Made by a program: the position numbers and the translations under genes | Assembly (NCBI RefSeq): GCF_010725725.1 | Contig: NZ_AP022599.1 | Coordinates: 3,224,001-3,288,000, forward strand | DNA: 64,000 nt | Source of the DNA: Mycolicibacterium pulveris | GTDB lineage: Bacteria > Actinomycetota > Actinomycetes > Mycobacteriales > Mycobacteriaceae | Direction of reading: 5' to 3' | Shown here: positions 1 to 64,000 of the stretch, piece after piece | Layout: each line of letters starts with the position of its first letter | Numbering within the stretch: position 1 is the first letter of the stretch | The notes under the pieces: generated by a model | Database searches by the model: none | The model's input: only the letters and a program-made list of their open reading frames with translations | Told to the model about the DNA's origin: nothing

Positions 1-923
1 GCAGGACCGCGATGCGTGCCCTGATCCAAACGGCCGACGTGTTCATCCACTCGATGCGGTCGAAGGCCATCACCAAGCTGGGGCTCGACTATCAGAGCGT
101 CGCCGAGATCAACCCCTCGATCGTCTACACCAACTGCTACGGCTACAGCAGGCGCGGGCCGGAACGCGACCGGCCCGCCTACGACGACACCATCCAGGCC
201 GAGTGCGGAATCCCCGCCGTGCAACAACAACTCACCGGCGAAGCCGACTATGTCGGCACCATCATGGCCGACAAGGTGGCCGGCCTGACCGCGCTGTACG
301 CGACGACCATGGCGCTGTTTCATCGCGAGCGCACGGGAGAGGGGCAGGAGGTCGAGGTCGCCATGTTCGAGACCATGGCGGCGTTCATGCTGGTCGAACA
401 TGCCAACGGCGCCATGTTCGACCCACCCCTCGGGCCGGCGGTGTATCCCCGCACGGTGGCGCCCAACCGCAGGCCCTACCGCACCCGGGACGGCTACATC
501 GCCGCGCTGATCTACAACGACAAGCATTGGGATGCGTTCGTCGACGCGGTGAAGCCCGCATGGGTCAACGATTCTTACGCGACCCTGGAGTCACGGGCCC
601 GCGACATCGACACCGTGTACGGGTTGCTGGCCGAGACGATGAAGGAACGCACCACCGCCGAATGGTTGAAGTTGTTCGGTGAGCTGGAGATTCCGGCGGC
701 ACCGCTGAACTCGCCCGACGCGTTGTTCGACAATGCGCACTTGAACGAGGTGGGGTTGTTCGAGACCGTCGACACGCCGCACGGTCCGGTGCGCTTTCCC
801 GGTGTGCCGACGTGGTTTTCGCGCACGCCGGGCGCCGTCGCGGGCCCGGCCCCCGAACTCGGCGCGGACACCGCGGAGGTGCTCGAGGAACTGGGTTTGG
901 CAGGTGCCGACCATGCGCTTTGA
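1..923 (+). CDS. CaiB/BaiF family III CoA-transferase (5' end outside window)
   Basis: The reading frame is already open at base 3 and runs about 307 codons to a TGA at 921-923. Family III CoA-transferases have about 400 residues, so roughly the first quarter is missing. The visible part matches the family: PSIVYTNCYGYSRRGPERDR, then the AGLTALYATTMALFHRERTGEGQ helix typical of CaiB/formyl-CoA transferase proteins, and a C-terminal PAAPLNSPDALF segment. It should move CoA between a donor acyl-CoA and a carboxylic acid in the cytosol. It is the first visible gene of a tightly packed acyl-CoA operon and overlaps the next gene by 11 bases, so it probably activates the pathway substrate. The substrate cannot be told from sequence. 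Confidence 0.88.
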   Translation, partial: RTAMRALIQTADVFIHSMRSKAITKLGLDYQSVAEINPSIVYTNCYGYSRRGPERDRPAYDDTIQAECGIPAVQQQLTGEADYVGTIMADKVAGLTALYATTMALFHRERTGEGQEVEVAMFETMAAFMLVEHANGAMFDPPLGPAVYPRTVAPNRRPYRTRDGYIAALIYNDKHWDAFVDAVKPAWVNDSYATLESRARDIDTVYGLLAETMKERTTAEWLKLFGELEIPAAPLNSPDALFDNAHLNEVGLFETVDTPHGPVRFPGVPTWFSRTPGAVAGPAPELGADTAEVLEELGLAGADHAL

Positions 924-2064
924 CATGGGCGAGAAGGCCGCGGCGCTGCGCGCCGAGCTGCGTTCGCTGGTGACGGACAATGTGCCGGAACACTATCTGG
1001 GCGCGTTCACCGACGACCCGGAGGATCTGGAGGTCGCGCAGCGGTTCTGCAGGCTGCTTGCCGAGCGCGAACTGCTGTGTCTGGCATGGCCGAAGGAGTT
1101 CGGCGGCGGCGGAGCATCGGTGTGGGAACAGACCGTGGTCCGCGAGGAGATGTGGGCGCACCACGAGCCCAGGGGCGCACAGTACATGGGTGTCAACTGG
1201 GTGGGTCCGATCATCATGCGCCACGGCACCGAAGAGCAGCAGCGCAAGCATCTGCCGCCGATCGCCCGCGGAGAGGTGATCTGGTGCCAGGGCTTCTCGG
1301 AACCGGAGGCGGGTTCGGATCTGGCGTCGCTGCGCACCAGCGCACGCCGAGATGACGACGGCTGGCTGGTCAACGGGCAGAAGATCTGGACGTCGTACGC
1401 GACGATGGCGCAGTGGTGCTTCCTGTTGGCGCGCACCTCGCACGGCGAACGTAAACAGCAGGGGCTCACGATCTTCCTTGTCCCCATGGATGCTCCGGGG
1501 ATTCAGGTCCGGCCGATCCGCACCATGTTGGGTCCGCATCATCTCAACGAGGTGTTCTTCGACGATCTGCGGGTCACCGAGGACGCCGTGCTCGGCACGG
1601 TGGACCAGGGCTGGTCGGTGGTGCAGGACGTGATGGCTTTCGAACGGGTCGGGATCGCGCGGTACGCGCGATGTGAACGGCTGCTGGCCGCCGCGCCCGT
1701 CGTGCTCGGCGACGGCTGGGAAGACCTGCCCGCCGAGCTGCGAGGCAGATGGGTGCGGATGCTGACGCACTGCCGCCGCGCGCGGCTGATGGCGTATCGC
1801 GTGGTGTCGCTGCAGAGCAGCGGTCGGATCCGACCCGGCGACGCCGCGGCGTACCGGATCGCGGTCACCAAGCTCGACCAGGACAGCGCCGAGGTGCTGA
1901 TGGACATCGCCGCCGAGGTGCCGCGCGATGCCCCGCGCGCCACCTGGTTCCTCGGCGAGGTCGACGATCACTGGCGCTACTCGCAGGCGTCGACGGTCTC
2001 ATCGGGAAGCATCGAGATGCAGCGCATCCTGCTGTCCCGTGCGTTGTTGGCGGCGGCGAAATGA
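913..2064 (+). CDS. acyl-CoA dehydrogenase, large subunit type
   Basis: A 383-residue acyl-CoA dehydrogenase oxidising an acyl-CoA to the enoyl-CoA with FAD. I chose ATG 913, overlapping the upstream stop, because the frame upstream of it is CoA-transferase coding in another frame. Visible family marks are WPKEFGGGGAS near residue 58, the flavin and substrate loop QGFSEPEAGSDLASLRT near 125, VNGQKIWTS, and the C-terminal SSGSIEMQRILLSRALL. It overlaps the following smaller dehydrogenase by an ATGA. Mycobacteria often build acyl-CoA dehydrogenases as heterotetramers from such adjacent large and small subunits, so a complex with the next product is likely (inference). Confidence 0.9.
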   Translation: MRFDMGEKAAALRAELRSLVTDNVPEHYLGAFTDDPEDLEVAQRFCRLLAERELLCLAWPKEFGGGGASVWEQTVVREEMWAHHEPRGAQYMGVNWVGPIIMRHGTEEQQRKHLPPIARGEVIWCQGFSEPEAGSDLASLRTSARRDDDGWLVNGQKIWTSYATMAQWCFLLARTSHGERKQQGLTIFLVPMDAPGIQVRPIRTMLGPHHLNEVFFDDLRVTEDAVLGTVDQGWSVVQDVMAFERVGIARYARCERLLAAAPVVLGDGWEDLPAELRGRWVRMLTHCRRARLMAYRVVSLQSSGRIRPGDAAAYRIAVTKLDQDSAEVLMDIAAEVPRDAPRATWFLGEVDDHWRYSQASTVSSGSIEMQRILLSRALLAAAK

Positions 2065-2987
2065 GCGAGATGATCCTCGACCTGTCCGACGACGCCAACG
2101 AATTCGGGCGTCAAGCGCAGCGGGCCTTCGAGGCAGCGGGCGGCGACGAGTTGCTGCAGCGGGCCGAGGCCAAACCGGATACCCGTGAGGCACTCGTGAG
2201 CGCCGTCCTCGACGAACTCGGCGCCTGGGACCTCGATCCCCGCACCGACGCCGACGGGCTCGAGGCCGCCGCGGCGCTGTGCCGCAGCGCCGGCTACTGG
2301 GGGCTGCCGTACCCGCTCGCGGAGCGGCTGGCCAAGCCGACCGACCTCGATGCCGACGGGTTGATCGTGGTGGCCGGGCCACGCCCGGCGGGGCCGGTGG
2401 CCGAACTCCAATCCCGCTGGATCGCAGTGACTCTGGACGGTGTCCGGCACCGGGTAAGCGGATTGGGCCCGGCCGGACCGGGGTTCGTCAGCGAGCTGGA
2501 GTTGGTCCGCGAGGACGACGGCGGCGCGGCCGACCTCGCCCTCGGGCTGGTGCTGCCGTGCTGGACGCTGCTGGGCATGCTCGACCGGGCGATCGAGCTG
2601 ACCGTCGCCCACATCAGCCTGCGCAAGCAGTTCGGGCAGACCCTCTCGAGCTTCCAGGGTGTGCAGTTTCAGCTCACCGACGCCGAAGTCGAACGCAGCG
2701 GGCTCGACATCCTGGCCAAGTACGCTCTGTGGAGCATTCAAGATGCCCGGCCCGAGGTGGTGAACGACGCCCTGGCACTGAGGATGTCGGCGCTGGAAGC
2801 CGCCGAGGTGGTGTTCCGGGTCTGCCACCAGCTGCACGGCGCGGTCGGCTTCTGCGACGAGACCACGCTGTCGTGGCTGTCGCGGCACAGCCAGCCGTTG
2901 CGGCGGCTGCCATTGGGCCTGTCGGCAACACGTGACGAGCTGACCCGCAGCGCGGGCCGGGCCGGACTGACGGGGCTGTACGCATGA
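2061..2987 (+). CDS. acyl-CoA dehydrogenase, small partner subunit
   Basis: A 308-residue acyl-CoA dehydrogenase-family protein, shorter than the usual 380-400. The N-terminal half is poorly conserved, with no EPxAGSD flavin loop. The C-terminal helical domain is clear: ISLRKQFGQTLSSFQGVQFQ near residue 190 and CHQLHGAVGFCDETTLSWLSR near 265. This short form with an intact C-terminal domain is what mycobacterial heterotetrameric FadE pairs look like. Start and stop overlap both neighbours by four bases (ATGA at 2061 and 2984), which implies coupled translation with the large subunit in fixed ratio. Confidence 0.85.
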   Translation: MSEMILDLSDDANEFGRQAQRAFEAAGGDELLQRAEAKPDTREALVSAVLDELGAWDLDPRTDADGLEAAAALCRSAGYWGLPYPLAERLAKPTDLDADGLIVVAGPRPAGPVAELQSRWIAVTLDGVRHRVSGLGPAGPGFVSELELVREDDGGAADLALGLVLPCWTLLGMLDRAIELTVAHISLRKQFGQTLSSFQGVQFQLTDAEVERSGLDILAKYALWSIQDARPEVVNDALALRMSALEAAEVVFRVCHQLHGAVGFCDETTLSWLSRHSQPLRRLPLGLSATRDELTRSAGRAGLTGLYA

Positions 2988-3898
2988 AGGTCGTCGTGAT
3001 CGGCACGGGCTTCGGCAAGCACGCCGCGGCCCCGGCCTATCAGAGCGTGGGCTTCGACGTCGAGGTGGTCAGCCCCCGCGACGAGGCCGCGGTGAAGGCG
3101 GCGCTGGCGGCCGACGTCGATCTGGTCTCCGTGCACTCGCCACCGTTTCTGCACCTGCAACACGTCACGGCCGCGGTCGAGCACGGGCGTGCCGTGTTGT
3201 GCGACAAGCCGTTCGGACGCAACGCCGACGAGGCGATCGCGATGCGCGACCAGGCTCGGCGCGCCGGCGTCGCCAACTTCCTGAACTTCGAGTTCCGCTT
3301 CAACGAGTCATGGTCGATGCTCAAGAAGCTCGCCGACGACGGAACCATCGGCGCCCCCACGCATCTGCACTGGAGCTTCTTCGGCAGCGGGCTGCGCGGC
3401 CGCAAGCTCGGCTGGATCAACGACCGCGAGCTCGGTGGCGGCTGGATCGGTGCCTACGGCTCGCATCTGATCGACTTCACCCGCTGGCTGTTCGGCTGCG
3501 ACATCGTCGACTGCGGCGGCGTCACCCGCACCGACATCCCCGGCGCCACAGCCGAAGACGGGTACTCGGCCTGGTTCCGGACCGCCGACGGGGCCACCGC
3601 CACCCACGACACCGGGTTCGCCGCCGCCGTGCCGTCGACGCCGCGCGTCACGCTGATCGGCAGCGAGGGCACCGTCGAGCTGACCGGCGACACCACGCTC
3701 GTGGTCCGACGCCCCGGCGAGGATCCCCAGACCACCGAGTTCGACCCGCCGCCGCGGCGCACCCCACCCCCGGCGCTGTCCACCTACTTCGGCAAGGTCG
3801 CCGAGGCGCTGCGCACCGGTGCCCCGATCGCCCCGTCGTTCGACGACGGCGTGGCCGTCGCGCGCGTCATGGATCAGCTCAAGGCCAACGCCTCATGA
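2984..3898 (+). CDS. Gfo/Idh/MocA family oxidoreductase
   Basis: A 304-residue NAD(P)-dependent oxidoreductase. The N-terminal Rossmann fold is visible as VVVIGTGFGKHAAAPAYQSV. The signature that normally reads EKP appears as LCDKPFG near residue 70, and the GGGWIGAYGSHLIDFTRWLFG stretch near residue 160 contains the usual dinucleotide/substrate-site GxHxxD arrangement. It is embedded between two acyl-CoA dehydrogenase pairs with four-base overlaps on both sides, so it belongs to the same pathway. It probably oxidises or reduces a hydroxyl or keto group of a pathway intermediate. The substrate is unknown. Confidence 0.88.
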   Translation: MKVVVIGTGFGKHAAAPAYQSVGFDVEVVSPRDEAAVKAALAADVDLVSVHSPPFLHLQHVTAAVEHGRAVLCDKPFGRNADEAIAMRDQARRAGVANFLNFEFRFNESWSMLKKLADDGTIGAPTHLHWSFFGSGLRGRKLGWINDRELGGGWIGAYGSHLIDFTRWLFGCDIVDCGGVTRTDIPGATAEDGYSAWFRTADGATATHDTGFAAAVPSTPRVTLIGSEGTVELTGDTTLVVRRPGEDPQTTEFDPPPRRTPPPALSTYFGKVAEALRTGAPIAPSFDDGVAVARVMDQLKANAS

Positions 3899-5106
3899 CC
3901 GCCGAATCTGAACTTATGCACGGAATATCGCGGGATACGCCTGCACAAGCTGAGTTTCGGCGGCGGGTGCGGCAGTGGTGCGCCGAGCATGTCCCAGCCG
4001 ATTGGCGTGCGAGCCAGACGGGCGCCACCGACGAGGAGTTCGTCGCCTTCCAGAAAGCCTGGTTCGCCGAGCTGCACCGCGCGGGGTTCGCCGTGCCGCA
4101 CTGGCCGCAAGAATGGGGCGGCGGCATGTCGGTCGCCGATCAGGTCGTGCTGTATCAGGAGCTGGCCCGCCACGACGCGCCGCGGCTGGTGCTGGCCTTC
4201 GTCGGCATCCACCACGCCGCGTCCACGCTGCTGGCGGCGGGCACCGAGGAACAGCGGCGCAGGCATCTGCCCGCCATCCTCGACGGCGAGATCTGGGTGC
4301 AGGGCTTCTCCGAACCCGAGGCCGGCTCGGATCTGGCCGGCCTGCGCACCACCGCACGCAAGGTCGGCGACTCCTATGTGGTCGACGGCCAGAAGCTGTG
4401 GGCCAGCGGCGGAATGCACGCCGACTGGTGCCTGCTGCTGGCCCGCACCGATCCGGATGCGCCGAAACGCAAAGGCATCTCGTACTTCCTACTCGACATG
4501 ACGACACCCGGCGTCGAGGTGCGCCCGATCCGCAACGCCGTCGGCGACTCGCACTTCTGCGAGGTCTTCCTCAACGACGTCGAGATCCCGGCGGCCAACC
4601 TCGTCGGCCCCGAGAACGCTGGCTGGCAGGTCGCCCAGGCCACGTTGGGCGCCGAGCGGGGCATGACCATGCTCGAGCTCGCCGAGCGGCTCGGCAACGC
4701 CGGCTTTCGCTGGCTGGTGGAGGCCAGCCCGGTCGACGACCCGATCGTCGCCGACCGGTTGGCGCAGTTCGAGACCGAGATCGCCGGGCTGCGGGCGCTG
4801 TGCCGAAAGCTCGTGGAGGACAGCACAACCGAGCAGCCCACGACCGGGCCCGCCGACGCATCGATCGTCAAGCTCTACTACAGCGAGCTGTTGCAGCGGA
4901 TGACCGACTTCGGCGCCGAGGTCGGCGGCCTGGCCGCCCACACCGAGTTGGCCAAGCCGATGTCCAGCGGCTGGGAATCGGGTTGCTGGGTGCTGGACTT
5001 CATCGGCTCGTGGGAATGGACCATCCCCGGCGGGTCGAGCGAGATCCAGCGCACCATCATCGGCGAGCGCGGCCTCGGCCTGCCGCGAGAACCGAGCAGC
5101 GCATGA
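3895..5106 (+). CDS. acyl-CoA dehydrogenase, large subunit type (second pair)
   Basis: A 403-residue acyl-CoA dehydrogenase starting at ATG 3895, which overlaps the stop of the preceding oxidoreductase. Conserved segments are WPQEWGGG near residue 75, QGFSEPEAGSDLAGLRTTAR near 135, VVDGQKLWASGG, and the complete C-terminal motif PGGSSEIQRTIIGERGLGLP. It is the full-length member of a second large+small pair; the two large subunits are clearly diverged from each other, so they may act on successive intermediates or on different chain lengths (inference). Confidence 0.9.
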   Translation: MTAESELMHGISRDTPAQAEFRRRVRQWCAEHVPADWRASQTGATDEEFVAFQKAWFAELHRAGFAVPHWPQEWGGGMSVADQVVLYQELARHDAPRLVLAFVGIHHAASTLLAAGTEEQRRRHLPAILDGEIWVQGFSEPEAGSDLAGLRTTARKVGDSYVVDGQKLWASGGMHADWCLLLARTDPDAPKRKGISYFLLDMTTPGVEVRPIRNAVGDSHFCEVFLNDVEIPAANLVGPENAGWQVAQATLGAERGMTMLELAERLGNAGFRWLVEASPVDDPIVADRLAQFETEIAGLRALCRKLVEDSTTEQPTTGPADASIVKLYYSELLQRMTDFGAEVGGLAAHTELAKPMSSGWESGCWVLDFIGSWEWTIPGGSSEIQRTIIGERGLGLPREPSSA

Positions 5107-6059
5107 TGGCCGAGTTCTCCGAGTTTCACGACGAGCTGCGCTCGGTGGCGCGCGATCTGCTCGGCAAGGACCGCACGGTCGACTGGGCGGCGCTCGTCGA
5201 GGCCGGCTGGGTGGGGCTGGAGGTGCCCGAGGAGTTCGGCGGCGCCGGTGCGACGTTCGAAGAGACCGCGATCATCTGTGAGGAGATGGGCCGCGCCGCC
5301 AGCGCCACCAGTTACCTGGGCAGTGCGGTGTTGGCCGTCGGCGCGCTGAACGCACTGCAGCCCAGCGACGTCCGCGACCAGTTGCTGCGCGACATCGCGT
5401 CCGGTTCGGCCCGGGTGGCCGTCGCGTTCGAGCCGCTCGAGTTCGTGCCCGACGCCGAAGACGCCGACCGGGTACTCGTGATCACCGACGGCGGCCTCGC
5501 CGAACCGGCGGTGACCGTGACCCCGCGGCCCGTCGTCGACGAGACCCGCAGGCTCGCAACGGTATCCCCAACGGAGCGCGACGGCGACGTGCTGTGCTTC
5601 GCCGGGGATTCCGCCGCCATTATCGCCAGGCTGCGCGACCGGGCCGCGGTCGCGATCGCCTGCGACAGCCTCGGGCTGAGCGAGGCGATGCTCTCGGCGA
5701 CCGTCGACTATGCGAAGGTGCGCCAGCAGTTCGGCAGGCCGATCGGCTCGTTCCAGGCCGTCAAACACGCCTGCGCCGACATGCTCGTCAGCATTGCCGT
5801 CTCCCGCCGGCTCGTCGCCGCCGCGGTGCACGCCGTCGCCGCCGACGACCCGGACGCCGGCGTCGCCGCGGCGATGGCCAAATCGCACGCGTGCGGCGCG
5901 GCCGTCGACATCGCCGGCAAAGCCATGCAGCTGCACGGGGGCATCGGTTACACGTGGGAAAGCGGCGTCCACGTCTACCTCAAACGCGCCGCGCTCAACC
6001 GTTCCCTGTTCGGTTCGCCGACAGCACACCGTCAACGACTCGCACAACGCTATCGCTAA
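5103..6059 (+). CDS. acyl-CoA dehydrogenase, small partner subunit (second pair)
   Basis: A 318-residue acyl-CoA dehydrogenase-family protein. The start at 5103 (ATGATGG) overlaps the previous stop; the second ATG, at 5106, is also possible. The N-terminal EVPEEFGGAGATFEETAIICEE block and the C-terminal KVRQQFGRPIGSFQAVKH and AMQLHGGIGYTWE blocks are conserved, but the middle beta domain with the flavin loop is shortened. This matches the partner-subunit form seen at 2061. It is followed after 19 bases by the ThDP enzyme. Confidence 0.87.
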   Translation: MMAEFSEFHDELRSVARDLLGKDRTVDWAALVEAGWVGLEVPEEFGGAGATFEETAIICEEMGRAASATSYLGSAVLAVGALNALQPSDVRDQLLRDIASGSARVAVAFEPLEFVPDAEDADRVLVITDGGLAEPAVTVTPRPVVDETRRLATVSPTERDGDVLCFAGDSAAIIARLRDRAAVAIACDSLGLSEAMLSATVDYAKVRQQFGRPIGSFQAVKHACADMLVSIAVSRRLVAAAVHAVAADDPDAGVAAAMAKSHACGAAVDIAGKAMQLHGGIGYTWESGVHVYLKRAALNRSLFGSPTAHRQRLAQRYR

Positions 6060-6078
6060 CGCAATCAAGGAGTTTCAC

Positions 6079-7791
6079 ATGGGCGTACCGGTCTACAAGC
6101 GCATTCTCGACCTCTTCGAGGCCGAGGGGGTGAACACCCTGTTCGGCATCCCGGACCCCAATTTCGTGCACATGTTCGCCGAGGCCGACGCCCGCGGGTG
6201 GTCGGTGGTCGCGCCGCACCACGAGCTCAGCGCGGGGTTCATGGCCGAGGCGGCCTCGCGGATGACCGGCAAGCCGGGACTGTGCATCGGCACCCTCGGG
6301 CCGGGCATGGCCAACATCGCGGGGGCGATCCAGTGCGCGCTGGTCGAGAACTCGCCGGTGATCTTCCTCGGCGGGCAGCGCGCGCGCATCACCGAGCGGC
6401 GCGTTCGGCGCGGCCGTATCCAATTCGTGCAGCAGGAACCGCTTTTCGAGGCGTCGGTCAAGTACAGCAGTTCGATCGAGTACGCCGACCAGACCGACGA
6501 GATCATCCACGAGGCGATCCGGCGCTCGATGTCGGGCACACCCGGACCCAGCTACATCGAATTCCCCTCGCATGTGATCCTCGAAGAGCTCGACGTCGCA
6601 GACGCCCCGCCGCCCAACCGGTACCGCCTCGTCAACCAGGGGGCCGGGGCGCGTGAGGTGGCCGAGGCGGTGAAGCTGATCCGCGAGGCGAAGAGCCCGA
6701 TCCTGCTCGTCGGCCACGGCGTACACACGTCGCGCACCCAGCAGGAGGTCAAGGAGTTGGCCGAGCTGATGGCGTGCCCGGTCATCCAGACCTCCGGAGG
6801 CACCTCGTACATCCCGGGGCTGCAGGACCGGACCTTCCCCTACCTGTTCTCCCCGGCCGCCAACGAGGCGGTCGAGGAATCCGACCTGTGTGTCGCGCTG
6901 GGAACCGAACTCGGCGAGCCCATGCACTACGGCCGCACCCAGCACTGGGCCGGCAACGACGCCAACCGCAAATGGGTGTACGTCGAGCAGGACCCGGCGG
7001 CCATTGGCGTCAACCGCTCGTTCGATGTGCCGCTGGTCGGTGATCTGCGCGGCGTCGTGCCGCAGCTTGTCGAGGCGCTGCGCGACACCCCGCGCGAACC
7101 GTCGGCCAACCTCGACAAGCTGGTCAAGGCCGACGCCGAAGAGCTTGCCCAACTCGCCGAGAACGCGCCGTCGGGGCGCACGCCGATTCATCCGGCGCGG
7201 TTCGTCGTCGAAGCCACCAAGGCGTTCAACGAACTCGAGGACGGCATCATGGTGCGCGACGGCGGCGCGACCGTGATCTTCCAGTGGACCTATTCGCAGT
7301 CCAAGCCGCGCGACGTGATCTGGAACCAGAACTTCGGGCATCTGGGCACCGGACTGCCGTATGCGGTCGGCGCCTCGATCGCCGAGGGTCGCAAGCGTCC
7401 GGTGATGTTGCTGACAAGCGATTCTTCGTTCCTGTTCCACATCGCCGAACTCGAGACCGCCGCACGGGAAGGGGTGCCGCTGGTGTGCGTGGTCGGTGTG
7501 GACCACCAGTGGGGCCTGGAGGTGGGCGTCTACAAGCGGACCTTCCCGCAGCCGTCGCCGCAGCCGGGCGTGCACTGGAGCAAGGACGTGCGGATGGACA
7601 AGATCGCCGAGGGCTTCGGCTGCCACGGCGAATACGTCGAGAAGGACGACGAGCTCGCACCGGCCATCGCCCGGGCCTACGCCAGCGGCAAGGTCGGCGT
7701 CGTGCACGTCTGCATCGACCCGAAGGCCAACTCCGAGGAGATGCCCAAGTACGACCGCTTCCGAACCTGGTATGCAGAAGGCACACAGTAG
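6079..7791 (+). CDS. thiamine diphosphate-dependent enzyme, acetolactate synthase/2-hydroxyacyl-CoA lyase superfamily
   Basis: A 570-residue ThDP enzyme starting at ATG 6079 behind a CAAGGAG ribosome site. The N-terminal pyrimidine-binding domain has the catalytic glutamate in APHHELSAGFMAEAASRMTG (Glu49) and GTLGPGMANIAGAIQ. A central domain covers about residues 190-330. The C-terminal diphosphate domain is recognisable, but its GDG-(N)26-N cofactor motif is degenerate: Ser447-Asp448-Ser449, then Asp475 (VDHQWG) where Asn is usual. The Asp-to-Asp spacing of 27 is exactly that of a normal Mg/ThDP motif, so metal binding is plausible but altered. The neighbours (CoA-transferase, acyl-CoA and aldehyde dehydrogenases) would fit a C-C lyase releasing an aldehyde (inference). 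Confidence 0.85.
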   Translation: MGVPVYKRILDLFEAEGVNTLFGIPDPNFVHMFAEADARGWSVVAPHHELSAGFMAEAASRMTGKPGLCIGTLGPGMANIAGAIQCALVENSPVIFLGGQRARITERRVRRGRIQFVQQEPLFEASVKYSSSIEYADQTDEIIHEAIRRSMSGTPGPSYIEFPSHVILEELDVADAPPPNRYRLVNQGAGAREVAEAVKLIREAKSPILLVGHGVHTSRTQQEVKELAELMACPVIQTSGGTSYIPGLQDRTFPYLFSPAANEAVEESDLCVALGTELGEPMHYGRTQHWAGNDANRKWVYVEQDPAAIGVNRSFDVPLVGDLRGVVPQLVEALRDTPREPSANLDKLVKADAEELAQLAENAPSGRTPIHPARFVVEATKAFNELEDGIMVRDGGATVIFQWTYSQSKPRDVIWNQNFGHLGTGLPYAVGASIAEGRKRPVMLLTSDSSFLFHIAELETAAREGVPLVCVVGVDHQWGLEVGVYKRTFPQPSPQPGVHWSKDVRMDKIAEGFGCHGEYVEKDDELAPAIARAYASGKVGVVHVCIDPKANSEEMPKYDRFRTWYAEGTQ

Positions 7792-7819
7792 GCACGGATC
7801 TAGTAGAGAAGGTAGAGCC

Positions 7820-9256
7820 ATGCGTGAGTATCTGAAGTTCTACATCGACGGCAAGTGGGTCGACCCGGTCCGGCCCAACACCCTCGACGTCGACAACCCG
7901 ACCACCGAGGAAGTCTCCGGCCGGATCGCGCTCGGTTCCGCCGCCGACGTCGACGTGGCCGTGCAGGCGGCGCGCAAGGCGTTCGCCACCTGGTCACAGT
8001 CCAGCCGGGAGGAACGGCTCGACCTGTTGCAGACGATCCTGGCGGAGTATCAGAAGCGCTCCGATGATCTGGCCGACGCGGTCAGCGAGGAGATGGGCGC
8101 GCCCGCGTCCCTGGCGGCGGGGCCGCAGGTGGCGCTGGGGATGGGCCACCTGTCGACGGCCATCGACGTGCTGAAGAACTTCGCGTTCGAAGAGCAGCTC
8201 GGTTCCACGCTGGTGGTCAAGGAGCCGATCGGGGTCTGCGGCCTGATCACGCCGTGGAACTGGCCGATCAACCAGATCGCCTGCAAGGTTTTCCCGGCAC
8301 TGGCGACGGGCTGCACGATGGTGCTCAAGCCGTCGGAGGTGGCGCCGTACTCCGCGCAGATCTTCACCGAGATCATCGACGCCGCAGGTGTTCCCGCCGG
8401 CGTATACAACCTCGTCTACGGCGACGGACCCGGCGTCGGCGCCGCGCTGTCCAACCACCCCGACATCGACATGGTGTCCTTCACCGGGTCCACCCGCGCC
8501 GGCATCGACGTCGCCCGCAACGCGGCCGCGACGGTGAAGCGGGTGACGCAGGAACTCGGCGGCAAGAGCCCCAACATCGTGCTCGACGACGACGACTTCG
8601 CCAAGAGCGTGGCCGCTGGCACGTCGGTGATGATGGTCAACAGCGGGCAAAGCTGCAACGCGCCGTCGCGCATGCTGGTGCCGAACTCGCGCATGGACGA
8701 GGCCATCGCGGTGGCCAAGGAGACCGCGGCCGCGGTGAAGGTCGGCGATCCGAACGATCCCAGGGCGCTGGGGCCGGTGGCGTCCAAGGCGCAGTTCGAC
8801 AAGATCCAGGGGCTGCTGCAGAAGGGCATCGACGAGGGCGCGACGCTGGTCATCGGCGGCCCCGGGCGTCCCGACGGCCTGGACACCGGCTACTACGTCA
8901 AGCCGACGGTGTTCGCCAACGTCCGCAACGACATGACCATCGCCCGCGAGGAGATCTTCGGGCCGGTGCTGTGCATCATCGGCTACGACGACCTCGACCA
9001 GGCCCTCGAGATCGCCAACGACACCGACTACGGGCTGGCCGGCTACGTCTCTGGTGCCGACCTGGACCAGGCGCGCTCGGTGGCCCGCCGGATTCGCGCC
9101 GGTTCGGTGGCGATCAACCACGGCTTCGACATGACCGCGCCGTTCGGCGGATACAAGCGCAGCGGCAACGGCCGCGAGTGGGGTCAGTTCGGCTTCGAGG
9201 AGTATCTGGAGACGAAGTCGACGATGAACTACGCGCCGGAGGCCGCGGCCGGGTAG
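7820..9256 (+). CDS. NAD(P)-dependent aldehyde dehydrogenase
   Basis: A 478-residue aldehyde dehydrogenase of ordinary length, start ATG 7820 with AGAAGGTAG upstream. It carries ITPWNWPINQIACKVFPALA near residue 140, FTGSTRAG, the general-base glutamate in QELGGKSPNIV (Glu245) and the nucleophilic cysteine in NSGQSCNAPSR (Cys279), and EEIFGPVLCII near residue 375. It oxidises an aldehyde to the acid in the cytosol. The position directly after the ThDP enzyme suggests that it removes the aldehyde made by that enzyme (inference). It is not close enough to known family members to name a substrate. Confidence 0.92.
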   Translation: MREYLKFYIDGKWVDPVRPNTLDVDNPTTEEVSGRIALGSAADVDVAVQAARKAFATWSQSSREERLDLLQTILAEYQKRSDDLADAVSEEMGAPASLAAGPQVALGMGHLSTAIDVLKNFAFEEQLGSTLVVKEPIGVCGLITPWNWPINQIACKVFPALATGCTMVLKPSEVAPYSAQIFTEIIDAAGVPAGVYNLVYGDGPGVGAALSNHPDIDMVSFTGSTRAGIDVARNAAATVKRVTQELGGKSPNIVLDDDDFAKSVAAGTSVMMVNSGQSCNAPSRMLVPNSRMDEAIAVAKETAAAVKVGDPNDPRALGPVASKAQFDKIQGLLQKGIDEGATLVIGGPGRPDGLDTGYYVKPTVFANVRNDMTIAREEIFGPVLCIIGYDDLDQALEIANDTDYGLAGYVSGADLDQARSVARRIRAGSVAINHGFDMTAPFGGYKRSGNGREWGQFGFEEYLETKSTMNYAPEAAAG

Positions 9257-9267
9257 ACGGCGCCATC

Positions 9268-10161
9268 GTGAGCGAAAAGTACGAATACGGGGTCGATTTC
9301 GATCGCATCGACGCGATCGACATCCACACCCACGTCGAGGTCGACTGCCACGGCCACAAGGCCTACACCGACGAGCTGATCGAGGCGACCGCGAAGTACT
9401 TCAAGCGGTCGCCCGGTCAGCTGTCGAGCGTCGACGCCGTCGCCGAGCTGTACCGGCAGCACAACACCGCGGCGGTGGTGTTCACCATCGACGCGCGCAC
9501 CGGTATGCGCCATGTGCCCAACTCGATAGAGGACCTCGTCGCGGGGGCGGTGCGCAACCGCGATGTGTTGATCCCGTTCGGCAGCGTCGATCCGTGGCAG
9601 GGCCGCGCCGCGGTGCACCGGGTGCGCGAGCTCGTCGGCGAGTACGGCGTCAGGGGCTTCAAGTTCCACCCGAGCATGCAGGCCTTCGAGCCCAACGACC
9701 GCCGGTTCTACCCGATCTATGAGGCGATCACCGAGGCGGGTGTGCCCGCGCTGTTCCACACCGGGCAGACGGGCATGGGCTCGGGGCTGCCGGGCGGGGG
9801 CCGGGTCAAACTGCGCTACTCCGACCCGATGTTGCTCGACGACGTCGCCGCCGATTTCCCGGAGCTGACGATCGTGATGGCCCACCCGGCGGTGCCGTGG
9901 GTGGACTCGCAGATCGCGATCGCCGCGCACAAGGCGAACGTGTACCTCGACCTGTCGGGGTGGAGCCCGAAGTACTTTCCGCCCCAGCTGGTGCACGCCC
10001 TGGGCCGGCAGCTGCGGACAAAGGCGTTGTTCGGCACCGACTTTCCGTACATTCAGCTGGACCGGTGGCGCCGCGACTTCGAGGCGCTCGACATCGACGC
10101 GGCGGTGGTGCCGCTGGTCTACAAGGAGAACGCGCTGCGGGTCCTCGGGATCAGTTCGTAA
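9268..10161 (+). CDS. amidohydrolase family (ACMSD-like) metal-dependent hydrolase or decarboxylase
   Basis: A 297-residue TIM-barrel amidohydrolase, start GTG 9268, 11 bases after the aldehyde dehydrogenase. The metal-site marks are AIDIHTHVE (HxH, residues 19-21), GFKFHPSMQ near 135, ALFHTGQTG near 165, VMAHPAVPW near 205 and ALFGTDFPY near 258. This amidohydrolase-2 subfamily includes decarboxylases and the beta-ketoacyl-CoA hydrolases of hydroxycinnamate breakdown, so a role in cutting a ring-derived or beta-keto acyl-CoA is possible but not shown. It is the last gene of the operon. Confidence 0.85.
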   Translation: MSEKYEYGVDFDRIDAIDIHTHVEVDCHGHKAYTDELIEATAKYFKRSPGQLSSVDAVAELYRQHNTAAVVFTIDARTGMRHVPNSIEDLVAGAVRNRDVLIPFGSVDPWQGRAAVHRVRELVGEYGVRGFKFHPSMQAFEPNDRRFYPIYEAITEAGVPALFHTGQTGMGSGLPGGGRVKLRYSDPMLLDDVAADFPELTIVMAHPAVPWVDSQIAIAAHKANVYLDLSGWSPKYFPPQLVHALGRQLRTKALFGTDFPYIQLDRWRRDFEALDIDAAVVPLVYKENALRVLGISS

Positions 10162-10233
10162 ACCGCGATGAGTTTTTCCGCCGGCGGTGGTCTGCACGGG
10201 TGATCGACCCACCTGATCCCGAAGGAGACCATC

Positions 10234-11010
10234 GTGCCCGTTCGCACTGCCGCCCCCGTCGGCGCACCGACCTGGATCGACCTCGCCAGCTCCGACCTCG
10301 AGCGCTCGAAGCAGTTCTACGGCGCGGTGTTCGGTTGGACGTTCGAGTCCGCGGGCCCGGAATACGGCGGCTACGTCACCGCGCTCAAGGACGGCAGGCC
10401 CGTCGCGGGGCTGATGCACAACGATCCACAGTGGAACAGCCCCGACGGCTGGACGATCTACTTCCACACCGCCGACATAAAGGCGACGCTGAACAGCGCC
10501 GTCGCCGCCGGCGCCATCACGTGCATGGAACCGGTGGAGCCGATGGAGATCAAGGACAAGGGCTGGATGGGCATGCTCAGCGACCCCGTCGGCGCGATGT
10601 TCGGGCTGTGGCAGCCGACCGGGCACCGCGGCTTCGAAGTGATCAACGAGGACGGCGCGCCGGTCTATCACCAGCTCACCACCCGCGACTACCGCAAGGC
10701 GCTGGACTTCTACCGCGACGTGTTCGGCTGGCAGACCGACACGGTGTCCGACACCGATGAATTCCGGTACGCCACAGCGTCGTTCGACGGTGAAGCTCTG
10801 CTCGGCGTGATGGACGGCTCGGGCCACCTCGATGAGGGGGTGCCGTCGACCTGGTCCTTCTTCCTCGGCGCCGACGACGTCGACAAGACGGTGCAGCTGA
10901 TCGTCGACAACGGGGGCAGCGTCATCCGCGCTGCCGAGGACACGCCGTACGGCCGGTTGGCGGCCGTCGCCGACGCCACCGGCGCCGGCTTCAACCTGTC
11001 GTCGGTGTAG
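10234..11010 (+). CDS. two-domain VOC/glyoxalase-fold protein
   Basis: A 258-residue protein made of two vicinal-oxygen-chelate modules, about residues 8-125 (TWIDLASSDLERSKQFYGAV) and 140-256 (TRDYRKALDFYRDVFGW). GTG 10234 is supported by GAAGGAG seven bases upstream. Mycobacterial secreted protein Rv0577/CFP32 has the same two-module layout; similarity is by architecture and motif only. The function could be glyoxalase-like detoxification or small-molecule binding. It stands alone after the catabolic operon and is convergent with the next gene, whose stop is directly adjacent. Confidence 0.85.
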   Translation: MPVRTAAPVGAPTWIDLASSDLERSKQFYGAVFGWTFESAGPEYGGYVTALKDGRPVAGLMHNDPQWNSPDGWTIYFHTADIKATLNSAVAAGAITCMEPVEPMEIKDKGWMGMLSDPVGAMFGLWQPTGHRGFEVINEDGAPVYHQLTTRDYRKALDFYRDVFGWQTDTVSDTDEFRYATASFDGEALLGVMDGSGHLDEGVPSTWSFFLGADDVDKTVQLIVDNGGSVIRAAEDTPYGRLAAVADATGAGFNLSSV

Positions 11011-11670
11011 CTAGGCGATCATGCGGTGTTCGGGCCCGCCGACATACACCATGCCGGTCGGGGTGGCGGTGTTGACGGCGTTGACGACCGCATCGGCGAA
11101 CGACGCGTCGACGGTGTCGCCGGACACCACCGTGAAATGCACACCGGCGCGGTGGAATTCCGACCGCATCGCGTACAGCGTGGTCTCGCCCGCCCACCTG
11201 CCCGCCGCGAGGGCGGTCTGCCCTTTCGGCACCGCCTTGAGCGGGTAGAAGTGGGCCTGGTGGTTGGTGACGAACACGATGCGTCCGCCCGACCGGATCA
11301 GCGGCAGGCCCATCACCACGAGACGCCGCTGGGCCTCGCGGTTGATCCGCATCGCGTGACCCGCGTGCGTGCCCGGCTCGAGGTGCACTGAGGCGTTGAG
11401 GACCACGGCGTCCAGCCGCCCGAAGCGCTCGGCGATGGTCTCGACCATGGCCGCGCTCTCGGCCTCGTCGGCGATATCGGCGCGCAGGCTGGATGCGCGG
11501 CCGCCTGCGTCGGTGATGGCGTCGACGACGGCTTGTGCGCGCTGGGCTGCGTTTCGGTAGTGCACGACGACGTGCGTGTCGGGGCCGGCGAGCCGCTGTG
11601 CGGATTCCGCGCCCACGCCTCGTGAACCACCGGTGACCAGGACGATCCGTTCAGCGGATTCCTTGTGCAT
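11011..11670 (-). CDS. short-chain dehydrogenase/reductase-like protein with atypical active site
   Basis: A 219-residue SDR-fold protein. The N-terminal cofactor loop is canonical (VLVTGGSRGVGAESAQRLA) and LDAVVLNASVHL takes the place of NNAG. The usual catalytic Ser and YxxxK are not recognisable: the expected Ser strand reads VFVTNHQAHFY, and the helix reads AVPKGQTALAAG with a Lys where Tyr should be. It may be a non-catalytic or changed-chemistry SDR. The upstream 118 bases are AT-rich for this genome and hold its promoter. Confidence 0.8.
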   Translation of the reverse strand: MHKESAERIVLVTGGSRGVGAESAQRLAGPDTHVVVHYRNAAQRAQAVVDAITDAGGRASSLRADIADEAESAAMVETIAERFGRLDAVVLNASVHLEPGTHAGHAMRINREAQRRLVVMGLPLIRSGGRIVFVTNHQAHFYPLKAVPKGQTALAAGRWAGETTLYAMRSEFHRAGVHFTVVSGDTVDASFADAVVNAVNTATPTGMVYVGGPEHRMIA

Positions 11671-11788
11671 GTCGGATCCCTTCTGTTGCGGCTATCCGTC
11701 AGCTGAGGAACACCGTACACCAAATTTTAAGAAAAATAAGGCCAAGGTAAGGTCACAATAAGGTTGACGTGCCCGGCATCATGAACGC
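11671..11788. promoter_or_regulatory. AT-rich divergent intergenic region
   Basis: This gap separates the divergent SDR and S4 genes. Its middle part (11725-11780) is unusually AT-rich for this genome, with CCAAATTTTAAG, AAAAATAAGG and three AAGGT/AAGGC-like steps before TTGACG. Promoters for both genes must lie here. No clean dyad is visible. Confidence 0.4.
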
Positions 11789-12154
11789 GTGGAGTCGACG
11801 CGCGTGGACCGGTGGCTGTGGTCGGTCCGCCTCGCCAAGACCCGACCGGACGCCGCCGCGGCGTGCCGGGGAGGGCGGGTGCGGGTCAACGGTCGGCCCG
11901 CGAAGCCGGCCACCCTGGTGTCGCCCGGCGACGAGGTGCGGGCCCGGGTCGGTGAGGTCACGCGCGTCGTGGAGGTGTTGCGCGTCATCCACAAGCGGGT
12001 GGGTGCCGCCGACGCGGTGACGTGCTATCTCGACCGAACCCCCAAGCCCCCGCCCGTGCAGGCGGTCCCGGTCGCCGTCCGTGACCGCGGTGCGGGTCGC
12101 CCGACCAAGCGGGACCGTCGGATGTTGGACAAGTTGCGCGGCATCCGACCGTGA
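11789..12154 (+). CDS. S4-domain RNA-binding protein (Hsp15/RqcP-like)
   Basis: A 121-residue basic protein. Residues 4-60 are an S4 RNA-binding module: RVDRWLWSVRLAKTR is the Hsp15/HslR signature, followed by CRGGRVRVNGRPAKPATLVSPGDEV. The C-terminal tail is rich in Arg/Lys/Pro (RDRGAGRPTKRDRRMLDKLR). Hsp15 and RqcP proteins bind stalled 50S ribosomes with nascent peptidyl-tRNA, so a ribosome-rescue role is likely (family knowledge). The start is GTG 11789; there is no strong ribosome site. Confidence 0.85.
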   Translation: MESTRVDRWLWSVRLAKTRPDAAAACRGGRVRVNGRPAKPATLVSPGDEVRARVGEVTRVVEVLRVIHKRVGAADAVTCYLDRTPKPPPVQAVPVAVRDRGAGRPTKRDRRMLDKLRGIRP

Positions 12155-12190
12155 AAGTCATTGGCCGCCAGTTCGACCCGGAGATCTGGT

Positions 12191-12667
12191 TCAGTCGCCA
12201 GGCGCGGCCAGCTCAAAGTCGGCGAAGTCGAATCCCGGTATCACCACGCAGCTGACGAGCGTCGGCTCGTCGTCGCGGGGCCGGGCCCGCTGCCAGTGGC
12301 CGGGTGGCACGACGAACTGCGGTTGTTGGCCCGCCAGGATGTCTGCCCCGAGCAGATGTGTTGTGGCGCTGTCTTGTTGGGCGCCGACCTCGAGAAGTAG
12401 CGGGCTGCCGCAGTGGTAGAGCCACAGCTCCGCGCTGCGCACGGTGTGCCACGCCGACTGCTGGCCGGGCATGAGCAGGAACAGGATTGCCGTACCGGCG
12501 CTGCGCGGGCCGGTGTAGTCGGGTGGCAGCGCCGATTGCGGCACGGTCAATTCGCTGCGCCAGGTTTCCCGAAACCAGCCGCCCTCGGGGTGGGGGGACA
12601 GCTCGAGGCGCCGCGCCCAGTCGGGAAGTTCGGTCATTTCACCACCCGCGCTTTCAGTGTCGGACAC
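12191..12667 (-). CDS. cupin superfamily protein (DUF985)
   Basis: A 158-residue DUF985 cupin. Diagnostic stretches are LSPHPEGGWFRETWRS near residue 24, ILFLLMPGQQSAWHTVRSAELW near 62, where His and Glu would hold the metal, and VPPGHWQRARP near 120. I give the GTG at 12667, which has AAGGTGAA directly upstream; an internal ATG at 12637 behind GGTGGTGAA is an equally good start. No substrate is known for this family. Confidence 0.8.
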   Translation of the reverse strand: MSDTESAGGEMTELPDWARRLELSPHPEGGWFRETWRSELTVPQSALPPDYTGPRSAGTAILFLLMPGQQSAWHTVRSAELWLYHCGSPLLLEVGAQQDSATTHLLGADILAGQQPQFVVPPGHWQRARPRDDEPTLVSCVVIPGFDFADFELAAPGD

Positions 12668-12717
12668 TTCACCTTAGAGAGCGGAGCGGCGGGGCACACA
12701 CCGGATAGGCTCAAGCC

Positions 12718-13152
12718 ATGTCCCGCGTGCGCCCCGGCTGGTTGGTGGCGCTGTGCGCGGCGATCGTCGTGGTGAGTGCCTGGCTGCCGTGGCTGACCAC
12801 CTCCGCCGATGGCGGCGGGCGCGCCAACGCGATCGGCGGTGTCGTCGTCGGTGAGTTGCCGGTGCCACCGCCCGGATTCGGCGTGGGTCAGTTGATCGTG
12901 TTGCTGGGCGCGGCGTTGATCGTCGCGGGTGCGATGGCCGGGCGCGGGCTGTCGGGCCGGCTGGCATCGTCGGCGGCGTTGGCGATTTCGGTGCTCGTGG
13001 TGGTGATGACGGTGTGGTACTACCGGCTCTACGTGTACCCGCCGGTGGCCGCGGGCTATGGCTTGTTCGTGGGCGGCGCGGTCGCCGTCGTCGCGGTGAT
13101 CTTGTCGGTGTGGGCGATGGTGGTCGCCTGGTCGGCGACGAACCGGGCATGA
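12718..13152 (+). CDS. small integral membrane protein, unknown function
   Basis: A 144-residue protein with four predicted membrane segments (about residues 8-25, 57-75, 83-101 and 112-136) and a short polar loop after the first. No catalytic motif is visible. It overlaps the GNAT gene by four bases (ATGA at 13149), so the two are translated together. Confidence 0.75.
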   Translation: MSRVRPGWLVALCAAIVVVSAWLPWLTTSADGGGRANAIGGVVVGELPVPPPGFGVGQLIVLLGAALIVAGAMAGRGLSGRLASSAALAISVLVVVMTVWYYRLYVYPPVAAGYGLFVGGAVAVVAVILSVWAMVVAWSATNRA

Positions 13153-13745
13153 CCGGCTTCGTCGAGCCGGTGACGATGAGCGGGCGGCGGTGGGTGAAGC
13201 TCGAACCGCTTAGCCGCGAACACATCCCGGAGATCACCGCGGCGGCGGCCGACGGTGAACTGGGCCGGCTGTGGTTCACCGCGGCACCCGCGCCGGAGGC
13301 CGTCGCGCAGTGGGTGGACAACAGGCTGGCCGTGCAGTATCCCGACCAGGGCCTGACGTTCGTGGTGCGCCGCCTCGACGGCACGCTCGTGGGCTCGTCG
13401 AGCTACATGAGCGTTGACCCGCCCAACCGACGCCTGGAGATCGGCAACACCTGGTATGTCGAGTCCGCGCGCCGCAGCGGCGTCAACTCCGAGACCAAGC
13501 TGTTGATGCTCGGCCACGCTTTCGACCGGCTGGGTTGTGTCGCAGTGGAATTCCGCACCCACTTCTTCAACTTTGCCAGCCGCGCCGCGATCGAACGACT
13601 GGGCGCCAAGCTCGACGGCGTGTTGCGCAGCCATCAGCTCTCGGCCGACGGCTCACGTCGCGACACGGTCGTGTACTCGATTCTGGACATCGAGTGGCCC
13701 GCGGTGCGGTCCAGCCTGAAATTCAGGCTGGACCGCAACGGCTGA
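13149..13745 (+). CDS. GNAT family N-acetyltransferase
   Basis: A 198-residue GNAT of the RimJ/RimL-like type. LEPLSREHIPEITAAAADGE starts the fold, GSSSYMSVDPPNRRLEIGNTWY forms the central sheet, RRSGVNSETKLLMLGHAF near residue 110 is the acetyl-CoA pyrophosphate loop, and the ASRAAIERLGAKLDGVLR helix near 140 closes it. The start ATG 13149 overlaps the stop of the membrane protein. The substrate (N-terminal amine, polyamine or antibiotic) is not evident. Confidence 0.85.
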   Translation: MTGFVEPVTMSGRRWVKLEPLSREHIPEITAAAADGELGRLWFTAAPAPEAVAQWVDNRLAVQYPDQGLTFVVRRLDGTLVGSSSYMSVDPPNRRLEIGNTWYVESARRSGVNSETKLLMLGHAFDRLGCVAVEFRTHFFNFASRAAIERLGAKLDGVLRSHQLSADGSRRDTVVYSILDIEWPAVRSSLKFRLDRNG

Positions 13746-13749
13746 GCGG

Positions 13750-14199
13750 CTACCCGGATTCGACCGTGGTCGCCTCGATCGACTTGGGTGTCGAGCTGTG
13801 GGCGACCTCGATCTTGCGCGGCTTGGCCCGTTCGGCCAGCGGGATGGTCACGGACAGCACCCCGTTCTCGTAGGTGGCCGAAATGGCGTCGGTGTCGATA
13901 CCTTCGCCCAGCGCCAGCTGCCTGCGGTAGGTGCCGAAGAACCTCTCGCTGGTGAGCCATTGCGCGCCGTCCTCGGAGCGGGCGGTGCGGTGCGCAGAGA
14001 TCGTCAGCATGCCGTTGTCGACGTTGACGTCCACCGAGCCGGGGTCAACACCGGGCAGGTCGGCCGTCAGCAAATAGTGATCGTCGATCTTGCAGAGGTC
14101 CATCGGCATGAACCGAGGAGAACGACTTGATCCGGTCTGGCTGGTGAGCAGGCCCCGGGTCAGAGCATCGAGTTCGCTGAACGGATCAAAACGAAGCAC
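13750..14199 (-). CDS. Hsp20/alpha-crystallin small heat-shock protein
   Basis: A 149-residue small heat-shock protein. It begins LRFDPFSELDALTRGLL, the alpha-crystallin domain spans about residues 35-130 (LTADLPGVDPGSVDVNVDNG, then YENGVLSVTIPLAERAKPRKIEV), and the IPL triplet resembles the IxI anchor. It is a GTG start at 14199 behind a near-perfect ribosome site, AGGAGGTGA. It acts as an ATP-independent holdase for unfolding proteins. A CIRCE operator 73 bases upstream implies HrcA repression and heat induction. Confidence 0.92.
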   Translation of the reverse strand: MLRFDPFSELDALTRGLLTSQTGSSRSPRFMPMDLCKIDDHYLLTADLPGVDPGSVDVNVDNGMLTISAHRTARSEDGAQWLTSERFFGTYRRQLALGEGIDTDAISATYENGVLSVTIPLAERAKPRKIEVAHSSTPKSIEATTVESG

Positions 14200-14226
14200 A
14201 GCAATTCACCTCCTCGTCTCGACAGA

Positions 14227-14245
14227 GCCCGCCACCCTGGCGGGC
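14227..14245 (-). promoter_or_regulatory. hsp20 leader: hairpin in hsp20 5' leader
   Basis: A perfect 8-bp inverted repeat GCCCGCCA/TGGCGGGC with a CCC loop, lying 28 bases upstream of the hsp20 start and just outside its ribosome site. It may stabilise the leader or respond to temperature; it does not pair with the AGGAGG itself. Confidence 0.4.
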
Positions 14246-14271
14246 GGCTAAATCACTGTGCACCTGCGAGA

Positions 14272-14298
14272 TTAGCACTCTCCAATGGGGAGTGCTAG
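14272..14298. promoter_or_regulatory. CIRCE operator (HrcA binding site)
   Basis: TTAGCACTC-N9-GAGTGCTAG. The consensus CIRCE is TTAGCACTC-N9-GAGTGCTAA, so 17 of 18 fixed positions match with the correct spacer. It lies 73 bases upstream of the hsp20 start. HrcA bound here would repress the gene until heat shock. Confidence 0.9.
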
Positions 14299-14486
14299 CC
14301 CGTCCCGGGGCGGAATTTTCGGCGCGTCGGCAACCTCGAGAGGCGGCCCCGTCGGCTACGTTCTGAACCGACGAGACCTCAGCGGGCGAGATGGTCGACC
14401 ACCACGCCCGCCTGTCAGAACTATGCCCTTACCTGGGAAAAGCAAACGTTCGTGTATTGGATAGCCAACCCGGGAATCCGGTACGA

Positions 14487-15176
14487 ATGACCGACCTCTC
14501 CAGCGCCCACGGGCTGGCGCACCGCATGGCCGAGTTGGCGCGCGCATCCGCGGCGCCGCGCAGCGTCGCCAACGTACTGTCCGACGTCACCGCGACGGCA
14601 CGAGAGCTCATCCCGGGCACCGACACGGCGGGCATCCTGCTGGTGGGTCGGGGCGGGAAGTACGAATCGCTGGCGGGCACATCCGAGGTGCCGCATCAAC
14701 TCGACGAGCTGCAGATGAGGTTCAACGAAGGGCCGTGCGTGCAGGCGGCTGTCGACGACCTCCTCGTGCGCACCGACGACTTCCGGAAGGAAGACCGGTG
14801 GCCCAGCTACGCGCCGGCGTGCGTCGCGGTCGGGGTGCTCAGCGGATTGTCGGTGAAGCTGTACACCGCGGAGCGCACGGCGGGTGCCCTGAACCTGTTC
14901 AGCTTCACACCGAACGCGTTCGACACCGACGACGAAACGATCGCCGCGATCCTCGCGGCCCACGCCGCGGCGGCGATCCTGGCCAGCCGCCACGGGGAAC
15001 AGCTGGAGTCGGCGCTGTCGACCAGGGACCGCATCGGCCAGGCCAAGGGCATCATCATGGAGCGCTACGGCGTCGACGACGTGCGGGCGTTCGAGATGCT
15101 CAAACAGATCTCGCAGGACAGCAACACCCGGCTGGCCGACGTCGCGCAGCGGGTGATCGACACACGAAACAGCTGA
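14487..15176 (+). CDS. GAF and ANTAR domain regulator
   Basis: A 229-residue cytosolic regulator. A GAF sensor covers about residues 15-160 (ELIPGTDTAGILLVGRGGKY, FNEGPCVQAAVDD). A C-terminal ANTAR RNA-binding domain follows (residues about 168-225: STRDRIGQAKGIIMERYGVD, then AFEMLKQISQDSNTRLADVA). ANTAR domains bind paired hexaloop RNA hairpins and stop premature termination. I chose ATG 14487 because the domain starts soon after it; an in-frame ATG at 14391 would add 32 residues with no family likeness. The ligand is unknown. Confidence 0.88.
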   Translation: MTDLSSAHGLAHRMAELARASAAPRSVANVLSDVTATARELIPGTDTAGILLVGRGGKYESLAGTSEVPHQLDELQMRFNEGPCVQAAVDDLLVRTDDFRKEDRWPSYAPACVAVGVLSGLSVKLYTAERTAGALNLFSFTPNAFDTDDETIAAILAAHAAAAILASRHGEQLESALSTRDRIGQAKGIIMERYGVDDVRAFEMLKQISQDSNTRLADVAQRVIDTRNS

Positions 15177-15180
15177 TGGG

Positions 15181-15205
15181 GTGCCCCCGGCAGGATTCGA
15201 ACCTG
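15181..15205. repeat. attL: attL core of the integrated element (25-bp direct repeat)
   Basis: These 25 bases are identical to 26004-26028, which are the last 24 bases of the tRNA-Arg gene (minus strand) plus one. The flanking bases differ on both sides (G versus A before, A versus C after), so 25 bp is the exact repeat. Here there is only the tRNA tail, no tRNA. Confidence 0.92.
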
Positions 15206-15325
15206 ACGAGTCATCCCAGTGTGACTAGTTCATCTACATGCGGTTTCTATGCTTCTACCGGCGGTTTCAGCACTTCCACCTACACGGCAGGATATTACAC
15301 TGTCGGACACTCCCGGACATAGATG

Positions 15326-15347
15326 TTGTGCAAATCTCGTGCAACAA
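15326..15347 (+). repeat. candidate integrase arm-type sites, left end
   Basis: Two tandem copies of TYGTGCAA start at 15326 and 15337, 11 bases apart (one helix turn), just before the integrase start. The composite TTGYGCRAATCTYGTGCA recurs in the same orientation at 25961-25978, close to attR. Confidence 0.55.
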
Positions 15348-15355
15348 TCAACGCC

Positions 15356-16462
15356 ATGGCGAGGAAGCGACGCGGGTTCGGACGTATCCGTCAGGAACGC
15401 TCGGGACGATGGTCGGCTGCATATTCCGGCCCTGACGGCAGGCTGCACCGCGCATCACGAACGTTCGTGAGCGAACATGATGCCGAAGGTTGGCTTGCGG
15501 GGGAGCGCCGCAAAATCGACCTCGGGACGTGGGGGGCGGTCGAACGCTCGGACGGGGTAACCCTCAAGGCGTACGCCCAGAAATGGCTGGCTGAACGGCG
15601 GGTAAAGGGGCAGCCGCTACGGCCACGAACAAGGGGGCTGTACGAGTCCCTGTTGGAGAGGCTTGTTTATCCCGACCTCGGCCACGTCCGCCTTGCCTCC
15701 CTCACCCCCGCACAAATCCGTACGTGGCACTCCAACCTGAGCGACCGGCCCACCCGTAATGCCCACTGTTACGCCTTGCTGCACGCCATCTGTCAAACCG
15801 CCGTGGCTGACGAGATCCTAGACGCGAACCCATGCCGAATCCGCTCGGCCATGAGCACGGAACGGAAACGAGACATTGAGGTGTTGACGCCGGCCGAGTT
15901 GGACAAGTTGGCGTCGAAAATGCCTGCCCCGCTACGGGCTTCAGTTCTCCTCGCCGCATTTTGCGGATTACGTTATGGGGAGACTTTCGAGCTGCGCAGG
16001 CGGAACGTGGCTGCGGATTGTTCCGTTCTGATGATTCGGCGGGGGGTGACGTACCGGTCGGGGGAGTTTCACGTCGGCCCGCCGAAAACGAAAAGCGGCA
16101 TCCGTGATGTGAGCGTGCCGCCACATCTCCGCCCAATGTTGAAGGCGCACCTACGGAATCATGTCGGTCGGGCAGGTGATTCCCTGCTCTTTCCCGACGC
16201 AGACGGGGGGCATTTGCGCGCCGACCGATACCGACCCCATTGGGAGAAGGCCCGTGCGGCCATCGGGAAACCTCACCTGCGGGTCCACGATCTGCGCCAC
16301 TGCGGTGCTGTGTGGGCTGCCCAATCGGGTGCCACCACGGCTGAACTGATGCACAGGTTGGGGCACGCCACACCACAGATGTCGGCCCGGTATTTGCATG
16401 TCGCGGAGGGGCGGGACGCCGAGATCGCCGAACGGTTGTCGAAACTTGCGGAAGGCACCTAA
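15356..16462 (+). CDS. int: tyrosine integrase
   Basis: A 368-residue site-specific tyrosine recombinase. A basic arm-binding N-terminus (ARKRRGFGRIRQERSGRW) is followed by a SAM-like core-binding domain (about 70-160) and the catalytic domain. Catalytic residues are visible: Arg206 in CGLRYGETFE, His311-x-x-Arg314 in HDLRH, His337 in HRLGHAT and Tyr346 in SARYLHV. I chose ATG 15356; an upstream ATG at 15323 would translate the arm repeats. It integrates and excises the surrounding element at tRNA-Arg(CCU). Confidence 0.93.
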   Translation: MARKRRGFGRIRQERSGRWSAAYSGPDGRLHRASRTFVSEHDAEGWLAGERRKIDLGTWGAVERSDGVTLKAYAQKWLAERRVKGQPLRPRTRGLYESLLERLVYPDLGHVRLASLTPAQIRTWHSNLSDRPTRNAHCYALLHAICQTAVADEILDANPCRIRSAMSTERKRDIEVLTPAELDKLASKMPAPLRASVLLAAFCGLRYGETFELRRRNVAADCSVLMIRRGVTYRSGEFHVGPPKTKSGIRDVSVPPHLRPMLKAHLRNHVGRAGDSLLFPDADGGHLRADRYRPHWEKARAAIGKPHLRVHDLRHCGAVWAAQSGATTAELMHRLGHATPQMSARYLHVAEGRDAEIAERLSKLAEGT

Positions 16463-16554
16463 CCCGTTCAACAACGCCGAACCACAACTTCCTCGGGTCG
16501 GTGGGCTCGCCTACTGCACGAAATACACGAGGCCCTGCCCCGCTACACAAACGG

Positions 16555-16564
16555 TGTGACCTGC
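16555..16564 (-). repeat. divergent copy of the element's GCAGGTCACA repeat
   Basis: TGTGACCTGC followed by A instead of G, about 110 bases upstream of the excisionase-like gene. It matches the longer form of the repeats clustered before the terminase gene (20091-20100). Confidence 0.35.
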
Positions 16565-16672
16565 ACGAGTAGCCTCGTTCACCCGGTTACGTCGGCATCT
16601 GGACCCGAAAGTGCTGGTGCGTCGCGGCATTCAGGGCGTTTTCTGTCCAGGGCACCCTTTACGTTGTTTCTC

Positions 16673-16870
16673 ATGTCCACAAACACCAAGCCCGCGAGGC
16701 TCATCACCATTACGCAGGCGGCCGAAATGCTCGCCGTCGATCCCCGAACTATCCGCCGATGGATCGCGCAGGGCCGCCTAAAGGCGCGCCGGATTGGGCC
16801 GAAACTCATCCGTGTCGAGTTGGCGTCGGTCGAGGCGATGGGCCAGCCGGTAGGGGGTGGGTCGCGATGA
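16673..16870 (+). CDS. xis: excisionase/AlpA-like helix-turn-helix protein
   Basis: A 65-residue DNA-binding protein of the HTH_17 (excisionase/MerR-like) class: LITITQAAEMLAVDPRTIRRW is the winged-helix recognition unit, then the wing IAQGRLKARRIGPKLIRV. In small prophages and satellites such a gene after the integrase is a recombination directionality factor or an AlpA-type activator. No ribosome site is visible before ATG 16673, but TACGTT (16660-16665) sits seven bases before it, so a leaderless transcript is possible. It overlaps the next gene by four bases. Confidence 0.8.
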   Translation: MSTNTKPARLITITQAAEMLAVDPRTIRRWIAQGRLKARRIGPKLIRVELASVEAMGQPVGGGSR

Positions 16871-17073
16871 AGAGACGGGTACGCACAGCGCAGGGAAAGG
16901 TCATAGTGTGCGAACTCAAGGATGGGCACATAGAGGTGTGGCCGCGGTGGCTCGATCCGATTGAGAACCCCGACCCTGACGTGCCAACTGTCTTGACGTT
17001 CGATGAAACAGAAGATCTGTATCAAACCTTGTTTCGCCTGCGCAGAATCGGCAAAGGCGAAGTGACGGAGTAG
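16867..17073 (+). CDS. small hypothetical protein of the integrated element
   Basis: A 68-residue protein starting at ATG 16867, which overlaps the xis-like stop (ATGA). The first half is basic (MKRRVRTAQGKVIVCELKDG), the second is acidic then basic. I do not recognise a family. The coupled start and the phage-like composition make it a real gene. It may be an early accessory of the excisionase. Confidence 0.6.
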   Translation: MKRRVRTAQGKVIVCELKDGHIEVWPRWLDPIENPDPDVPTVLTFDETEDLYQTLFRLRRIGKGEVTE

Positions 17074-17088
17074 CTTTCGTCAATGTTG

Positions 17089-17097
17089 TGATATACT
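17089..17097 (+). promoter_or_regulatory. extended -10 promoter for the early module
   Basis: TGATATACT fits an extended -10 (TGn TATACT) exactly, in a stretch (17080-17130) much richer in A/T than the surroundings. No good -35 is seen at 17 bases, as is common for extended -10 promoters. Transcription would start near 17104 and read into the ribbon-helix-helix and DUF3631 genes. Confidence 0.6.
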
Positions 17098-17105
17098 TAA
17101 CTTGC

Positions 17106-17153
17106 AAGGGATAGTGAATTCCCTTTTCTCCGTTCAGCAATCTGAAGCTGAAC
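17106..17153. promoter_or_regulatory. two inverted repeats in the early leader (candidate operator)
   Basis: AAGGGA (17106-17111)/TCCCTT (17120-17125) with an 8-base spacer, then GTTCAGC (17132-17138)/GCTGAAC (17147-17153), also with 8. They lie between the extended -10 and the ribbon-helix-helix gene. They could be operators for that protein or leader RNA hairpins. Confidence 0.45.
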
Positions 17154-17168
17154 CCCTCTGGAGCAGTA

Positions 17169-17300
17169 ATGGAAAGAACCCTTTTTATGAGGCTGCCTGC
17201 GTGGCTTGACGACAAGCTGCGGGAAAACGCCGACAAGCAGGCGACCGACCGGCAAGGCGTCGTGCGCGCACTTCTCGTGGAAAAACTCGGCGCGAAATGA
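17169..17300 (+). CDS. ribbon-helix-helix (CopG/Arc-like) DNA-binding protein
   Basis: A 43-residue protein. After MERTLFMRLPAWLDDKLREN (beta strand RTLFMRLP and helix A) comes helix B with VVRALLVEKLGAK, the complete ribbon-helix-helix fold. GGAG at 17160-17163 precedes ATG 17169. Such minimal proteins dimerise and bind palindromic operators, and two dyads lie just upstream, so this is the best candidate regulator of the element, which lacks any classical repressor (inference). It overlaps the next gene by ATGA. Confidence 0.7.
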   Translation: MERTLFMRLPAWLDDKLRENADKQATDRQGVVRALLVEKLGAK

Positions 17301-17464
17301 GCGTCAAGACTGGCCGGGTCAACGTGCGCGGCAAAACCATTCCAGTCGGATACCAATGCCCCGATTGCGATAACGACGTGCGCATCGTGCCGATGGGTGA
17401 AGGCGTCAGCGTCCTCCAGGTGATCCACGACGACACCTGCCCGTGGTTGGGGAAGCACAAGTGA
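17297..17464 (+). CDS. small zinc-binding-like protein of the integrated element
   Basis: A 55-residue protein starting at ATG 17297 within the stop of the previous gene. It carries YQCPDCDNDVRIVP, a CxxC knuckle, and HDDTCPWLGKHK near the end, giving a plausible Cys/Cys/His/Cys zinc site. I do not know the family. It is coupled to genes on both sides and so belongs to the early/replication module. Confidence 0.6.
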   Translation: MSVKTGRVNVRGKTIPVGYQCPDCDNDVRIVPMGEGVSVLQVIHDDTCPWLGKHK

Positions 17465-18714
17465 GCGCTACAGAAACCACATCCGCTACAGAAAACACGC
17501 CCGTGACCAGCGGCGTAGCGGACGTAGCGCTTGTAGCGGACATTACGGGGTGTGCCACCCTGGACCAGGTGTCCGCCTTTCTAGGCCGATTCATCGCCTA
17601 CCCCACAGACTATGCACGCGTGGCTCATGTCCTGTGGATCGCACACACTTACCGCATGGATGCGTGGGACTCCACCCCGCGCCTAGCATTCATGTCTACG
17701 GAGAAGGGGTCGGGAAAGACACGCGCACTTGAAGTGACGTATCACCTAGTGTCAGCGGGTCACCACGCGTCGAACGTATCGAACGCGTTCATCCTTGGTG
17801 CTATCGCCGATAACCCTTCAACGACAATTCTTCTCGATGAGATCGACACTGTTTACGGGCCTCGGGCGAAGGGCAACGAAGATCTCAGGTCAACTATCAA
17901 CTCTGGGCATCGCCGTGGCGGTGAGGCCGGCAGAGGATCTTGGGTTGACGGGACGATCAAAGCAACCCGGTTCAGTTCGTATTGCCCTGTAGCCCTCGCG
18001 GGTTTGGGCACCCTGCCCGAAACAGTCGCCGACCGCGCAGTGGTAATCCGTATGAAACGGCGCAAGCCCACTGACCACGTTGAGCCCTGGCGAGAACGAC
18101 TGAACGCGGACGAGGCGAGGGAACTCGCAAAGAAGCTTGAGACCTGGGTAACCAAAGCCCAATTCGACTACCCCGACAACATGCCCGTCACTGACCGCAA
18201 GGCCGATGTGTGGGAAGCCCTGGTGATGGTTGCCGACGCAGCGGGTGGGCATTGGCCGACTACGGCGCGACAGGCAGCCGTTGCGATGACTTCCGGCGAT
18301 GACTCCATGAGCGCGGGTGTTCGGCTTCTGCGCGACCTCCGGGAGGTGTTCGGCGACAAGAGGGAGATGTTCACCGCTGACATCCTTGAGGCGCTGCGCG
18401 ATCTCCCCGAGTCACCGTGGCGCGACCTCACAGACCGAAAGTTAGCGAAAGCCTTGGGCGACTATGACGTGAAGTCTCGTCAGATACGACGCGGGAAACG
18501 TGGATACCACGCATGTGACTTGTCGGACCCGTGGGAGCGGCACCTGCCCCCACACCCCCAAACAAGCGCTACAAGCGCTACAAGCGCTACACCGCAGGTC
18601 AGCCCCGGTGAAAACCGTAGCGCTTCGGATAGCAGTAGCGCTTGGATTAGCAGAGGTGAGCAACTCGCCCACAGCGGACGCTACCCCGCACGAGACCACG
18701 CGGCGAGCTTCTGA
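17461..18714 (+). CDS. DUF3631 ATPase (phage/satellite replication protein)
   Basis: A 417-residue P-loop ATPase. Walker A STEKGSGKTRALE has Lys86; Walker B TILLDEIDTVYG has Asp126-Glu127; IRMKRRKP near 200 fits an arginine finger region. The C-terminal half is DUF3631 (DRKADVWEALVMVADAAGGHWP). In mycobacterial prophage-like elements such proteins stand where primase-helicases are found. I chose GTG 17461, which has GGGGAAG five bases upstream and overlaps the previous stop; GTG 17443 is also open. Both ends of the gene contain repeated GTAGCG/CGCTAC DNA motifs. Confidence 0.85.
   Translation: MSATETTSATENTPVTSGVADVALVADITGCATLDQVSAFLGRFIAYPTDYARVAHVLWIAHTYRMDAWDSTPRLAFMSTEKGSGKTRALEVTYHLVSAGHHASNVSNAFILGAIADNPSTTILLDEIDTVYGPRAKGNEDLRSTINSGHRRGGEAGRGSWVDGTIKATRFSSYCPVALAGLGTLPETVADRAVVIRMKRRKPTDHVEPWRERLNADEARELAKKLETWVTKAQFDYPDNMPVTDRKADVWEALVMVADAAGGHWPTTARQAAVAMTSGDDSMSAGVRLLRDLREVFGDKREMFTADILEALRDLPESPWRDLTDRKLAKALGDYDVKSRQIRRGKRGYHACDLSDPWERHLPPHPQTSATSATSATPQVSPGENRSASDSSSAWISRGEQLAHSGRYPARDHAASF
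17464..17541. repeat. iteron-like GTAGCG/CGCTAC cluster, 5' end of DUF3631 gene
   Basis: Five copies in 78 bases: CGCTACAG at 17466 and 17484, GTAGCGGAC at 17515 and 17533, GTAGCGCTT at 17524. The copies run in both orientations inside the coding sequence, so the repetition is at the DNA level. Confidence 0.6.
18562..18643. repeat. iteron-like AGCGCTACA array, 3' end of DUF3631 gene
   Basis: Three exact tandem copies of ACAAGCGCT (18562-18588, 9-bp period), a TGACCTGCG-family repeat (CGCAGGTCA, 18593-18601), then two inverted copies GTAGCGCTT at 18617 and 18635. The same core occurs at the other end of the gene. Confidence 0.6.
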
Positions 18715-18716
18715 CC

Positions 18717-18992
18717 GTGAAGACATACCGGCTGCACCGCTGCGACCGAAACCACAAGCAGCACGACGCCTTTATGCGCTGCGCGTATCCGAAGGCCGCA
18801 ATAAGCGGTGAGGGCCAATTCGCGGTCATATCGCGATGCACACGTCCCCATGTCATCACGCTCTACACCAATCCGGCTGCGGCGCAAGAAGACGTGGACG
18901 CGCTCGTGTGTGACGGGCTGTGTGTCTTCGATCACGAAGTGGTGCACCTCGACTTGAACCACCAACAGAACTGGAAGCACACCCATGTCTAA
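18717..18992 (+). CDS. hypothetical protein of the integrated element
   Basis: A 91-residue protein, start GTG 18717 two bases after the DUF3631 stop. Rich in His and Cys (RLHRCDRNHKQHDAFMRCAY, SRCTRPHVITLYT, DHEVVHLDLNHQQNWKHTHV), which suggests metal binding, but no known family is recognised. It overlaps the next gene by eight bases. Confidence 0.55.
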   Translation: MKTYRLHRCDRNHKQHDAFMRCAYPKAAISGEGQFAVISRCTRPHVITLYTNPAAAQEDVDALVCDGLCVFDHEVVHLDLNHQQNWKHTHV

Positions 18993-19200
18993 TTCTGTCT
19001 TCAGCGACACTGTGAAGCGCGAAGACATGCGACACCTGGTCGCAGCGTCGACGCACTACCTCGGCCACAACATCTATGCACTCCGCTGCCAGTCAGCAGA
19101 CGGCGAACTGCGCAACTACCTATTAGATGCGCCATCATTCGAGCACTTGAGAACTATGGTCGAGAGCGCCCTAATAGCAGGTATGGACGATCTCAGTTGA
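18985..19200 (+). CDS. hypothetical protein of the integrated element
   Basis: A 71-residue acidic protein (MSNSVFSDTVKREDMRHLV ... SFEHLRTMVESALIAGMDDL). Predicted mainly helical with a central strand pair. No family is recognised. The overlap with the preceding gene supports it as the last gene of the early operon. Confidence 0.5.
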   Translation: MSNSVFSDTVKREDMRHLVAASTHYLGHNIYALRCQSADGELRNYLLDAPSFEHLRTMVESALIAGMDDLS

Positions 19201-19222
19201 TCCAAGCATCGGGCCGAACGGT

Positions 19223-19411
19223 TCAGCCGTTGATCCAGGTGCCGACGATCTCGAAGCACTCGGGATCCCGACAACGCCACTCGGTGCCAGGAACCGGGTC
19301 GCTCGACTGCAATAGCGGCATGTCGTTTCGCCTGGACAGCAGGTCATGCCTATGGCAGACAGGGCACTCTTCTTCGGCGGATTCGGTTTCCACCCAAGTT
19401 GATCCAATCAT
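19223..19411 (-). CDS. small zinc-ribbon protein on the opposite strand
   Basis: A 62-residue protein on the strand opposite to the rest of the element's core. It contains EEECPVCHRHDLLSRRN (CxxCxxH) and EWRCRDPECFEIVGTW (CxxxxC), a four-ligand zinc ribbon. ATG 19411 is preceded by AAAGGAAC ten bases away. The opposite frame has no motif. It may be an accessory gene with its own promoter. Confidence 0.55.
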   Translation of the reverse strand: MIGSTWVETESAEEECPVCHRHDLLSRRNDMPLLQSSDPVPGTEWRCRDPECFEIVGTWING

Positions 19412-19510
19412 TGGGGGTTAGTTCCTTTCGAACGTACTTTCGGTGATTTCGAGGCTACCGATTTGCCCCGACATGCAGTGGTTTGACACGCAAGAAAAGA
19501 GGAATGCCGC

Positions 19511-19879
19511 GTGAGCCTGCCACGGCCCTGTATCGGCTGTGGAGAGCCAATCCCCAACGGGTCAAGGTGTTCTGACTGCCAGCCCAAACGCATCAAGCCC
19601 AGAGGCCACCGAGACGCACGCTGGGACCGACTGTCCAAAAGGCTACGCAAGGCAAGCCCGATGTGCGAGCAGTTAGGTTGCGGCGCAACAACCGACCTCA
19701 CCGTCGACCACATCATCCCGCTGACAGAGTCACCCGAGCTGGCGCACGAACCCCTCAACTGTCGGGTTTTGTGTCGCAGGCACAACGCGATGCGCCAGGA
19801 CCACTGCACTGATGAGGAGCGGGAGGCTGTGTTGGCTGCCATCGCTGCCCGCAAGGCACGCCGCGCCCGCATGGCCTGA
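19511..19879 (+). CDS. HNH endonuclease (packaging associated)
   Basis: A 122-residue HNH nuclease. The N-terminus has a zinc knuckle (CIGCGEPIPNGSRCSDC, Cys7/10/20/23). The core is TVDHIIPLTESPE with Asp66-His67, NCRVLCRRHN with Asn83, His91 and Asn92, and structural Cys52/57/84/88. The GTG start at 19511 follows AAAGAGGA. HNH proteins beside the terminase of cos-type phages are needed for end cutting and packaging. Here it lies directly before a repeat cluster and terL, in the usual order, and no separate small terminase is seen. Confidence 0.88.
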   Translation: MSLPRPCIGCGEPIPNGSRCSDCQPKRIKPRGHRDARWDRLSKRLRKASPMCEQLGCGATTDLTVDHIIPLTESPELAHEPLNCRVLCRRHNAMRQDHCTDEEREAVLAAIAARKARRARMA

Positions 19880-19889
19880 ACCGCATCGC

Positions 19890-20121
19890 CGCAGGTCACA
19901 GCGGTGACGCTGCCAAGGTGCTCCTGCACCGCTCAGCACGTTTCCGCAGGTCACATAGTTGCGGGGATTTCACCCCGTCTGACCTGCGCAAACACAACCG
20001 CTACTTGGACGTGGGGGGTGCCCCTGACCTGCGAAAAGGCCGGACACGTTCGCCAAGCGCACTCCCAGGTTAATTGGGTTCCCTACGTGTTGTGACCTGC
20101 GGCTTCGGAAATTGACCTGCG
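19890..20121. repeat. cluster of six TGACCTGCG repeats before terL (candidate packaging or control site)
   Basis: The gap between HNH and terL has no gene but holds six exact TGACCTGCG copies: inverted (CGCAGGTCA) at 19890 and 19945, direct at 19980, 20025, 20093 and 20113. The first two and last four face each other. The two inverted copies share a 12-base form CCGCAGGTCACA exactly 55 bases apart. The last copy touches the terL start. Confidence 0.75.
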
Positions 20122-20124
20122 GGA

Positions 20125-21624
20125 ATGCCGCCCCTGCTTAAGGAATGGCTTGTGACTGTTCGTGGACCTAAGGGTCCGGTCGATACGTCGCCGCTGCCGT
20201 TTCGCAGTAAGGCTGGCGAGTCGGAGACTGACAGGTTCGCCAGGTGGTGCAGGAAGTTCCTGACGGTGCCGAAGGGCAATGGCGTCGGTGCTCCGTTCCG
20301 GTTGCGGGACTGGCAGATCCAGATGCTGCGCCCGTTCCTCGACCCCGATCCGCGCCCGGTTGTCGGAGCAATAATGGGGCCCCGGGGCCTTGGCAAGACG
20401 GCGCTTTTCGCGGCGCTCGGAGCGTACTCCGCTTTTGAGGGGCCGGATGGCAACGAGATCCCGATTGTTGCCGTGGATGAGCGGATGGCGCTGCGTTTGT
20501 TGAAGCCCGCCATGCAGATGGTCGAGTTGAACGAAGAACTCTCGTCGAGAGCTGTCGTTTACCGGGACCGGATCGAGATTACGGGTAAGCGATCGGTCCT
20601 GATGGCGCTTCCGGCTGAGGCGAAACGTATTGAGGGTTTGGGTACTTGGACTCTGGCCTTAGCGGACGAGTTGGGCGAGATTGATCCGGATACGTGGTCA
20701 ACACTGCTGCTAGGTGCTGGGAAGCTCGACGGGGCGATGGCGTTGGGCATCGGAACCCCGCCGAATCGGGAAACGTCTGTTCTGACGGACATTCGGGATG
20801 CTGTGCGGGCGAACCCTGACGACAAGACGATGGCTTTTGTCGAGTTTTCGGCTGACGGTTTCCAGCATCATCCGGCGAGCTGTGTCCACTGTCTTGAGGC
20901 GGCGAATCCTCAGCTTGACGATCTGTTGAGCAGGGATCGCGCTACAGCGTTGTTGAAGCAGACAACGGAGGGCGAGTACCGGCGGAAACGGCTGTGTCAG
21001 GTCGTCACGACGAATGAAGCCCCGTTCGTCCCGGCTGACGTGTGGGACGGGCTAGCGACTGGTGTGGGTATCCCTGACGGTGCTGAGGTGGTTGTCGCGC
21101 TTGATGGTTCGCACTCATCCGACACCACGGCGCTGCTAGTCGGGTCTATATGTCCGACCCCGCATTTTGACACCATACGGGTGTGGGCCAATTCCGGTGA
21201 CTCCGACTGGCGGGTGCCGGTGTTGGAGGTTGAGGACGCGATACGGGACGCCTGTAGGCGATGGAAGGTGAAAGAGGTTGTTGCCGACCCGTTCCGGTGG
21301 ACCCGCACCTTGCAGGTTTTGCAGCAAGAGGGAATCCCGATCACCGAGTTCCCACATTCGCCTAGTCGCTTGACCGCTGCAACGACGGACCTACATCGGG
21401 CAATCGTTAACGAGCAGATCAGTCACAGCGGCGACGAGACTCTCACGCGGCATGTGATGGCTGCGACTGTCATCGAGTCCGATAAGGGTTTGCGGCTGGG
21501 GAAGGTCTCTCGTAGTAGGAGTGCCGAAAAGATCGACCTTGCAGCCTGTTTAGTCATGGCGCACTCGCGCGCCACGTGGCTTGCCACCAGACCGAAGAAG
21601 AAAGCTAGAGCGTACTCGTTTTGA
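20125..21624 (+). CDS. terL: phage terminase large subunit
   Basis: A 499-residue packaging motor. The ATPase domain has Walker A GPRGLGKTA (Lys91) and Walker B WTLALADELGEI (Asp181-Glu182). The C-terminal RNase H-like nuclease begins at VVVALDGSHSSDTTALLVG (catalytic Asp near 315) and continues through VVADPFRWTR and EKIDLAACLVMAH. Length and domain order are normal and no disruption is seen. The ATG at 20125 directly follows the last TGACCTGCG repeat; GCGGGA may act as a ribosome site. The stop overlaps the TTG start of the portal gene. Confidence 0.93.
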   Translation: MPPLLKEWLVTVRGPKGPVDTSPLPFRSKAGESETDRFARWCRKFLTVPKGNGVGAPFRLRDWQIQMLRPFLDPDPRPVVGAIMGPRGLGKTALFAALGAYSAFEGPDGNEIPIVAVDERMALRLLKPAMQMVELNEELSSRAVVYRDRIEITGKRSVLMALPAEAKRIEGLGTWTLALADELGEIDPDTWSTLLLGAGKLDGAMALGIGTPPNRETSVLTDIRDAVRANPDDKTMAFVEFSADGFQHHPASCVHCLEAANPQLDDLLSRDRATALLKQTTEGEYRRKRLCQVVTTNEAPFVPADVWDGLATGVGIPDGAEVVVALDGSHSSDTTALLVGSICPTPHFDTIRVWANSGDSDWRVPVLEVEDAIRDACRRWKVKEVVADPFRWTRTLQVLQQEGIPITEFPHSPSRLTAATTDLHRAIVNEQISHSGDETLTRHVMAATVIESDKGLRLGKVSRSRSAEKIDLAACLVMAHSRATWLATRPKKKARAYSF

Positions 21625-22982
21625 CCCCTGACATTTTGGTCACCCACCTTCAAGCCCTGGACGGACCACAGCACACCTACGCCCAGTTACGCAACTACTA
21701 CGAGGGTCAGGCACCGCTGTCGTTTCTCAGCGCTGAACAGAAAGTGGCGCTGAAGAACTTTGACCGAGTGAGCGCCAATGTGTGCCGCACCGCCATCCTC
21801 AGCATCCAGGAACGCCTCAGAGTGTGCGGGCTAGGTGACGCCTTTGATTTGTACCTTTCCAATAATCTCGATCAGCGCAGCGCCCAGGTCCACCGTGATG
21901 CCCTTCTGTACGGTCCCGGCTACGTGTTGTGCTGGACCGATCAGCGGGGTCGGCCCACCGCCACCGTTGAATCACCACAAACCCTTGTGGTGCAGCGTGA
22001 CCCGATCACTGGTGAACTGGTGTCGGCCTGTAAACGGGTCTACACGAAGACGACGACTGAGGCGTGGCTGTATCTGCCCGATGAGATCCGCCACTACCGC
22101 GCCGACAATCCCGGCGCTGCCTCGGCGGGATTCAATCTTGTCGACAGCGTTGAGAATCCGTTGGGCACTCCGCCGGTCGCTGTGATCGGGCATGAGGACG
22201 AACCGAGCGCGATAGCTGATCTGGTCAGCGGCCTTCAGGACGGGCTAAATAAGGCTCTACTCGACGGTCTGTGTGCTTCTGAGGCCGCCGCTTTTCCCCG
22301 CCGCGCCGTGTCGGGGTTATCGCCCGAGGAACGCCCGGTACTCGATGACGAGGGCAACCCGGTGATCGAGGCTGGCGAACCGGTCGTAGAACTGGTCAAC
22401 CCGCTATCTGAGGACCGGATGAAGGTATGGCTCGCAGAGTCCCCCGAAACGAAGTTCACCCAGCTTAGCGCCGCCGACCTCGCCGCTTTCGAGGCGTTGG
22501 TGAGGGTCATTCTTGCGCAGTGCATGATGGTTACCGGCTTGCCGGCCCACTATTTAGGCCAGTTGACCGCTGCGGCTCAGCCGACGAGCGCCGACGCCTT
22601 GCGTGCTTCTGAAGCCGCGCTGGTGGCCCGCTGCGAGGCCTACCAGCTACTCTACGGAACCGGCTGGGAACGGGTAGGGAAACTACTGCTGGCTATCCGT
22701 GATGGCGGGGACCCCGAAGAGATCGACGTCAAAGTGTCGTGGAGTCCCGCCGATACCCGCTCCACCGCCCAGGAGGCGGACGCTGTGGTCAAGTTGGTTC
22801 AAGCCGACATTCTTCCGGTGACCTACGCGCTGAAAAAGCTGGGCTATTCCGCGGATGAGATCGCAGAGATTCAGACTGCCCGCCGCGACGACATGCAGCT
22901 TGGCGAAGACGCCAAAGTCTATTCCTATCTCGGGGCCGTGAGCCGCACGAGAACGTTCGAATCCACCGACGCAGTAAGGTAA
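21621..22982 (+). CDS. phage portal protein (SPP1 gp6-like)
   Basis: A 453-residue portal protein of the Gp6-like family: LRNYYEGQAPLSFLSAEQ at the start, RDALLYGPGYVLCW near 90, a stretch with PVAVIGHEDEPSAIADLVSG near 185, and the TGLPAHYLGQLTAAAQPTSA loop and helix near 310 that line the channel. TTG 21621 overlaps the terL stop (TTGA), so translation is coupled. Portals form the dodecameric ring through which DNA enters the capsid. Complete and intact. Confidence 0.9.
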   Translation: MTPDILVTHLQALDGPQHTYAQLRNYYEGQAPLSFLSAEQKVALKNFDRVSANVCRTAILSIQERLRVCGLGDAFDLYLSNNLDQRSAQVHRDALLYGPGYVLCWTDQRGRPTATVESPQTLVVQRDPITGELVSACKRVYTKTTTEAWLYLPDEIRHYRADNPGAASAGFNLVDSVENPLGTPPVAVIGHEDEPSAIADLVSGLQDGLNKALLDGLCASEAAAFPRRAVSGLSPEERPVLDDEGNPVIEAGEPVVELVNPLSEDRMKVWLAESPETKFTQLSAADLAAFEALVRVILAQCMMVTGLPAHYLGQLTAAAQPTSADALRASEAALVARCEAYQLLYGTGWERVGKLLLAIRDGGDPEEIDVKVSWSPADTRSTAQEADAVVKLVQADILPVTYALKKLGYSADEIAEIQTARRDDMQLGEDAKVYSYLGAVSRTRTFESTDAVR

Positions 22983-22986
22983 CCCA

Positions 22987-23457
22987 TTGCCAGACACCAC
23001 AAATAACGCCCCCATTCAAACGCAGGGCGACGAAACGACGGAGCCCGAGGCGACCACACCCGAGGCGGAACCCATTGCGGCAGAGACGCCATCAGAGTCG
23101 AATACGGCTGAATCGCAGGATGATACGGCGTTCTCTCGTGAATACGTCGAGAAGCTTCGTAAAGAGTCCGCCGGATACCGTGACCGAGCCAAGAGCGCCG
23201 AGACCCGCGTAGACGAGTTATCCCGCCAACTGTTCACAGCCAAAGTCGCCGCAACCGGGAAGCTGGCCGACGCCACCGATCTCGAATACAACCCCGAATT
23301 ACTTGATGATGACGATGCCCTTTCGGCGGCGATAGATGCGCTGACCGAATCTAAACCTCATCTCAAGGCCCGCAAGGTGACCGGTGATGTGGGACAAGGT
23401 GATCGGGGCAAGCCCGAGGAAGCCTTTTCGTTACTCAAAGCCCTAAAGGGTCTGTGA
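22987..23457 (+). CDS. scaffold-like capsid assembly protein
   Basis: A 156-residue acidic protein lying between portal and capsid, the normal place of a scaffold. Residues 1-45 are a low-complexity Glu/Thr/Pro tail. Residues 50-85 form a predicted coiled coil (FSREYVEKLRKESAGYRDRA). The C-terminal end is basic (KALKGL). It starts with TTG 22987, with AAGG about eight bases upstream. No protease motif is visible, so head maturation appears to use a separate scaffold without a prohead protease. Confidence 0.75.
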   Translation: MPDTTNNAPIQTQGDETTEPEATTPEAEPIAAETPSESNTAESQDDTAFSREYVEKLRKESAGYRDRAKSAETRVDELSRQLFTAKVAATGKLADATDLEYNPELLDDDDALSAAIDALTESKPHLKARKVTGDVGQGDRGKPEEAFSLLKALKGL

Positions 23458-23570
23458 GATAATAGATTCAGGAAGTCCGGTACTTCCGCGATCTTTCCGG
23501 CCTGACGCCGATCCCATTCCTAAGCCTGACGCTTAGATCCACTTTCGTTAATTCATAAGGATATTCATTC
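23458..23570 (+). promoter_or_regulatory. capsid gene leader with small dyads
   Basis: Contains GAGATAAT (possible -10) near 23456-23463, the dyad GGAAGT-CCGGT-ACTTCC (23472-23488), TAAGC-CTGAC-GCTTA (23521-23534), and an A/T-rich stretch ending in AAGGATATTCATTC before the capsid ATG. A separate capsid promoter is plausible. Confidence 0.4.
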
Positions 23571-24449
23571 ATGGCCATTGAGGTCACTTCTGGCAACACT
23601 ACGTTGCTTCAATCCCAGGTTGCGAATCTTCTGGTACAGCCGCTGGAACAAATGTCGACGTTCCTTGCTGCCGGCCCGCAGATTTTCGACACCAATCAGC
23701 AGTTGCGCATCCCGCGTATCGCCTCGGGTGTGACCGCGGGCTTCGTCGGCGAAGGCGCACAAATCTCTGACGGTGATGTGTCTTTCGATGAGGTCACGCT
23801 GCTGCCGTCCACGCTCAAGAGCTTGAAGGTGCTTGTCAGGTTCTCCAATGAGATGGCCCGACAGAGCGTTGTGGCGCTTGAGGCCACGCTGCGGACCCGG
23901 CTTGTCACTGATGTTGCCAACGCACTGGATGCCGCCCTGTGGGACGGTGCTGGCACGTCCAACACCATTAAGGGCATTTTGCGGGCTAGCGGCATCGCCA
24001 CCGGCACGCTCGATCTGGCTGATGCAGATTCGTTGATCGACGGCATGGCTACTGCGCAGGGCAACCACGTCACCCCGACACATTGGGTGATGACCTCTGC
24101 CAGCTTTGCCGCCTTGCGCAAGCTGAAGATCGCCGTACCCGACGAGACCAACGGCGTCGCCACCTACAGTCAATACCTGTTTGACCCCAGCGGCATTCAG
24201 AACGGCACCGCGTTCCAACTGTTCGGCCTGCCTGTCATCATCACCGACAACATTCCCGCCGTATCGACGAAGAACCGTGTGGCCCTGGTAGACATGTCCA
24301 AGGTGGCGGTGGCCCGCGACGTGGACGCCGAAGTCAAGATTCTCGACCAGACGTGGGGCGACTACGATTCCATCGGTATCCGTGTCGTGACCCGCTATGA
24401 CGTGGCGCTTCTGCAAGACGAGGCCGTCACGCTGCTGACCGAGGCCTAA
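23571..24449 (+). CDS. major capsid protein, HK97 fold
   Basis: A 292-residue capsid protein. The family pattern is clear: an N-terminal arm with LLVQPLEQMSTFLAAGPQIF, RIPRIASGVTAGFVGEGAQI, the spine-helix region VRFSNEMARQSVVALEATLR, ALDAALWDGAG, and a C-terminal P-domain with FGLPVIITDNIPA and IRVVTRYDVALL. It has its own leader with small dyads and an AAGGA ribosome site ten bases from ATG 23571, consistent with high expression. Complete, with no sign of decay. Confidence 0.92.
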   Translation: MAIEVTSGNTTLLQSQVANLLVQPLEQMSTFLAAGPQIFDTNQQLRIPRIASGVTAGFVGEGAQISDGDVSFDEVTLLPSTLKSLKVLVRFSNEMARQSVVALEATLRTRLVTDVANALDAALWDGAGTSNTIKGILRASGIATGTLDLADADSLIDGMATAQGNHVTPTHWVMTSASFAALRKLKIAVPDETNGVATYSQYLFDPSGIQNGTAFQLFGLPVIITDNIPAVSTKNRVALVDMSKVAVARDVDAEVKILDQTWGDYDSIGIRVVTRYDVALLQDEAVTLLTEA

Positions 24450-24451
24450 GA

Positions 24452-24769
24452 ATGGCTGCCCCAACGTATTCCGATCTAGGGGCACTGCTGGGGACTCCCG
24501 TTACTGCCGAACAGGGTGGAGCAGCCCTGTCGGTGGTGACGGCGATGGCCAGCGCATACACGCGCGGGCACGGTTTCGAAGACGGCATACCAAACACTGA
24601 TATTGAAGCTGTCATAAAGACCGCAGCCTGCCGCTTGCTGTCCAACCCCAGCGGGCTTTTGCGGGATGAAACCCACGGCCCCGAATCGGTTTCGTACCGT
24701 TCATCGTTTACGGGATGGTCGGTGGCGGAGCGAATCGTCCTAGACCGGTACCGGGTGAAAGCCCTGTGA
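24452..24769 (+). CDS. head-tail connector (adaptor) protein
   Basis: A 105-residue, mostly helical protein following the capsid gene after two bases. The pattern (YSDLGALLGTPVTAEQGGAA, helices around AVIKTAACRLLSNPSGLLRD, a C-terminal SVAERIVLDRYR) is that of gp6/gp15-like adaptors binding under the portal. It overlaps the next gene by a GTGA. Confidence 0.8.
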   Translation: MAAPTYSDLGALLGTPVTAEQGGAALSVVTAMASAYTRGHGFEDGIPNTDIEAVIKTAACRLLSNPSGLLRDETHGPESVSYRSSFTGWSVAERIVLDRYRVKAL

Positions 24770-25080
24770 TCGCGCAGGTTCATAGCGTCGAACGCGACCA
24801 GTTCGGGGATCCCATCGAAACACCGCAAGGGACAATAGATGTCATCCCCGGCGGTTTATCCGTGGCCCCATTGCTGGATGCAGTGACAGTCACCTCGGGC
24901 CAGATCGGCATCCGGCGCGGCACAACCTCAACCGGCCATGAGCTTGAAGAGGGCGACAAAATCACGCTCCCCACTGGGTACAGGTATGCGTTGCAGGGTC
25001 CTCCGTTATGGGATTACCCGTCGAACCTCACCGGCACCGAGTTCGCGTACCGGTGGTGGCGGGTCGCGCAGTCCAATTAG
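24766..25080 (+). CDS. head-closure (stopper) protein
   Basis: A 104-residue all-beta protein starting at GTG 24766, overlapping the adaptor stop. Short strands such as QVHSVERDQFGDPIETPQGT and LEEGDKITLPTGYRYALQGP resemble the beta-barrel head-closure proteins that seal the filled capsid and receive the tail. Position and size fit. It is the last virion-like gene with a structural match; no tail gene follows. Confidence 0.65.
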   Translation: MIAQVHSVERDQFGDPIETPQGTIDVIPGGLSVAPLLDAVTVTSGQIGIRRGTTSTGHELEEGDKITLPTGYRYALQGPPLWDYPSNLTGTEFAYRWWRVAQSN

Positions 25081-25109
25081 CCGCCGAAAACGTAAGGGAT
25101 ACAGCACCT

Positions 25110-25262
25110 ATGCCTAGAAAAATGCCCAAGCCGCTCGACCCGCGCAAACTGCGGGAAGCCGCCAAGGACGCCTTCGGCCCTCCCAAGGCTGGCAGGAACA
25201 AGCCGAGGCCGCGCATCAGGCTCAAGCCCCCGCCGCGTGTGAGGCGTCGCCGCACGCGATAA
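25110..25262 (+). CDS. small highly basic protein
   Basis: A 50-residue protein rich in Lys, Arg and Pro (MPRKMPKPLDPRKLREAAKD, RIRLKPPPRVRRRRTR). TAAGGGA lies about ten bases before ATG 25110. Nucleic-acid binding or capsid interior packing is possible. No family is recognised. It is the last plus-strand gene of the element. Confidence 0.6.
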   Translation: MPRKMPKPLDPRKLREAAKDAFGPPKAGRNKPRPRIRLKPPPRVRRRRTR

Positions 25263-25271
25263 ATAGAGACA

Positions 25272-25317
25272 ACCGCTGAGTTTATAGGGCCATTACCTCC
25301 CTGGGCGGCTCAGCGGT
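25272..25317. terminator. inverted repeat after the head genes
   Basis: ACCGCTGAG (25272-25280) and CTCAGCGGT (25309-25317) pair perfectly around a 28-base loop that holds a smaller AGGG/CCCT stem. It lies ten bases after the last plus-strand gene of the element; no U-tract follows. Confidence 0.45.
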
Positions 25318-25446
25318 AGGCGCGCCGGGGTTCTGGCTTCCCTGCGCTGCGCCGGGGGTCGATCATTCTCGCGCGTGATCGGCCCCGCCAAACTTTCTAC
25401 GGTTGTCACGCACACCTGTGCGATTTGCCGATGCCGTAGACAGAAA

Positions 25447-25481
25447 CAACCCCCCTTCCGAGCCATGCGGGAGGGGGGTTG
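25447..25481 (-). terminator. strong hairpin terminator between convergent genes
   Basis: CAACCCCCCTTCC and GGGAGGGGGGTTG form a 13-bp stem with one G-T pair and a 9-base loop. Read leftwards it is followed by TTTCTG, so it probably ends the minus-strand gene at 25495. It may also stop the head-gene transcript. Confidence 0.7.
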
Positions 25482-25494
25482 CTCTCGTTGGTGA

Positions 25495-25923
25495 CTAGTG
25501 GGGGAAGCCGTGGAAACAGGAAGCCGATTCTTCACCGGTCTGCACCCGCCCGTCGTCGTCACACAACGGACACGCCACCTGGGCCGCGAAAATGAGGCAA
25601 TCAGCGAAGGCGTCCGTTGGCATCGGCGGGGCACCCTCCAGCGCCTCTAACTCTGCGGGGTCGGCCTCTCGCACGGCGATGGCCGCTGCAACGGCTTCCC
25701 TCGGTGTGAGCGGATCCTCTAGGCCGTCTACGACGATTAGGCCGCGTTCGATGCTGCCGTCGCGGCGCTGCACCCCCCAGACGGAGATGACGGCGGGAAC
25801 ACCCGGCGGTCCGAGGTATGGCCCGCTGTAGAGCCTGAGCCCGTCTGTCCCCCAGTCGCCGACGTTTCTCGCGTGCGGGGGTGGAGGTACATCGTGGTTC
25901 GTGCTGTCAACGGTTGCGGTCAT
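25495..25923 (-). CDS. hypothetical accessory protein next to attR
   Basis: A 142-residue protein on the minus strand. The frame is open back into the tRNA, but ATG 25923 has a perfect AGGAGG six bases upstream, so I start there. A disordered start (DVPPPPHARN) leads into a beta-rich part (LRLYSGPYLGPPGVPAVISV, RGLIVVDGLEDPLTPREAVA) and ends in a CxxC segment (ACPLCDDDGRVQTGE, SCFHGFP). The middle recalls small actinophage proteins of unknown role. It has its own strong translation start and terminator, as cargo genes at the edge of prophages and satellites often have. Confidence 0.65.
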   Translation of the reverse strand: MTATVDSTNHDVPPPPHARNVGDWGTDGLRLYSGPYLGPPGVPAVISVWGVQRRDGSIERGLIVVDGLEDPLTPREAVAAAIAVREADPAELEALEGAPPMPTDAFADCLIFAAQVACPLCDDDGRVQTGEESASCFHGFPH

Positions 25924-25960
25924 GGTGCCTCCTAGGTTGGAGTCACACCGAAACGACCAG

Positions 25961-25978
25961 TTGCGCGAATCTTGTGCA
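25961..25978 (+). repeat. candidate integrase arm-type sites, right end
   Basis: TTGCGCGAATCTTGTGCA differs from 15326-15343 in only three of 18 positions, same orientation and same 11-base period of two half-sites. It lies 25 bases left of the attR core. Confidence 0.55.
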
Positions 25979-25990
25979 GAGACACGTTTG

Positions 25991-25999
25991 CGCAGGTCA
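25991..25999 (-). repeat. CGCAGGTCA repeat beside attR
   Basis: An exact copy of the repeat clustered before terL, placed four bases before the attR core and next to the right arm-type site. Confidence 0.5.
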
Positions 26000-26003
26000 A
26001 ACA

Positions 26004-26028
26004 GTGCCCCCGGCAGGATTCGAACCTG
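26004..26028. repeat. attR: attR core of the integrated element (25-bp direct repeat)
   Basis: Identical to 15181-15205. It covers the acceptor 3' strand, T loop and most of the T stem of the tRNA-Arg(CCU) gene. Integration here keeps the tRNA intact, as usual for tyrosine integrases using tRNA 3' ends. Confidence 0.92.
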
Positions 26029-26077
26029 CGACACCGGCTTTAGGAGAGCCGTGCTCTATCCCCTGAGCTACGAGGGC
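26005..26077 (-). tRNA. tRNA-Arg (anticodon CCU)
   Basis: A 73-base cloverleaf read on the minus strand. The acceptor stem GCCCTCG/CGGGGGC has one G-T pair, D arm GCTC/GAGC, anticodon stem CGGCT/AGCCG with loop CTCCTAA (anticodon CCU at 26042-26044), T arm GCAGG TTCGAAT CCTGC, and discriminator A. No CCA is encoded. The 3' end is the integration site of the neighbouring element. Confidence 0.95.
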
Positions 26078-26106
26078 GCGACCGCACGGAGCTTACCGAA
26101 AGGCCG

Positions 26107-26928
26107 TCAGCGCAGTTCCGCGATCACCTTGGCGAACGCCTCGGCATGGCGCTGCTGCACGGTGATGTAGGTGACGCCGTAGGTTTCACGATAGCCCCGA
26201 ATGACGTCGGCGATCTCCTTCGTCGACCCCGACAACACCGCCGGTGTGCGCAGCAATTCCTCGTCGGACAGCGCGGGCAGGAACTGCCGCGTGATCGACA
26301 TGTCCGGCAGGCCCGAATCGTCGGTGGGCATCGCGGTGACGGCGAGGTTGAGCTCCAACTCGTCGAAACGCGCACCGGCGGCCTCCCGGACGAACGTGAT
26401 GCGGTCGGCCAGCGGGTCGAAATCGGGCCCGACGGGTGCGCCGCCGGTCAGCCCGATGATGTGCGCCCGCCGCGCCGCCAGCGTGAGCAGCTTGTCGCCG
26501 TTGCCTGCGATCAGGATCGGGACGTCGGGCACGTGCTCGTGAAAGTGTTCGGTCACGTGGCCCAGCCAGGCGACCCGCTGCCCGGGCGTCGGGAACGGCA
26601 GCTCGGCCTGCTCGAACTCCTCCTTGACGTATCCGGCGCCCAGGCCCAGCTCGAAGCGCCCGCCGGACAGATCGCGCAGCGAGGTGACGTCACGGGCCAG
26701 CAGCGCGGGCCGGTAGAAACCGGCGTTGAGCACGAACGTGCCGACGCGCAGCCGCTCGGTGGCCAGCGCGGCCGCGGTGAGCATGGGAAACGGTGCGGTG
26801 GTGTAGAGGTGGTCGGCCATGTGCAGGACGTCATAGCCCATGTCCTCGACGCGGCGGGCGAAATCCTGCACCGACTGTCGGCGTCGGCCAACCTGAAGCC
26901 CCACGCCGAACCGGAAGTCCTTGGCCAT
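26107..26928 (-). CDS. LLM-class F420-dependent oxidoreductase
   Basis: A 273-residue luciferase-like monooxygenase-fold protein. It shows KDFRFGVGLQVGRRRQSVQD, VLHMADHLYT near residue 35, LRVGTFVLNAGFYRPALLAR near 65, LSGGRFELGLGAGYVKEEFE near 88 and VPILIAGNGDKLLTLAARRA near 135, the TIGR03621-like mycobacterial family. ATG 26928 was chosen; the frame is open far upstream without likeness. The coenzyme is probably F420 (family knowledge); the substrate is unknown. Confidence 0.88.
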   Translation of the reverse strand: MAKDFRFGVGLQVGRRRQSVQDFARRVEDMGYDVLHMADHLYTTAPFPMLTAAALATERLRVGTFVLNAGFYRPALLARDVTSLRDLSGGRFELGLGAGYVKEEFEQAELPFPTPGQRVAWLGHVTEHFHEHVPDVPILIAGNGDKLLTLAARRAHIIGLTGGAPVGPDFDPLADRITFVREAAGARFDELELNLAVTAMPTDDSGLPDMSITRQFLPALSDEELLRTPAVLSGSTKEIADVIRGYRETYGVTYITVQQRHAEAFAKVIAELR

Positions 26929-27045
26929 CACCAGATCGTATGTGCCCCGCCCGAAAGAGAAGGTTTGACGGGCGTCGGCGCGGGGCAATACTCCTGCCGC
27001 CGACTCTGACCCCCGGAGTCCCACGAACCGAAGGACTTTCTGCCC

Positions 27046-27084
27046 GATCCGGCCCGTCGTGAACTCGTTCCGACGGGCCGGATC
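27046..27084. promoter_or_regulatory. 14-bp perfect hairpin directly before the ybdK-type gene
   Basis: GATCCGGCCCGTCG (27046-27059) and CGACGGGCCGGATC (27071-27084) pair perfectly with an 11-base loop, ending 12 bases before ATG 27097. No ribosome site stands between. It could be an attenuator, an operator, or a repeat inserted at the gene start. Confidence 0.6.
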
Positions 27085-27096
27085 AATACCTCCACC

Positions 27097-28197
27097 ATGG
27101 CCACTCATCCCACGTTCGGCGTCGAAGAGGAGTTCCTGCTCGCCGACCCGACATCCGGCGAACCCGTCCCGGTCAACGTCGAGACGGCTCGCCGTGCCGC
27201 CGAGCGCGGAGTGAAGCTGCAACTCGAGCTCACCAGCTGCCAGGTCGAAACCACCAGCGACGTCTTCGGCGGCAGCCGCGAACTGCGCGAGCACCTGCTG
27301 ACGCTGCGCCGCGCGGCCACCGATGCCGCCGAGGCCAGCGGGGCGCAACTGCTCGCTGTCGGGCTGCCGCCCGCGGTGCCGCACCAGTTTCCGATCACCG
27401 ACACCGCCCGCTACCGGCAGATCGGCGAACGGTTCGGCATGATCGCTCACGAGCAGGGCATCTGCGGATGCCACGTGCACGTGGCGGTGCCGAGCCGCGA
27501 GGCCGCGATCCGGGTGAGCAACCGGCTGCGGCCCTGGCTTCCGACGCTGCTTGCGCTGACCGCCAATTCGGCGGTGTACCGCAACACCGACACCGGCTAC
27601 GCCAGCTGGCGCAGCGTACTGTGGGCGCGCTGGCCCAGCGCCGGGCCGCCGCCGCACTTCGACTCGGTCGACGAGTACGACGCCGTCGTCGCGATGCTGC
27701 GCAACGCCGGCGCGGTGCTCGACGACGGCATGGTCTATTGGGACGTACGCCCGTCGGCCACCTTCCCGACCGTCGAGGTGCGGGTGGCCGACGTGCCGGC
27801 CACGGTGGCCGAGACGGTGCTGCTGGCGATGTTGGTCAGGGCGACGGTGATGACGGCCCTCGACGAGGAGCGTGAAGGCCAACCGGTGCTGCCGCTGACG
27901 GCGCACGCGCTCAAGGCCGCGTATTGGAAGTCGGCCCGCGACGGCCTCGACGGCGAGGCGGTCGATCTGTCAGAGGGCCATCACAGCGTGCCCGCGCGGC
28001 TGCTGCTGGACCGCCTCGTCGATCGCGTCCGCCCGGCGCTGGAGGCGGTCGGTGACTTCGACGCCGTCACCGAGGAACTGGCCCGCGTCACCGAGCAGGG
28101 CAACGGCGCCATGCGCCAGCGACGCGCGTACCAGCGCCGCCACGACGTCGCCGACGTCATCGCGGAGGCCGCCGCGGCCACCACCGCCGGCTGTTAG
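27097..28197 (+). CDS. ybdK: carboxylate-amine ligase, YbdK/glutamate-cysteine ligase 2 family
   Basis: A 366-residue ATP-grasp-like GCS2 protein: THPTFGVEEEFLLADPTSGE at the start, LELTSCQVETTSDV near 47, HEQGICGCHVHVAVPSREAA near 120, PTLLALTANSAVYRNTDTGY near 150 and SATFPTVEVRVADVPAT near 225. This matches the Rv0433 type. YbdK proteins form gamma-glutamyl amides weakly with cysteine; in mycobacteria, which use mycothiol, the true product is unclear. It is convergent with the next gene, which contains gamma-glutamyl-processing domains. Confidence 0.9.
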   Translation: MATHPTFGVEEEFLLADPTSGEPVPVNVETARRAAERGVKLQLELTSCQVETTSDVFGGSRELREHLLTLRRAATDAAEASGAQLLAVGLPPAVPHQFPITDTARYRQIGERFGMIAHEQGICGCHVHVAVPSREAAIRVSNRLRPWLPTLLALTANSAVYRNTDTGYASWRSVLWARWPSAGPPPHFDSVDEYDAVVAMLRNAGAVLDDGMVYWDVRPSATFPTVEVRVADVPATVAETVLLAMLVRATVMTALDEEREGQPVLPLTAHALKAAYWKSARDGLDGEAVDLSEGHHSVPARLLLDRLVDRVRPALEAVGDFDAVTEELARVTEQGNGAMRQRRAYQRRHDVADVIAEAAAATTAGC

Positions 28198-29264
28198 CAG
28201 TAGATCTCGTGCCACGAATGCGCGGTCGTGACGAGCCCCTGCACCAACGCCGACGTGGCCGGCGTAAGGCCGTCGTCGGCGGGCAGCTGGCTGCGCGGGC
28301 TGATGCCGCGCACCCGCGGCGACAGCTCGAGCTGCGCGCCGCCCCCGCGTGTCCGGTTGACCGGGTTGTCCGGGTGTAACCCGCGCAGCTCACGCGGGAT
28401 CGCGTCGAGGTCGGTCACCACCCGGTAGCCGGGTATCTCGAGGTGGTGCGAAAGGTGCTCCGCCAGTGCGCGGTTCCGCCCGCCAGCCAGCAGCTGCGTG
28501 CTGCGGCCGATGCGGCCGTACCCGTGCAGCGAGACCGCGACGTCGACGTGGGACAGGAACTCCGCGAGCCGCTCGGATTCCCGCGCGTGGTACAGCGACG
28601 ACGCCAGGTGGTGCGGATAGCGGTCAGGATGGCGAAGCACGTACAGTGACGCACCGGCGGCGTCCGCGGCCCGCTCGGCGATGACGTCGGTCATCTGTTC
28701 CAAGCCGCCGCCGTGGATGGCCAGAAAGCCGAACCGTGACCGCAGCGTGCTGTGCTCGATCACCCCGGGCTCGGCCAGCAGCTCCGAAAGCGACTGCGGC
28801 GCCGGGGTATTCGCGGCATGAACGGACCGCGGCCAGCCTGCCGGATCCCACCGCCCGAGGAATTCGACCCAGCGCTGCGGCAGGCCGTGATGCAGCGCGC
28901 CGTCGATGATCCGCTCCAGATAGCCGGGCCGCGGCGGACCGGGTTCGACGCGATGGTCGATGTAGACCCAGGCGTCGGCCGGGCCGTGGTCGGTGTGCAC
29001 GGTGAGCCGGTCCCGGCGATATCGCACCGGCACACCTTCGGCGCTGTCCAGGGTGGCCAGGTCGTGATCGGTGAGCCGCCACAGCACGCCGTGCACCACG
29101 GATCCGTCGAACGGTTCGACGGTGGCCACCCCGCGCTCGTTGATCAGCCAGTCGTGGTCGGCGAGCCTGGCCGGGCGCGGATCGACCGCACCGGGACACC
29201 GCAGCGCCATCTGCTGCACGCACAGGTTGGACCCGTACGCGAAGTACGTGTGTTCAGGCGGCAC
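28194..29264 (-). CDS. fusion of gamma-glutamylcyclotransferase-like and poly-gamma-glutamate hydrolase-like domains
   Basis: A 356-residue two-domain protein. Residues 5-125 are a GGCT/AIG2 fold (TYFAYGSNLCVQQMALRCPG; the YGSN loop binds gamma-glutamyl groups). Residues 160-356 match the poly-gamma-glutamate hydrolase family (FLAIHGGGLEQMTDVIAE with His184 and Glu189, VAVSLHGYGR with His247, zinc ligands by family knowledge). Both halves cut gamma-glutamyl bonds. It starts three bases after the mntH stop and overlaps ybdK at the 3' end, so it is transcribed with mntH. Confidence 0.82.
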   Translation of the reverse strand: MPPEHTYFAYGSNLCVQQMALRCPGAVDPRPARLADHDWLINERGVATVEPFDGSVVHGVLWRLTDHDLATLDSAEGVPVRYRRDRLTVHTDHGPADAWVYIDHRVEPGPPRPGYLERIIDGALHHGLPQRWVEFLGRWDPAGWPRSVHAANTPAPQSLSELLAEPGVIEHSTLRSRFGFLAIHGGGLEQMTDVIAERAADAAGASLYVLRHPDRYPHHLASSLYHARESERLAEFLSHVDVAVSLHGYGRIGRSTQLLAGGRNRALAEHLSHHLEIPGYRVVTDLDAIPRELRGLHPDNPVNRTRGGGAQLELSPRVRGISPRSQLPADDGLTPATSALVQGLVTTAHSWHEIYC

Positions 29265-29267
29265 GCC

Positions 29268-30494
29268 TCAGCCCGTCACCGTCAGATAGATCAGTACCAC
29301 GTTCAGCAGGGTAATCATTACGGCGACGATCCAGCCCAGCGCCGTGGTGACGCGGTGGTTGACGTCGTCGCCCATCAACCGGGTATTGCTCGTCAACTGC
29401 ACCAACGGGATCAACGCGAACGGGATTCCGAACGACAGCACCACCTGCGACAACACCAGCGCCCGGCTGGGATCCAGCCCGACCGCAAGGATCACCAACG
29501 CCGGCGTCAGGGTGATCAACCGGCGCAGTAGTAGTGGAATGGCGCGGTGCAGCAGGCCCTGCATGATCATCGCCCCGGCGTAGGCACCCACCGAGGTTGA
29601 CGCCAGGCCCGAGGCCAGCAGACCGATCGCGAACAACAGCGCGACCGTTGTGCCCAGCGCGTTCTCGACCGCCGCGTGCGCCCCTTCGATGGAGTCCGTG
29701 TCCACCTGCCCCTGCAGGTTGGTCGCCGCCACCAGCAGCATCGAGAGGTTCACCGCGCCCGCGACCACCATCGCGATGCCGACGTCCCACCGCGTCGCGC
29801 GCAGCAGCATCCGTCGCATCGGCCCCGCCTCGGGATGCCCGTGGCGGTCTCGGGCCAGACCCGAGTGCAGATACACCGCGTGCGGCATCACGGTGGCCCC
29901 GAGCATCGCAGCGGCCAGCAGCACGCTCTCCGCGCCGGCGAACCGGGGGAGCAGGCCCTCGGCGACCTCGCCTGCCGGCGGCGGCGAGACGAACAGGCTG
30001 GTGAGGAATCCGATCGCGATCACCAGCAGCAGGCCGGTGATGACGCGTTCGAACATCTGCTGGCCGCGCCGGTCCTTGACCACCAGCAGCAGCAGCGACA
30101 CGAATCCGGTGATCACCCCGCCCGTGAGCAGCGGGAGATCGAACAGCAGGTACAGGGCGATGGCCCCGCCGACGACCTCGGCGAGATCGGTTGCCATCGC
30201 GACCAATTCGGCTTGCAGCCAGTACGCCAGCCGGCTGCGTCGACGCATCCGGCCGCCCACCGCCTCGGGCAGCGACATCCCGGTGACCAGACCCAACTTG
30301 GCCGACAGATACTGCACCAGGCAGGCCATGGCGTTGGCCACAACGATGACCCACACCAGCAGGTAGCCGAACTGCGCCCCGGCGCTGACGTTGGCGGCGA
30401 CGTTGCCGGGGTCGACGTAGGCGATCGCAGCGACGAAGGCGGGCCCGAGCAGAATCCAACTCGGCCGCAACCGCACGTCCCGATCGCTTGCCAC
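29268..30494 (-). CDS. mntH: Nramp-family Mn2+/H+ symporter
   Basis: A 408-residue inner-membrane transporter with about eleven membrane helices. The metal-binding signatures are present: FVAAIAYVDPGNVAANVSAG (DPGN in helix 1, Asp28) and LGATVMPHAVYLHSGLA (MPH in helix 6). The length is normal. It imports Mn2+ and perhaps Fe2+. A palindrome overlaps the promoter region, suggesting metal-responsive repression. It heads an operon with the GGCT/PGA-hydrolase fusion. Confidence 0.93.
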   Translation of the reverse strand: MASDRDVRLRPSWILLGPAFVAAIAYVDPGNVAANVSAGAQFGYLLVWVIVVANAMACLVQYLSAKLGLVTGMSLPEAVGGRMRRRSRLAYWLQAELVAMATDLAEVVGGAIALYLLFDLPLLTGGVITGFVSLLLLVVKDRRGQQMFERVITGLLLVIAIGFLTSLFVSPPPAGEVAEGLLPRFAGAESVLLAAAMLGATVMPHAVYLHSGLARDRHGHPEAGPMRRMLLRATRWDVGIAMVVAGAVNLSMLLVAATNLQGQVDTDSIEGAHAAVENALGTTVALLFAIGLLASGLASTSVGAYAGAMIMQGLLHRAIPLLLRRLITLTPALVILAVGLDPSRALVLSQVVLSFGIPFALIPLVQLTSNTRLMGDDVNHRVTTALGWIVAVMITLLNVVLIYLTVTG

Positions 30495-30503
30495 CGCCCC
30501 ACC

Positions 30504-30529
30504 TTTCTATCCGGGGTGTCGAATAGAAA
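30504..30529. promoter_or_regulatory. palindrome upstream of mntH (candidate metal-repressor operator)
   Basis: TTTCTAT (30504-30510)-N12-ATAGAAA (30523-30529), a perfect 7-bp dyad starting ten bases before the mntH start, followed by GTTAGGGTAG, which resembles half of an iron/manganese box. The position fits a repressor site of MntR or IdeR type. Confidence 0.5.
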
Positions 30530-30569
30530 AGTTAGGGTAGACGAAACCTGTCCCGCGGCTATCGGCGGG

Positions 30570-30806
30570 TCACCAACCGAAACCTCCGATGGCGATCACG
30601 AACCCGCCGTACGGCCAGCCCCAGATCTCGTCGGTCACCGTCGGCGAGGTGACGATCTGTGCGCTGCCGTTGGTCTGGCACTGCGTGGTGTTGGGGCCGA
30701 CGTCGACGCATCGCGGCGCGGCTGCGGCCGTCGGCGCCATGGCCACCGAAGCGATGGCAGCTGTGCCTGCGAAAAGCGCTGCAGCACAGCGAATAACGGA
30801 CCGCAT
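30570..30806 (-). CDS. small secreted protein
   Basis: A 78-residue protein with a clear Sec signal (MRSVIRCAAALFAGTAAIAS ... TAAAA-PRC). The mature part has two Cys (RCVDVGPNTTQCQTNG) and a Gly/aromatic end (EIWGWPYGGFVIAIGGFGW). It shares the CVD-x-G ... C pattern and signal style with the next gene upstream, so the two look like diverged paralogues. Function unknown. Confidence 0.75.
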   Translation of the reverse strand: MRSVIRCAAALFAGTAAIASVAMAPTAAAAPRCVDVGPNTTQCQTNGSAQIVTSPTVTDEIWGWPYGGFVIAIGGFGW

Positions 30807-30842
30807 GGCTGGCCTCCTTCGGCCGCGGTTCCCGCATCGGTA

Positions 30843-31103
30843 CTAGGGGAAGAAGAAGCCGTCCCCGCCCCACATGTCGCCCCACGGGCCGATTTCGGCC
30901 GGCGTGGCATCGATCGAGACGTTGCCGGGTGTTGCGCACTCCGTGTCGGAGCCGCCCAGGGCTGCGGAGCCGCCGGTGTCGACGCACTTGGGCAGCAGGT
31001 CTTCCTCACCGCCCTGGGCCGCGGCCGCAGGAGCGAACAGGATGGCTGCGACGACACCGCCCGCAGCGAAAACCGGCGTGAGATAACGAAGGGTGGTCGG
31101 CAT
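30843..31103 (-). CDS. small secreted protein (paralogue of neighbour)
   Basis: An 86-residue protein. ATG 31103 is chosen because AAGGA lies just upstream and a Sec signal begins there (MPTTLRYLTPVFAAGGVVAA ... AAAAQ). The mature part is LLPKCVDTGGSAALGGSDTE-C ... WGDMWGGDGFFFP, with a single Cys pair and a Gly/Phe tail. Function unknown. It lies at the 3' side of the dapB-like gene with 13 bases between. Confidence 0.75.
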   Translation of the reverse strand: MPTTLRYLTPVFAAGGVVAAILFAPAAAAQGGEEDLLPKCVDTGGSAALGGSDTECATPGNVSIDATPAEIGPWGDMWGGDGFFFP

Positions 31104-31116
31104 AGGCACGTCCTTA

Positions 31117-32211
31117 CTATTGATTTCCCTCGTCCTGACTGCGAGCGTACAACCCTTTTCCGGTGATGAGGGGTAAGTCGAGCGTCGTCCTGATGCCCGC
31201 CGGCGCGTCCACCACCGCGGGAATCGCATTGACCACCCGGGCGGCGGTGGCGACCAGACCGGCGTGGTTGTGGTCGCCGTTGGGGCTGCTCAGACACAGG
31301 TCAAGGGTGTAGGACGGCTCACCGGTGACCTCGACCCGATATGAACCGCCCTCCTGCGCCGGCTGTGGCCAGTCCGGACACAGGTCGTCGCGCAGCCGGG
31401 TGACGTGTTCGAGCACCGTGGCGATCCTGCCGTCCTTCATTCCCCGCACCTCGAACCGCAGCGCCGCCGCGGTGCCCTTCGCGATCGGCCCCGCCGCGAC
31501 ATCGAAGTCCTCGGGGGCGGGCTCACGCGCGAAAGTCTCGGTCACTTGGTCGAGTTCGACACCCAACCCGGCTGCGAGCTGGCGCACCACCGAGCCCCAC
31601 GCCAGCGACAGCACACCCGGCTGCAGCAGCATCGGGGTCTCGTCGAGCGGCTTGCCGAAGCCCATCACGTCGAACATCACCGTCGCGCTGTCGTAGGTGT
31701 TGTAGTTGATGATCTCCATGCACCGGATCTGCTCGATGCGCTGGCAGGTGCCGGCCAGCGTCAGCGGCAGCAGATCGTTGGCGAACCCTGGGTCGATGCC
31801 GTTGACGAAAATGCTCGAGTTGCCCTGTTGCGCCGCATCTTCGATCGGCTTGACCATGTCCACGGGCAGCACCTGCCAGGGATGCTGCAGAAACACCGCG
31901 CTGCTGCCGACGACGTTGATGCCTGCCGCCAGGATTCGGCGGTAATCGTCGAGCGCCTCCGGCAGGCGGTTGTCGGCCATCGCGGTGTAGACCGCGCACC
32001 GTGGTTCGGTGGCCAGCACGGCGTCGAGGTCGGTGGTGGCGGTGACGCCCGTCGAACTCTCGAGCCCGGCAAGCTCGGCGGCGTCCTTGCCGGCTTTGGC
32101 CGCACTGGACACCCACACGGCGGTGAGGTCGAAGCGTGGGTCGGTGATGAGTTGGTAGAGGGCGTGGCGACCGACGTTACCGGTGCCGATGGCGGCGACT
32201 TTGATTGTCAT
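31117..32211 (-). CDS. NAD(P)H-dependent amine dehydrogenase/dapB-like oxidoreductase
   Basis: A 364-residue Rossmann-fold protein similar to the DapB-like mycobacterial family: MTIKVAAIGTGNVGRHALYQ, AVWVSSAAKAGKDAAELAGL, TEPRCAVYTAMAD near 80 and INVVGSSAVF near 108. ATG 32211 has GAGGAAC upstream. It follows the SDR gene by ten bases and is probably in the same operon under a KstR-like box. The relatives Rv0926c/Rv0927c keep this order; the substrate is unknown, and a steroid or lipid intermediate is possible (inference). Confidence 0.85.
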   Translation of the reverse strand: MTIKVAAIGTGNVGRHALYQLITDPRFDLTAVWVSSAAKAGKDAAELAGLESSTGVTATTDLDAVLATEPRCAVYTAMADNRLPEALDDYRRILAAGINVVGSSAVFLQHPWQVLPVDMVKPIEDAAQQGNSSIFVNGIDPGFANDLLPLTLAGTCQRIEQIRCMEIINYNTYDSATVMFDVMGFGKPLDETPMLLQPGVLSLAWGSVVRQLAAGLGVELDQVTETFAREPAPEDFDVAAGPIAKGTAAALRFEVRGMKDGRIATVLEHVTRLRDDLCPDWPQPAQEGGSYRVEVTGEPSYTLDLCLSSPNGDHNHAGLVATAARVVNAIPAVVDAPAGIRTTLDLPLITGKGLYARSQDEGNQ

Positions 32212-32221
32212 GGCGGGTTCC

Positions 32222-33013
32222 TCACAGATCCGGTATCGGCATATCAAGGTTCGGGTAGGTGAGGCCGCCGTCGACCTCCAGCGTCTTGCCGGTCAGGTAG
32301 CTGCCCGCCGGAGAAGCGAGATACACCGCGGCGGCGGCGATGTCCTCGGGCTGACCCAGGCGGCGCATCGGCGTCACCTTCTCCATCGGCTCGCGGAGGT
32401 CGTCGTTGGACGCGACGATGTCGAGCGCGGAGGTCAGGATCGACCCGGGTGCGATCGCGTTGACCCTGATTCGCGGGCACAAATCGAGCGCGGCCAGCCG
32501 GGTGTAGTGGGCCAGTGCGGCCTTGGCGGTGCCGTAAGCGGCGAAGCCGCGGCCCGCCAGCCGTCCCATCGTCGAGGTGATGTTGATGATGTTGCCGCCG
32601 CCGGAGTGCTCGAGCATCAGCGGCACGGCCGCGGTGGTGAGCGCGTGCGCGGTGGCGACGTTGAACGTGAACGCGTCGCGCATGTCCTTGGTGGAGGTGC
32701 TCAGCAGCGCGTTGGGCATGGTGCCGCCGACGTTGTTGACGACGATGTCTAGTCTTCCGAACGCGCCGACCGCCTCGGCCGCCAGCCTCGCGGTGTCCTC
32801 GGGGTGGGCGAGGTCGGCGACGACGACGTGCGCCCTGCGCCCGACGGCGTTGATCTGCTCGGCCACCTCCTCGAGCTGGGCCTGTGTGCGCGCCGCGATC
32901 ACCACGTCCGCACCGGCTTCCGCGAACGCGAGCGCCATCGCGGCGCCGAGTCCACGGCCCGCTCCGGTCACCACCGCGACCTGGCCGTCGAGCCGAAACC
33001 TGTCAAGAATCAC
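32222..33013 (-). CDS. short-chain dehydrogenase/reductase
   Basis: A 263-residue classical SDR with all motifs: [20 protein letters not shown] (cofactor loop), IVVNNVGG, catalytic Ser in INITSTMGR and Tyr-x-x-x-Lys in [19 protein letters not shown], and the NAIAPGSI turn. It reduces or oxidises an alcohol/ketone with NAD(P). A KstR-like box lies 64 bases upstream, linking it to sterol catabolism control (inference). It is the first gene of a two-gene operon. Confidence 0.92.
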
Positions 33014-33076
33014 GTTGGCCTACCTTCCGTCACCTGGCGACCGTAACAAGGCGCGAAGGCGCGGGTGCGGCGATTC

Positions 33077-33090
33077 TGAAACACGTTCTA
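33077..33090. promoter_or_regulatory. KstR-type operator upstream of the SDR/dapB-like operon
   Basis: TGAAACACGTTCTA fits the KstR consensus TnnAACnnGTTnnA at every fixed position. It lies 64 bases upstream of the SDR start. KstR represses cholesterol-catabolism genes in mycobacteria. Confidence 0.65.
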
Positions 33091-33128
33091 ATTCGATGGG
33101 GCGGTGTCGCCGGGGCCTCACCACGACG

Positions 33129-33185
33129 CGATTTCTGCAGGAGGGCTGTGACGGCAGCCCGATCGCGACCCTCGTGCAGAAATCG
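33129..33185. repeat. inverted repeat; right arm recurs at 36033-36053
   Basis: CGATTTCTGCA (33129-33139) and TGCAGAAATCG (33175-33185) form an 11-bp perfect dyad with an inner GGGCTG/CAGCCC stem. The right arm with its flank (33165-33185) recurs with one change at 36033-36053, on the other side of ku. Confidence 0.6.
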
Positions 33186-33225
33186 ACGGTGAGGGTGAGG
33201 CCCGCCGGCGACTGCTGGCCGGCCG

Positions 33226-34164
33226 CTACTTCTTGGCCGCGGCCTTCTTCGCGGTCTTCTTGGCCGGTGTCTTCTTGGCCGTCTTCTTCGCCGAGGACTT
33301 CTTGGCAGGCGCCTTCTTGGCTGCGGTCTTCTTCGCGGTCTTCTTGGCCGACCCATCCGAATCACCGCCACCTTCGCGCCGCGCTTTGACGCTGGCCTCC
33401 AGCTTGGCCAGGAGATCGGAGACGTCCTCGGTCTCGTCGAGCTCCTGCGGCTCTTCCTCTGTCGTAAAGGCTTCGCCGCCCTCGAGTTTCGCCGAAATCA
33501 GCTCGCGTAGCTGTTCTTGGTAGTCGTCGTGATAGCGGTCCGGGTTGAAGTCGTCGGTCATCGAATCGACCACCTGGCTGGCCATCTTCAGCTCGGCGGG
33601 TTTGATGTCGACCTTCTTGTCGAGAACCGGGAAGTCGGGATCGCGGATCTCGTCGGGCCACAGCAGCGTCTGGATGACCATCACGTCACGCTTGGAGAAG
33701 TCCTGCACCCGAAGCGCCGCCAGCCGCGTCTTGTTGCGCAGCGCGAAGTGCACGATGGCGACCCGGTCGGTCTCCTTGAGGGTCTGCGTCAGCAACACAT
33801 AGGACTTCGTCGACTTACCTTCTGGCTCAAGGAAATAGCTCTTGTCATACATCATCGGGTCGATGTCGCTCGCGGGCACGAACTCCATCACCTCGATCTC
33901 GCGGCTGCGTTCCTCGGGCAGCGTCGCGATGTCCTCGTCGGTGATGGTCACCGTCTGGCCGTCGTCGGACTCGTAGGCCCTGGCGATGTCGCGGTATTCG
34001 ACGACCTCGCCGCACACCTCGCAGACACGTTTGTATCGGATGCGTCCGTTGTCCTTGGCGTGAACCTGGCGGAACTTGACGTCGTGGTCCTCGGTCGCGG
34101 TGTAAACCTTGACCGGGACGTTCACCAGGCCGAAGGCGATGGAGCCTTTCCAGATGGAACGCAT
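33226..34164 (-). CDS. ku: Ku, DNA end-binding protein of bacterial NHEJ
   Basis: A 312-residue Ku. The core begins MRSIWKGSIAFGLVNVPVKV, continues with RYKRVCEVCGEVVEYRDIAR and the bridge/pillar regions, and KSTKSYVLLTQTLKETDRVA. Residues about 273-312 are a lysine/alanine tail (repeated AKKTAKK), longer than the short M. tuberculosis form and like that of M. smegmatis; such tails help threading and DNA binding. Ku forms a homodimeric ring on double-strand ends and recruits LigD, encoded 2.2 kb away. Its start overlaps the kinase stop (TGATG). Confidence 0.95.
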   Translation of the reverse strand: MRSIWKGSIAFGLVNVPVKVYTATEDHDVKFRQVHAKDNGRIRYKRVCEVCGEVVEYRDIARAYESDDGQTVTITDEDIATLPEERSREIEVMEFVPASDIDPMMYDKSYFLEPEGKSTKSYVLLTQTLKETDRVAIVHFALRNKTRLAALRVQDFSKRDVMVIQTLLWPDEIRDPDFPVLDKKVDIKPAELKMASQVVDSMTDDFNPDRYHDDYQEQLRELISAKLEGGEAFTTEEEPQELDETEDVSDLLAKLEASVKARREGGGDSDGSAKKTAKKTAAKKAPAKKSSAKKTAKKTPAKKTAKKAAAKK

Positions 34165-35117
34165 CAGCCCAGTATGGCTGATTGCAGGGCGGCATCGCGG
34201 GTATCGCGATCTGGCAGGTCGGCGCCCGCACGGGCGACCGTGAGCGCCGACGACAGCGCGGCGGTCTGCACCACGCCGGTCAACGCCTCAGCGGTGATGG
34301 CGGCCAGGTCGCGCCGTCGCTGCGCGCCGAGAAGCCCCAGCGACCACAGGGCGTCGATGAGACCCGACATGAACGCGTCGCCCGCGCCGACGGTGTCCAC
34401 GACCTCGACCTGCAACGCCGGCACGCGCACCATGCCCGCCGCGCAGAGGGCGAACGCGCCGCGGTCGCCCATCGTCACCGCGACGATCGAGGGGCCCAGG
34501 CCCAGCCAGGTCTGTGCGATCTGTTCGGGGGCGAGGCTCGGGTCGATCCAGCGCATGTCCTCGTCGCTGGCCTTGACCACGTCGCTGCGCTCGACGAGCC
34601 GGTCGATGCGCCCACGCGCGGTGTCGTCGTCCTCGATGAGCACCGCGCGCACGTTCGGGTCGAAGGTCACCGTCGCCGCCGGATGGTAGGTGTCCAGCAA
34701 CGCCGCGACCGCGCGGCAACCCGGCTCGAGCACCGCCCCGATCGATCCGGTGTGCGCGACCAGCGGTGGCGACACCTCGGGAGTGCCGGTGAGCCGCCAC
34801 TCGATGTCGAACTCATACTGCGCCGATCCGTCGGCGTCGAGGGTGGCCAGCGCGGTCGGCGTGCGCTGCGCGGTCATGCTTTCCGAAACCAGTTGTACGC
34901 CAGAGTGTTTCACGTATTCAGCGATGCGTTGCCCGCGCGGATCGTCGCCGATGTGCGTCAGGAAGTCGACCCCGCGGCCCAGCCTCGCCAAGCCGACGGC
35001 CACGTTCAGCGGACTGCCGCCGACGTACTCGCCGATGACGCGACCCTCGCGTGCGACGATGTCGATCAACGCCTCGCCGATCACCAGGGCCCGCTGCGGG
35101 CTTCCCGGCTCGGTCAT
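34164..35117 (-). CDS. PfkB-family carbohydrate kinase
   Basis: A 317-residue ribokinase-fold sugar kinase. GEYVGGSPLNVAVGLARLGR near residue 30 is PfkB signature 1, and VEVVDTVGAGDAFMSGLIDA near 250 is signature 2 with the catalytic Asp and anion hole. ATG 35117 overlaps the stop of the mannitol dehydrogenase remnant (ATGA), showing that it was the second gene of a polyol operon. It probably phosphorylates fructose from polyol oxidation (inference). The gene itself looks intact although its pathway partners are deleted. Confidence 0.88.
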   Translation of the reverse strand: MTEPGSPQRALVIGEALIDIVAREGRVIGEYVGGSPLNVAVGLARLGRGVDFLTHIGDDPRGQRIAEYVKHSGVQLVSESMTAQRTPTALATLDADGSAQYEFDIEWRLTGTPEVSPPLVAHTGSIGAVLEPGCRAVAALLDTYHPAATVTFDPNVRAVLIEDDDTARGRIDRLVERSDVVKASDEDMRWIDPSLAPEQIAQTWLGLGPSIVAVTMGDRGAFALCAAGMVRVPALQVEVVDTVGAGDAFMSGLIDALWSLGLLGAQRRRDLAAITAEALTGVVQTAALSSALTVARAGADLPDRDTRDAALQSAILG

Positions 35118-35567
35118 GGCGTGTCCTTTCCCAGCAGCTTCTCCAACGTCGCGCGCGCTCCGTCGCGGTGCAGAGAGTCGAGTGCCCACAGATACGCCTC
35201 GACAAACCGCGGTTGGCCGGCCAGATCGCCGAAGACGGCCGTGTTTTCGATGAACGCGGTCGGGTTCTCCCGCTGAGACTGCGCCAACGGGACGAGAACG
35301 TCGGCGAGCTGATCCTGGACGTCGATCGGCTGACCCTGCTCGTCGACGCCTTCGGCGTGGCGGGCCCAGTTGGCCACCGTCGCCGCCGACAACCGGACCG
35401 GCGCACCCGTCTTCAGATTCTCCCGCACCACCGGCAGCAGCCATTTGGGGATGCGGTCAGAGGAGCCGAAACACAGTCTGGCGATGGTGTCCTTGATCCC
35501 CGGGTTGGCGAACCGCTCGATGAGCGTGCGCTTGTAGTCCGGCAGGTCGATGCCCGGGACCGGCTGG
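35114..35567 (-). pseudogene. mannitol/polyol 2-dehydrogenase, C-terminal remnant
   Basis: About 151 codons match the C-terminal domain of MtlD/fructuronate-reductase family dehydrogenases: QPVPGIDLPDYKRTLIERFA, then IARLCFGSSDRIPKWLLPVV and FGDLAGQPRFVEAYLWALDS. The family has about 480 residues; the whole NAD-binding half is gone. Upstream of QPVPGID the sequence changes abruptly into ABC permease coding on the other strand. No start codon serves this remnant. Confidence 0.85.
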
Positions 35568-35974
35568 CGCTCATCGTGCTGTACACCGCGATGAACCTGC
35601 CCATTGCCGTGTGGATGATGCGCTCGTTCTTCCTCGAGGTGCCCGGCGAACTGCTGGAGGCGGCGAGCCTCGACGGTGCCAGCACCTGGCGCGCGGTGCG
35701 CGAGGTGATCCTGCCGCTGGTGTCGCCGGGGATCGCGGCGACGGCGTTGATCTGCGTGGTCTTCGCGTGGAACGAATTCTTCTTCGCGGTGAACCTCACG
35801 GCCGTGCAGGCGCAGACCATGCCGGTCTTCATGGTCGGGTTCATCGCCGGTCAGGGTCTGTACTGGGCCAAGCTGTGCGCGGCGGCGACGATGGCCGCGC
35901 TGCCGGTGGTTCTCGCGGGCTGGATCGCGCAGAACAAGCTGGTTCGTGGACTGTCCTTCGGCGCCATCAAATAG
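35561..35974 (+). pseudogene. sugar/polyol ABC transporter permease, C-terminal remnant
   Basis: Codes for the last part of a MalG-type permease: LALIVLYTAMNLPIAVWMMR, the EAA loop that contacts the ATPase (LLEAASLDGASTWRAVREVI), two membrane helices, and the family end NKLVRGLSFGAIK. The N-terminal half is missing. It joins the dehydrogenase remnant head to head at about 35561-35567. Confidence 0.85.
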
Positions 35975-35987
35975 AAAGGCACACCCA

Positions 35988-36023
35988 ATGGCGACTATCA
36001 CTTATCGCAACGCCGTGGATAAC
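35988..36023 (+). pseudogene. N-terminal stub of an ABC transporter ATPase
   Basis: ATG 35988 with AAAGG upstream encodes MATITYRNAV, the usual first residues of UgpC/MalK-type ATPases, 13 bases after the permease stop as expected in such operons. After about 12 codons the likeness ends and an intergenic repeat begins (36033). No P-loop remains. Confidence 0.6.
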
Positions 36024-36032
36024 GCCGAATCC

Positions 36033-36053
36033 GCGACCCTGGTGCAGAAATCG
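36033..36053 (+). repeat. interspersed repeat copy
   Basis: Twenty of 21 bases match 33165-33185 (core GTGCAGAAATCG, preceded by GCGACCCT and one variable base). It marks the right edge of the deleted polyol locus. Confidence 0.55.
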
Positions 36054-36072
36054 GAGACAAGCGCGCGAAAAG

Positions 36073-36300
36073 CTAGCCGACCACCGCGGGGTTGGCCGGA
36101 TCCAGACCGCTGGGCAGGTTGGGGTCCAGGCCCGCTCCGTCGTGGGTGACGGTTTGGTGCGCCATCGGTCGGCAGTTGTTGTCAATCGGGGTCTGATCAC
36201 CCGAGCAGTAGGGAACGAGGTCCTGCGGATCCGCCGCGGCGCTCGGAGCGGCGATCAGCGCGACCGTCGCGAGCAGGCCTGCAGCCAGAATTCTCGGCAC
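36073..36300 (-). CDS. small secreted protein
   Basis: A 75-residue protein from GTG 36300, which gives a clean Sec signal (VPRILAAGLLATVALIAAPS-AAA) and a mature part with two Cys (VPYCSGDQTPIDNNCRPMAH) and a Pro/Asn tail. The longer frame would run into ligD and is not used. It is divergent from ligD across 34 bases. Function unknown. Confidence 0.7.
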   Translation of the reverse strand: MPRILAAGLLATVALIAAPSAAADPQDLVPYCSGDQTPIDNNCRPMAHQTVTHDGAGLDPNLPSGLDPANPAVVG

Positions 36301-36334
36301 TGATCCACGGTAGCAGCGGGTATACGTTTCTACT
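36301..36334. promoter_or_regulatory. compact divergent promoter of ligD and secreted protein
   Basis: Only 34 bases separate two divergent starts. GTATAC (36319-36324) is self-complementary and reads as a -10 on both strands (TATACG forward, about nine bases before GTG 36335). A leaderless ligD transcript is plausible. Confidence 0.4.
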
Positions 36335-38620
36335 GTGGATCGTTTCGGGCGGGTCAAGCTGACCAACCCTGACAAGGTGCTCTACCCGGCGACGGGCACC
36401 ACCAAGGCGCAGGTGTTCGACTACTACATCCGTATCGCCGAGGTGATGATCCCGCACATCGCCGGACGACCCGTCACCCGCAAGCGCTGGCCCAACGGTG
36501 TCGAGGAATCCTCGTTCTTCGAAAAGCAACTCGCGTCGTCGGCGCCGGACTGGCTGGAGCGCGCGACGGTCGTGCACAAGTCCGGCACCACCACCTATCC
36601 GATCATCGACACCGTCGAGGGTGTCGCGTGGTTGGCGCAGCAAGCCTCGCTGGAGGTGCACGTTCCGCAGTGGCGGTTCGTGACGAGCGGAGACGCGCTC
36701 AAACCGGGCCCTGCGACCCGCATCGTCTTCGACCTCGACCCCGGCGAGGGGGTCGCGATGAAGCAGCTGTGTCAGGTCGCCACGGCGGTGCGGGATCTGA
36801 TGAGCGACATCGGGCTGACAACCTTTCCGCTCACCAGCGGCAGCAAGGGCCTGCACCTGTATGCGCCGCTGGCAGAACCGGTCAGCTCTCAAGGCGCCTC
36901 GGTATTGGCCAAACGCGTTGCACAGCAACTGGAAAAGGCGATGCCCAAGCTCGTCACCGCAACCATGACCAAGAGCCAGCGCACCGGCAAGGTGTTCCTG
37001 GACTGGAGCCAGAACAACGCGTCCAAGACGACGATCGCCCCCTATTCGCTTCGCGGACGCGAGCATCCGACCGTTGCCGCGCCGCGAACCTGGGACGAGG
37101 TTGAGGACCCGAAGCTGCGCCACCTCGAGTTCGGTGAAGTGCTGGACCGCGTCGAAGAGATGGGCGACCTGCTCGCCGAACTCGACGAGGCGGTGCCCGT
37201 CGCCGACCGGCTGACTGCCTACCGCAGCATGCGGGATCCGGCGAAAACCCCTGAGCCGGTGCCCAACACACCTCCCAAGACCGGAGACAACAACCGGTTC
37301 GTCATCCAGGAACACCATGCCCGACGCCTGCATTACGACCTTCGGCTCGAACGCGACGGTGTGCTGGTGAGCTGGGCGATACCCAAGAACCTGCCTGACA
37401 CCCCCGCGGTCAACCACCTGGCCGTGCACACCGAGGACCACCCGCTGGAATACCTGACCTTCCACGGCGAGATCCCCAAAGGGGAGTATGGCGGCGGCAA
37501 GATGATCATCTGGGACACCGGCACATACGAAACCGAGAAGTTCAACGACGTCCCGCCCGACGGAGCCGCGAAGGGCGGCGAGGTCATCGTCACCCTGCAC
37601 GGCGAGAAGATCCGCGGCCGATACGCGCTGATCCAGACCGACGGCAAGAACTGGCTCGCGCACCGCATGAAGGACCAGAAGCACCTGCAGGTGGGCGATC
37701 TCGCCCCGATGCTGGCCACCGAGGGATCGGTGGCCAAACTCAAAGCGGGCCAGTGGGCGTTCGAGGGCAAGTGGGACGGTTACCGCGTCCTGCTCGAGGC
37801 CGACCACGGCACGCTCGCCATCCGCTCGCGCCGTGGCCGCGACGTCACCGCGGAGTACCCGCAATTTCGGGCGCTGGCCGCCGATCTCGCCGATCATCAC
37901 GTGATCCTCGACGGCGAGGCGGTGGCACTCGACGAGTCCGGGGTGCCGAGCTTCACCGAGATGCAGAACCGCGCCCGGTCCACCCGCGTGGAGTTCTGGG
38001 CATTCGACATCCTCTACCTCGACGGGCGGTCGCTGCTGCGGGCCAAGTACACCGACCGCCGGCGCCTGCTGGAGGCGCTTGCCGAAGCCGGCGCCCTGAT
38101 CGTGCCCGAGCAGCTACCCGGCGACGGCCCCGAGGCGTTGGAGCACGCTCGTGAGAAGCGGTGGGAGGGCGTCGTTGCCAAGAAGCGCGACTCGACATAC
38201 CAACCGGGACGACGTTCGAAGTCGTGGATCAAGGACAAGCTCTGGAACACACAGGAAGTCGTGATCGGCGGCTGGCGTCGAGGCGAAGGCGGACGCTCGA
38301 GCGGGATCGGCTCGCTGATGCTCGGGATTCCGGGCCCAGAAAATCCAGCCGGCGGACTGCAGTTCGTCGGTCGCGTCGGCACCGGCTTCACCGACAAGGC
38401 GCTGGCGGAATTGAAGAAGACGTTGAAGTCGTTGGAGACCGATGAGAGCCCGTTCAACGCCTCGCTGCCCCGCCAGGACGCGAAAGGCGTGACGTTCGTG
38501 CGGCCCGAACTCGTCGGCGAGGTGCGCTACAGCGAACGCACCTCCGACAACCGCCTGCGCCAGCCCAGTTGGCGTGGGCTTCGGCCCGACAAGACCCCCG
38601 ACGACGTCAGGTGGGAGTAA
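36335..38620 (+). CDS. ligD: multifunctional DNA ligase D (polymerase, phosphoesterase, ligase)
   Basis: A 761-residue NHEJ ligase with the mycobacterial domain order. The polymerase/primase domain covers residues 1-290 (FGRVKLTNPDKVLYPATGTT; catalytic DLDPGEG with Asp133 and Asp135; TSGSKGLHLY). The 3'-phosphoesterase domain covers about 310-450 (QEHHARRLHYDLRLERDG with His327 and His333; HGEIPKGEYGGG). The ATP ligase covers 465-761, with the adenylated Lys479 in EGKWDGYRVLLEAD and IVLDGEAV-like ILDGEAVAL. It fills and seals ends held by Ku. Start GTG 36335; intact. Confidence 0.95.
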   Translation: MDRFGRVKLTNPDKVLYPATGTTKAQVFDYYIRIAEVMIPHIAGRPVTRKRWPNGVEESSFFEKQLASSAPDWLERATVVHKSGTTTYPIIDTVEGVAWLAQQASLEVHVPQWRFVTSGDALKPGPATRIVFDLDPGEGVAMKQLCQVATAVRDLMSDIGLTTFPLTSGSKGLHLYAPLAEPVSSQGASVLAKRVAQQLEKAMPKLVTATMTKSQRTGKVFLDWSQNNASKTTIAPYSLRGREHPTVAAPRTWDEVEDPKLRHLEFGEVLDRVEEMGDLLAELDEAVPVADRLTAYRSMRDPAKTPEPVPNTPPKTGDNNRFVIQEHHARRLHYDLRLERDGVLVSWAIPKNLPDTPAVNHLAVHTEDHPLEYLTFHGEIPKGEYGGGKMIIWDTGTYETEKFNDVPPDGAAKGGEVIVTLHGEKIRGRYALIQTDGKNWLAHRMKDQKHLQVGDLAPMLATEGSVAKLKAGQWAFEGKWDGYRVLLEADHGTLAIRSRRGRDVTAEYPQFRALAADLADHHVILDGEAVALDESGVPSFTEMQNRARSTRVEFWAFDILYLDGRSLLRAKYTDRRRLLEALAEAGALIVPEQLPGDGPEALEHAREKRWEGVVAKKRDSTYQPGRRSKSWIKDKLWNTQEVVIGGWRRGEGGRSSGIGSLMLGIPGPENPAGGLQFVGRVGTGFTDKALAELKKTLKSLETDESPFNASLPRQDAKGVTFVRPELVGEVRYSERTSDNRLRQPSWRGLRPDKTPDDVRWE

Positions 38621-38691
38621 GAAGTGTCGACTTCTCGAACTGCGGGTAATGCCCCCTAGTCGGGGAACGTCAACGCTAGACAGGGGATGAC

Positions 38692-39080
38692 ATGCAGGAG
38701 ACCAGCAGGACACGCCGGGCTTCGAACTGCTTCTGCTGGGCGCGGTCGGCGGGCGGGCCGCAGGCACGATCGCGCTTCCGACGGCTGCCGCGCAACCGCA
38801 ATGCACCGCAGCCGGGTTGAGCACCGCCCTCGGTTCGGTGTCCACCGCGACGGGCGACTACCTGTCGACACACTCCGAGGCCAACGACGTCATCACCAAC
38901 GCGGGCGCGATGCCGACCGGCGAGGGCGAGAACGCGATCCGCGCGTACTTCGTCGCACATCCGCAGGAATGGGCTGATCTCCAAGCGATCGCGCAGCCGC
39001 TGCGTACGTTGCGCGAGCAGTGCGACGTCGACGTCGCACCCGCCCAGATCGCCCGGCTGTTCGACGCGATGGCGTCCTGA
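38692..39080 (+). pseudogene. hemophore-like secreted protein, signal peptide split by a frameshift
   Basis: The mature part (AAAQPQCTAAGLSTALGSVS ... REQCDVDVAPAQIARLFDAM, about 95 residues with two Cys) is a typical mycobacterial haem-binding/hemophore-related protein. The hydrophobic signal core (LLLLGAVGGRAAGTIALPTA) is in the same frame but has no start codon before the stop at 38688. A good start with a basic N-terminus (ATG 38692, MQETSRTRRAS) exists in the next frame. A one-base indel near 38715-38735 would join them. The only start in frame is TTG 38817, which would leave the protein without a signal. Confidence 0.6.
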
Positions 39081-39093
39081 TCGGGACGACGGG

Positions 39094-39960
39094 CTACAGC
39101 TTCGCGATCACTTTCTCCGCGAACATCTCCAGATTGCGGATCTTGGTGTCGAGCGGTTCGGTGTCCTGACCGGTGATGTAGGGGATCCGGAAGCCGACGA
39201 TCACGTCGGTGACGCCTTTGTCCTCAAGGCGTTTGATGCCGTCGAGGGTGAAGGCGTCGGCGGAGATGACGTGGATCTCAAAGGGACCCGTACGGCCTTC
39301 GTCAGCGCGAATCTGCTTGAGCCGCTTGATGAGGACGTCCAGCTCCTCGGAATCCCCGCCGCCGTGCATCCAGCCGTCGCAGCGGGCCGCACGCCGTAGC
39401 GCAACATCGGCGTGCCCGCCGACGAGGATCGGGATCGGCTTGGTGGGAGCTGGTGTCATCTTGGTCTTGGGGATGTCGTAGAACTCACCGTGGAACTCGA
39501 AGTAGTCCCCGGTCGTCAGGCCCTTGATGATCTCGATGCACTCGTCCATGCGCCTGCCGCGTCTGGCGAACGGCAAGCCCATCAACTCGTAGTCCTCCGG
39601 CCAGGGACTGGTGCCGACGCCCAGCCCCAACCGGTTGTCGAAAAGTGCGGCCAGTGAGCCGGCTTGCTTGGCCACCAGCGCCGGCGGCCGGACCGGCAGC
39701 TTGAGGACGAAGAAGTTGAACCTCAGTGTCGTTGTGACCGCGCACAGCGCCCCGGCCAGGACGAAGGCCTCGATGAACGCCTTGCCGTCGAGGAACTCGC
39801 GGCTGCCGTCGGGGGTGTAGGGGTATTTGGAGTCGGACTCGAGCGGGTACGCGATGCTGTCGGGGATCGTCATCGCGTGATAGCCCGCCGCTTCAGCGGC
39901 TTTGGCCAGCGGGATGTAGTACGTCGGGTCCGTCATTGCCTCGGCATAGGTGAAGCGCAC
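39094..39960 (-). CDS. LLM-class F420-dependent oxidoreductase (Rv0940c-like)
   Basis: A 288-residue luciferase-like oxidoreductase: LRFNFFVLKLPVRPPALVAK, LAALFDNRLGLGVGTSPWPE, RRGRRMDECIEIIKGLTTGD and KPIPILVGGHADVALRRAAR are the family blocks. The position between ligD and cobF/fpg matches Rv0940c. A perfect KstR box (39971-39984) overlaps its promoter, so it is probably induced during sterol growth. The substrate is unknown. Confidence 0.9.
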   Translation of the reverse strand: MRFTYAEAMTDPTYYIPLAKAAEAAGYHAMTIPDSIAYPLESDSKYPYTPDGSREFLDGKAFIEAFVLAGALCAVTTTLRFNFFVLKLPVRPPALVAKQAGSLAALFDNRLGLGVGTSPWPEDYELMGLPFARRGRRMDECIEIIKGLTTGDYFEFHGEFYDIPKTKMTPAPTKPIPILVGGHADVALRRAARCDGWMHGGGDSEELDVLIKRLKQIRADEGRTGPFEIHVISADAFTLDGIKRLEDKGVTDVIVGFRIPYITGQDTEPLDTKIRNLEMFAEKVIAKL

Positions 39961-39970
39961 CCCGCCATCT

Positions 39971-39984
39971 TAGAACGTGTTCTA
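39971..39984. promoter_or_regulatory. KstR operator upstream of the LLM oxidoreductase
   Basis: TAGAACGTGTTCTA is palindromic apart from its central GT and matches TnnAACnnGTTnnA at every fixed position. It ends ten bases before the oxidoreductase start at 39960. Confidence 0.8.
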
Positions 39985-40025
39985 GTTTTGGGTTAAGGGT
40001 ATGGGCTGACGGGAACGTTGGTGCC

Positions 40026-40298
40026 ATGAGTGTGGGATCGAAGGCTTTGTACACGCCGCTGCAGTTGGCCATCAGCGTGGCGGGGGGCCTGCTGGCGGGC
40101 AAGGTGTTCACCGAGATCTGGCAGCGGGTCAGCCCGTCGGATACCGAGCCGCCCGATCCCAAGGATCTCGAACGTTCCGGCCGCCAGGCGATCGCGGCCG
40201 CGGCACTGCACGGTCTGGTGTTCGGTCTGGTCCGCGCGGCCGTCGACCGCGCCGGCGCGCACGGATACCGCGCCATCACCGACCACAGCCCCGAATGA
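40026..40298 (+). CDS. DUF4235 membrane-associated protein
   Basis: A 90-residue DUF4235 protein: ALYTPLQLAISVAGGLLAGK forms the first helix, EIWQRVSPSDTEPPDPKD the conserved loop, and AIAAAALHGLVFGLVRAAVD the second helix. Such short two-helix proteins are common in actinobacteria and have no known function. Start ATG 40026. Confidence 0.8.
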   Translation: MSVGSKALYTPLQLAISVAGGLLAGKVFTEIWQRVSPSDTEPPDPKDLERSGRQAIAAAALHGLVFGLVRAAVDRAGAHGYRAITDHSPE

Positions 40299-40302
40299 GA
40301 CG

Positions 40303-40578
40303 TCAGTCGACGGCGTAGGGCGGTACGCCGACCCCGGAGACGCCATGGGTGCCCCACGGTGTCGTCTCGGTGAGCTGCCCGTTGGACGTGCGATCCCCGA
40401 TCGACACCGAAACCTGCTGCGGCAGCCGGAGCGTGGCATCGATATGGCAGTCGAAAACCATGCCGCGCCAGTGGTAGCGCCCGTCGATCGGGTCGAGGTG
40501 ACCGGTCAACCGGACCCGCGCTCCGTGGACCGCGTCGTTGACGCGGATCGTCGCCGGACCGTCGTACACGGGGTTCAT
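40303..40578 (-). CDS. DUF4873 domain protein
   Basis: A 91-residue protein with GPATIRVNDAVHGARVRLTG, HLDPIDGRYHWRGMVF and a C-terminal GVSGVGVPPY, the DUF4873 pattern, otherwise often fused to flavin monooxygenases. ATG 40578 overlaps the stop of the upstream diiron protein by four bases, so the two are a unit and may act together. Confidence 0.8.
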   Translation of the reverse strand: MNPVYDGPATIRVNDAVHGARVRLTGHLDPIDGRYHWRGMVFDCHIDATLRLPQQVSVSIGDRTSNGQLTETTPWGTHGVSGVGVPPYAVD

Positions 40579-41465
40579 CCGGGCAGAAACCCGCTGCGAC
40601 GCCACATCCGGCGCGCGATCGGACCCATCAGGCCGACCTCTTCGAGAAAGGCCGCCAGTGGCGCGAACCCGAGGATCTGGGTTTCGCGTCGATGCGGGCA
40701 ACGGCGTGCGATGCGGCGCGCCTGCCTGGGGTCGAGGCCGACGCGGTGGTACTGCACCTTGTTGGTGAACAGAAAACGGAAGAAATACCCGCCGAGGCCG
40801 TTGACGTTGGCCAGCACGAACTTCGGCAACCGCCGCATGCCTGGCACCCGCTTGCGCAATCCGTCGCGCGCGAACTGGATGTGGCGGGCCTCCTCGGTGA
40901 CGTGGATCCGCATCAGGCGCTGCACCAGGGGCTGCAACTCGTCGTCGTCCATCATCTGGCGTTGCAGCGAGTCGAAGATCTCCTCGCCGATCAACGCGGC
41001 GACCCACAGCGCCGAGCCCTGGAACACGAATGGCAGCGCGTTGATAATCACCCGTTGATACCACGTGGGCCACACCGGTTTTGCGCCGACACACTCGATG
41101 GCCTTGCCGAACATCACCATGTGTCGGGTCTCGTCGCCGAGCTCGGTGAGCTCGTAGTGGGTGGCGCTCGCGGTGGGGTCCTGATGCATCATCTTGCGCA
41201 GCAGTGACTGGTTGAGGATGTTCTCGAACCAGATCCCCGCCGACAGCGTGTTGACGAACTCCTGGCGTGACAGCTCGATGCGCTGTTCGCGGGACATGCT
41301 CTGCCACAACGATGTTCCGTACAGCGAGACGGTCTTGGGCGGCAGGAAGAACTTGTCGGGATGCAGCGGTGCGTCCCAGTCGATGTCGACGATCGGGGCG
41401 TAGGACTTCTTCACCGAACCTCGCAGCAGGCGCGCGGAGAATTCCTCACGAGTAGGTGTAGTCAT
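40575..41465 (-). CDS. AurF-like diiron oxygenase
   Basis: A 296-residue helical protein of the p-aminobenzoate N-oxygenase AurF family. Iron-ligand candidates are in ELTELGDETRHMVMFGKAIE (ExxRH near residue 110) and RIHVTEEARHIQFARDGLRK (EExRH near 190), with EEIF between them. ATG 41465 has GAAGGGAAG upstream. It would use a diiron centre to oxygenate an amine or aliphatic position. It is coupled to a DUF4873 gene, a module often joined to monooxygenases. Confidence 0.83.
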   Translation of the reverse strand: MTTPTREEFSARLLRGSVKKSYAPIVDIDWDAPLHPDKFFLPPKTVSLYGTSLWQSMSREQRIELSRQEFVNTLSAGIWFENILNQSLLRKMMHQDPTASATHYELTELGDETRHMVMFGKAIECVGAKPVWPTWYQRVIINALPFVFQGSALWVAALIGEEIFDSLQRQMMDDDELQPLVQRLMRIHVTEEARHIQFARDGLRKRVPGMRRLPKFVLANVNGLGGYFFRFLFTNKVQYHRVGLDPRQARRIARRCPHRRETQILGFAPLAAFLEEVGLMGPIARRMWRRSGFLPG

Positions 41466-41580
41466 CGGCGACTTCCCTTCGTTGGGCTCCCGCTCATGAA
41501 CGTAGAGCCGACGCCGCAGATAGTCAATACCCCGGGTACCGCATACCTTGAGTAACGCCAGGTCGTGCCATACTCGCGGC

Positions 41581-42342
41581 GTGACTCGGCGGATCCACGT
41601 CATCGGTATCGGCGCAGGCGACCCCGACTACGTGACGGCTCAGGCGGTGGCGGCGCTCAACGACACCCAGGTGTTCTTCGTCATGGACAAGGGGGACGCG
41701 AAAGACGAGTTGGTGGCGCTGCGACGGCTGATCTGCGACCGGTTCATCCGCGAACCCGGCTACCGGTTCGTGACGCTGACCGACCCGCCGAGGGACAGGG
41801 TGGCGCCCGACAGCCCGACCTACCGCAAGGTCGTCGCCGACTGGCACGCCGCACGAGCACGGGTGTGGGCCTCGGCCATCGAGTCCGAACTCGGGCCCGA
41901 CGGCGTCGGCGGCTTTCTGGCGTGGGGAGATCCCTCGTTGTACGACAGCACCCTGCGCATCCTGGAGGCCGTCGCCCGCGAGGTCGACTTCTCCTACGAC
42001 GTCATTCCCGGCGTCACCGCCATCCAGGCGCTCACCGCGCGACATCGCATCCCGCTCAACGACGTCGGCGAACCCGTCCTCATCACGACCGGCCGGCAGC
42101 TGCGCGAGCGGGGGCTGTCCGGCAGCGCGGTGGTGATGCTCGACGCCGACTGCGCGTTTCGCCACTGCCCGCCGGACACCCGCATCTGGTGGGGCGCGTA
42201 TCTCGGCACGCCCGACGAGATGCTCGTCGCGGGCACGGTCGCCGACGTCGGTGACCAGATCGCGCAGATGCGCACCGCCGCGCGAGAACGGCACGGCTGG
42301 ATCATGGACACCTACCTGTTGCGTCCTGCCGACCGGACATGA
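41581..42342 (+). CDS. cobF: precorrin-6A synthase (deacetylating)
   Basis: A 253-residue SAM-dependent methyltransferase of cobalamin synthesis: RIHVIGIGAGDPDYVTAQAV is the precorrin methyltransferase start, FLAWGDPSLYDSTLRIL the GDP loop, and VIPGVTAIQALTARHRIPLN the central signature. CobF methylates C1 of precorrin-5 and releases acetate in the aerobic pathway. GTG 41581 is used because upstream residues have no likeness. No other cob gene is near. The gene is known to be lost from the M. tuberculosis complex, so it is a marker of a non-tuberculous lineage. Confidence 0.9.
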   Translation: MTRRIHVIGIGAGDPDYVTAQAVAALNDTQVFFVMDKGDAKDELVALRRLICDRFIREPGYRFVTLTDPPRDRVAPDSPTYRKVVADWHAARARVWASAIESELGPDGVGGFLAWGDPSLYDSTLRILEAVAREVDFSYDVIPGVTAIQALTARHRIPLNDVGEPVLITTGRQLRERGLSGSAVVMLDADCAFRHCPPDTRIWWGAYLGTPDEMLVAGTVADVGDQIAQMRTAARERHGWIMDTYLLRPADRT

Positions 42343-42343
42343 C

Positions 42344-42388
42344 TAACGGGTTGATTACAAGCACCTGGTGCGTGGGATCAACCCGTTA
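42344..42388. terminator. bidirectional hairpin between convergent cobF and deaminase genes
   Basis: TAACGGGTTGAT (42344-42355) pairs perfectly with ATCAACCCGTTA (42377-42388), and an inner stem GCACC/GGTGC (42361-42371) closes on a single base. It starts one base after the cobF stop. Confidence 0.75.
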
Positions 42389-42407
42389 AGCCGCAAGACC
42401 CGCCGGC

Positions 42408-42905
42408 CTAGGTGACCCGGCGCTCGCCGCCGTTGCGTTCGTTCCACCTGCGGTAGACGTCGACCGCCGCCTCCATCGGCTGGTGGCGCATCGGCAACCG
42501 GCGCTGCGTCCAGTGCTTGCCGAACTCGTCGTAAAACGTGCTGAGCTCAAAGTATTTGCGGTCGTCGACGTAGTAGGGCTGATACGCGTCGCGGGTCGTC
42601 AGGAACACGACCTCGTCAGGTGAGCAGTAGTACAACGAGCCGAGACACATCGGGCACGGGTGGGCCAGCACGTAGATCGTCGTGCCGGTGAGGTGCTCGG
42701 TCCCCAGCCTCACGCACGCCTGGCGGATCGCGAGGATCTCGGCGTGTGCGGTCGGATCATGCGTCTGGGCAACCTGATTGGCGCTTTCGGCGATGACCTC
42801 GCCGTCCTTGACGATGACGGTGGCGAACGGGCGGCCACCTTCCTCGACGTTGCGCTGCGCGAGTTCGACGGTCCGTTGTGCGAAATCCATGGCCAGCCCT
42901 TCCAT
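42408..42905 (-). CDS. nucleoside/guanine deaminase family protein
   Basis: A 165-residue zinc deaminase. The metal site is TAHAEILA (His54, proton-transfer Glu56) and HPCPMCLGSLYY (Cys84, Cys87). YYVDDRKYFELSTFYDEF near 120 resembles guanine deaminases of the GuaD type more than the tRNA-editing TadA. The N-terminus may start at the first or second Met (42905 or 42890). It salvages purine or pyrimidine bases in the cytosol. Confidence 0.88.
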   Translation of the reverse strand: MEGLAMDFAQRTVELAQRNVEEGGRPFATVIVKDGEVIAESANQVAQTHDPTAHAEILAIRQACVRLGTEHLTGTTIYVLAHPCPMCLGSLYYCSPDEVVFLTTRDAYQPYYVDDRKYFELSTFYDEFGKHWTQRRLPMRHQPMEAAVDVYRRWNERNGGERRVT

Positions 42906-42930
42906 CTGTCGCCTGGTTTAGGCTAGTGCG

Positions 42931-43314
42931 ATGTCGTTTCTGTTGCGCGCGGCGTTGACCGGGCTCGCGCTGTGGGTCGTCACGCTCATCGTTCCCGGTA
43001 TCCGTTTCGTCGGCGGCGATTCGAACCTGCAGACAATCGGGATCATCTTCGTCGTCGCGGTGATCTTCGGTCTGGTCAACGCGGTCATCAAGCCGATCGT
43101 GCAGATCATCTCGATCCCGCTCTACATCCTCACCCTCGGCCTGTTCCACATCGTGATCAACGCGCTGATGCTGTGGATCACGTCGTGGATCACCGAGAAC
43201 ACCACCCACTGGGGGCTCTATATCGACGACTTCTGGTGGACGGCGATCTGGGCGGCGATTGTGCTTTCGGTGGTCAGCTGGCTGTTGTCGCTGGTGGTAC
43301 GAACGGCAGACTAG
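42931..43314 (+). CDS. phage holin family IV-like membrane protein
   Basis: A 127-residue protein with four membrane helices and the family blocks LWVVTLIVPGIRFVGGDS, VIFGLVNAVIKPIVQIISIP and LTLGLFHIVINALMLWITSW. These are chromosomal proteins named after holins; no phage gene is near. Function unknown. It lies four bases before the fpg-like gene, with which it is probably cotranscribed. Confidence 0.85.
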   Translation: MSFLLRAALTGLALWVVTLIVPGIRFVGGDSNLQTIGIIFVVAVIFGLVNAVIKPIVQIISIPLYILTLGLFHIVINALMLWITSWITENTTHWGLYIDDFWWTAIWAAIVLSVVSWLLSLVVRTAD

Positions 43315-43318
43315 AGAC

Positions 43319-44182
43319 ATGCCCGAACTGCCCGAGATCGAAGCGCTCGCCGACCACCTGCGCAGGCATGCCGTCGGCCTGACGGTCGGCCGCATCGACG
43401 TGTCGGCATTGTCCGTGCTCAAGACCTTCGACCCGCCGCCGTCGGCGCTGCACGGTCAAACGGTGACCGGCGCCGATCGGTGGGGGAAGTACCTCGGTCT
43501 GCATGTGGGTGACCTGCACCTCATCACCCACCTGTCACGGGCGGGCTGGCTGCGCTGGTCGGACAAGCTGGCGGCGGCGCCGCTGAAACCCGGCAAGGGG
43601 CCGATCGCGCTTCGGGTGCACCTCGGAACACCCGGTGAGGCACCGGGTTTCGACCTCACCGAGGCCGGCACGCAAAAGCGGCTCGCGGTGTGGCTCGTCG
43701 ACGACCCGGCCTCGGTGCCCGGCATCGCCGCGCTGGGGCCCGATGCGTTGTCGCTGGGTCCCGACGAACTCGCTGACGTCCTGGGAAACCACAGCGGCCG
43801 GCTCAAGACCGTCATCACCGACCAGAAGGTGATCGCGGGCATCGGCAACGCCTACAGCGACGAGATCCTGCATGCCGCCCGGCTGTCGCCGTTCGCGACC
43901 GCAGGCAAGCTGACCGAGGCGCAGTTGGCCGCCCTGCACGACGCGATGATCAGCATTCTGACCGACGCCGTCGAGCGCTCGGTCGGTCAGCAGGCCGCGA
44001 CCCTCAAGGGGGAGAAGCGGTCCGGGCTGCGGGTGCACGCCCGGACCGGACTGCCGTGCCCGGTGTGCGGGGACACCGTGCGCGAGGTGTCGTTCGCCGA
44101 CAAGTCGTTCCAGTACTGCCCGACGTGCCAGACCGGCGGCAAGGTGCTCGCCGACCGGCGGTTGTCGCGGCTGCTCAAGTAA
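43319..44182 (+). CDS. Fpg/Nei-family DNA glycosylase/AP lyase
   Basis: A 287-residue base-excision enzyme. PELPEIEALADHL begins with the catalytic Pro2 and Glu3; DQKVIAGIGNAYSDEILHAA near 175 is the H2TH helix; CPVCGDTVREVSFADKSFQY-CPTC near 245 is the zinc finger. It removes oxidised bases from DNA. In position it corresponds to Rv0944. Fpg proteins end with an arginine finger PGR; here the finger shows QTGGKVLADRR instead, so specificity may differ. Confidence 0.9.
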   Translation: MPELPEIEALADHLRRHAVGLTVGRIDVSALSVLKTFDPPPSALHGQTVTGADRWGKYLGLHVGDLHLITHLSRAGWLRWSDKLAAAPLKPGKGPIALRVHLGTPGEAPGFDLTEAGTQKRLAVWLVDDPASVPGIAALGPDALSLGPDELADVLGNHSGRLKTVITDQKVIAGIGNAYSDEILHAARLSPFATAGKLTEAQLAALHDAMISILTDAVERSVGQQAATLKGEKRSGLRVHARTGLPCPVCGDTVREVSFADKSFQYCPTCQTGGKVLADRRLSRLLK

Positions 44183-44308
44183 ATGTGAGCAGCGCGTCGC
44201 CGGATGCTGGTCCGGCGGCATCGCGCCTGGTCAAGGAGATGTTCTACGCCCCGGCGGCGCGGCCGAATGCGAGTTGTCCGGGCGGGCCCGATGCCCGACG
44301 CTGGAAGC

Positions 44309-45241
44309 ATGGAGTACAGCAGATACGCGTCGTTCCTGCCCACACGCCACCGCCCCGACCCGCCGATCGAGCCGACCTCGACCTGGTGGTCCTGGCGCGG
44401 CCGCTCGATCCACGTGGCGCGGGCGAGCGCGCCGGATGCGGCGGTGCGCGTGATGGTCATCCACGGCGGCGGCGGATACTCGGGCGCCCTGTGGCCGATC
44501 GCGGCCGCCGTGGCCCGCGAAGGTGTCGAGGTGCTGGCACCGGACATGCCGCTCTACGGCGACACGGTCGAGCCCGATCCGGCGTCGGTCCGCTACCAGG
44601 ACTGGCTGGACATGTTGGCCGACCTCGTGACCGCCGAACGCGCCGATGACCGGCGCCCGCTCGTGCTGCTCGGCGCGAGCATGGGCGGGCTGATAGCTTA
44701 CGAAACCGCGGCGCGCACAGGTGAAGTCGCTCACGTCGTGGCCACGTGCCTGCTCGATCCGTCCGATCCCGAGGCCCGATGGGCGGCCGCGCGCATCCCG
44801 GTGCTCGGGCCGGTCGCGCCGACGCTGATGAAGGCGGTCGACCCCCTGTGTGGACGCGTGCGGGTGCCGATCCGCTGGCTGGTCGACATGAACAGCATGA
44901 GCCTCGACCCCGAGCTCACCCGGGTGTGCGCCACCGACCCAAAGGGCGGTGGGGTGCGGGTCCCGCTCGGATTCCTGTGCAGCTGGCTGAATTTCACGCA
45001 CACGGAGCCGGAAACCTTCCGCGCGGCACCGGTCACGCTGGTGCATCCGGCCGCTGACCGGTGGACACCGCCGAAGGTCAGCATCCGGTTCCTCAACCGG
45101 ATCGCCAGGCCGACAAGCCTTGTGCTGCTGCAGAATTGCGGACACTATCCGATCGAGGAGCCCGGCCTCAGCCAGCTCATCGATGCGCTGCGGACGGTGC
45201 GTGACGACGTGTTGTCGGGTTCGACGGGCACGGCGCCTTAG
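44309..45241 (+). CDS. alpha/beta hydrolase
   Basis: A 310-residue alpha/beta-hydrolase: RVMVIHGGGGYSGALWPIAA (oxyanion loop), VEVLAPDMPLYGDT, nucleophile Ser in VLLGASMGGLIAYETA, acid region VTLVHPAADRWTP, and catalytic His in LLQNCGHYPIEEPGL. ATG 44309 is taken because upstream codons are Arg-rich and unlike the family. It overlaps the convergent TetR gene by four bases; the regulator may control it or a neighbour. The substrate is unknown. Confidence 0.85.
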   Translation: MEYSRYASFLPTRHRPDPPIEPTSTWWSWRGRSIHVARASAPDAAVRVMVIHGGGGYSGALWPIAAAVAREGVEVLAPDMPLYGDTVEPDPASVRYQDWLDMLADLVTAERADDRRPLVLLGASMGGLIAYETAARTGEVAHVVATCLLDPSDPEARWAAARIPVLGPVAPTLMKAVDPLCGRVRVPIRWLVDMNSMSLDPELTRVCATDPKGGGVRVPLGFLCSWLNFTHTEPETFRAAPVTLVHPAADRWTPPKVSIRFLNRIARPTSLVLLQNCGHYPIEEPGLSQLIDALRTVRDDVLSGSTGTAP

Positions 45242-45834
45242 GGCGGCGGCACCACCCGGCTGACCAGGGTCACCAACTGTTCGACGTCCATGTCGCGGTC
45301 GGTCATCACCCGGTGCAGGTGCGCGTCGACCGTGTGGACCACGGTTTGGGCGGTCAGCCCAGCGTCGCCGCCGTCGCGGCCGCACCGCGCCAGGTGATAG
45401 GCGACCTCCCCGCTGATGTCGTCCTCGAACTCGCGCAGAACGTCGAGGTCGGCGGGCAGGCGCGGGCCGAGCCGATGCATCAGCCGGTGCAGGCCCGGGC
45501 GGTCGCGGTGCAAGTCGACCACGGCCTGCAGGAGCATGCGCATGGACTCATCGAACGGCGGTTCCTCGTCGCGCAGCCGCTTGAACACCTCGTCCATCCG
45601 GGTCCGCGCCTCGTCGACATGACGCTGGGCCAACGCGCGCAGCAACGCGTGCTTGTTCGGAAAGTATTGGTACAGGCTGCCGATCGATACCCCGGCCCGC
45701 TCGGCGATGCGGTTGGTCGTCGCCTTCAGGCCTTCGCGGTTGAACACCTGAGCCGCGGCCTCGAGCAGCACCTCCACGGTGTCTCGGGACCGTTCTTGGC
45801 GTGGTCGTTTCCGGGGCTCGTCGATGCGCTCAGT
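45238..45834 (-). CDS. TetR family transcriptional regulator
   Basis: A protein of about 199 residues. The helix-turn-helix is complete: QERSRDTVEVLLEAAAQVFN, then ATTNRIAERAGVSIGSLYQYFPNK. The C-terminal half is a ligand/dimer domain. No ATG, GTG or TTG occurs between the upstream chorismate mutase stop and the HTH. The conserved reading begins about TERIDEPRKRPRQ (near 45834); the nearest ATG in frame is at 45939, inside the mutase gene. Either a non-standard start is used or the start is further up. The start is therefore unsure. Confidence 0.8.
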   Translation of the reverse strand, partial: TERIDEPRKRPRQERSRDTVEVLLEAAAQVFNREGLKATTNRIAERAGVSIGSLYQYFPNKHALLRALAQRHVDEARTRMDEVFKRLRDEEPPFDESMRMLLQAVVDLHRDRPGLHRLMHRLGPRLPADLDVLREFEDDISGEVAYHLARCGRDGGDAGLTAQTVVHTVDAHLHRVMTDRDMDVEQLVTLVSRVVPPP

Positions 45835-45844
45835 GTACGTCGGA

Positions 45845-46411
45845 TCAGCCGGCCCAACAGTAGGACCGGGTGGCCGCCGACAGCGCGTGGCGATACAGCG
45901 GATCGAGCGTGCGGGCGGCGGCGACGGCGTCGGTCGCATCGGTCAGCGTGGCCGCGCATCCCGGGCTGTGCAGCCAGTTCCATTGCTGCGCAATCTCTTC
46001 GACCATGGTTCGGTTGAACCCGTCGATCTGCGTGCGCGACTGCGACAGATCGGGTGCGACGGTGGGGGCGCTGGCGGGCTCGAGCTTCCACTGGCCGAAG
46101 CGGGTGTATTGGATACCCTCGGTGGCGTCGATCTGGTCGGCGAAGATGGTCCGCACATAGCGCTGGTCGATCCCGCGGGCCGCGGCGTCGGCGGCGACGG
46201 CGTCGAGAACCGCTCCGGCGCGCGACGGGTCGGTGATCGGCCCGCCGTGCAGCCACTTGGCCGCAGCGACCGGCTCGGCGGTGGCCAGACGCTGCGCCGC
46301 GGTGTCGACCAGCCGATACAGCGGGCTCACGGGATCGGCCTGAGCAGCGGCCTGCGACACCCACACAGCCGCCGTCGCCAGCAGAAACGCTGCCATCCGC
46401 TGCAAAACCAT
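45845..46411 (-). CDS. exported chorismate mutase (AroQ gamma)
   Basis: A 188-residue protein with a Sec signal (MVLQRMAAFLLATAAVWVSQ-AAAQA). The mature helical part contains PLYRLVDTAAQRLATAEPVA, AAKWLHGGPITDPSRAGAVL, RGIDQRYVRTIFADQIDATE, and two Cys (SPGCAATL, RSYCWAG) likely disulphide-linked as in Rv1885c. It converts chorismate to prephenate outside the cytoplasm; its purpose there is unknown. A second, cytosolic chorismate mutase lies 8 kb away. Confidence 0.88.
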   Translation of the reverse strand: MVLQRMAAFLLATAAVWVSQAAAQADPVSPLYRLVDTAAQRLATAEPVAAAKWLHGGPITDPSRAGAVLDAVAADAAARGIDQRYVRTIFADQIDATEGIQYTRFGQWKLEPASAPTVAPDLSQSRTQIDGFNRTMVEEIAQQWNWLHSPGCAATLTDATDAVAAARTLDPLYRHALSAATRSYCWAG

Positions 46412-46453
46412 GTGTCCATCCTGACGATGGGCGCGCTGGCTTAGTCTGTCGGG

Positions 46454-47203
46454 GTGACTCGGCAGAAGATCTTGATCACCGGCGCGAGCTCCGGCCTGGG
46501 CGCCGGGATGGCTCGCGCATTCGCCGCGAAAGGCCGCGACCTGGCGCTGTGCGCCCGCCGCACCGACCGTCTCGACGAGTTGAAGGCCGAACTGCTCGAC
46601 CGCCATCGACACATCAGGGTGGCTGTCGCCGCCCTGGACGTCAACGACCACGACCAGGTACCGAAGGTGTTCAGAGAGCTTTCCGGCGAACTGGGCGGCA
46701 TCGACCGGGTCATCGTCAACGCGGGCATCGGCAAGGGCGCACCGCTGGGGACGGGCAAGCTGTGGGCGAACAAGGCCACGATCGAGACGAACCTCGTTGC
46801 GGCGCTTGTGCAGATCGAAACGGCGCTGGAGATGTTCAAGGAGGCCGACGGCGGGCACCTGGTGCTCGTCTCGTCGGTCCTCGGCAACAAGGGAGTGCCG
46901 GGCGTGAAAGCCGCCTACGCCGCCAGCAAGGCCGGGGTGTCCTCGCTCGGCGAATCGCTGCGCGCTGAGTACGCCACAGGGCCGATCAAAATCACCGTTC
47001 TCGAACCCGGCTACATCGAATCCGAGATGACCGCGCAGTCCAAGTCGACGATGTTGATGGTGGACAACGAAACCGGCGTGCGCGCGATGGTCGGCGCCAT
47101 CGAACGCGAGACCGAGCGCGCGGCGGTGCCGTGGTGGCCGTGGGCGCCGCTGGTTCAGCTGCTGAAGGTGCTGCCGCCGCGGTTCACCAAACCGTTCGCC
47201 TAG
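46454..47203 (+). CDS. short-chain dehydrogenase/reductase (Rv0945-like)
   Basis: A 249-residue SDR: KILITGASSGLGAGMARAFA, VIVNAGIGKG, catalytic Ser in VLVSSVLGNKG, and Tyr/Lys in AAYAASKAGVSSLGESLRAE. GTG 46454 start. The place between the fpg-like gene and pgi matches Rv0945. The substrate is probably a lipid ketone or alcohol. The next gene follows after 44 bases. Confidence 0.9.
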   Translation: MTRQKILITGASSGLGAGMARAFAAKGRDLALCARRTDRLDELKAELLDRHRHIRVAVAALDVNDHDQVPKVFRELSGELGGIDRVIVNAGIGKGAPLGTGKLWANKATIETNLVAALVQIETALEMFKEADGGHLVLVSSVLGNKGVPGVKAAYAASKAGVSSLGESLRAEYATGPIKITVLEPGYIESEMTAQSKSTMLMVDNETGVRAMVGAIERETERAAVPWWPWAPLVQLLKVLPPRFTKPFA

Positions 47204-47247
47204 GCGGCGCGTGTAGCGGCGTGCGCCGACGGGTAATCCGCAGCGCC

Positions 47248-48246
47248 ATGAGGGTGCTGTTGACCGGTGGGACCGGATTTGTCGGCGCGTGGACGGCCAA
47301 AGCCGTCGTCGAGGCGGGCCACCAGGTGAGATTTCTGGTCCGCAACCCGGCACGGCTGGCGACAAGCGCCGTGCAGATCGGCATGGACACCGGGGACACC
47401 GGGGACTACGCCGTCGGCGACATCGCCGACGCTGATTCCACGGCCGCGGCAATGGACGGCTGCGATGCCGTAATCCATTCCGCGGCAATGGTATCCATCG
47501 ACCCACGACAGGCCGACGCGATGCTGCGGACCAACCTCGCCGGCGCCAGGAACGTGCTGGGGGTGGCTGCCGATCGCGGCCTCGACCCGATCGTGCACGT
47601 GTCCAGCTTCACCGCGTTGTTCAGTGCCGGCTGCCGCACGCTGCACGCCGATCTGCCGGTCGCGGGCGGGTCGGATGGTTACGGGAAATCCAAGGCGGAG
47701 GTGGAGAAGTACGCGCGGGGTCTGCAGCGGGCGGGCGTGCCGGTCGCCATCACGTATCCCGGCATGGTGCTCGGACCGCCGGCGGGTGATCAGTTCGGTG
47801 AAGCGGCCCAAGGCGTTGCGGCGGCGATACAGATGCGCGGTGTGCCCGGCCGCGGCGCGGCGTGGACGATCGTGGACGTGCGAGACCTTGCCGCCCTGCA
47901 CGCCGCGTTGCTCGAACCCGGTAAGGGCCCGCGTCGCTACATGGCAGGCGGTCACCGCGTCGAAATCAGCGACCTGGCGTCGATGATCGGACGCGCAGCC
48001 GGCGTATCGCTGCTGGTATACCCGATACCGGATGTTTTACTCCGCAATATCGGGCGCGTGGTCGACGTGATCGGGCCGTATCTGCCGTTCGACACGCCGA
48101 TGACCGCGGCGGCGATGCAGTACTACACGCAGATGCCGGATTGCGACGACTCGCCGAGCGAGCTCGAACTCGGCATCACCTACCGCGACCCGCAGGAAAC
48201 GCTGGCGGACACCGTTTCCGGGCTCCGGCGGGTCGGTCGACTGTGA
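47248..48246 (+). CDS. NAD-dependent epimerase/dehydratase (extended SDR)
   Basis: A 332-residue extended SDR. MRVLLTGGTGFVGAWTAKAV is the cofactor loop, VIHSAAMVSIDPRQADAM the second block, VHVSSFTALF the Ser strand and GSDGYGKSKAEVEKYARG the YxxxK. ATG 47248 is chosen since upstream codons match nothing. It may act on a sugar nucleotide or a hydroxysteroid-like lipid. Confidence 0.87.
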   Translation: MRVLLTGGTGFVGAWTAKAVVEAGHQVRFLVRNPARLATSAVQIGMDTGDTGDYAVGDIADADSTAAAMDGCDAVIHSAAMVSIDPRQADAMLRTNLAGARNVLGVAADRGLDPIVHVSSFTALFSAGCRTLHADLPVAGGSDGYGKSKAEVEKYARGLQRAGVPVAITYPGMVLGPPAGDQFGEAAQGVAAAIQMRGVPGRGAAWTIVDVRDLAALHAALLEPGKGPRRYMAGGHRVEISDLASMIGRAAGVSLLVYPIPDVLLRNIGRVVDVIGPYLPFDTPMTAAAMQYYTQMPDCDDSPSELELGITYRDPQETLADTVSGLRRVGRL

Positions 48247-48290
48247 ACATCGGATGTTTCATCGGCGCGGCGTGGTGGTAGCCAACAAGC

Positions 48291-48668
48291 ATGAACGCGA
48301 AACTGACGAAATTGACGCCCCTGTTGTTCGCGGGAGCGGCGGCCGCGGCGATCGCCGCCGCCCCGATCGCCGGTGCTCAACCACCGCCTCCGCCGTGCGT
48401 GAACGCCGACGGCACACCCTGTGCCGGCATCGGCAACATCGAAGCCGGCCCCGGCGGTGGTGCCGACGTGCACGTCCCCGGTGGCCCGCAGGGCTCCGCT
48501 GACCTGGGCGGTGCCGAGGGGGTAATCCCCGGCGGCCCTGAGGGTTCGGCTGGTCCGGGAGGTGCCAGCGGGTCGCTGGCTCCCGGTGGACCCGGCGGCG
48601 CTGCCGGCCCCGGTGGGGCGAGCGGATGCCTGCCGAATGTCGGGTGCATCAACATCCCCGTCCCGTAA
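48291..48668 (+). CDS. secreted glycine/proline-rich repeat protein
   Basis: A 125-residue protein with signal LTPLLFAGAAAAAIAAAPIAGA. The mature part begins QPPPPPCVNADGTPCAG, then holds five or six imperfect repeats of the type PGGPxGSAxxGGAxG (residues 60-110), and ends CLPNVGCINIPVP. Four Cys bracket the repeats. It belongs to a group of small mycobacterial secreted proteins of unknown function. Confidence 0.75.
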   Translation: MNAKLTKLTPLLFAGAAAAAIAAAPIAGAQPPPPPCVNADGTPCAGIGNIEAGPGGGADVHVPGGPQGSADLGGAEGVIPGGPEGSAGPGGASGSLAPGGPGGAAGPGGASGCLPNVGCINIPVP

Positions 48669-48689
48669 CCGGTTAGCTGACTGACGCCG

Positions 48690-48723
48690 CGCGGCGCACG
48701 CTCCGCTGCGAGTGTGCGCCGCG
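48690..48723. terminator. hairpin between convergent genes
   Basis: CGCGGCGCAC (48690-48699) pairs perfectly with GTGCGCCGCG (48714-48723) across a 14-base loop, in the gap between the secreted protein and pgi, which face each other. There is no U-tract. The rest of the 146-base gap shows nothing else. Confidence 0.6.
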
Positions 48724-48814
48724 TTGCGTGCGGGTCAAGCCCGCGACCGTGCGGATCGATACGCTTCGCCCGGCGTGTCGGGTACGAAACCGCACCATGG
48801 CGGAAAAAGGGGGC

Positions 48815-50473
48815 TTAGGCCGGGCGACCGCGTTCCACGCGGTAGCGGCGCACCAGCGCGTCGGTCGACGAATCCGACTGCTGCCCGGGCGCCGCGTCGG
48901 CGGTGATCACCGGCAGCAGCGCCTTGGCCTGGGTCTTGCCGAGCTCGACACCCCACTGGTCGAATGAGTCGATACTCCAGATCACGCCCTCGGTGAACAC
49001 CTGGTGCTCGTAGAGCGCGATCAGCTGACCGACGGTGGACGGGGTCAGCTTCGTCGCGAGGATCGACGTCGTGGGCCGGTTGCCCGGCATCACCTTGTGC
49101 GGCACCACGTCCGGTGGCGTGCCCTCGGCGGCGATCTCCTCGGCGGTCTTGCCGAACGCGAGCACCTGGGTTTGAGCGAAGAAGTTGCTCATCAACAGGT
49201 CGTGCATGCTGCCCGAGCCGTCGGCGGTCGCGAGATCGTCTGTGGGCTGCGAGAACCCGATGAAGTCCGCGGGCACCAGCCGGGTGCCTTGATGCAGAAG
49301 TTGATAGAACGCGTGCTGACCGTTGGTTCCCGGTTCGCCCCAGAAGATCTCACCCGTGTCGGTGGTCACCCGGGTGCCGTCGGCGCGCACGAACTTGCCG
49401 TTGGACTCCATCGTCAGCTGCTGCAGGTATGCCGCGAACCGCGACAGGTCGTTGGAGTACGGCAGCACAGCGCGTGACTGCGCACCGAAGAAGTTGTTGT
49501 ACCACAAGCCGATCAGGCCCAGCAGCGCCGGTGCGTTGGCCTCCAGCGGCGCGGTGCGGAAATGCTCGTCGACGACATGGAACCCGGCCAGAAACTCCGC
49601 GAAGCGTTCCCTGCCGATGACGGCCATCACGCTCAATCCGATTGCGCTGTCGACGGAGTAGCGGCCGCCGACCCAATCCCAGAAACCGAACATGTTCTCG
49701 GTGTTGATACCGAAGTCGTCCACCAGCTTCTTGTTGGTCGACACCGCGACGAAATGCTTGGCCACCGCGGCGTCCCCGAGCGCATCGGTCAGCCAGCGGC
49801 GCGCGGCCGTGGCGTTGGTCAGCGTCTCCAGCGTCGAGAACGTCTTGGACGCGACGATGAAAAGCGTTGTGGCCGGGTCAAGCCCGTCGAGCTTGGCCAC
49901 CAAGTCGGCCGGATCGACGTTGGACACGAACCGCGCCGCGATACCGGCGTCGGCGTAGTGCCGCAGCGCCAACGTGACCATCACCGGCCCGAGATCGGAA
50001 CCGCCGATGCCGATGTTGACCACGGTCTTGATGCGTTCGCCCGTGGCGCCGGTCCACTCGCCGCTGCGCAGCCGGTCGGTGAAATCGCCCATCCGGTCCA
50101 GCACCGCATGCACGTCGGAGACGACGTCCTGGCCGTCGACCACCAGCTCGGCGTCGCGCGGCAGCCGCAGCGCCGTGTGCAGCACGGCACGGTCCTCGGA
50201 GGTGTTGATGTGCACGCCGGAGAACATGGCGTCGCGGCGCTGCTCGAGCCGCGCGGCACGGGCCAGGTCCACCAGCAGCCGCAACGTTTCCCGCGTCACC
50301 CGGTGCTTGCTGTAGTCGATGTAGAGATCGCCGACCGTCAGCGTCAACTCGGTGCCGCGCGCCGGGTCGTCGGCGAACAACTGCCGCAGATGCCTGTCGC
50401 CGATGTCGTCGTGATGCCGCTGCAATGCCTGCCATGCGCTGGTTGCCGTGATATCGGGTATGTCGGCACTCAT
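48815..50473 (-). CDS. pgi: glucose-6-phosphate isomerase
   Basis: A 552-residue phosphoglucose isomerase of standard length. Signature regions are [20 protein letters not shown] near 152, [20 protein letters not shown] near 208, [20 protein letters not shown] near 275, [20 protein letters not shown] near 380 with the catalytic His, and the C-terminal [17 protein letters not shown] 50473 is used; the frame is open upstream but antisense to the next gene. It links glycolysis and gluconeogenesis. Confidence 0.95.
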
Positions 50474-50522
50474 GACGATGACCCTAGTGCGGGACAACGT
50501 CTGAAGGTGTAAGAGAGGAACT

Positions 50523-51971
50523 ATGGATACCGCGAAGCTGCTGTCGTCAGTGCCCACCGGACTGTGGATCGGCGGTGAACAACGCCAGGGGTCTTCGACG
50601 TTCGACGTGCTCGACCCCTCCGACGACCAGGTGCTGGCGACCGTCGCCAACGCCACCCCCGACGACGCGATCGCCGCGCTGGACGCCGCGTGCGAGGTGC
50701 AGGCCCGATGGGCCGCCACCGCGCCGCGCGAACGCGGCGAGATCCTGCGCGCGGTGTTCGAGAAGATCACCGAACGCGCCGAGGACATCGCCACGCTGAT
50801 GACGCTGGAGATGGGCAAGGTGCTCCCGGAGAGCATGGGCGAGGTCAAATACGGCGCGGAGTTCTTCCGCTGGTTCGCCGAAGAGGCGGTACGCATCGCG
50901 GGCCGCTACACGCCCAGCCCGGCGGGCACCGGCCGGGTCCTGGTCACCAAGCAGCCCGTCGGCCCCTGCTACGCGATCACCCCGTGGAACTTCCCGCTGG
51001 CGATGGGCACCCGCAAGATGGGCCCGGCGTTCGCCGCAGGCTGCACGATGATCGTCAAACCAGCCCAGGAGACGCCGCTGACCATGCTGCTGCTGGCCAA
51101 GCTGATGGACGACGCCGGGCTGCCCAAGGGCGTGCTGTCGGTGCTGCCGACCAACAGCCCCGGGCCGGTCACCGAGGCGCTGATCGACGACGGCCGGCTG
51201 CGCAAGCTGACGTTCACCGGCTCCACCGGCGTGGGCAAGGCGTTGGTGAAGCAGTCGGCCGACAAGCTGCTGCGCACCTCGATGGAGCTCGGCGGCAACG
51301 CGCCGTTCGTGGTGTTCGACGACGCCGACGTCGACGCCGCGGTCGACGGCGCGATCCTGGCCAAGATGCGCAACGGCGGCGAGGCCTGCACGGCGGCCAA
51401 CCGTTTCCACGTCGCCAACGCCGTGCGCGAGGAGTTCACCGAGAAGCTCGTCAAGCGGATGAGCGAGTTCACCCTCGGCAAGGGCATCGACGAGTCGGCC
51501 ACCCTCGGCCCGCTGATCAACGCCAAGCAGGTCGCCACCGTCACCGAGCTGGTATCCGACGCGGTCTCGCGCGGCGCCACCGTCGCCGTCGGCGGTGAAG
51601 CCCCCGGCGGACCCGGCAATTTCTACCCGGCCACCGTGCTGACCGACGTCCCCGCCGACGCCCGCATCCTCAAGGAGGAGGTGTTCGGGCCCGTCGCGCC
51701 GATCATCGGTTTCGACACCGAAGACGAGGGGGTCGCCGCCGCCAACGACACCGAGTACGGGCTGGCCGCCTACGTCTACACCCGGTCGCTGGACCGCGCG
51801 CTGCGCGTCGCCGACGCCATCCAATCCGGCATGGTCGGCATCAACCGCGGCGTGATCTCCGACCCGGCCGCGCCGTTCGGCGGCGTCAAGGAGTCCGGCT
51901 TCGGGCGGGAGGGCGGATTCGAAGGCATGGACGAATATCTCGACATCAAATACATCGCGTTGACGAAGTAG
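50523..51971 (+). CDS. gabD: NAD(P)-dependent succinate-semialdehyde dehydrogenase type aldehyde dehydrogenase
   Basis: A 482-residue aldehyde dehydrogenase. [20 protein letters not shown], general base Glu255 in [20 protein letters not shown], nucleophile Cys289 in [27 protein letters not shown] and the end [20 protein letters not shown] are the succinate-semialdehyde dehydrogenase subgroup marks. AGAGAGGAACT precedes ATG 50523. It turns succinate semialdehyde to succinate. Divergent from pgi. The symbol is by subgroup only. Confidence 0.88.
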
Positions 51972-52029
51972 CGAGACACGCCGCCGCGCCTGCCACCGGC
52001 TGTCAGCGCGCGCAGGCAAGATTTCCCAA

Positions 52030-54012
52030 GTGAATGCGCGCCGATACGTCGCGCCCGCTGATCGTCGCCCGCTGTCACATCGCTTCGCGCGTGCGCGTCG
52101 GCGCCGCGACATCCCCGCCCTCGACGGCCTCCGCGCCGTGGCGGTGGCCCTCGTACTCGCCGACCACGGCGGCATCCCCGGCGTCTCCGGCGGCTTTCTC
52201 GGCGTCGACGTCTTCTTCGTGCTGAGCGGCTTCCTGATCACCTCGCTGCTGCTCGACGAGCACGCCCGCACCGGGCGAATCGGCCTCACCGACTTCTGGA
52301 TCCGCCGCGCCCGCAGGCTGCTGCCCGCCCTGCTCGTGGTGGTGCTGGCGGTGGTCGCCGTGCGGCAGCTGTTTCCGGCCGAAGCGATCGCGTCGCTGCG
52401 CGACGACGCCGTCGCCTCGTTCTTCTGGGTGGCCAACTGGGCGTTTGTCGCGCAACGCACCGACTACTTCGCGCAGGGTGCGCCGCCGTCGCCGCTGCAA
52501 CACATGTGGTCGCTCGGCGTGGAGGAGCAGTACTACCTGCTCTGGCCGGTGCTGCTGATCGGGGTGGCCGTCGTGTTCCGCGCGCGGCTGCGGGCGGCCG
52601 TGCTGGTGCTGGCGACCGTCGGCGCGGCGGCGTCGGCGACCGCGGCGGTCATCTACACCACCGACGCGTCGCTGAACCGGATCTACTTCGGCACCGACAC
52701 CCGCGCGCAGGCGCTGCTCATCGGTGCTGCGGCGGCGGCGCTGCTGGTGCGCGACTGGTCGACGGTCACGATGGGCGGGCCGGTGATCCGGGCGCGGTGG
52801 CGGCGATGGCTCGCCAGGGCGCTGTCGCTGATCGGGCTGGTGGTGTTGGGCCTGGCCGTGCACCACGCGACGGGCAGCACCGCCGATTTCCGCGGCGGGC
52901 TGCTGATCATCGTGGCGATCGCGGCGGTGTTCGTCGTCGCCGCGGTGGCGATGGACCAGGACGGGCCGGTGGCCCGCGTGCTGGCGTGGCGCCCGCTGGT
53001 GTGGCTGGGGGCCATCTCCTACGGCGTCTACCTCTGGCACTGGCCGATCTTCTTGGCGCTCAACGGAGAACGGACCGGCTGGTCGGGCTGGTCGTTGTTC
53101 GCGCTGCGATGCGCGGTGACGATCGCGCTGGCCGCGGTGTCGTGGTGGTTGCTCGAGCAGCCGGTGCGACGGTGGCGTCCGGTGATCGTTCCGATGCTGC
53201 CGCTGGCCGCTGCCACCGCCGCCACCGCCGCGGTGGTGACGATGACGGTGCTTCCCGTGGGGGTAAAACCCGCCGAGCAGGTTCCCAGCGAGGTCGACTC
53301 GGCCGCGTTCGTCGGCGCCGAGGTGCCCGTCGAAGTGCAGCGGCCCGCTCAACTGGCGCCGGGCACCAGGACCGTCGCGGTGTTCGGCGACTCGGTGGCG
53401 TGGACGATCATGCGCTATCTGCCGCCGACGCCGGGGTTCGCGTTCAGCAACTACACCACGATCGGCTGCGGGATCGCCCGCGGCGGACCGTATCGGCACG
53501 TCGGCGAGACCCTGAACCAGAAGCCGGAGTGCGACGCGTGGCCGAGCCGGTGGGCGCAGCGCATCAACCACGACCGGCCCGACGTCGTGCTGCTGATCAT
53601 CGGCCGCTGGGAGGTGGTCGACCGGATGCACGAGGGCCGATGGGCGCACATCGGCGATCCGGTTTACGACGCCTATCTGCGCACCGAGCTCAACCGTGCG
53701 CTCGACATCCTCGGCTCCACGGGTGCGCGCGTCGTGGTGACGACCGAGCCGTACAACCGCCGCGGCGAGCGGGCCGACGGCACCCTCTATCCGGAGGATC
53801 GGCCCGGGCGCGTCGACGACTGGAACGATCTGCTGCGCCGCGTCGCGACCAAACGGCCCAACGTCACGGTGCTCGACCTCAACCGCAAGCTGGGGCCCAA
53901 CGGCGGCTACACCAACCGCATCGACGGCATCCGGATGCGCAGCGACGGGCTGCACCCGACGCCGGACGCGGTGGAGTGGCTGACGCCGTGGCTGACCGAC
54001 GCCCTCAAGTAG
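52030..54012 (+). CDS. acyltransferase-3 / SGNH fusion membrane protein (OafA/YrhL type)
   Basis: A 660-residue protein. Residues 25-385 are an acyltransferase-3 domain with about ten membrane helices (IPALDGLRAVAVALVLADHG with the key His; FLGVDVFFVLSGFLITSLLL; SLGVEEQYYLLWPVLLIG). Residues 430-660 are an extracytoplasmic SGNH esterase fold (RTVAVFGDSVAWTIMRYLP, catalytic Ser; DGLHPTPDAVEWL, Asp/His). Such enzymes acetylate cell-wall glycans or lipids outside the membrane. GTG 52030 is the start. It stands alone. Confidence 0.9.
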   Translation: MNARRYVAPADRRPLSHRFARARRRRDIPALDGLRAVAVALVLADHGGIPGVSGGFLGVDVFFVLSGFLITSLLLDEHARTGRIGLTDFWIRRARRLLPALLVVVLAVVAVRQLFPAEAIASLRDDAVASFFWVANWAFVAQRTDYFAQGAPPSPLQHMWSLGVEEQYYLLWPVLLIGVAVVFRARLRAAVLVLATVGAAASATAAVIYTTDASLNRIYFGTDTRAQALLIGAAAAALLVRDWSTVTMGGPVIRARWRRWLARALSLIGLVVLGLAVHHATGSTADFRGGLLIIVAIAAVFVVAAVAMDQDGPVARVLAWRPLVWLGAISYGVYLWHWPIFLALNGERTGWSGWSLFALRCAVTIALAAVSWWLLEQPVRRWRPVIVPMLPLAAATAATAAVVTMTVLPVGVKPAEQVPSEVDSAAFVGAEVPVEVQRPAQLAPGTRTVAVFGDSVAWTIMRYLPPTPGFAFSNYTTIGCGIARGGPYRHVGETLNQKPECDAWPSRWAQRINHDRPDVVLLIIGRWEVVDRMHEGRWAHIGDPVYDAYLRTELNRALDILGSTGARVVVTTEPYNRRGERADGTLYPEDRPGRVDDWNDLLRRVATKRPNVTVLDLNRKLGPNGGYTNRIDGIRMRSDGLHPTPDAVEWLTPWLTDALK

Positions 54013-54016
54013 TAGG

Positions 54017-54065
54017 GATTTCGGCGCGTTTTGTCACGCTCACCGTGACAAAGTACGCCGAAATC
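54017..54065. terminator. bipartite hairpin after the acyltransferase gene (terminator or interspersed repeat)
   Basis: Outer stem GATTTCGGCG (54017-54026)/CGCCGAAATC (54056-54065) and inner stem TTTGTCACG (54030-54038)/CGTGACAAA (54044-54052). It lies between the convergent acyltransferase and chorismate mutase genes. The nested form resembles repeated intergenic elements more than a simple terminator. Confidence 0.6.
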
Positions 54066-54079
54066 GCCGCGCCGAGGGG

Positions 54080-54385
54080 TCAGTGGCCGAGGCGGCCGCG
54101 GCCCAGGCGCAGCAGCAGCATCGCGAGGTCCTTGCCCTCCGGGCCGAGTTCGCTGTAGCGCTCGATGACCTTCATCTCGCGGCTGTGCACCAGGCGGGTG
54201 CCGCCGGAGGCCATTCGGGCCTTGCCGATGAGCTTGGACACCTCGGTACGGCGCTTGACGGCCTCCAGGATCGCGGCGTCCAGCCGGTCGATCTCCTGGC
54301 GCAATTGGTCGATGTCGGCGACCGGCTCAGTTTCAGTAGTCATGGCATTCTCTTCGTTCTCGTTGTGCGGCAATTCTGGTCTCAT
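54080..54385 (-). CDS. aroQ: chorismate mutase AroQ (Rv0948c-like)
   Basis: A 101-residue cytosolic AroQ mutase: IDQLRQEIDRLDAAILEAVK, RRTEVSKLIGKARMASGGTR, HSREMKVIERYSELGPEGKD and the end LLLRLGRGRLGH. ATG 54385 gives MRPELPHNENEEN, which agrees with the known mycobacterial start; 54406 is also open. The C-terminal RLGRGRLGH tail is the part that docks on DAHP synthase and raises activity in M. tuberculosis. It makes prephenate for Phe and Tyr. Confidence 0.93.
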   Translation of the reverse strand: MRPELPHNENEENAMTTETEPVADIDQLRQEIDRLDAAILEAVKRRTEVSKLIGKARMASGGTRLVHSREMKVIERYSELGPEGKDLAMLLLRLGRGRLGH

Positions 54386-54411
54386 CCGGTTTTGGGCCTC
54401 ACACACGAGAC

Positions 54412-54444
54412 GAGCCCCGGATCCGGACGCGGACCACGGGGCTC
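54412..54444. promoter_or_regulatory. hairpin in the aroQ/uvrD1 divergent region
   Basis: GAGCCCCG (54412-54419) and CGGGGCTC (54437-54444) with a 17-base loop lie 26 bases upstream of the aroQ start in its leader. The rest of the 213-base gap contains the divergent promoters. A leader attenuator for aroQ is possible. Confidence 0.4.
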
Positions 54445-54598
54445 ACAGAAGCTGCTAAACCACGGGCACCGCTGACCGGTACCCGTAGAAAAATCGGCGC
54501 TGCGCCGACGGCTGACTGTTGAGCACCAGATGAGTGTGCCACCAATCGCCGCGCCAGCGCAAAGGATGTCCCTCGTCAACGGTAAGTTTGGATGCGAC

Positions 54599-56941
54599 AT
54601 GAGTGTGCATGTGACCGGTTCGGACGCCATGACCGGGATGGACTCCGCCGACGGCGACCTTTTGGCCGGCCTCAACCCGCAGCAACGCCAGGCGGTGTTG
54701 CACGAGGGCTCGCCGCTGCTGATCGTTGCCGGCGCCGGATCGGGCAAGACCGCGGTGCTCACCCGCCGGATCGCCTACCTGCTGGCCGAGCGCGACGTCG
54801 GCGTCGGGCAGGTGCTGGCCATCACGTTCACCAACAAGGCCGCCGCCGAGATGCGCGAGCGCGTGGTCGCGCTGGTCGGTCCGCGCGCCCGGGCTATGTG
54901 GGTGTCGACGTTCCACTCGACCTGCGTGCGGATCCTGCGCAACCAGGCGTCGCTGCTGCCGGGGCTGAACTCCAACTTCTCGATCTATGACGCCGACGAC
55001 TCGCGGCGGCTGCTGCAGATGATCGGCAAGGATCTCGGGCTGGACACCAAACGGTATTCGGCGCGGCTGCTGGCCAACGGCATCTCCAACCTCAAGAACG
55101 AGCTGATCGGCCCGCAGGAGGCCGCGTCCGACGCCGCCGACGTCGGCGAGGAACTGCCCCGCATCATCGCCGAGGTCTACGCGGAGTACCAGCGCAGGCT
55201 GCGCGCGGCCAACGCGCTGGACTTCGATGACCTGATCGGCGAGACCGTCGCTGTGCTGCAAGCCTTTCCGCAGATCGCCCAGTACTATCGGCGACGGTTC
55301 CGGCACATCCTCGTCGACGAATACCAGGACACCAACCATGCCCAGTACGTGCTGGTGCGTGAACTCGTGGGAAGGGAGAGCCCGGGAGACGATCCAGCCG
55401 GGGTAGCGCCCGCCGAGCTGTGTGTGGTGGGCGATGCCGACCAGTCCATCTACGCGTTCCGCGGCGCCACGATCCGCAACATCGAGGACTTCGAGCGCGA
55501 CTTCCCCAACGCCACAACGATTCTGCTCGAGCAGAACTACCGCTCGACGCAGAACATCCTCAATGCCGCCAACTCGGTGATCTCCCGCAACACCGGGCGG
55601 CGGGAGAAGAAGCTGTGGACCGACGCCGGGGAGGGCGAGCTCATCGTCGGCTACGTCGCCGACAACGAGCACGACGAGGCGCGGTTCGTCGCCGGTGAGA
55701 TCGACACGCTGGTGGAGCGCGGTGACCTCACCTACAACGACATCGCCGTGTTCTACCGCACCAACAACTCGTCGCGCGCGTTGGAAGAGGTGTTCATCCG
55801 CTCCGGCATCCCCTACAAAGTCGTTGGGGGCGTTCGCTTTTACGAACGCAAAGAGATCCGCGACATCGTCGCCTATCTGCGGGTGCTGGACAATCCGGGC
55901 GACTCGGTGAGCATGCGGCGCATCCTGAACACCCCGCGGCGCGGAATCGGCGACCGTGCTGAGGCGTGCGTGGCGGTGCACGCCGAGAACACCGGCCTGA
56001 GTTTCAACGACGCGCTTCAGGCCGCCGCCGAGGGCAAGGTGCCGCTGCTGAACACCCGCTCGGAGAAGGCGATCGCCGGGTTCGTCGCAATGCTCGACGA
56101 GCTGCGCGGACAGCTCGACGGTGAACTGGGCGACCTGGTGGAGGCGGTGCTCGACCGCACCGGCTACCGCACCACGCTGGAATCCTCGAGTGACCCGCAG
56201 GATCTCGCGCGGCTGGACAACCTCAACGAATTGGTCAGCGTCGCACACGAATTCAGCACCGATCTCGCCAACGCCCAAGCCCTCGGCGAGATCGATCCCG
56301 CGGACGAGGACATTCCCGACACCAGCGTGCTGGCCCAGTTCCTCGAACGGGTGTCGCTGGTCGCCGATGCCGACGAGCTCCCCGAGCACGGTGCGGGTGT
56401 GGTGACGATGATGACGCTGCACACCGCGAAGGGCCTGGAGTTTCCCGCGGTGTTCGTGACCGGTTGGGAGGACGGCATGTTCCCGCACATGCGGGCGCTG
56501 GGCGACCCCACCGAGTTGTCCGAGGAACGACGGCTGGCTTACGTCGGGATCACCCGGGCCCGCCAGCGGCTCTACGTCAGCCGTGCGAAGGTACGTTCGT
56601 CGTGGGGCCAGCCGATGCTGAACCCCGAATCGCGGTTCCTCAAGGAGATTCCGCAGCACCTCATCGACTGGCGACGCACCGATCCGACGCCGTCGTTCTC
56701 CGCACCGGTCAGCGGCGCGGGCCGGTTCGGCGCGCCGCGCCCGGCCCCGACGCGGTCGTCGGCCGGTAAGCGTCCGATGGTGGTGCTGGAACCGGGGGAC
56801 CGGGTCAGCCACGACAAGTACGGGCTGGGTCGCGTGGAGGAGGTGTCCGGCGTCGGCGAATCGGCGATGTCGCTCATCGACTTCGGCAGCGCGGGACGGG
56901 TCAAGCTGATGCACAACCACGCGCCGATCACCAAGCTCTGA
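54599..56941 (+). CDS. uvrD1: UvrD/PcrA-type DNA helicase UvrD1
   Basis: A 780-residue superfamily 1A helicase. Motif I VAGAGSGKTAVLTRRIAYLL (Lys50), motif Ia ITFTNKAAAEMRERV, motif II ILVDEYQDTNHAQY, motif III VVGDADQSIYAFRGA, motif IV LEQNYRSTQNIL, motif V VVTMMTLHTAKGLEFPAVFV and motif VI EERRLAYVGITRARQRLY are complete. The C-terminal tail (VVLEPGDRVSHDKYGLGRVE) is the Tudor-like Ku/RNA polymerase contact. It starts at ATG 54599, as in Rv0949. It works in nucleotide excision repair. Confidence 0.95.
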   Translation: MSVHVTGSDAMTGMDSADGDLLAGLNPQQRQAVLHEGSPLLIVAGAGSGKTAVLTRRIAYLLAERDVGVGQVLAITFTNKAAAEMRERVVALVGPRARAMWVSTFHSTCVRILRNQASLLPGLNSNFSIYDADDSRRLLQMIGKDLGLDTKRYSARLLANGISNLKNELIGPQEAASDAADVGEELPRIIAEVYAEYQRRLRAANALDFDDLIGETVAVLQAFPQIAQYYRRRFRHILVDEYQDTNHAQYVLVRELVGRESPGDDPAGVAPAELCVVGDADQSIYAFRGATIRNIEDFERDFPNATTILLEQNYRSTQNILNAANSVISRNTGRREKKLWTDAGEGELIVGYVADNEHDEARFVAGEIDTLVERGDLTYNDIAVFYRTNNSSRALEEVFIRSGIPYKVVGGVRFYERKEIRDIVAYLRVLDNPGDSVSMRRILNTPRRGIGDRAEACVAVHAENTGLSFNDALQAAAEGKVPLLNTRSEKAIAGFVAMLDELRGQLDGELGDLVEAVLDRTGYRTTLESSSDPQDLARLDNLNELVSVAHEFSTDLANAQALGEIDPADEDIPDTSVLAQFLERVSLVADADELPEHGAGVVTMMTLHTAKGLEFPAVFVTGWEDGMFPHMRALGDPTELSEERRLAYVGITRARQRLYVSRAKVRSSWGQPMLNPESRFLKEIPQHLIDWRRTDPTPSFSAPVSGAGRFGAPRPAPTRSSAGKRPMVVLEPGDRVSHDKYGLGRVEEVSGVGESAMSLIDFGSAGRVKLMHNHAPITKL

Positions 56942-57032
56942 CGCTCGCCCAGCGTCGAGACCGACGCTGCGGTCGTTTTCGCTCGGGCGGTTTCCGCCAT
57001 TGCGTCGGTTTCGGCGCGCGGCGCGCCTGGTG

Positions 57033-57644
57033 TTAGCCGGATCGCTCCCAGCGGCCCGTGGCCGGCAACGCGGCGAGCACGATCGTGGCCACCGGGAAGA
57101 CCGGGATCGCGTACACCACCGCGGGCAGCTTGGCGCCCGCGACGAACAGGCTGGAGAAAATCAACAGCGCCACAACGGAACCCACCACGATCAGCAGGCG
57201 GCTCAGGCGGCGGCGCAACAGCAACCCGATCAACCCCGCGATGAGGGCGGCCGCCGAGATCGCGGTGAGGAAGCCGACGGCGACGCAGAAGAGCGGGTCG
57301 GAGCGCCACCAGCCGGTGATCAGATCGGTGGCGATGACGGCGGTGGCCCAACCGGCCAGGATGCTCATGACCGCGGTGGTGATCGCCGTCTTGGGGCTGG
57401 CCGGGGCCGGTTGCCTCGGGGACACGGCCATCGGCCGGGCGCGCGGGATGTACCCCGTCTGCAGGTCGGACTGGTCTGACAACTGCGTCGGGCCCACATC
57501 GGTCACCTGGGTCGGCGGGTCCACGACGGGATTCGCGCCGGTGGGGTGGCGGCGGATGATACTGGTCTGCGGCTCTTGGCCGACGGGAATCTCGCCGGTG
57601 GGATGACGCCGGATTATCCGCGGTGAGCTGTCGTCGTCGGCCAC
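57033..57644 (-). CDS. membrane protein with duplicated IIRRHPTG motif
   Basis: A 203-residue protein. The N-terminal 85 residues are cytoplasmic and low in structure, and contain a duplicated motif: PRIIRRHPTGEIPVGQ and TSIIRRHPTGANPVV. Four membrane helices follow (about residues 88-110, 117-140, 146-168, 172-195). It is four-TM, of a conserved mycobacterial type without known role. The 91 bases before uvrD1's end contain nothing else. Confidence 0.75.
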   Translation of the reverse strand: MADDDSSPRIIRRHPTGEIPVGQEPQTSIIRRHPTGANPVVDPPTQVTDVGPTQLSDQSDLQTGYIPRARPMAVSPRQPAPASPKTAITTAVMSILAGWATAVIATDLITGWWRSDPLFCVAVGFLTAISAAALIAGLIGLLLRRRLSRLLIVVGSVVALLIFSSLFVAGAKLPAVVYAIPVFPVATIVLAALPATGRWERSG

Positions 57645-57669
57645 TCAGCCAGCGTAATTGTCAGCCCAC

Positions 57670-58716
57670 TCAGGGCGTGAGCCCGCGCTTGGCCAGCCAA
57701 CCGACCGGGTCGACGCGGTCGGTGCCGTTGACCAGCACCTCGAAGTGCAGGTGCGGTCCGGTGGAGTTGCCGGTGTTGCCCATCTTGGCGATCTGGTCAC
57801 CGGCCCACACCCGCTGGCCAACGTCGACCAGCACCGAGCTGAGGTGACCGTAGAGCGTCACCGAGCCGTCGGAATGGCGCAGCTTGACCATGTTGCCGTA
57901 GCCGGCATACGGGCCCGCCGAGATGACGACGCCGTCGGACGCGGCCAGAATCGGCGTGCCGATCGAGTTGGCGATGTCGATGCCGCCGTGCAGGACACCC
58001 CAGCGGTATCCGAAGCCCGACGTCCACACCCCGCGGGTCGGCATGACGAACATCGGCCGCTGCAGCCGGGCTTCGCGCTCGGCGCGTTCCTGCGCGAACG
58101 CGGCCGCCTTCTGGATCTCCTCGGTGTGCACGGCTGAGTTGGCGGCGGGCGTGACCGCCACGACCTGCATGCCGTCCATCGAGCCGGTGATCGCGCCGCC
58201 ACCCAGCGCGGCCTGATCGGCCGCCAGGACGGTGGCGTCGGCTTCCTTCGCGGACGGGTGCGTCATCGAGTACGCGCCCGCCGCGGTGGCGCCGACGGCC
58301 ATCGCCGCGACCATCAGCCGACCCTTCACGGGCACGTCGGGTTTGCGGTGCGCGCTGCGACGGCCGATGTTGATGACGTCGGTGGTGGCCATGCCGTCGC
58401 TGGTGTCGGTGTGGCTGTCGCGGTAGGCGCGGGTGCGGCGTTGATGGCCGGGGCCGGCTTGGAACTCCGACGGCACGGCGAGCCGCAACGGTGCGAGGTC
58501 GTCGGTGTCGTGCAGGTCGTCGAGCTCGGGCGCGTGGATTACGGCCGACTCCCGATCGAACGCGATGCTTTCCCGGAAGTCCACGTCGGACAGGTCGCCG
58601 AACTCGTTGAAGGGAATGATGTCGGTGACTTCAGCGGGACTTTCGGTGACGCGACCGGTGATTTGCCGTTTCGTCGTTCCCTTAGCGGGAAATCGGGACG
58701 AACGGTGCGCTGCCAA
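57670..58716 (-). CDS. M23 family metallopeptidase (Rv0950c-like), cell-wall hydrolase
   Basis: A 348-residue protein. Residues 1-125 are a long cytoplasmic polar segment, residues 131-150 a membrane anchor (LMVAAMAVGATAAGAYSM), followed by a coiled stretch and an LytM/M23 domain (residues 225-345): SGFGYRWGVLHGGIDIANSI (HxxxD), AGYGNMVKLRHSDG, VTLYGHLSS and GPHLHFEVLVNG (HxH). All zinc ligands are kept, so it should cut peptidoglycan peptide bridges outside. The TTG start at 58716 has AAGGAC upstream. Divergent from sucC. Confidence 0.88.
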   Translation of the reverse strand: MAAHRSSRFPAKGTTKRQITGRVTESPAEVTDIIPFNEFGDLSDVDFRESIAFDRESAVIHAPELDDLHDTDDLAPLRLAVPSEFQAGPGHQRRTRAYRDSHTDTSDGMATTDVINIGRRSAHRKPDVPVKGRLMVAAMAVGATAAGAYSMTHPSAKEADATVLAADQAALGGGAITGSMDGMQVVAVTPAANSAVHTEEIQKAAAFAQERAEREARLQRPMFVMPTRGVWTSGFGYRWGVLHGGIDIANSIGTPILAASDGVVISAGPYAGYGNMVKLRHSDGSVTLYGHLSSVLVDVGQRVWAGDQIAKMGNTGNSTGPHLHFEVLVNGTDRVDPVGWLAKRGLTP

Positions 58717-58821
58717 TCTGCGGAGTCCTTTTCGCTGTGACCGAAATGTGACCTAAACCAGAAGGCACGTTAACCGCACTCCAATGTCGGCTGCAAGCCA
58801 AGCGGATATTCCGCGCGGGAT

Positions 58822-58837
58822 TGTGAGCTGTATCACT
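58822..58837. promoter_or_regulatory. CRP-like binding site between M23 peptidase and sucC
   Basis: TGTGAGCTGTATCACT fits TGTGA-N6-TCACA with one mismatch at the last base. It lies 106 bases upstream of the peptidase start and 130 bases upstream of sucC, so a cAMP-CRP protein (Rv3676 type) could act on either. Confidence 0.6.
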
Positions 58838-58966
58838 GGCACCCGCCGGTGAGATCGACCACATGAGCGGTGGGCGGTGCCAAAGACCTCAGCGCGTGTC
58901 GATAAAGTTCCCCCGAGCCCTGTCGGCCCAAACCTTTGCAGAACACGCGCTAGAGACAGTGAGTCC

Positions 58967-60133
58967 ATGGACCTCTTCGAATATCAGGCGAAAGAACTGT
59001 TCGCCAAGCACAACGTGCCCACCACACCCGGCCGGGTAACCGACACCGCCGAGGACGCCAAAGCGATCGCCGAGGAGATCGGCAAACCGGTGATGGTCAA
59101 GGCGCAGGTCAAGACCGGCGGCCGCGGGAAGGCCGGCGGCGTCAAGTACGCGGCCACTCCCGACGACGCCTTCACCCACGCCCAGAACATCCTCGGCCTC
59201 GACATCAAAGGCCACATCGTCAAGAAGCTGCTGGTCTCGGAGGCCAGCGACATCGCCGAGGAGTACTACATCTCGTTCCTGCTCGACCGCGCCAACCGCA
59301 CCTACCTGGCGATGTGCTCGGTCGAGGGCGGCATGGAGATCGAAGAAGTCGCCGCCACCAAGCCCGACCGGCTGGCGAAGGTCCCCGTCAACGCGCTCAA
59401 GGGAGTCGACGTGGCCTTCGCGCGCGAGATCGCCGAGAAGGGCCACCTGCCTGCCGAGGTGCTCGACGCCGCGGCGGTGACGATCGCCAAGCTGTGGGAG
59501 GCCTTCGTCGCCGAGGACGCCACCCTGGTCGAGGTGAACCCGTTGGTGCGCACGCCCGACGATCAGATCCTCGCGCTCGACGGCAAGGTCACGCTGGACG
59601 CCAACGCCGACTTCCGCCACCCCGAGCACGCCGAGTTCGAGGACCGCGACGCCACCGATCCGCTGGAGCTCAAGGCCAAGGAGCACGACCTCAACTACGT
59701 CAAGCTCGACGGCCAGGTCGGCATCATCGGCAACGGCGCAGGCCTGGTGATGTCGACGCTGGACGTCACGGCGTACGCCGGTGAGAAGCACGGCGGCGTG
59801 AAGCCGGCCAACTTCCTCGACATCGGCGGCGGCGCCTCGGCCGAGGTGATGGCCGCCGGCCTGGATGTCATCCTGCACGATCCCCAGGTCAAGAGCGTGT
59901 TCGTCAACGTGTTCGGCGGCATCACCGCGTGCGACGAGGTTGCCAACGGCATCGTCAACGCGCTGAAGATCCTCGGCGACGAGGCCAACAAGCCGCTCGT
60001 GGTGCGACTCGACGGCAACAACGTGGAGGAGGGCCGGCGCATCCTGGCCGAGGCCAACCACCCGCTGGTGACTGAGGTGGACACGATGGACGAAGCCGCC
60101 GACAAGGCTGCCGAGCTGGCCGCGAAAGCCTGA
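58967..60133 (+). CDS. sucC: succinyl-CoA synthetase beta subunit
   Basis: A 388-residue ATP-grasp subunit: [60 protein letters not shown] (Mg/nucleotide), [20 protein letters not shown] and [23 protein letters not shown] 58967 is the conserved start. With SucD it makes succinate and ATP from succinyl-CoA in the TCA cycle. sucD follows after ten bases. The 226-base leader holds a CRP-like site. Confidence 0.96.
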
Positions 60134-60143
60134 GAGGACCGAA

Positions 60144-61046
60144 ATGTCGATCTTTCTGAACAAGAACTCCAAGGTCATCGTCCAGGGCATCACCGGCAAG
60201 GAGGCCAGCCTCCACACCGCGCGCATGCTCAAGGCCGGGACCCAGTTGGTCGGCGGGGTCAACGCCCGCAAGGCCGGAACCACGGTGTCGCACAAGGACG
60301 CCAATGACGCTGACGTCGAGCTGCCGGTGTTCGGCACCGTCGCCGAGGCGATGAAGGAAACCGGCGCCGACGTATCCGTGGTCTTCGTGCCGCCGAAGTT
60401 CGCCAAGGACGCGATCATCGAGGCCATCGACGCGGAGATCCCGCTGCTGGTTGTCATCACCGAGGGAATTCCGGTGCAGGACACCGCTTATGCGTGGGCC
60501 TACAACGTCGAAAAGGGGCAGAAGACCCGCATCATCGGCCCCAACTGCCCGGGCATCATCACTCCCGGCGAGGCGTTGGCGGGCATCACCCCGGCCAACA
60601 TCACCGGCCCCGGTCCGGTCGGCCTGGTGTCGAAGTCCGGGACGCTGACCTACCAGATGATGTACGAGCTGCGTGATCTCGGGTTCTCGACAGCCATCGG
60701 CATCGGCGGTGACCCGGTCATCGGCACCACGCACATCGACGCGATCGAGGCGTTCGAGAAGGATCCCGACACCAAGGTCATCGTGATGATCGGTGAGATC
60801 GGCGGCGACGCCGAGGAGCGGGCCGCCGACTACATCAAGGACAACGTGAGCAAGCCGGTCGTCGGCTACGTCGCGGGCTTCACGGCGCCGGAGGGCAAGA
60901 CGATGGGCCACGCCGGCGCCATCGTTTCCGGGTCGTCGGGCACGGCGCAGGCCAAGAAGGAAGCGCTGGAAGCCGCGGGTGTGCAGGTCGGCAAGACGCC
61001 CTCGGCTACGGCCCAGCTGGCCCGGGAAATCCTGGAGAGCCTCTAA
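60144..61046 (+). CDS. sucD: succinyl-CoA synthetase alpha subunit
   Basis: A 300-residue CoA-binding subunit: [47 protein letters not shown] and the phosphorylated His256 in [20 protein letters not shown]. Start ATG 60144 behind GAGAGGACCGAA. It forms the heterodimeric or tetrameric enzyme with SucC. A long hairpin lies just after its stop. Confidence 0.96.
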
Positions 61047-61056
61047 CCCCCTTCTG

Positions 61057-61118
61057 CGCGAGCGTGCGTAAACTCCGCACTTTTCGCGGCGTGTCGCCCT
61101 CAGACACGCACGCTCGCG
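61057..61118. repeat. 13-bp inverted repeat downstream of sucD (terminator or interspersed element)
   Basis: CGCGAGCGTGCGT (61057-61069) pairs perfectly with ACGCACGCTCGCG (61106-61118). The 36-base loop contains GTGCGGAG-like and GTGTCGCCCTCAGACAC stems. It starts ten bases after the sucD stop and ends with AAAAAGAAAGG, which also gives the next gene's ribosome site. Confidence 0.65.
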
Positions 61119-61137
61119 AAAAAGAAAGGTGAGCCCA

Positions 61138-62667
61138 ATGGCGGTCGACCCGCGGACCCCGGTGCTGGTCGGCGTCGGGCAGTTCACCGAACGCATCGAC
61201 GACCCCGGGTACCGGGGGATGTCGGCGGTGGAGCTCGCGACCGAGGCGGTGCGTGCGGCGCTGGCCGACACCGGTGTCGACCCGGCCGCGATCGCCAAGG
61301 CGATCGAAACCGTATACGGGCTGCGGCAATTCGAGATCTCCGGACCGATGCCCGCGACGCTGGGCAAGTCGAACAATTACCCGCGCTCGGTGATGAACCG
61401 GGTGGGCGGCGACCCGGCCCGGGTCGTGCTCGAACCCGTCGGCGGGCAGGGCCCGCAGAAACTCGTCACCGAAGCGGGCGCAGCGATCGCGGCCGGCGAG
61501 ATGGACGCGGCGATGGTCATCGGTTCCGAGCCGGGGTCCACGGCACGGTATTTCGCCGACCGCGACAACAGGCCCGACTTCACCGAACACGTCGACGGCC
61601 AGTTGGAGGATCGCGGCCACCAGATCCACCAGTACTTCACCGAGTACACCGCCAAGCACGGGTTGACCGGCGCGGCGGTGCAGTACGGGCTGCTGGACAA
61701 CGCGCGCCGCAGCCGGCTGGGGCTCGGCGTGTCCGCCTACCGTCGGCTGATGGCCGAGTTGTTCGTCCCGCTGTCGAAAGTCGCGGCGAAGAACCCGTTC
61801 TCGTCATCGCCCGTCGAGCGTTCGGTCGAGGAGATCGTCACGGTCACCGACGACAATCGGATGATCTGCGACCCGTACCCGCGGCTGCTGGTCGCACGCG
61901 ACCAGGTCAACCAGGGCGCCGCGGTGATCATGATGTCGGTGGCTGCCGCCCGCCGTCTCGGCGTGCCCGAGTCGAAATGGGTTTACCTGCACGGCCATTC
62001 GGATCTCACCGAGCAGCCGCTGCTGGACCGTGTCGACCTCGGCGCCAGCCCGGCGGCCGTGCTCGCAGCACGAGAAGCGTTGCGGGTCGCCGACATCGGC
62101 GTCGACGACATCGCCACCTTCGACCTGTACAGCTGCTTTCCGTTCCCGGTCTTCATCGTCAGCGAGGCGTTGGGCATCGACGGCGCCGACCCGCGTGGGC
62201 TCACGGTTACCGGTGGGCTGCCCTACTTCGGCGGCCCGGGCAACAGCTACTCGCTGCATGCCATCGCCGAGACTGTGACGCAATTGCGGGACAGGCCAGG
62301 GCGATTCGGCTTCGTCGGCGCCAACGGCGGCACGATGAGCAAGTATTCGGTCGGTGTGTACTCCACTCGACCCGCCCCCTGGCGAGCCGACCGCAGCGAA
62401 CAGCTCAACCAGCAGGTCAGCGCATTGCCGAAGGTCGCGGTCGCCGAAAGGCCCGACGGCGCAGCCACGATCGAAACCTATTCGGTGCGCTACGACTGGC
62501 CCACCACCACCGGCATCATCATCGGGCGCCTCGACGCCGACAACTCGCGTTTCCTGGCCACCACCGAAGACCCCGAGCTGGTGGGGCTGATGTGCGACGG
62601 CGATCCGCTGACGGCCGCCATCCACGTGCGGCCGACCGAGCACGGCAACCGCGCCACGTTGAGGTAG
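61138..62667 (+). CDS. thiolase-like acetyl-CoA acetyltransferase homologue
   Basis: A 509-residue thiolase-fold protein. DPRTPVLVGVGQFTERIDDP, YPRSVMNRVGGDPARVVLEP, GEMDAAMVIGSEPGSTARYF, FDLYSCFPFPVFIVSEALGI and GGLPYFGGPGNSYSLHAIAE are shared with SCP2/acetyl-CoA acetyltransferase-like proteins. The usual N-terminal nucleophilic Cys position reads EPVGGQGPQKLVTEAG, with no Cys. The C-terminal 100 residues form a separate domain. ATG 61138 is eight bases after GAAAGG. The role is unclear: a thiolase with other chemistry or an accessory protein. Confidence 0.83.
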   Translation: MAVDPRTPVLVGVGQFTERIDDPGYRGMSAVELATEAVRAALADTGVDPAAIAKAIETVYGLRQFEISGPMPATLGKSNNYPRSVMNRVGGDPARVVLEPVGGQGPQKLVTEAGAAIAAGEMDAAMVIGSEPGSTARYFADRDNRPDFTEHVDGQLEDRGHQIHQYFTEYTAKHGLTGAAVQYGLLDNARRSRLGLGVSAYRRLMAELFVPLSKVAAKNPFSSSPVERSVEEIVTVTDDNRMICDPYPRLLVARDQVNQGAAVIMMSVAAARRLGVPESKWVYLHGHSDLTEQPLLDRVDLGASPAAVLAAREALRVADIGVDDIATFDLYSCFPFPVFIVSEALGIDGADPRGLTVTGGLPYFGGPGNSYSLHAIAETVTQLRDRPGRFGFVGANGGTMSKYSVGVYSTRPAPWRADRSEQLNQQVSALPKVAVAERPDGAATIETYSVRYDWPTTTGIIIGRLDADNSRFLATTEDPELVGLMCDGDPLTAAIHVRPTEHGNRATLR

Positions 62668-62673
62668 CCGACG

Positions 62674-63420
62674 GTGACGCGGGCGCTGCTGGCCGGGGTG
62701 CTGCTGCTCGCGGTGCTGACCGGTTGCGGTTCGGGCACCTCGGCAAGCCAGACCATCGTGGTCTACGCCGCGGCGTCCCTGCGCGGTCCCTTCACCGATA
62801 TCGGCGAGCAGTTCGAAGACGCCAATCCCGGTGCATCCGTGGAGTTTTCATTCGCCGGGTCCTCGGATCTGGTGACCCAGCTGACGCAGGGCGCCCGGGC
62901 TGACGTATTCGCCTCGGCCGACGTCACCAACATGGACAAGGCCGCCGACGCCGGTCTGCTCCAGGGTCCGCCGGTGAACTTCGCGTCGAACACGCTGACC
63001 ATCGCCGTCGCGCCCGGTAACCCCAAAGGTGTCACGGCGCTCCGCGACCTGACCCGCCCCGACATCGCCGTCGTCGTCTGCGCCCCCCAGGTGCCGTGCG
63101 GCGCGGCCACCCGCCGCGTCGAACGGGCCGCGGCCGTCGACCTGTCCCCGGCCAGTGAGGAATCATCGGTCACCGACGTGCTCAACAAGGTGACCAGCGG
63201 GCAGGCCGACGCCGGGTTGGTCTACATCACCGACGCGATCGACGCCGGAGACAAGGTCACCGCCGTGCCCTTTCCCGAGGCGGAAGGCCTCGTCAACACG
63301 TACCCGATCGCGGTGCTCGAGCAGTCGCAAAACCCTGATCTCGCAACGAAATTCGTCGCGGCCGTCACGGGCGAACCCGGGCAGCGGGTGCTCGCCGCGG
63401 CCGGTTTCACGACACCCTGA
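62674..63420 (+). CDS. modA: molybdate ABC transporter substrate-binding lipoprotein
   Basis: A 248-residue periplasmic-type binding protein. The signal MTRALLAGVLLLAVLTGCGS ends in a lipobox LTGC with Cys18 lipidated. The mature part has TIVVYAAASLRGPFTDIGEQ, FSFAGSSDLVTQLTQGARAD and VFASADVTNMDKAADAGLL, the ModA pattern with the two Ser-containing oxyanion loops. It binds molybdate or tungstate outside the membrane. No modB or modC lies in the window, so its permease must be elsewhere. GTG 62674 follows the thiolase stop by six bases. Confidence 0.87.
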   Translation: MTRALLAGVLLLAVLTGCGSGTSASQTIVVYAAASLRGPFTDIGEQFEDANPGASVEFSFAGSSDLVTQLTQGARADVFASADVTNMDKAADAGLLQGPPVNFASNTLTIAVAPGNPKGVTALRDLTRPDIAVVVCAPQVPCGAATRRVERAAAVDLSPASEESSVTDVLNKVTSGQADAGLVYITDAIDAGDKVTAVPFPEAEGLVNTYPIAVLEQSQNPDLATKFVAAVTGEPGQRVLAAAGFTTP

Positions 63421-64000
63421 TCACGACATGTCGGCCAGCTTGCCCGCCAGACGCTCGACATAGGCGGCGACATCGTCGGGGGACTTGTCGGGCAGCCCGA
63501 ACAGCACCTCGGTGACGCCCAGGTCGGCCCAGCGCGCCAGCTTGTCCGCATCCGGCTTGAAGTCCAGCGCGACGATCTGGGGTGCGCCCTGCCGGCCCGC
63601 GTCCGCCCAGATGTCCTGCAGCAGCTTCACCGGTTCGTCGATGTCGAAGTCGCGCGGCGTGGTGATCCAGCCGTCGGCCGAGCGGGTGATCCACTTGAAG
63701 TTCTTCTCGGTGCCCGCCGCGCCGACGAGCACCGGGATGTGCGGTTGCACCGGCTTGGGCCAGGCCCAGCTCGGGCCGAAGCTGACGAACTCGCCCTCGT
63801 AGGACGCCTCCTCCTGGGTCCACAGCGCCCGCATGGCCTCCAGGTACTCGCGCAGCATCGTGCGGCGCCGGCCCGGCGGCACGTTGTGGTCGGCCAGCTC
63901 GTCGGTGTTCCAGCCGAAGCCGACACCGAGGCTGACCCTGCCGCCGGACAGGTGATCGAGCGTGGCGATCGTCTTGGCCAGCGAGATCGGGTCGCGCTCG
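63421..64000 (-). CDS. LLM-class F420-dependent oxidoreductase (Rv0953c-like), 5' end outside window
   Basis: The frame is open to the right edge of the window; 193 codons are visible. DPISLAKTIATLDHLSGGRV, LGVGFGWNTDELADHNVPPG, REYLEAMRALWTQEEASYEG and PHIPVLVGAAGTEKNFKWIT are typical luciferase-like F420 proteins. The full protein should have about 280 residues, so the first third is missing. It directly abuts modA tail to tail. The position after sucCD agrees with Rv0953c. Confidence 0.88.
   Translation of the reverse strand, partial: ERDPISLAKTIATLDHLSGGRVSLGVGFGWNTDELADHNVPPGRRRTMLREYLEAMRALWTQEEASYEGEFVSFGPSWAWPKPVQPHIPVLVGAAGTEKNFKWITRSADGWITTPRDFDIDEPVKLLQDIWADAGRQGAPQIVALDFKPDADKLARWADLGVTEVLFGLPDKSPDDVAAYVERLAGKLADMS

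What the first reader, a model, noticed from the sequence alone, without database searches (positions are those of the whole stretch)
15181..26028. Compact head-only element: candidate capsid-forming phage satellite in tRNA-Arg(CCU)
Between exact 25-bp att repeats lies a 10.85-kb unit with integrase, excisionase/AlpA-like HTH, RHH protein, DUF3631 ATPase, HNH, terL, portal, scaffold, capsid, adaptor and stopper. All head genes are full length, yet there is no tail tube, tape measure, baseplate, lysin, holin or CI-like repressor, and no space for them. Intact heads plus no tails is what capsid-forming phage-inducible islands show: they package their own DNA and borrow tails from a helper. phiRv1/phiRv2 of M. 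tuberculosis have a related compact plan. The alternative is a once larger prophage that lost its right half, but the precise att ends and undamaged genes argue against it.
Basis: partly seen in the sequence, partly recalled or inferred. Interest (0 to 1): 0.88.

Follow-up and report, generated by a model that had tools for sequence, protein, structure and literature searches.

The report
Head-making, tail-borrowing mycobacterial phage satellite
This 10.8-kb piece of a mycobacterial chromosome looks like a complete phage satellite that builds its own virus head, packs its own DNA and probably takes its tail from a helper phage; it belongs to a widespread mycobacterial group of such elements.

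Summary
An exact 25-bp repeat (15181-15205, 26004-26028) bounds 10,848 bp at the 3' end of tRNA-Arg(CCU), with integrase, HTH_17 protein, DUF3631 protein, HNH, TerL, portal, probable scaffold, capsid, adaptor and stopper; no tail or lysis gene was recognised. Of 46 distinct att-bounded family members (window included), 42 are 10.07-11.38 kb, and 41 have the repeat in a tRNA or tmRNA gene. In 137 family loci (redundant, some cut by contig ends) 26 tail, lysis and neighbouring phage proteins gave one hit, outside the element. So this is a conserved satellite plan, not one truncated prophage. A related genome has the site unoccupied; another holds a 10.7-kb relative at the same core. The element ends where a tailed phage goes on into tail genes. 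The stopper changes type often along the capsid tree; the window's type hits only Mycobacterium phages, the four looked up being Mclasvirinae, which suggests a helper type. Candidate mycobacterial PICIs are already described (PMC10654092), so this is a new member of a known kind. No head protease or small terminase was recognised. Mobilisation is untested.

The parts
15181..15205 (.). left att core (25 bp)
   Evidence: exact repeat of 26004-26028
26004..26028 (.). right att core, 3' end of tRNA-Arg(CCU)
26004..26077 (-). tRNA-Arg (anticodon CCU), intact
15323..16462 (+). tyrosine integrase, 379 aa (start codon uncertain)
   Evidence: PF00589 1e-14, phrog_1 1e-60; 70% identical integrase in L157, same core
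16673..16870 (+). HTH_17 / AlpA- or excisionase-like protein
   Evidence: PF12728 9e-11, phrog_66 6e-10 for the longer ORF from 16556; start chosen by me
16867..17073 (+). small hypothetical protein
   Evidence: ORF read from the sequence
17169..17300 (+). 43-codon ORF, possible ribbon-helix-helix protein
   Evidence: read from the sequence; no family search run
17297..17464 (+). small hypothetical protein, 55 aa
   Evidence: ORF
17443..18714 (+). DUF3631 protein with P-loop, probable replication helicase
   Evidence: PF12307 3e-46; P-loop read from the sequence; 41% relative in locus L185
18564..18643 (.). AAGCGCTAC repeats (5 copies), possible origin iterons
   Evidence: local 9-mer cluster; 1 of 60 first-order Markov controls reached 5
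18717..18992 (+). hypothetical protein
   Evidence: ORF; no PHROG, no Pfam match above cut-off
18985..19200 (+). hypothetical protein
   Evidence: ORF; no family; 34% match over 41 residues in L024
19511..19879 (+). HNH endonuclease next to the terminase
   Evidence: PF01844 2e-5, phrog_144 5e-13
19890..20121 (.). six CGCAGGTCA repeats (both orientations) between HNH and TerL, possible packaging-start site
   Evidence: 6 copies; 60 Markov controls reached at most 5; coordinates rechecked; motif enriched in this gap in other loci
20125..21624 (+). terminase large subunit
   Evidence: phrog_9 3e-65
21621..22982 (+). portal protein
   Evidence: PF05133 7e-26, phrog_104 2e-82
22987..23457 (+). probable scaffolding protein
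   Evidence: phrog_233 1.4e-3; conserved position in relatives
23571..24449 (+). major capsid protein, HK97 type
   Evidence: PF05065 1e-33
24452..24769 (+). head-to-tail adaptor
   Evidence: phrog_442 3e-4; family profile finds Douge adaptor 8zdj_a, E 8e-6
24766..25080 (+). head-to-tail stopper, last head gene
   Evidence: phrog_10309 1e-11 for the longer ORF from 24715; 32 Mycobacterium phage records; profile finds 8zdj_M, E 4e-26; model matches 8zdj_M, TM 0.77
25110..25262 (+). small basic protein, 50 aa
   Evidence: ORF read from the sequence; no family for the longer ORF from 25008
25495..25923 (-). opposite-strand gene at the right end, 142 aa, unknown
   Evidence: ORF; no family for the longer ORF

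Best explanation
It is an integrated phage satellite that makes its own heads. Shown by sequence: exact att ends in a tRNA gene, a head and packaging operon, no recognised tail or lysis gene, and many relatives with the same plan and size. Inferred: the integrase, helped by the HTH_17 protein, excises it when a helper phage is active. The DUF3631 protein copies it, perhaps from the AGCGCTAC repeats. Portal, scaffold and capsid build a small head. TerL with HNH packs the element, perhaps starting at the CGCAGGTCA repeats upstream of terL. Adaptor and stopper close the head, and a helper siphophage supplies tail and lysis. The stopper resembles those of Mclasvirinae mycobacteriophages, so a phage with that kind of tail is the likeliest helper.
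For: Exact att ends and intact tRNA. Head operon. Of 46 distinct att-bounded elements, 42 are 10.07-11.38 kb, median 10,765.5 bp, with different integrases in different tRNAs. No tail family among the PHROG and Pfam matches of 53 ORFs right of the capsid in the first 20 bounded elements, nor among the families displayed for 67 other ORFs of these elements. One of 137 family loci hit any of 26 tail, lysis and neighbouring reference proteins, and that hit lies outside the element. The site is unoccupied in G013; L157 has the same core, a 70% identical integrase and 10.7 kb. In prophage prophi86-1 the genes run adaptor, stopper, hypothetical, tail terminator, major tail protein; this element stops after the stopper. 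Stopper hits: 32 of 32 records are Mycobacterium phages, while the listed capsid hits are of other hosts.
Against: Nothing shows excision, packaging or transfer. No small terminase was recognised and the HNH-TerL repeats are only a candidate site. The stopper match is about 33-35% identity in the 15 rows listed, and the two other stopper types tested had no match in phage records, so the helper inference is not general. The resident tailed prophage of this genome showed no stopper match. Stopper type is not free of the capsid tree: 26 changes against 33.0 in shuffles. The tail reference set is narrow and many of its 137 loci are cut or lack att ends; displayed only 25 of 45 and 25 of 84 families. 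Some relatives are damaged: four rows carry a stop within the TerL match.
Confidence: 0.85

Rival explanations
1. It is a prophage that lost its tail and lysis half and is now a remnant.
For: Head genes alone could be left after one deletion; locus L010 suggests that decay exists in the family (no TerL and only a short portal match although about 8 kb upstream is held); four rows have a stop within the TerL match.
Against: Narrow size over 46 elements in many tRNA sites with different integrases; no tail hit inside an element among 137 family loci nor in 11 looser loci; head genes undamaged in the window.
Confidence: 0.06
2. It is a satellite of this family that no longer moves in this strain (compatible with the main reading of what it is).
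For: No recognised repressor or small terminase; mobilisation not tested; Abad 2023 says that induction of mycobacterial candidates by phages has not been demonstrated.
Against: All core frames are open, att cores are identical, tRNA intact.
Confidence: 0.25
3. It is a gene-transfer-agent-like or domesticated head cluster kept by the host for another use.
For: Heads without tails are compatible with domestication.
Against: Own integrase, att ends, patchy distribution (TerL hits in 77 of 297 genus genomes, distant classes included) and an unoccupied site in a relative mark a mobile element; gene transfer agents normally keep tails (recalled).
Confidence: 0.02

Closest known systems
Candidate Mycobacterium PICIs (Abad et al. 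2023, PMC10654092)
   Same: Integrase plus capsid in small islands, some with terminase, scaffold and replication genes and some in tRNA genes; same host group (section 9 read).
   Different: There defined only as integrase plus capsid; here ends, size class, absence of recognised tail genes and changes of stopper type are measured. Whether this very element is in their data set was not checked.
Capsid-forming PICIs (cf-PICIs)
   Same: Own capsid, portal, connectors, TerL and HNH; only tails taken from the helper (as described in PMC10690885).
   Different: No head maturation protease (a probable scaffold instead) and no recognised small terminase. Sequences of published cf-PICIs were not compared; the primary paper was not found among held papers.
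Streptomyces satellites MulchRoom / MiniFlayer (PMC10690885)
   Same: TerL, portal, scaffold, capsid, adaptor and HNH; MulchRoom also has a tyrosine integrase, no detected tail genes and helper-length tails (passages).
   Different: Those encode a small terminase, lack known primases, have direct terminal repeats and parasitise virulent helpers; MiniFlayer has a tail fibre gene and no integrase module.
phiRv1 / phiRv2 of M. tuberculosis
   Same: Small PICI-like mycobacterial elements with capsid genes (PMC10654092).
   Different: Homology to this element not tested here; phiRv1 uses a serine recombinase (a title in the reference list of PMC10654092).
Mclasvirinae mycobacteriophages (prophi86-1, Bongo, PegLeg, Rey, MrMagoo)
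   Same: Gene order portal, scaffold, capsid, adaptor, stopper in prophi86-1; stopper about 33-36% identical in listed rows; subfamily.
   Different: About 80-kb genomes; prophi86-1 goes on into tail genes. The window's adaptor has no phage match and none of the listed capsid matches is a Mycobacterium phage.

Membership tests
Candidate Mycobacterium PICI (Abad 2023) | integrase and major capsid protein in one phage-like region | tested here: met
Candidate Mycobacterium PICI (Abad 2023) | not an intact prophage and not nucleotide-similar to intact phages | tested here: inconclusive
   no tail genes recognised; capsid, TerL and portal under 60% protein identity to every phage record hit. No nucleotide search was run
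cf-PICI | major capsid protein, portal and head-tail connectors | tested here: met
cf-PICI | large terminase and HNH endonuclease | tested here: met
cf-PICI | small terminase subunit | tested here: inconclusive
   no clear TerS; TerS profiles match the HTH_17 protein (phrog_57, E 1e-7) below excisionase profiles, and one weakly the HNH protein (E 6e-3)
cf-PICI | head maturation protease | tested here: not met
   no protease family in the ORFs scanned; a probable scaffold stands in its place
cf-PICI | no tail genes; tails come from a helper | tested here: inconclusive
   no tail gene recognised; use of helper tails not tested
cf-PICI | induction and transfer by a helper phage | not testable with these tools
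   needs experiment
Mulch/Flayer satellites | capsid and packaging module without primase and with direct terminal repeats | tested here: inconclusive
   integrated element with att ends and a DUF3631 protein of probable replication role; ends of packaged DNA not testable

The most novel reading that the evidence does not exclude
A satellite-only lineage of Mycobacteriales that has long kept its head genes while exchanging one small gene, the stopper, that docks the head onto the helper's tail, so that helper choice is written in about 105 residues. The window copy is set for Mclasvirinae-type tails. A sister class has gone further and carries its own tape measure, so it would dictate the length of the tail it borrows.
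Probability: 0.35. Interest if true: 0.72.

Novelty: new member of a known kind. Interest (0 to 1): 0.52.

Why it matters
Mycobacterial candidate satellites have been listed by gene content; in the listings of my literature searches I saw no report of a helper for one. This element has clean ends, intact genes, a relative with the site unoccupied and a stopper that points to phages which grow on M. smegmatis, so tail borrowing becomes directly testable in a laboratory strain. If stopper exchange sets helper range, one gene would explain how these satellites move between helper phages.

Tried and rejected
Deletion remnant: rejected as the main reading, see rivals. Chance repeat: rejected, exact 25 bp at a tRNA 3' end and the same layout in dozens of relatives. 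One common packaging repeat for the family: only partly supported. In 97 distinct loci without the window GCAGGTCA is 3.6 times denser upstream of terL than elsewhere (26 hits, 0.32 per kb, against 98 hits, 0.090 per kb), but only 4 of the 97 have two or more copies there; one search shows other repeats or none in other elements. The motif came from the window itself. Resident helper by stopper match: none in the tailed prophage at 0-57 kb. Stopper types B and C against phages: no match. DUF3631 and capsid against solved structures: no match. A first capsid and stopper label set missed all type C elements through a coordinate fault and was replaced; 134 capsids were reduced to 101 distinct ones, and 16 rows of unknown stopper state were dropped before the tree. 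The 46 elements include 5 whose repeat is not at a tRNA (L003, L006 with only 15 bp, L022, L160, L163); loci with only 16-17-bp repeats, and L153 (22 bp, not at a tRNA), were left out. Of 83 TerL rows above 100 bits besides the window's own, 70 were fetched; the other 13 were not in that count. A genus-wide search for the tape measure did not complete.
Full report
WHAT IS THERE. The window is G000:C1:3224001-3288000 of a 5.48-Mb single-contig genome. The 25-bp repeat is exact at 15181-15205 and 26004-26028; the right copy is the 3' end of the only tRNA found in the window, tRNA-Arg(CCU). From left to right the unit holds an integrase, an HTH_17 protein, small ORFs, a DUF3631 protein, HNH, TerL, portal, probable scaffold, capsid, adaptor and stopper, then a short basic ORF and one gene on the opposite strand. 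No tail, lysis or CI-like family was recognised among the window ORFs scanned.

HEAD-TAIL BORDER. A profile of nine stopper relatives finds the stopper of mycobacteriophage Douge (8zdj, gp10) at E 3.7e-26. The AlphaFold2 model (mean pLDDT 85.6) matches the same chain by Foldseek at E 1.2e-6, TM 0.77. The adaptor family profile finds the Douge adaptor at E 8.4e-6. Passages of the Douge paper (PMC13033339) put the stopper ring between the adaptor and the terminator, which sits on the tail tube. In prophi86-1 (Mclasvirinae) the order is portal, MuF, scaffold, capsid, adaptor, stopper, hypothetical, terminator, major tail protein. The window element stops after the stopper.

RELATIVES. A scan of genome contigs with the capsid gave 27 loci at 68-85% identity; 24 of 27 record titles name mycobacterial genera or Mycobacteriaceae, three only uncultured actinobacteria. 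TerL was found in 24 of 27; L009 and L015 are cut by contig ends, L010 looks decayed. IMG/VR gave 50 loci: 49 at 61-87% and one at 24%; contigs are 4.1-18.5 kb. A TerL search of 297 genus genomes hit 77, distant classes included. Of the 83 TerL rows above 100 bits besides the window's own I fetched stretches around 70: 58 (L124-L181) share the portal family and 12 (L182-L193) are a second class. After removal of 12 duplicates, 46 att-bounded elements remain: 42 of 46 measure 10.07-11.38 kb, median 10,765.5 bp, and four are 12.9, 13.2, 13.8 and 16.2 kb. By my own count over, 41 of 46 repeats overlap tRNA genes (12 isotypes) or tmRNA. Detected integrases are mostly 23-47% identical to the window's, while capsids can be 70-85% identical. 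L157 has a 70% identical integrase, the same 25-bp core in tRNA-Arg and a 10,707-bp span.

NO TAILS FOUND. PHROG and Pfam scans of 53 ORFs right of the capsid in the first 20 bounded elements found connectors, one head closure protein, four PHROGs without a function, one weak integrase match and cargo-type Pfam families. For 67 of 104 representatives of the other non-core ORFs, the displayed families are replication, regulation and excision types or unnamed; 25 of 45 PHROGs and all 11 Pfam families were shown. In 20 further loci, mostly without clear att, 94 ORFs gave 84 PHROGs, of which the 25 shown include no tail family. As a second test, 26 reference proteins (tail, closure, lysis and some unnamed neighbours) from Rebel, prophi86-1 and the resident prophage were searched against 137 family loci, a redundant set with cut contigs: one hit, in L136, outside its att-bounded unit. 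In the same search 8 of 12 class-2 loci gave tape-measure hits, so the test can find such genes. The 16.2-kb L024 carries DUF433, PIN-like and DUF2971 genes. Among looser relatives, L208 (other genus) and L210 (other family), with capsids of 47-49% identity, span 10.4 and 9.5 kb between att copies; L209 has no att found; L213-L215 and L218, with 23-29% capsids, span 8.5-10.3 kb. The 26 proteins hit none of L208-L218.

SITE. In G013 the left-flank gene match and the single core copy at tRNA-Arg(CCU) are about 0.4 kb apart: an unoccupied site, though beyond the tRNA the right flank did not match. In G002 two cores are 15.9 kb apart with an integrase 28% identical to the window's between them and both flanks matched, so the site is used by other elements too.

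STOPPER CHANGES. Directly after the adaptor stands type A (the window's), B or C, or none that was recognised. A is not clearly related to B or C (best E about 0.01), while B and C are weakly related (2.5e-7). On a quick tree of 85 capsids the four states need 26 changes; the least possible is 3, shuffles average 33.0 and 0 of 200 were as low, so stopper type partly follows the capsid but changes often. Well-supported branches alone force at least 7 changes for A, 5 for B and 6 for C. Changes to or from 'none' may be losses or missed genes. The window is the only type A in its clade of 8. The window's stopper hits 32 phage records, all Mycobacterium, and that of L024 hits 38, all Mycobacterium; Bongo, PegLeg, Rey, MrMagoo and prophi86-1 are Mclasvirinae, the others were not looked up. 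Types B and C hit none. The adaptor hits none, capsid and TerL hit only distant phages, and the portal hits 2346 records, all under 60% identity. This fits a head lineage of its own with an exchangeable tail dock; it does not prove it.

CANDIDATE CONTROL SITES. CGCAGGTCA occurs six times in 19890-20121, twice more in the element (18593, 25991) and once elsewhere in the window. In 60 first-order Markov controls the largest local count of any 9-mer was 5, once. AAGCGCTAC occurs five times at 18564-18643 in the 3' part of the DUF3631 gene. The first is my candidate packaging start, the second my candidate origin; both are inference.

KNOWN OR NEW. Abad et al. 2023 (PMC10654092; abstract, passages and section 9 read) describe candidate Mycobacterium PICIs by integrase plus capsid, with terminase and scaffold genes in some, and say that induction by phages has not been demonstrated. 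PMC10690885 (passages) gives the cf-PICI gene list used in the membership test. PMC11389934 and PMC10023795 were seen in passages; the latter suggests that many actinobacterial elements under 15 kb may be satellites. The primary cf-PICI paper was not found (one search lists 10 of 18 papers holding its title words) and PMC10085698 is not held. In the listings of searches I saw no report of a helper for a mycobacterial satellite or of stopper exchange; unread papers and papers not held may differ. Verdict: a new member of a known kind, with an unusually clean and testable anatomy.

SECOND CLASS. Class-2 loci have TerL 27-30% identical to the window's. L183 (17.0 kb between att copies at tRNA-Leu) has a weak HNH match, an AAA/helicase-like protein, head closure, a 1143-aa ORF matching tape measures, a neck-type connector, TerL, portal, protease, a capsid by position, adaptor and integrase. 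No major tail protein or lysis gene was recognised. The window's own genome has a similar cluster at about 3.517-3.527 Mb with a 1122-aa tape measure, about 42% identical to those of Rebel-like phages, but no tRNA, clear att or integrase was found in 60 kb around it. L187 of this class has an integrase stretch 73% identical to the window's.

Noticed in passing
L183 (G039:C1:1742140-1762139), att span from 465, 17,033 bp; also L192 (18,320 bp): Compact att-bounded elements with head genes and a tape measure match but no recognised major tail, baseplate or lysis gene: possibly satellites that set the length of the tail they borrow.
   Followed up: partly
L189 (window's genome, C1:3516795-3526713): Second head cluster in the same genome: adaptor, capsid, protease, portal, TerL, neck-type protein and a 1122-aa tape measure; no clear integrase or att found in 60 kb, perhaps a remnant.
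   Followed up: partly
L224-L226 (window's genome, C1:1-60000): A tailed prophage: 1842-aa ORF with a tape-measure match, a stretch 77% identical to the endolysin of phage Rebel, holin match; possible resident helper, but without a stopper match.
   Followed up: partly
L212 (window's genome, C1:4198631-4199437): A third capsid-like protein, 24% identical to the window's; its stretch matched none of the head or tail references.
   Followed up: no
L122 (G002:C1:3133000-3151500): The tRNA-Arg(CCU) site next to the same flank gene holds a 15.9-kb occupant with a different integrase: an integration hotspot.
   Followed up: partly
L213, L214, L215, L218: 8.5-10.3-kb att-bounded elements with a distant capsid (23-29%) and no TerL match: perhaps another satellite type with different packaging genes.
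   Followed up: no
L024, 12164-18163: The 16.2-kb family member carries cargo: DUF433, a PIN-like protein and a DUF2971 protein among its right-hand ORFs (the members matched are inferred from the ORFs' length and order).
   Followed up: partly
L045, L048, L049, L073: Type A stopper-like genes lie upstream of the capsid gene instead of after the adaptor.
   Followed up: no
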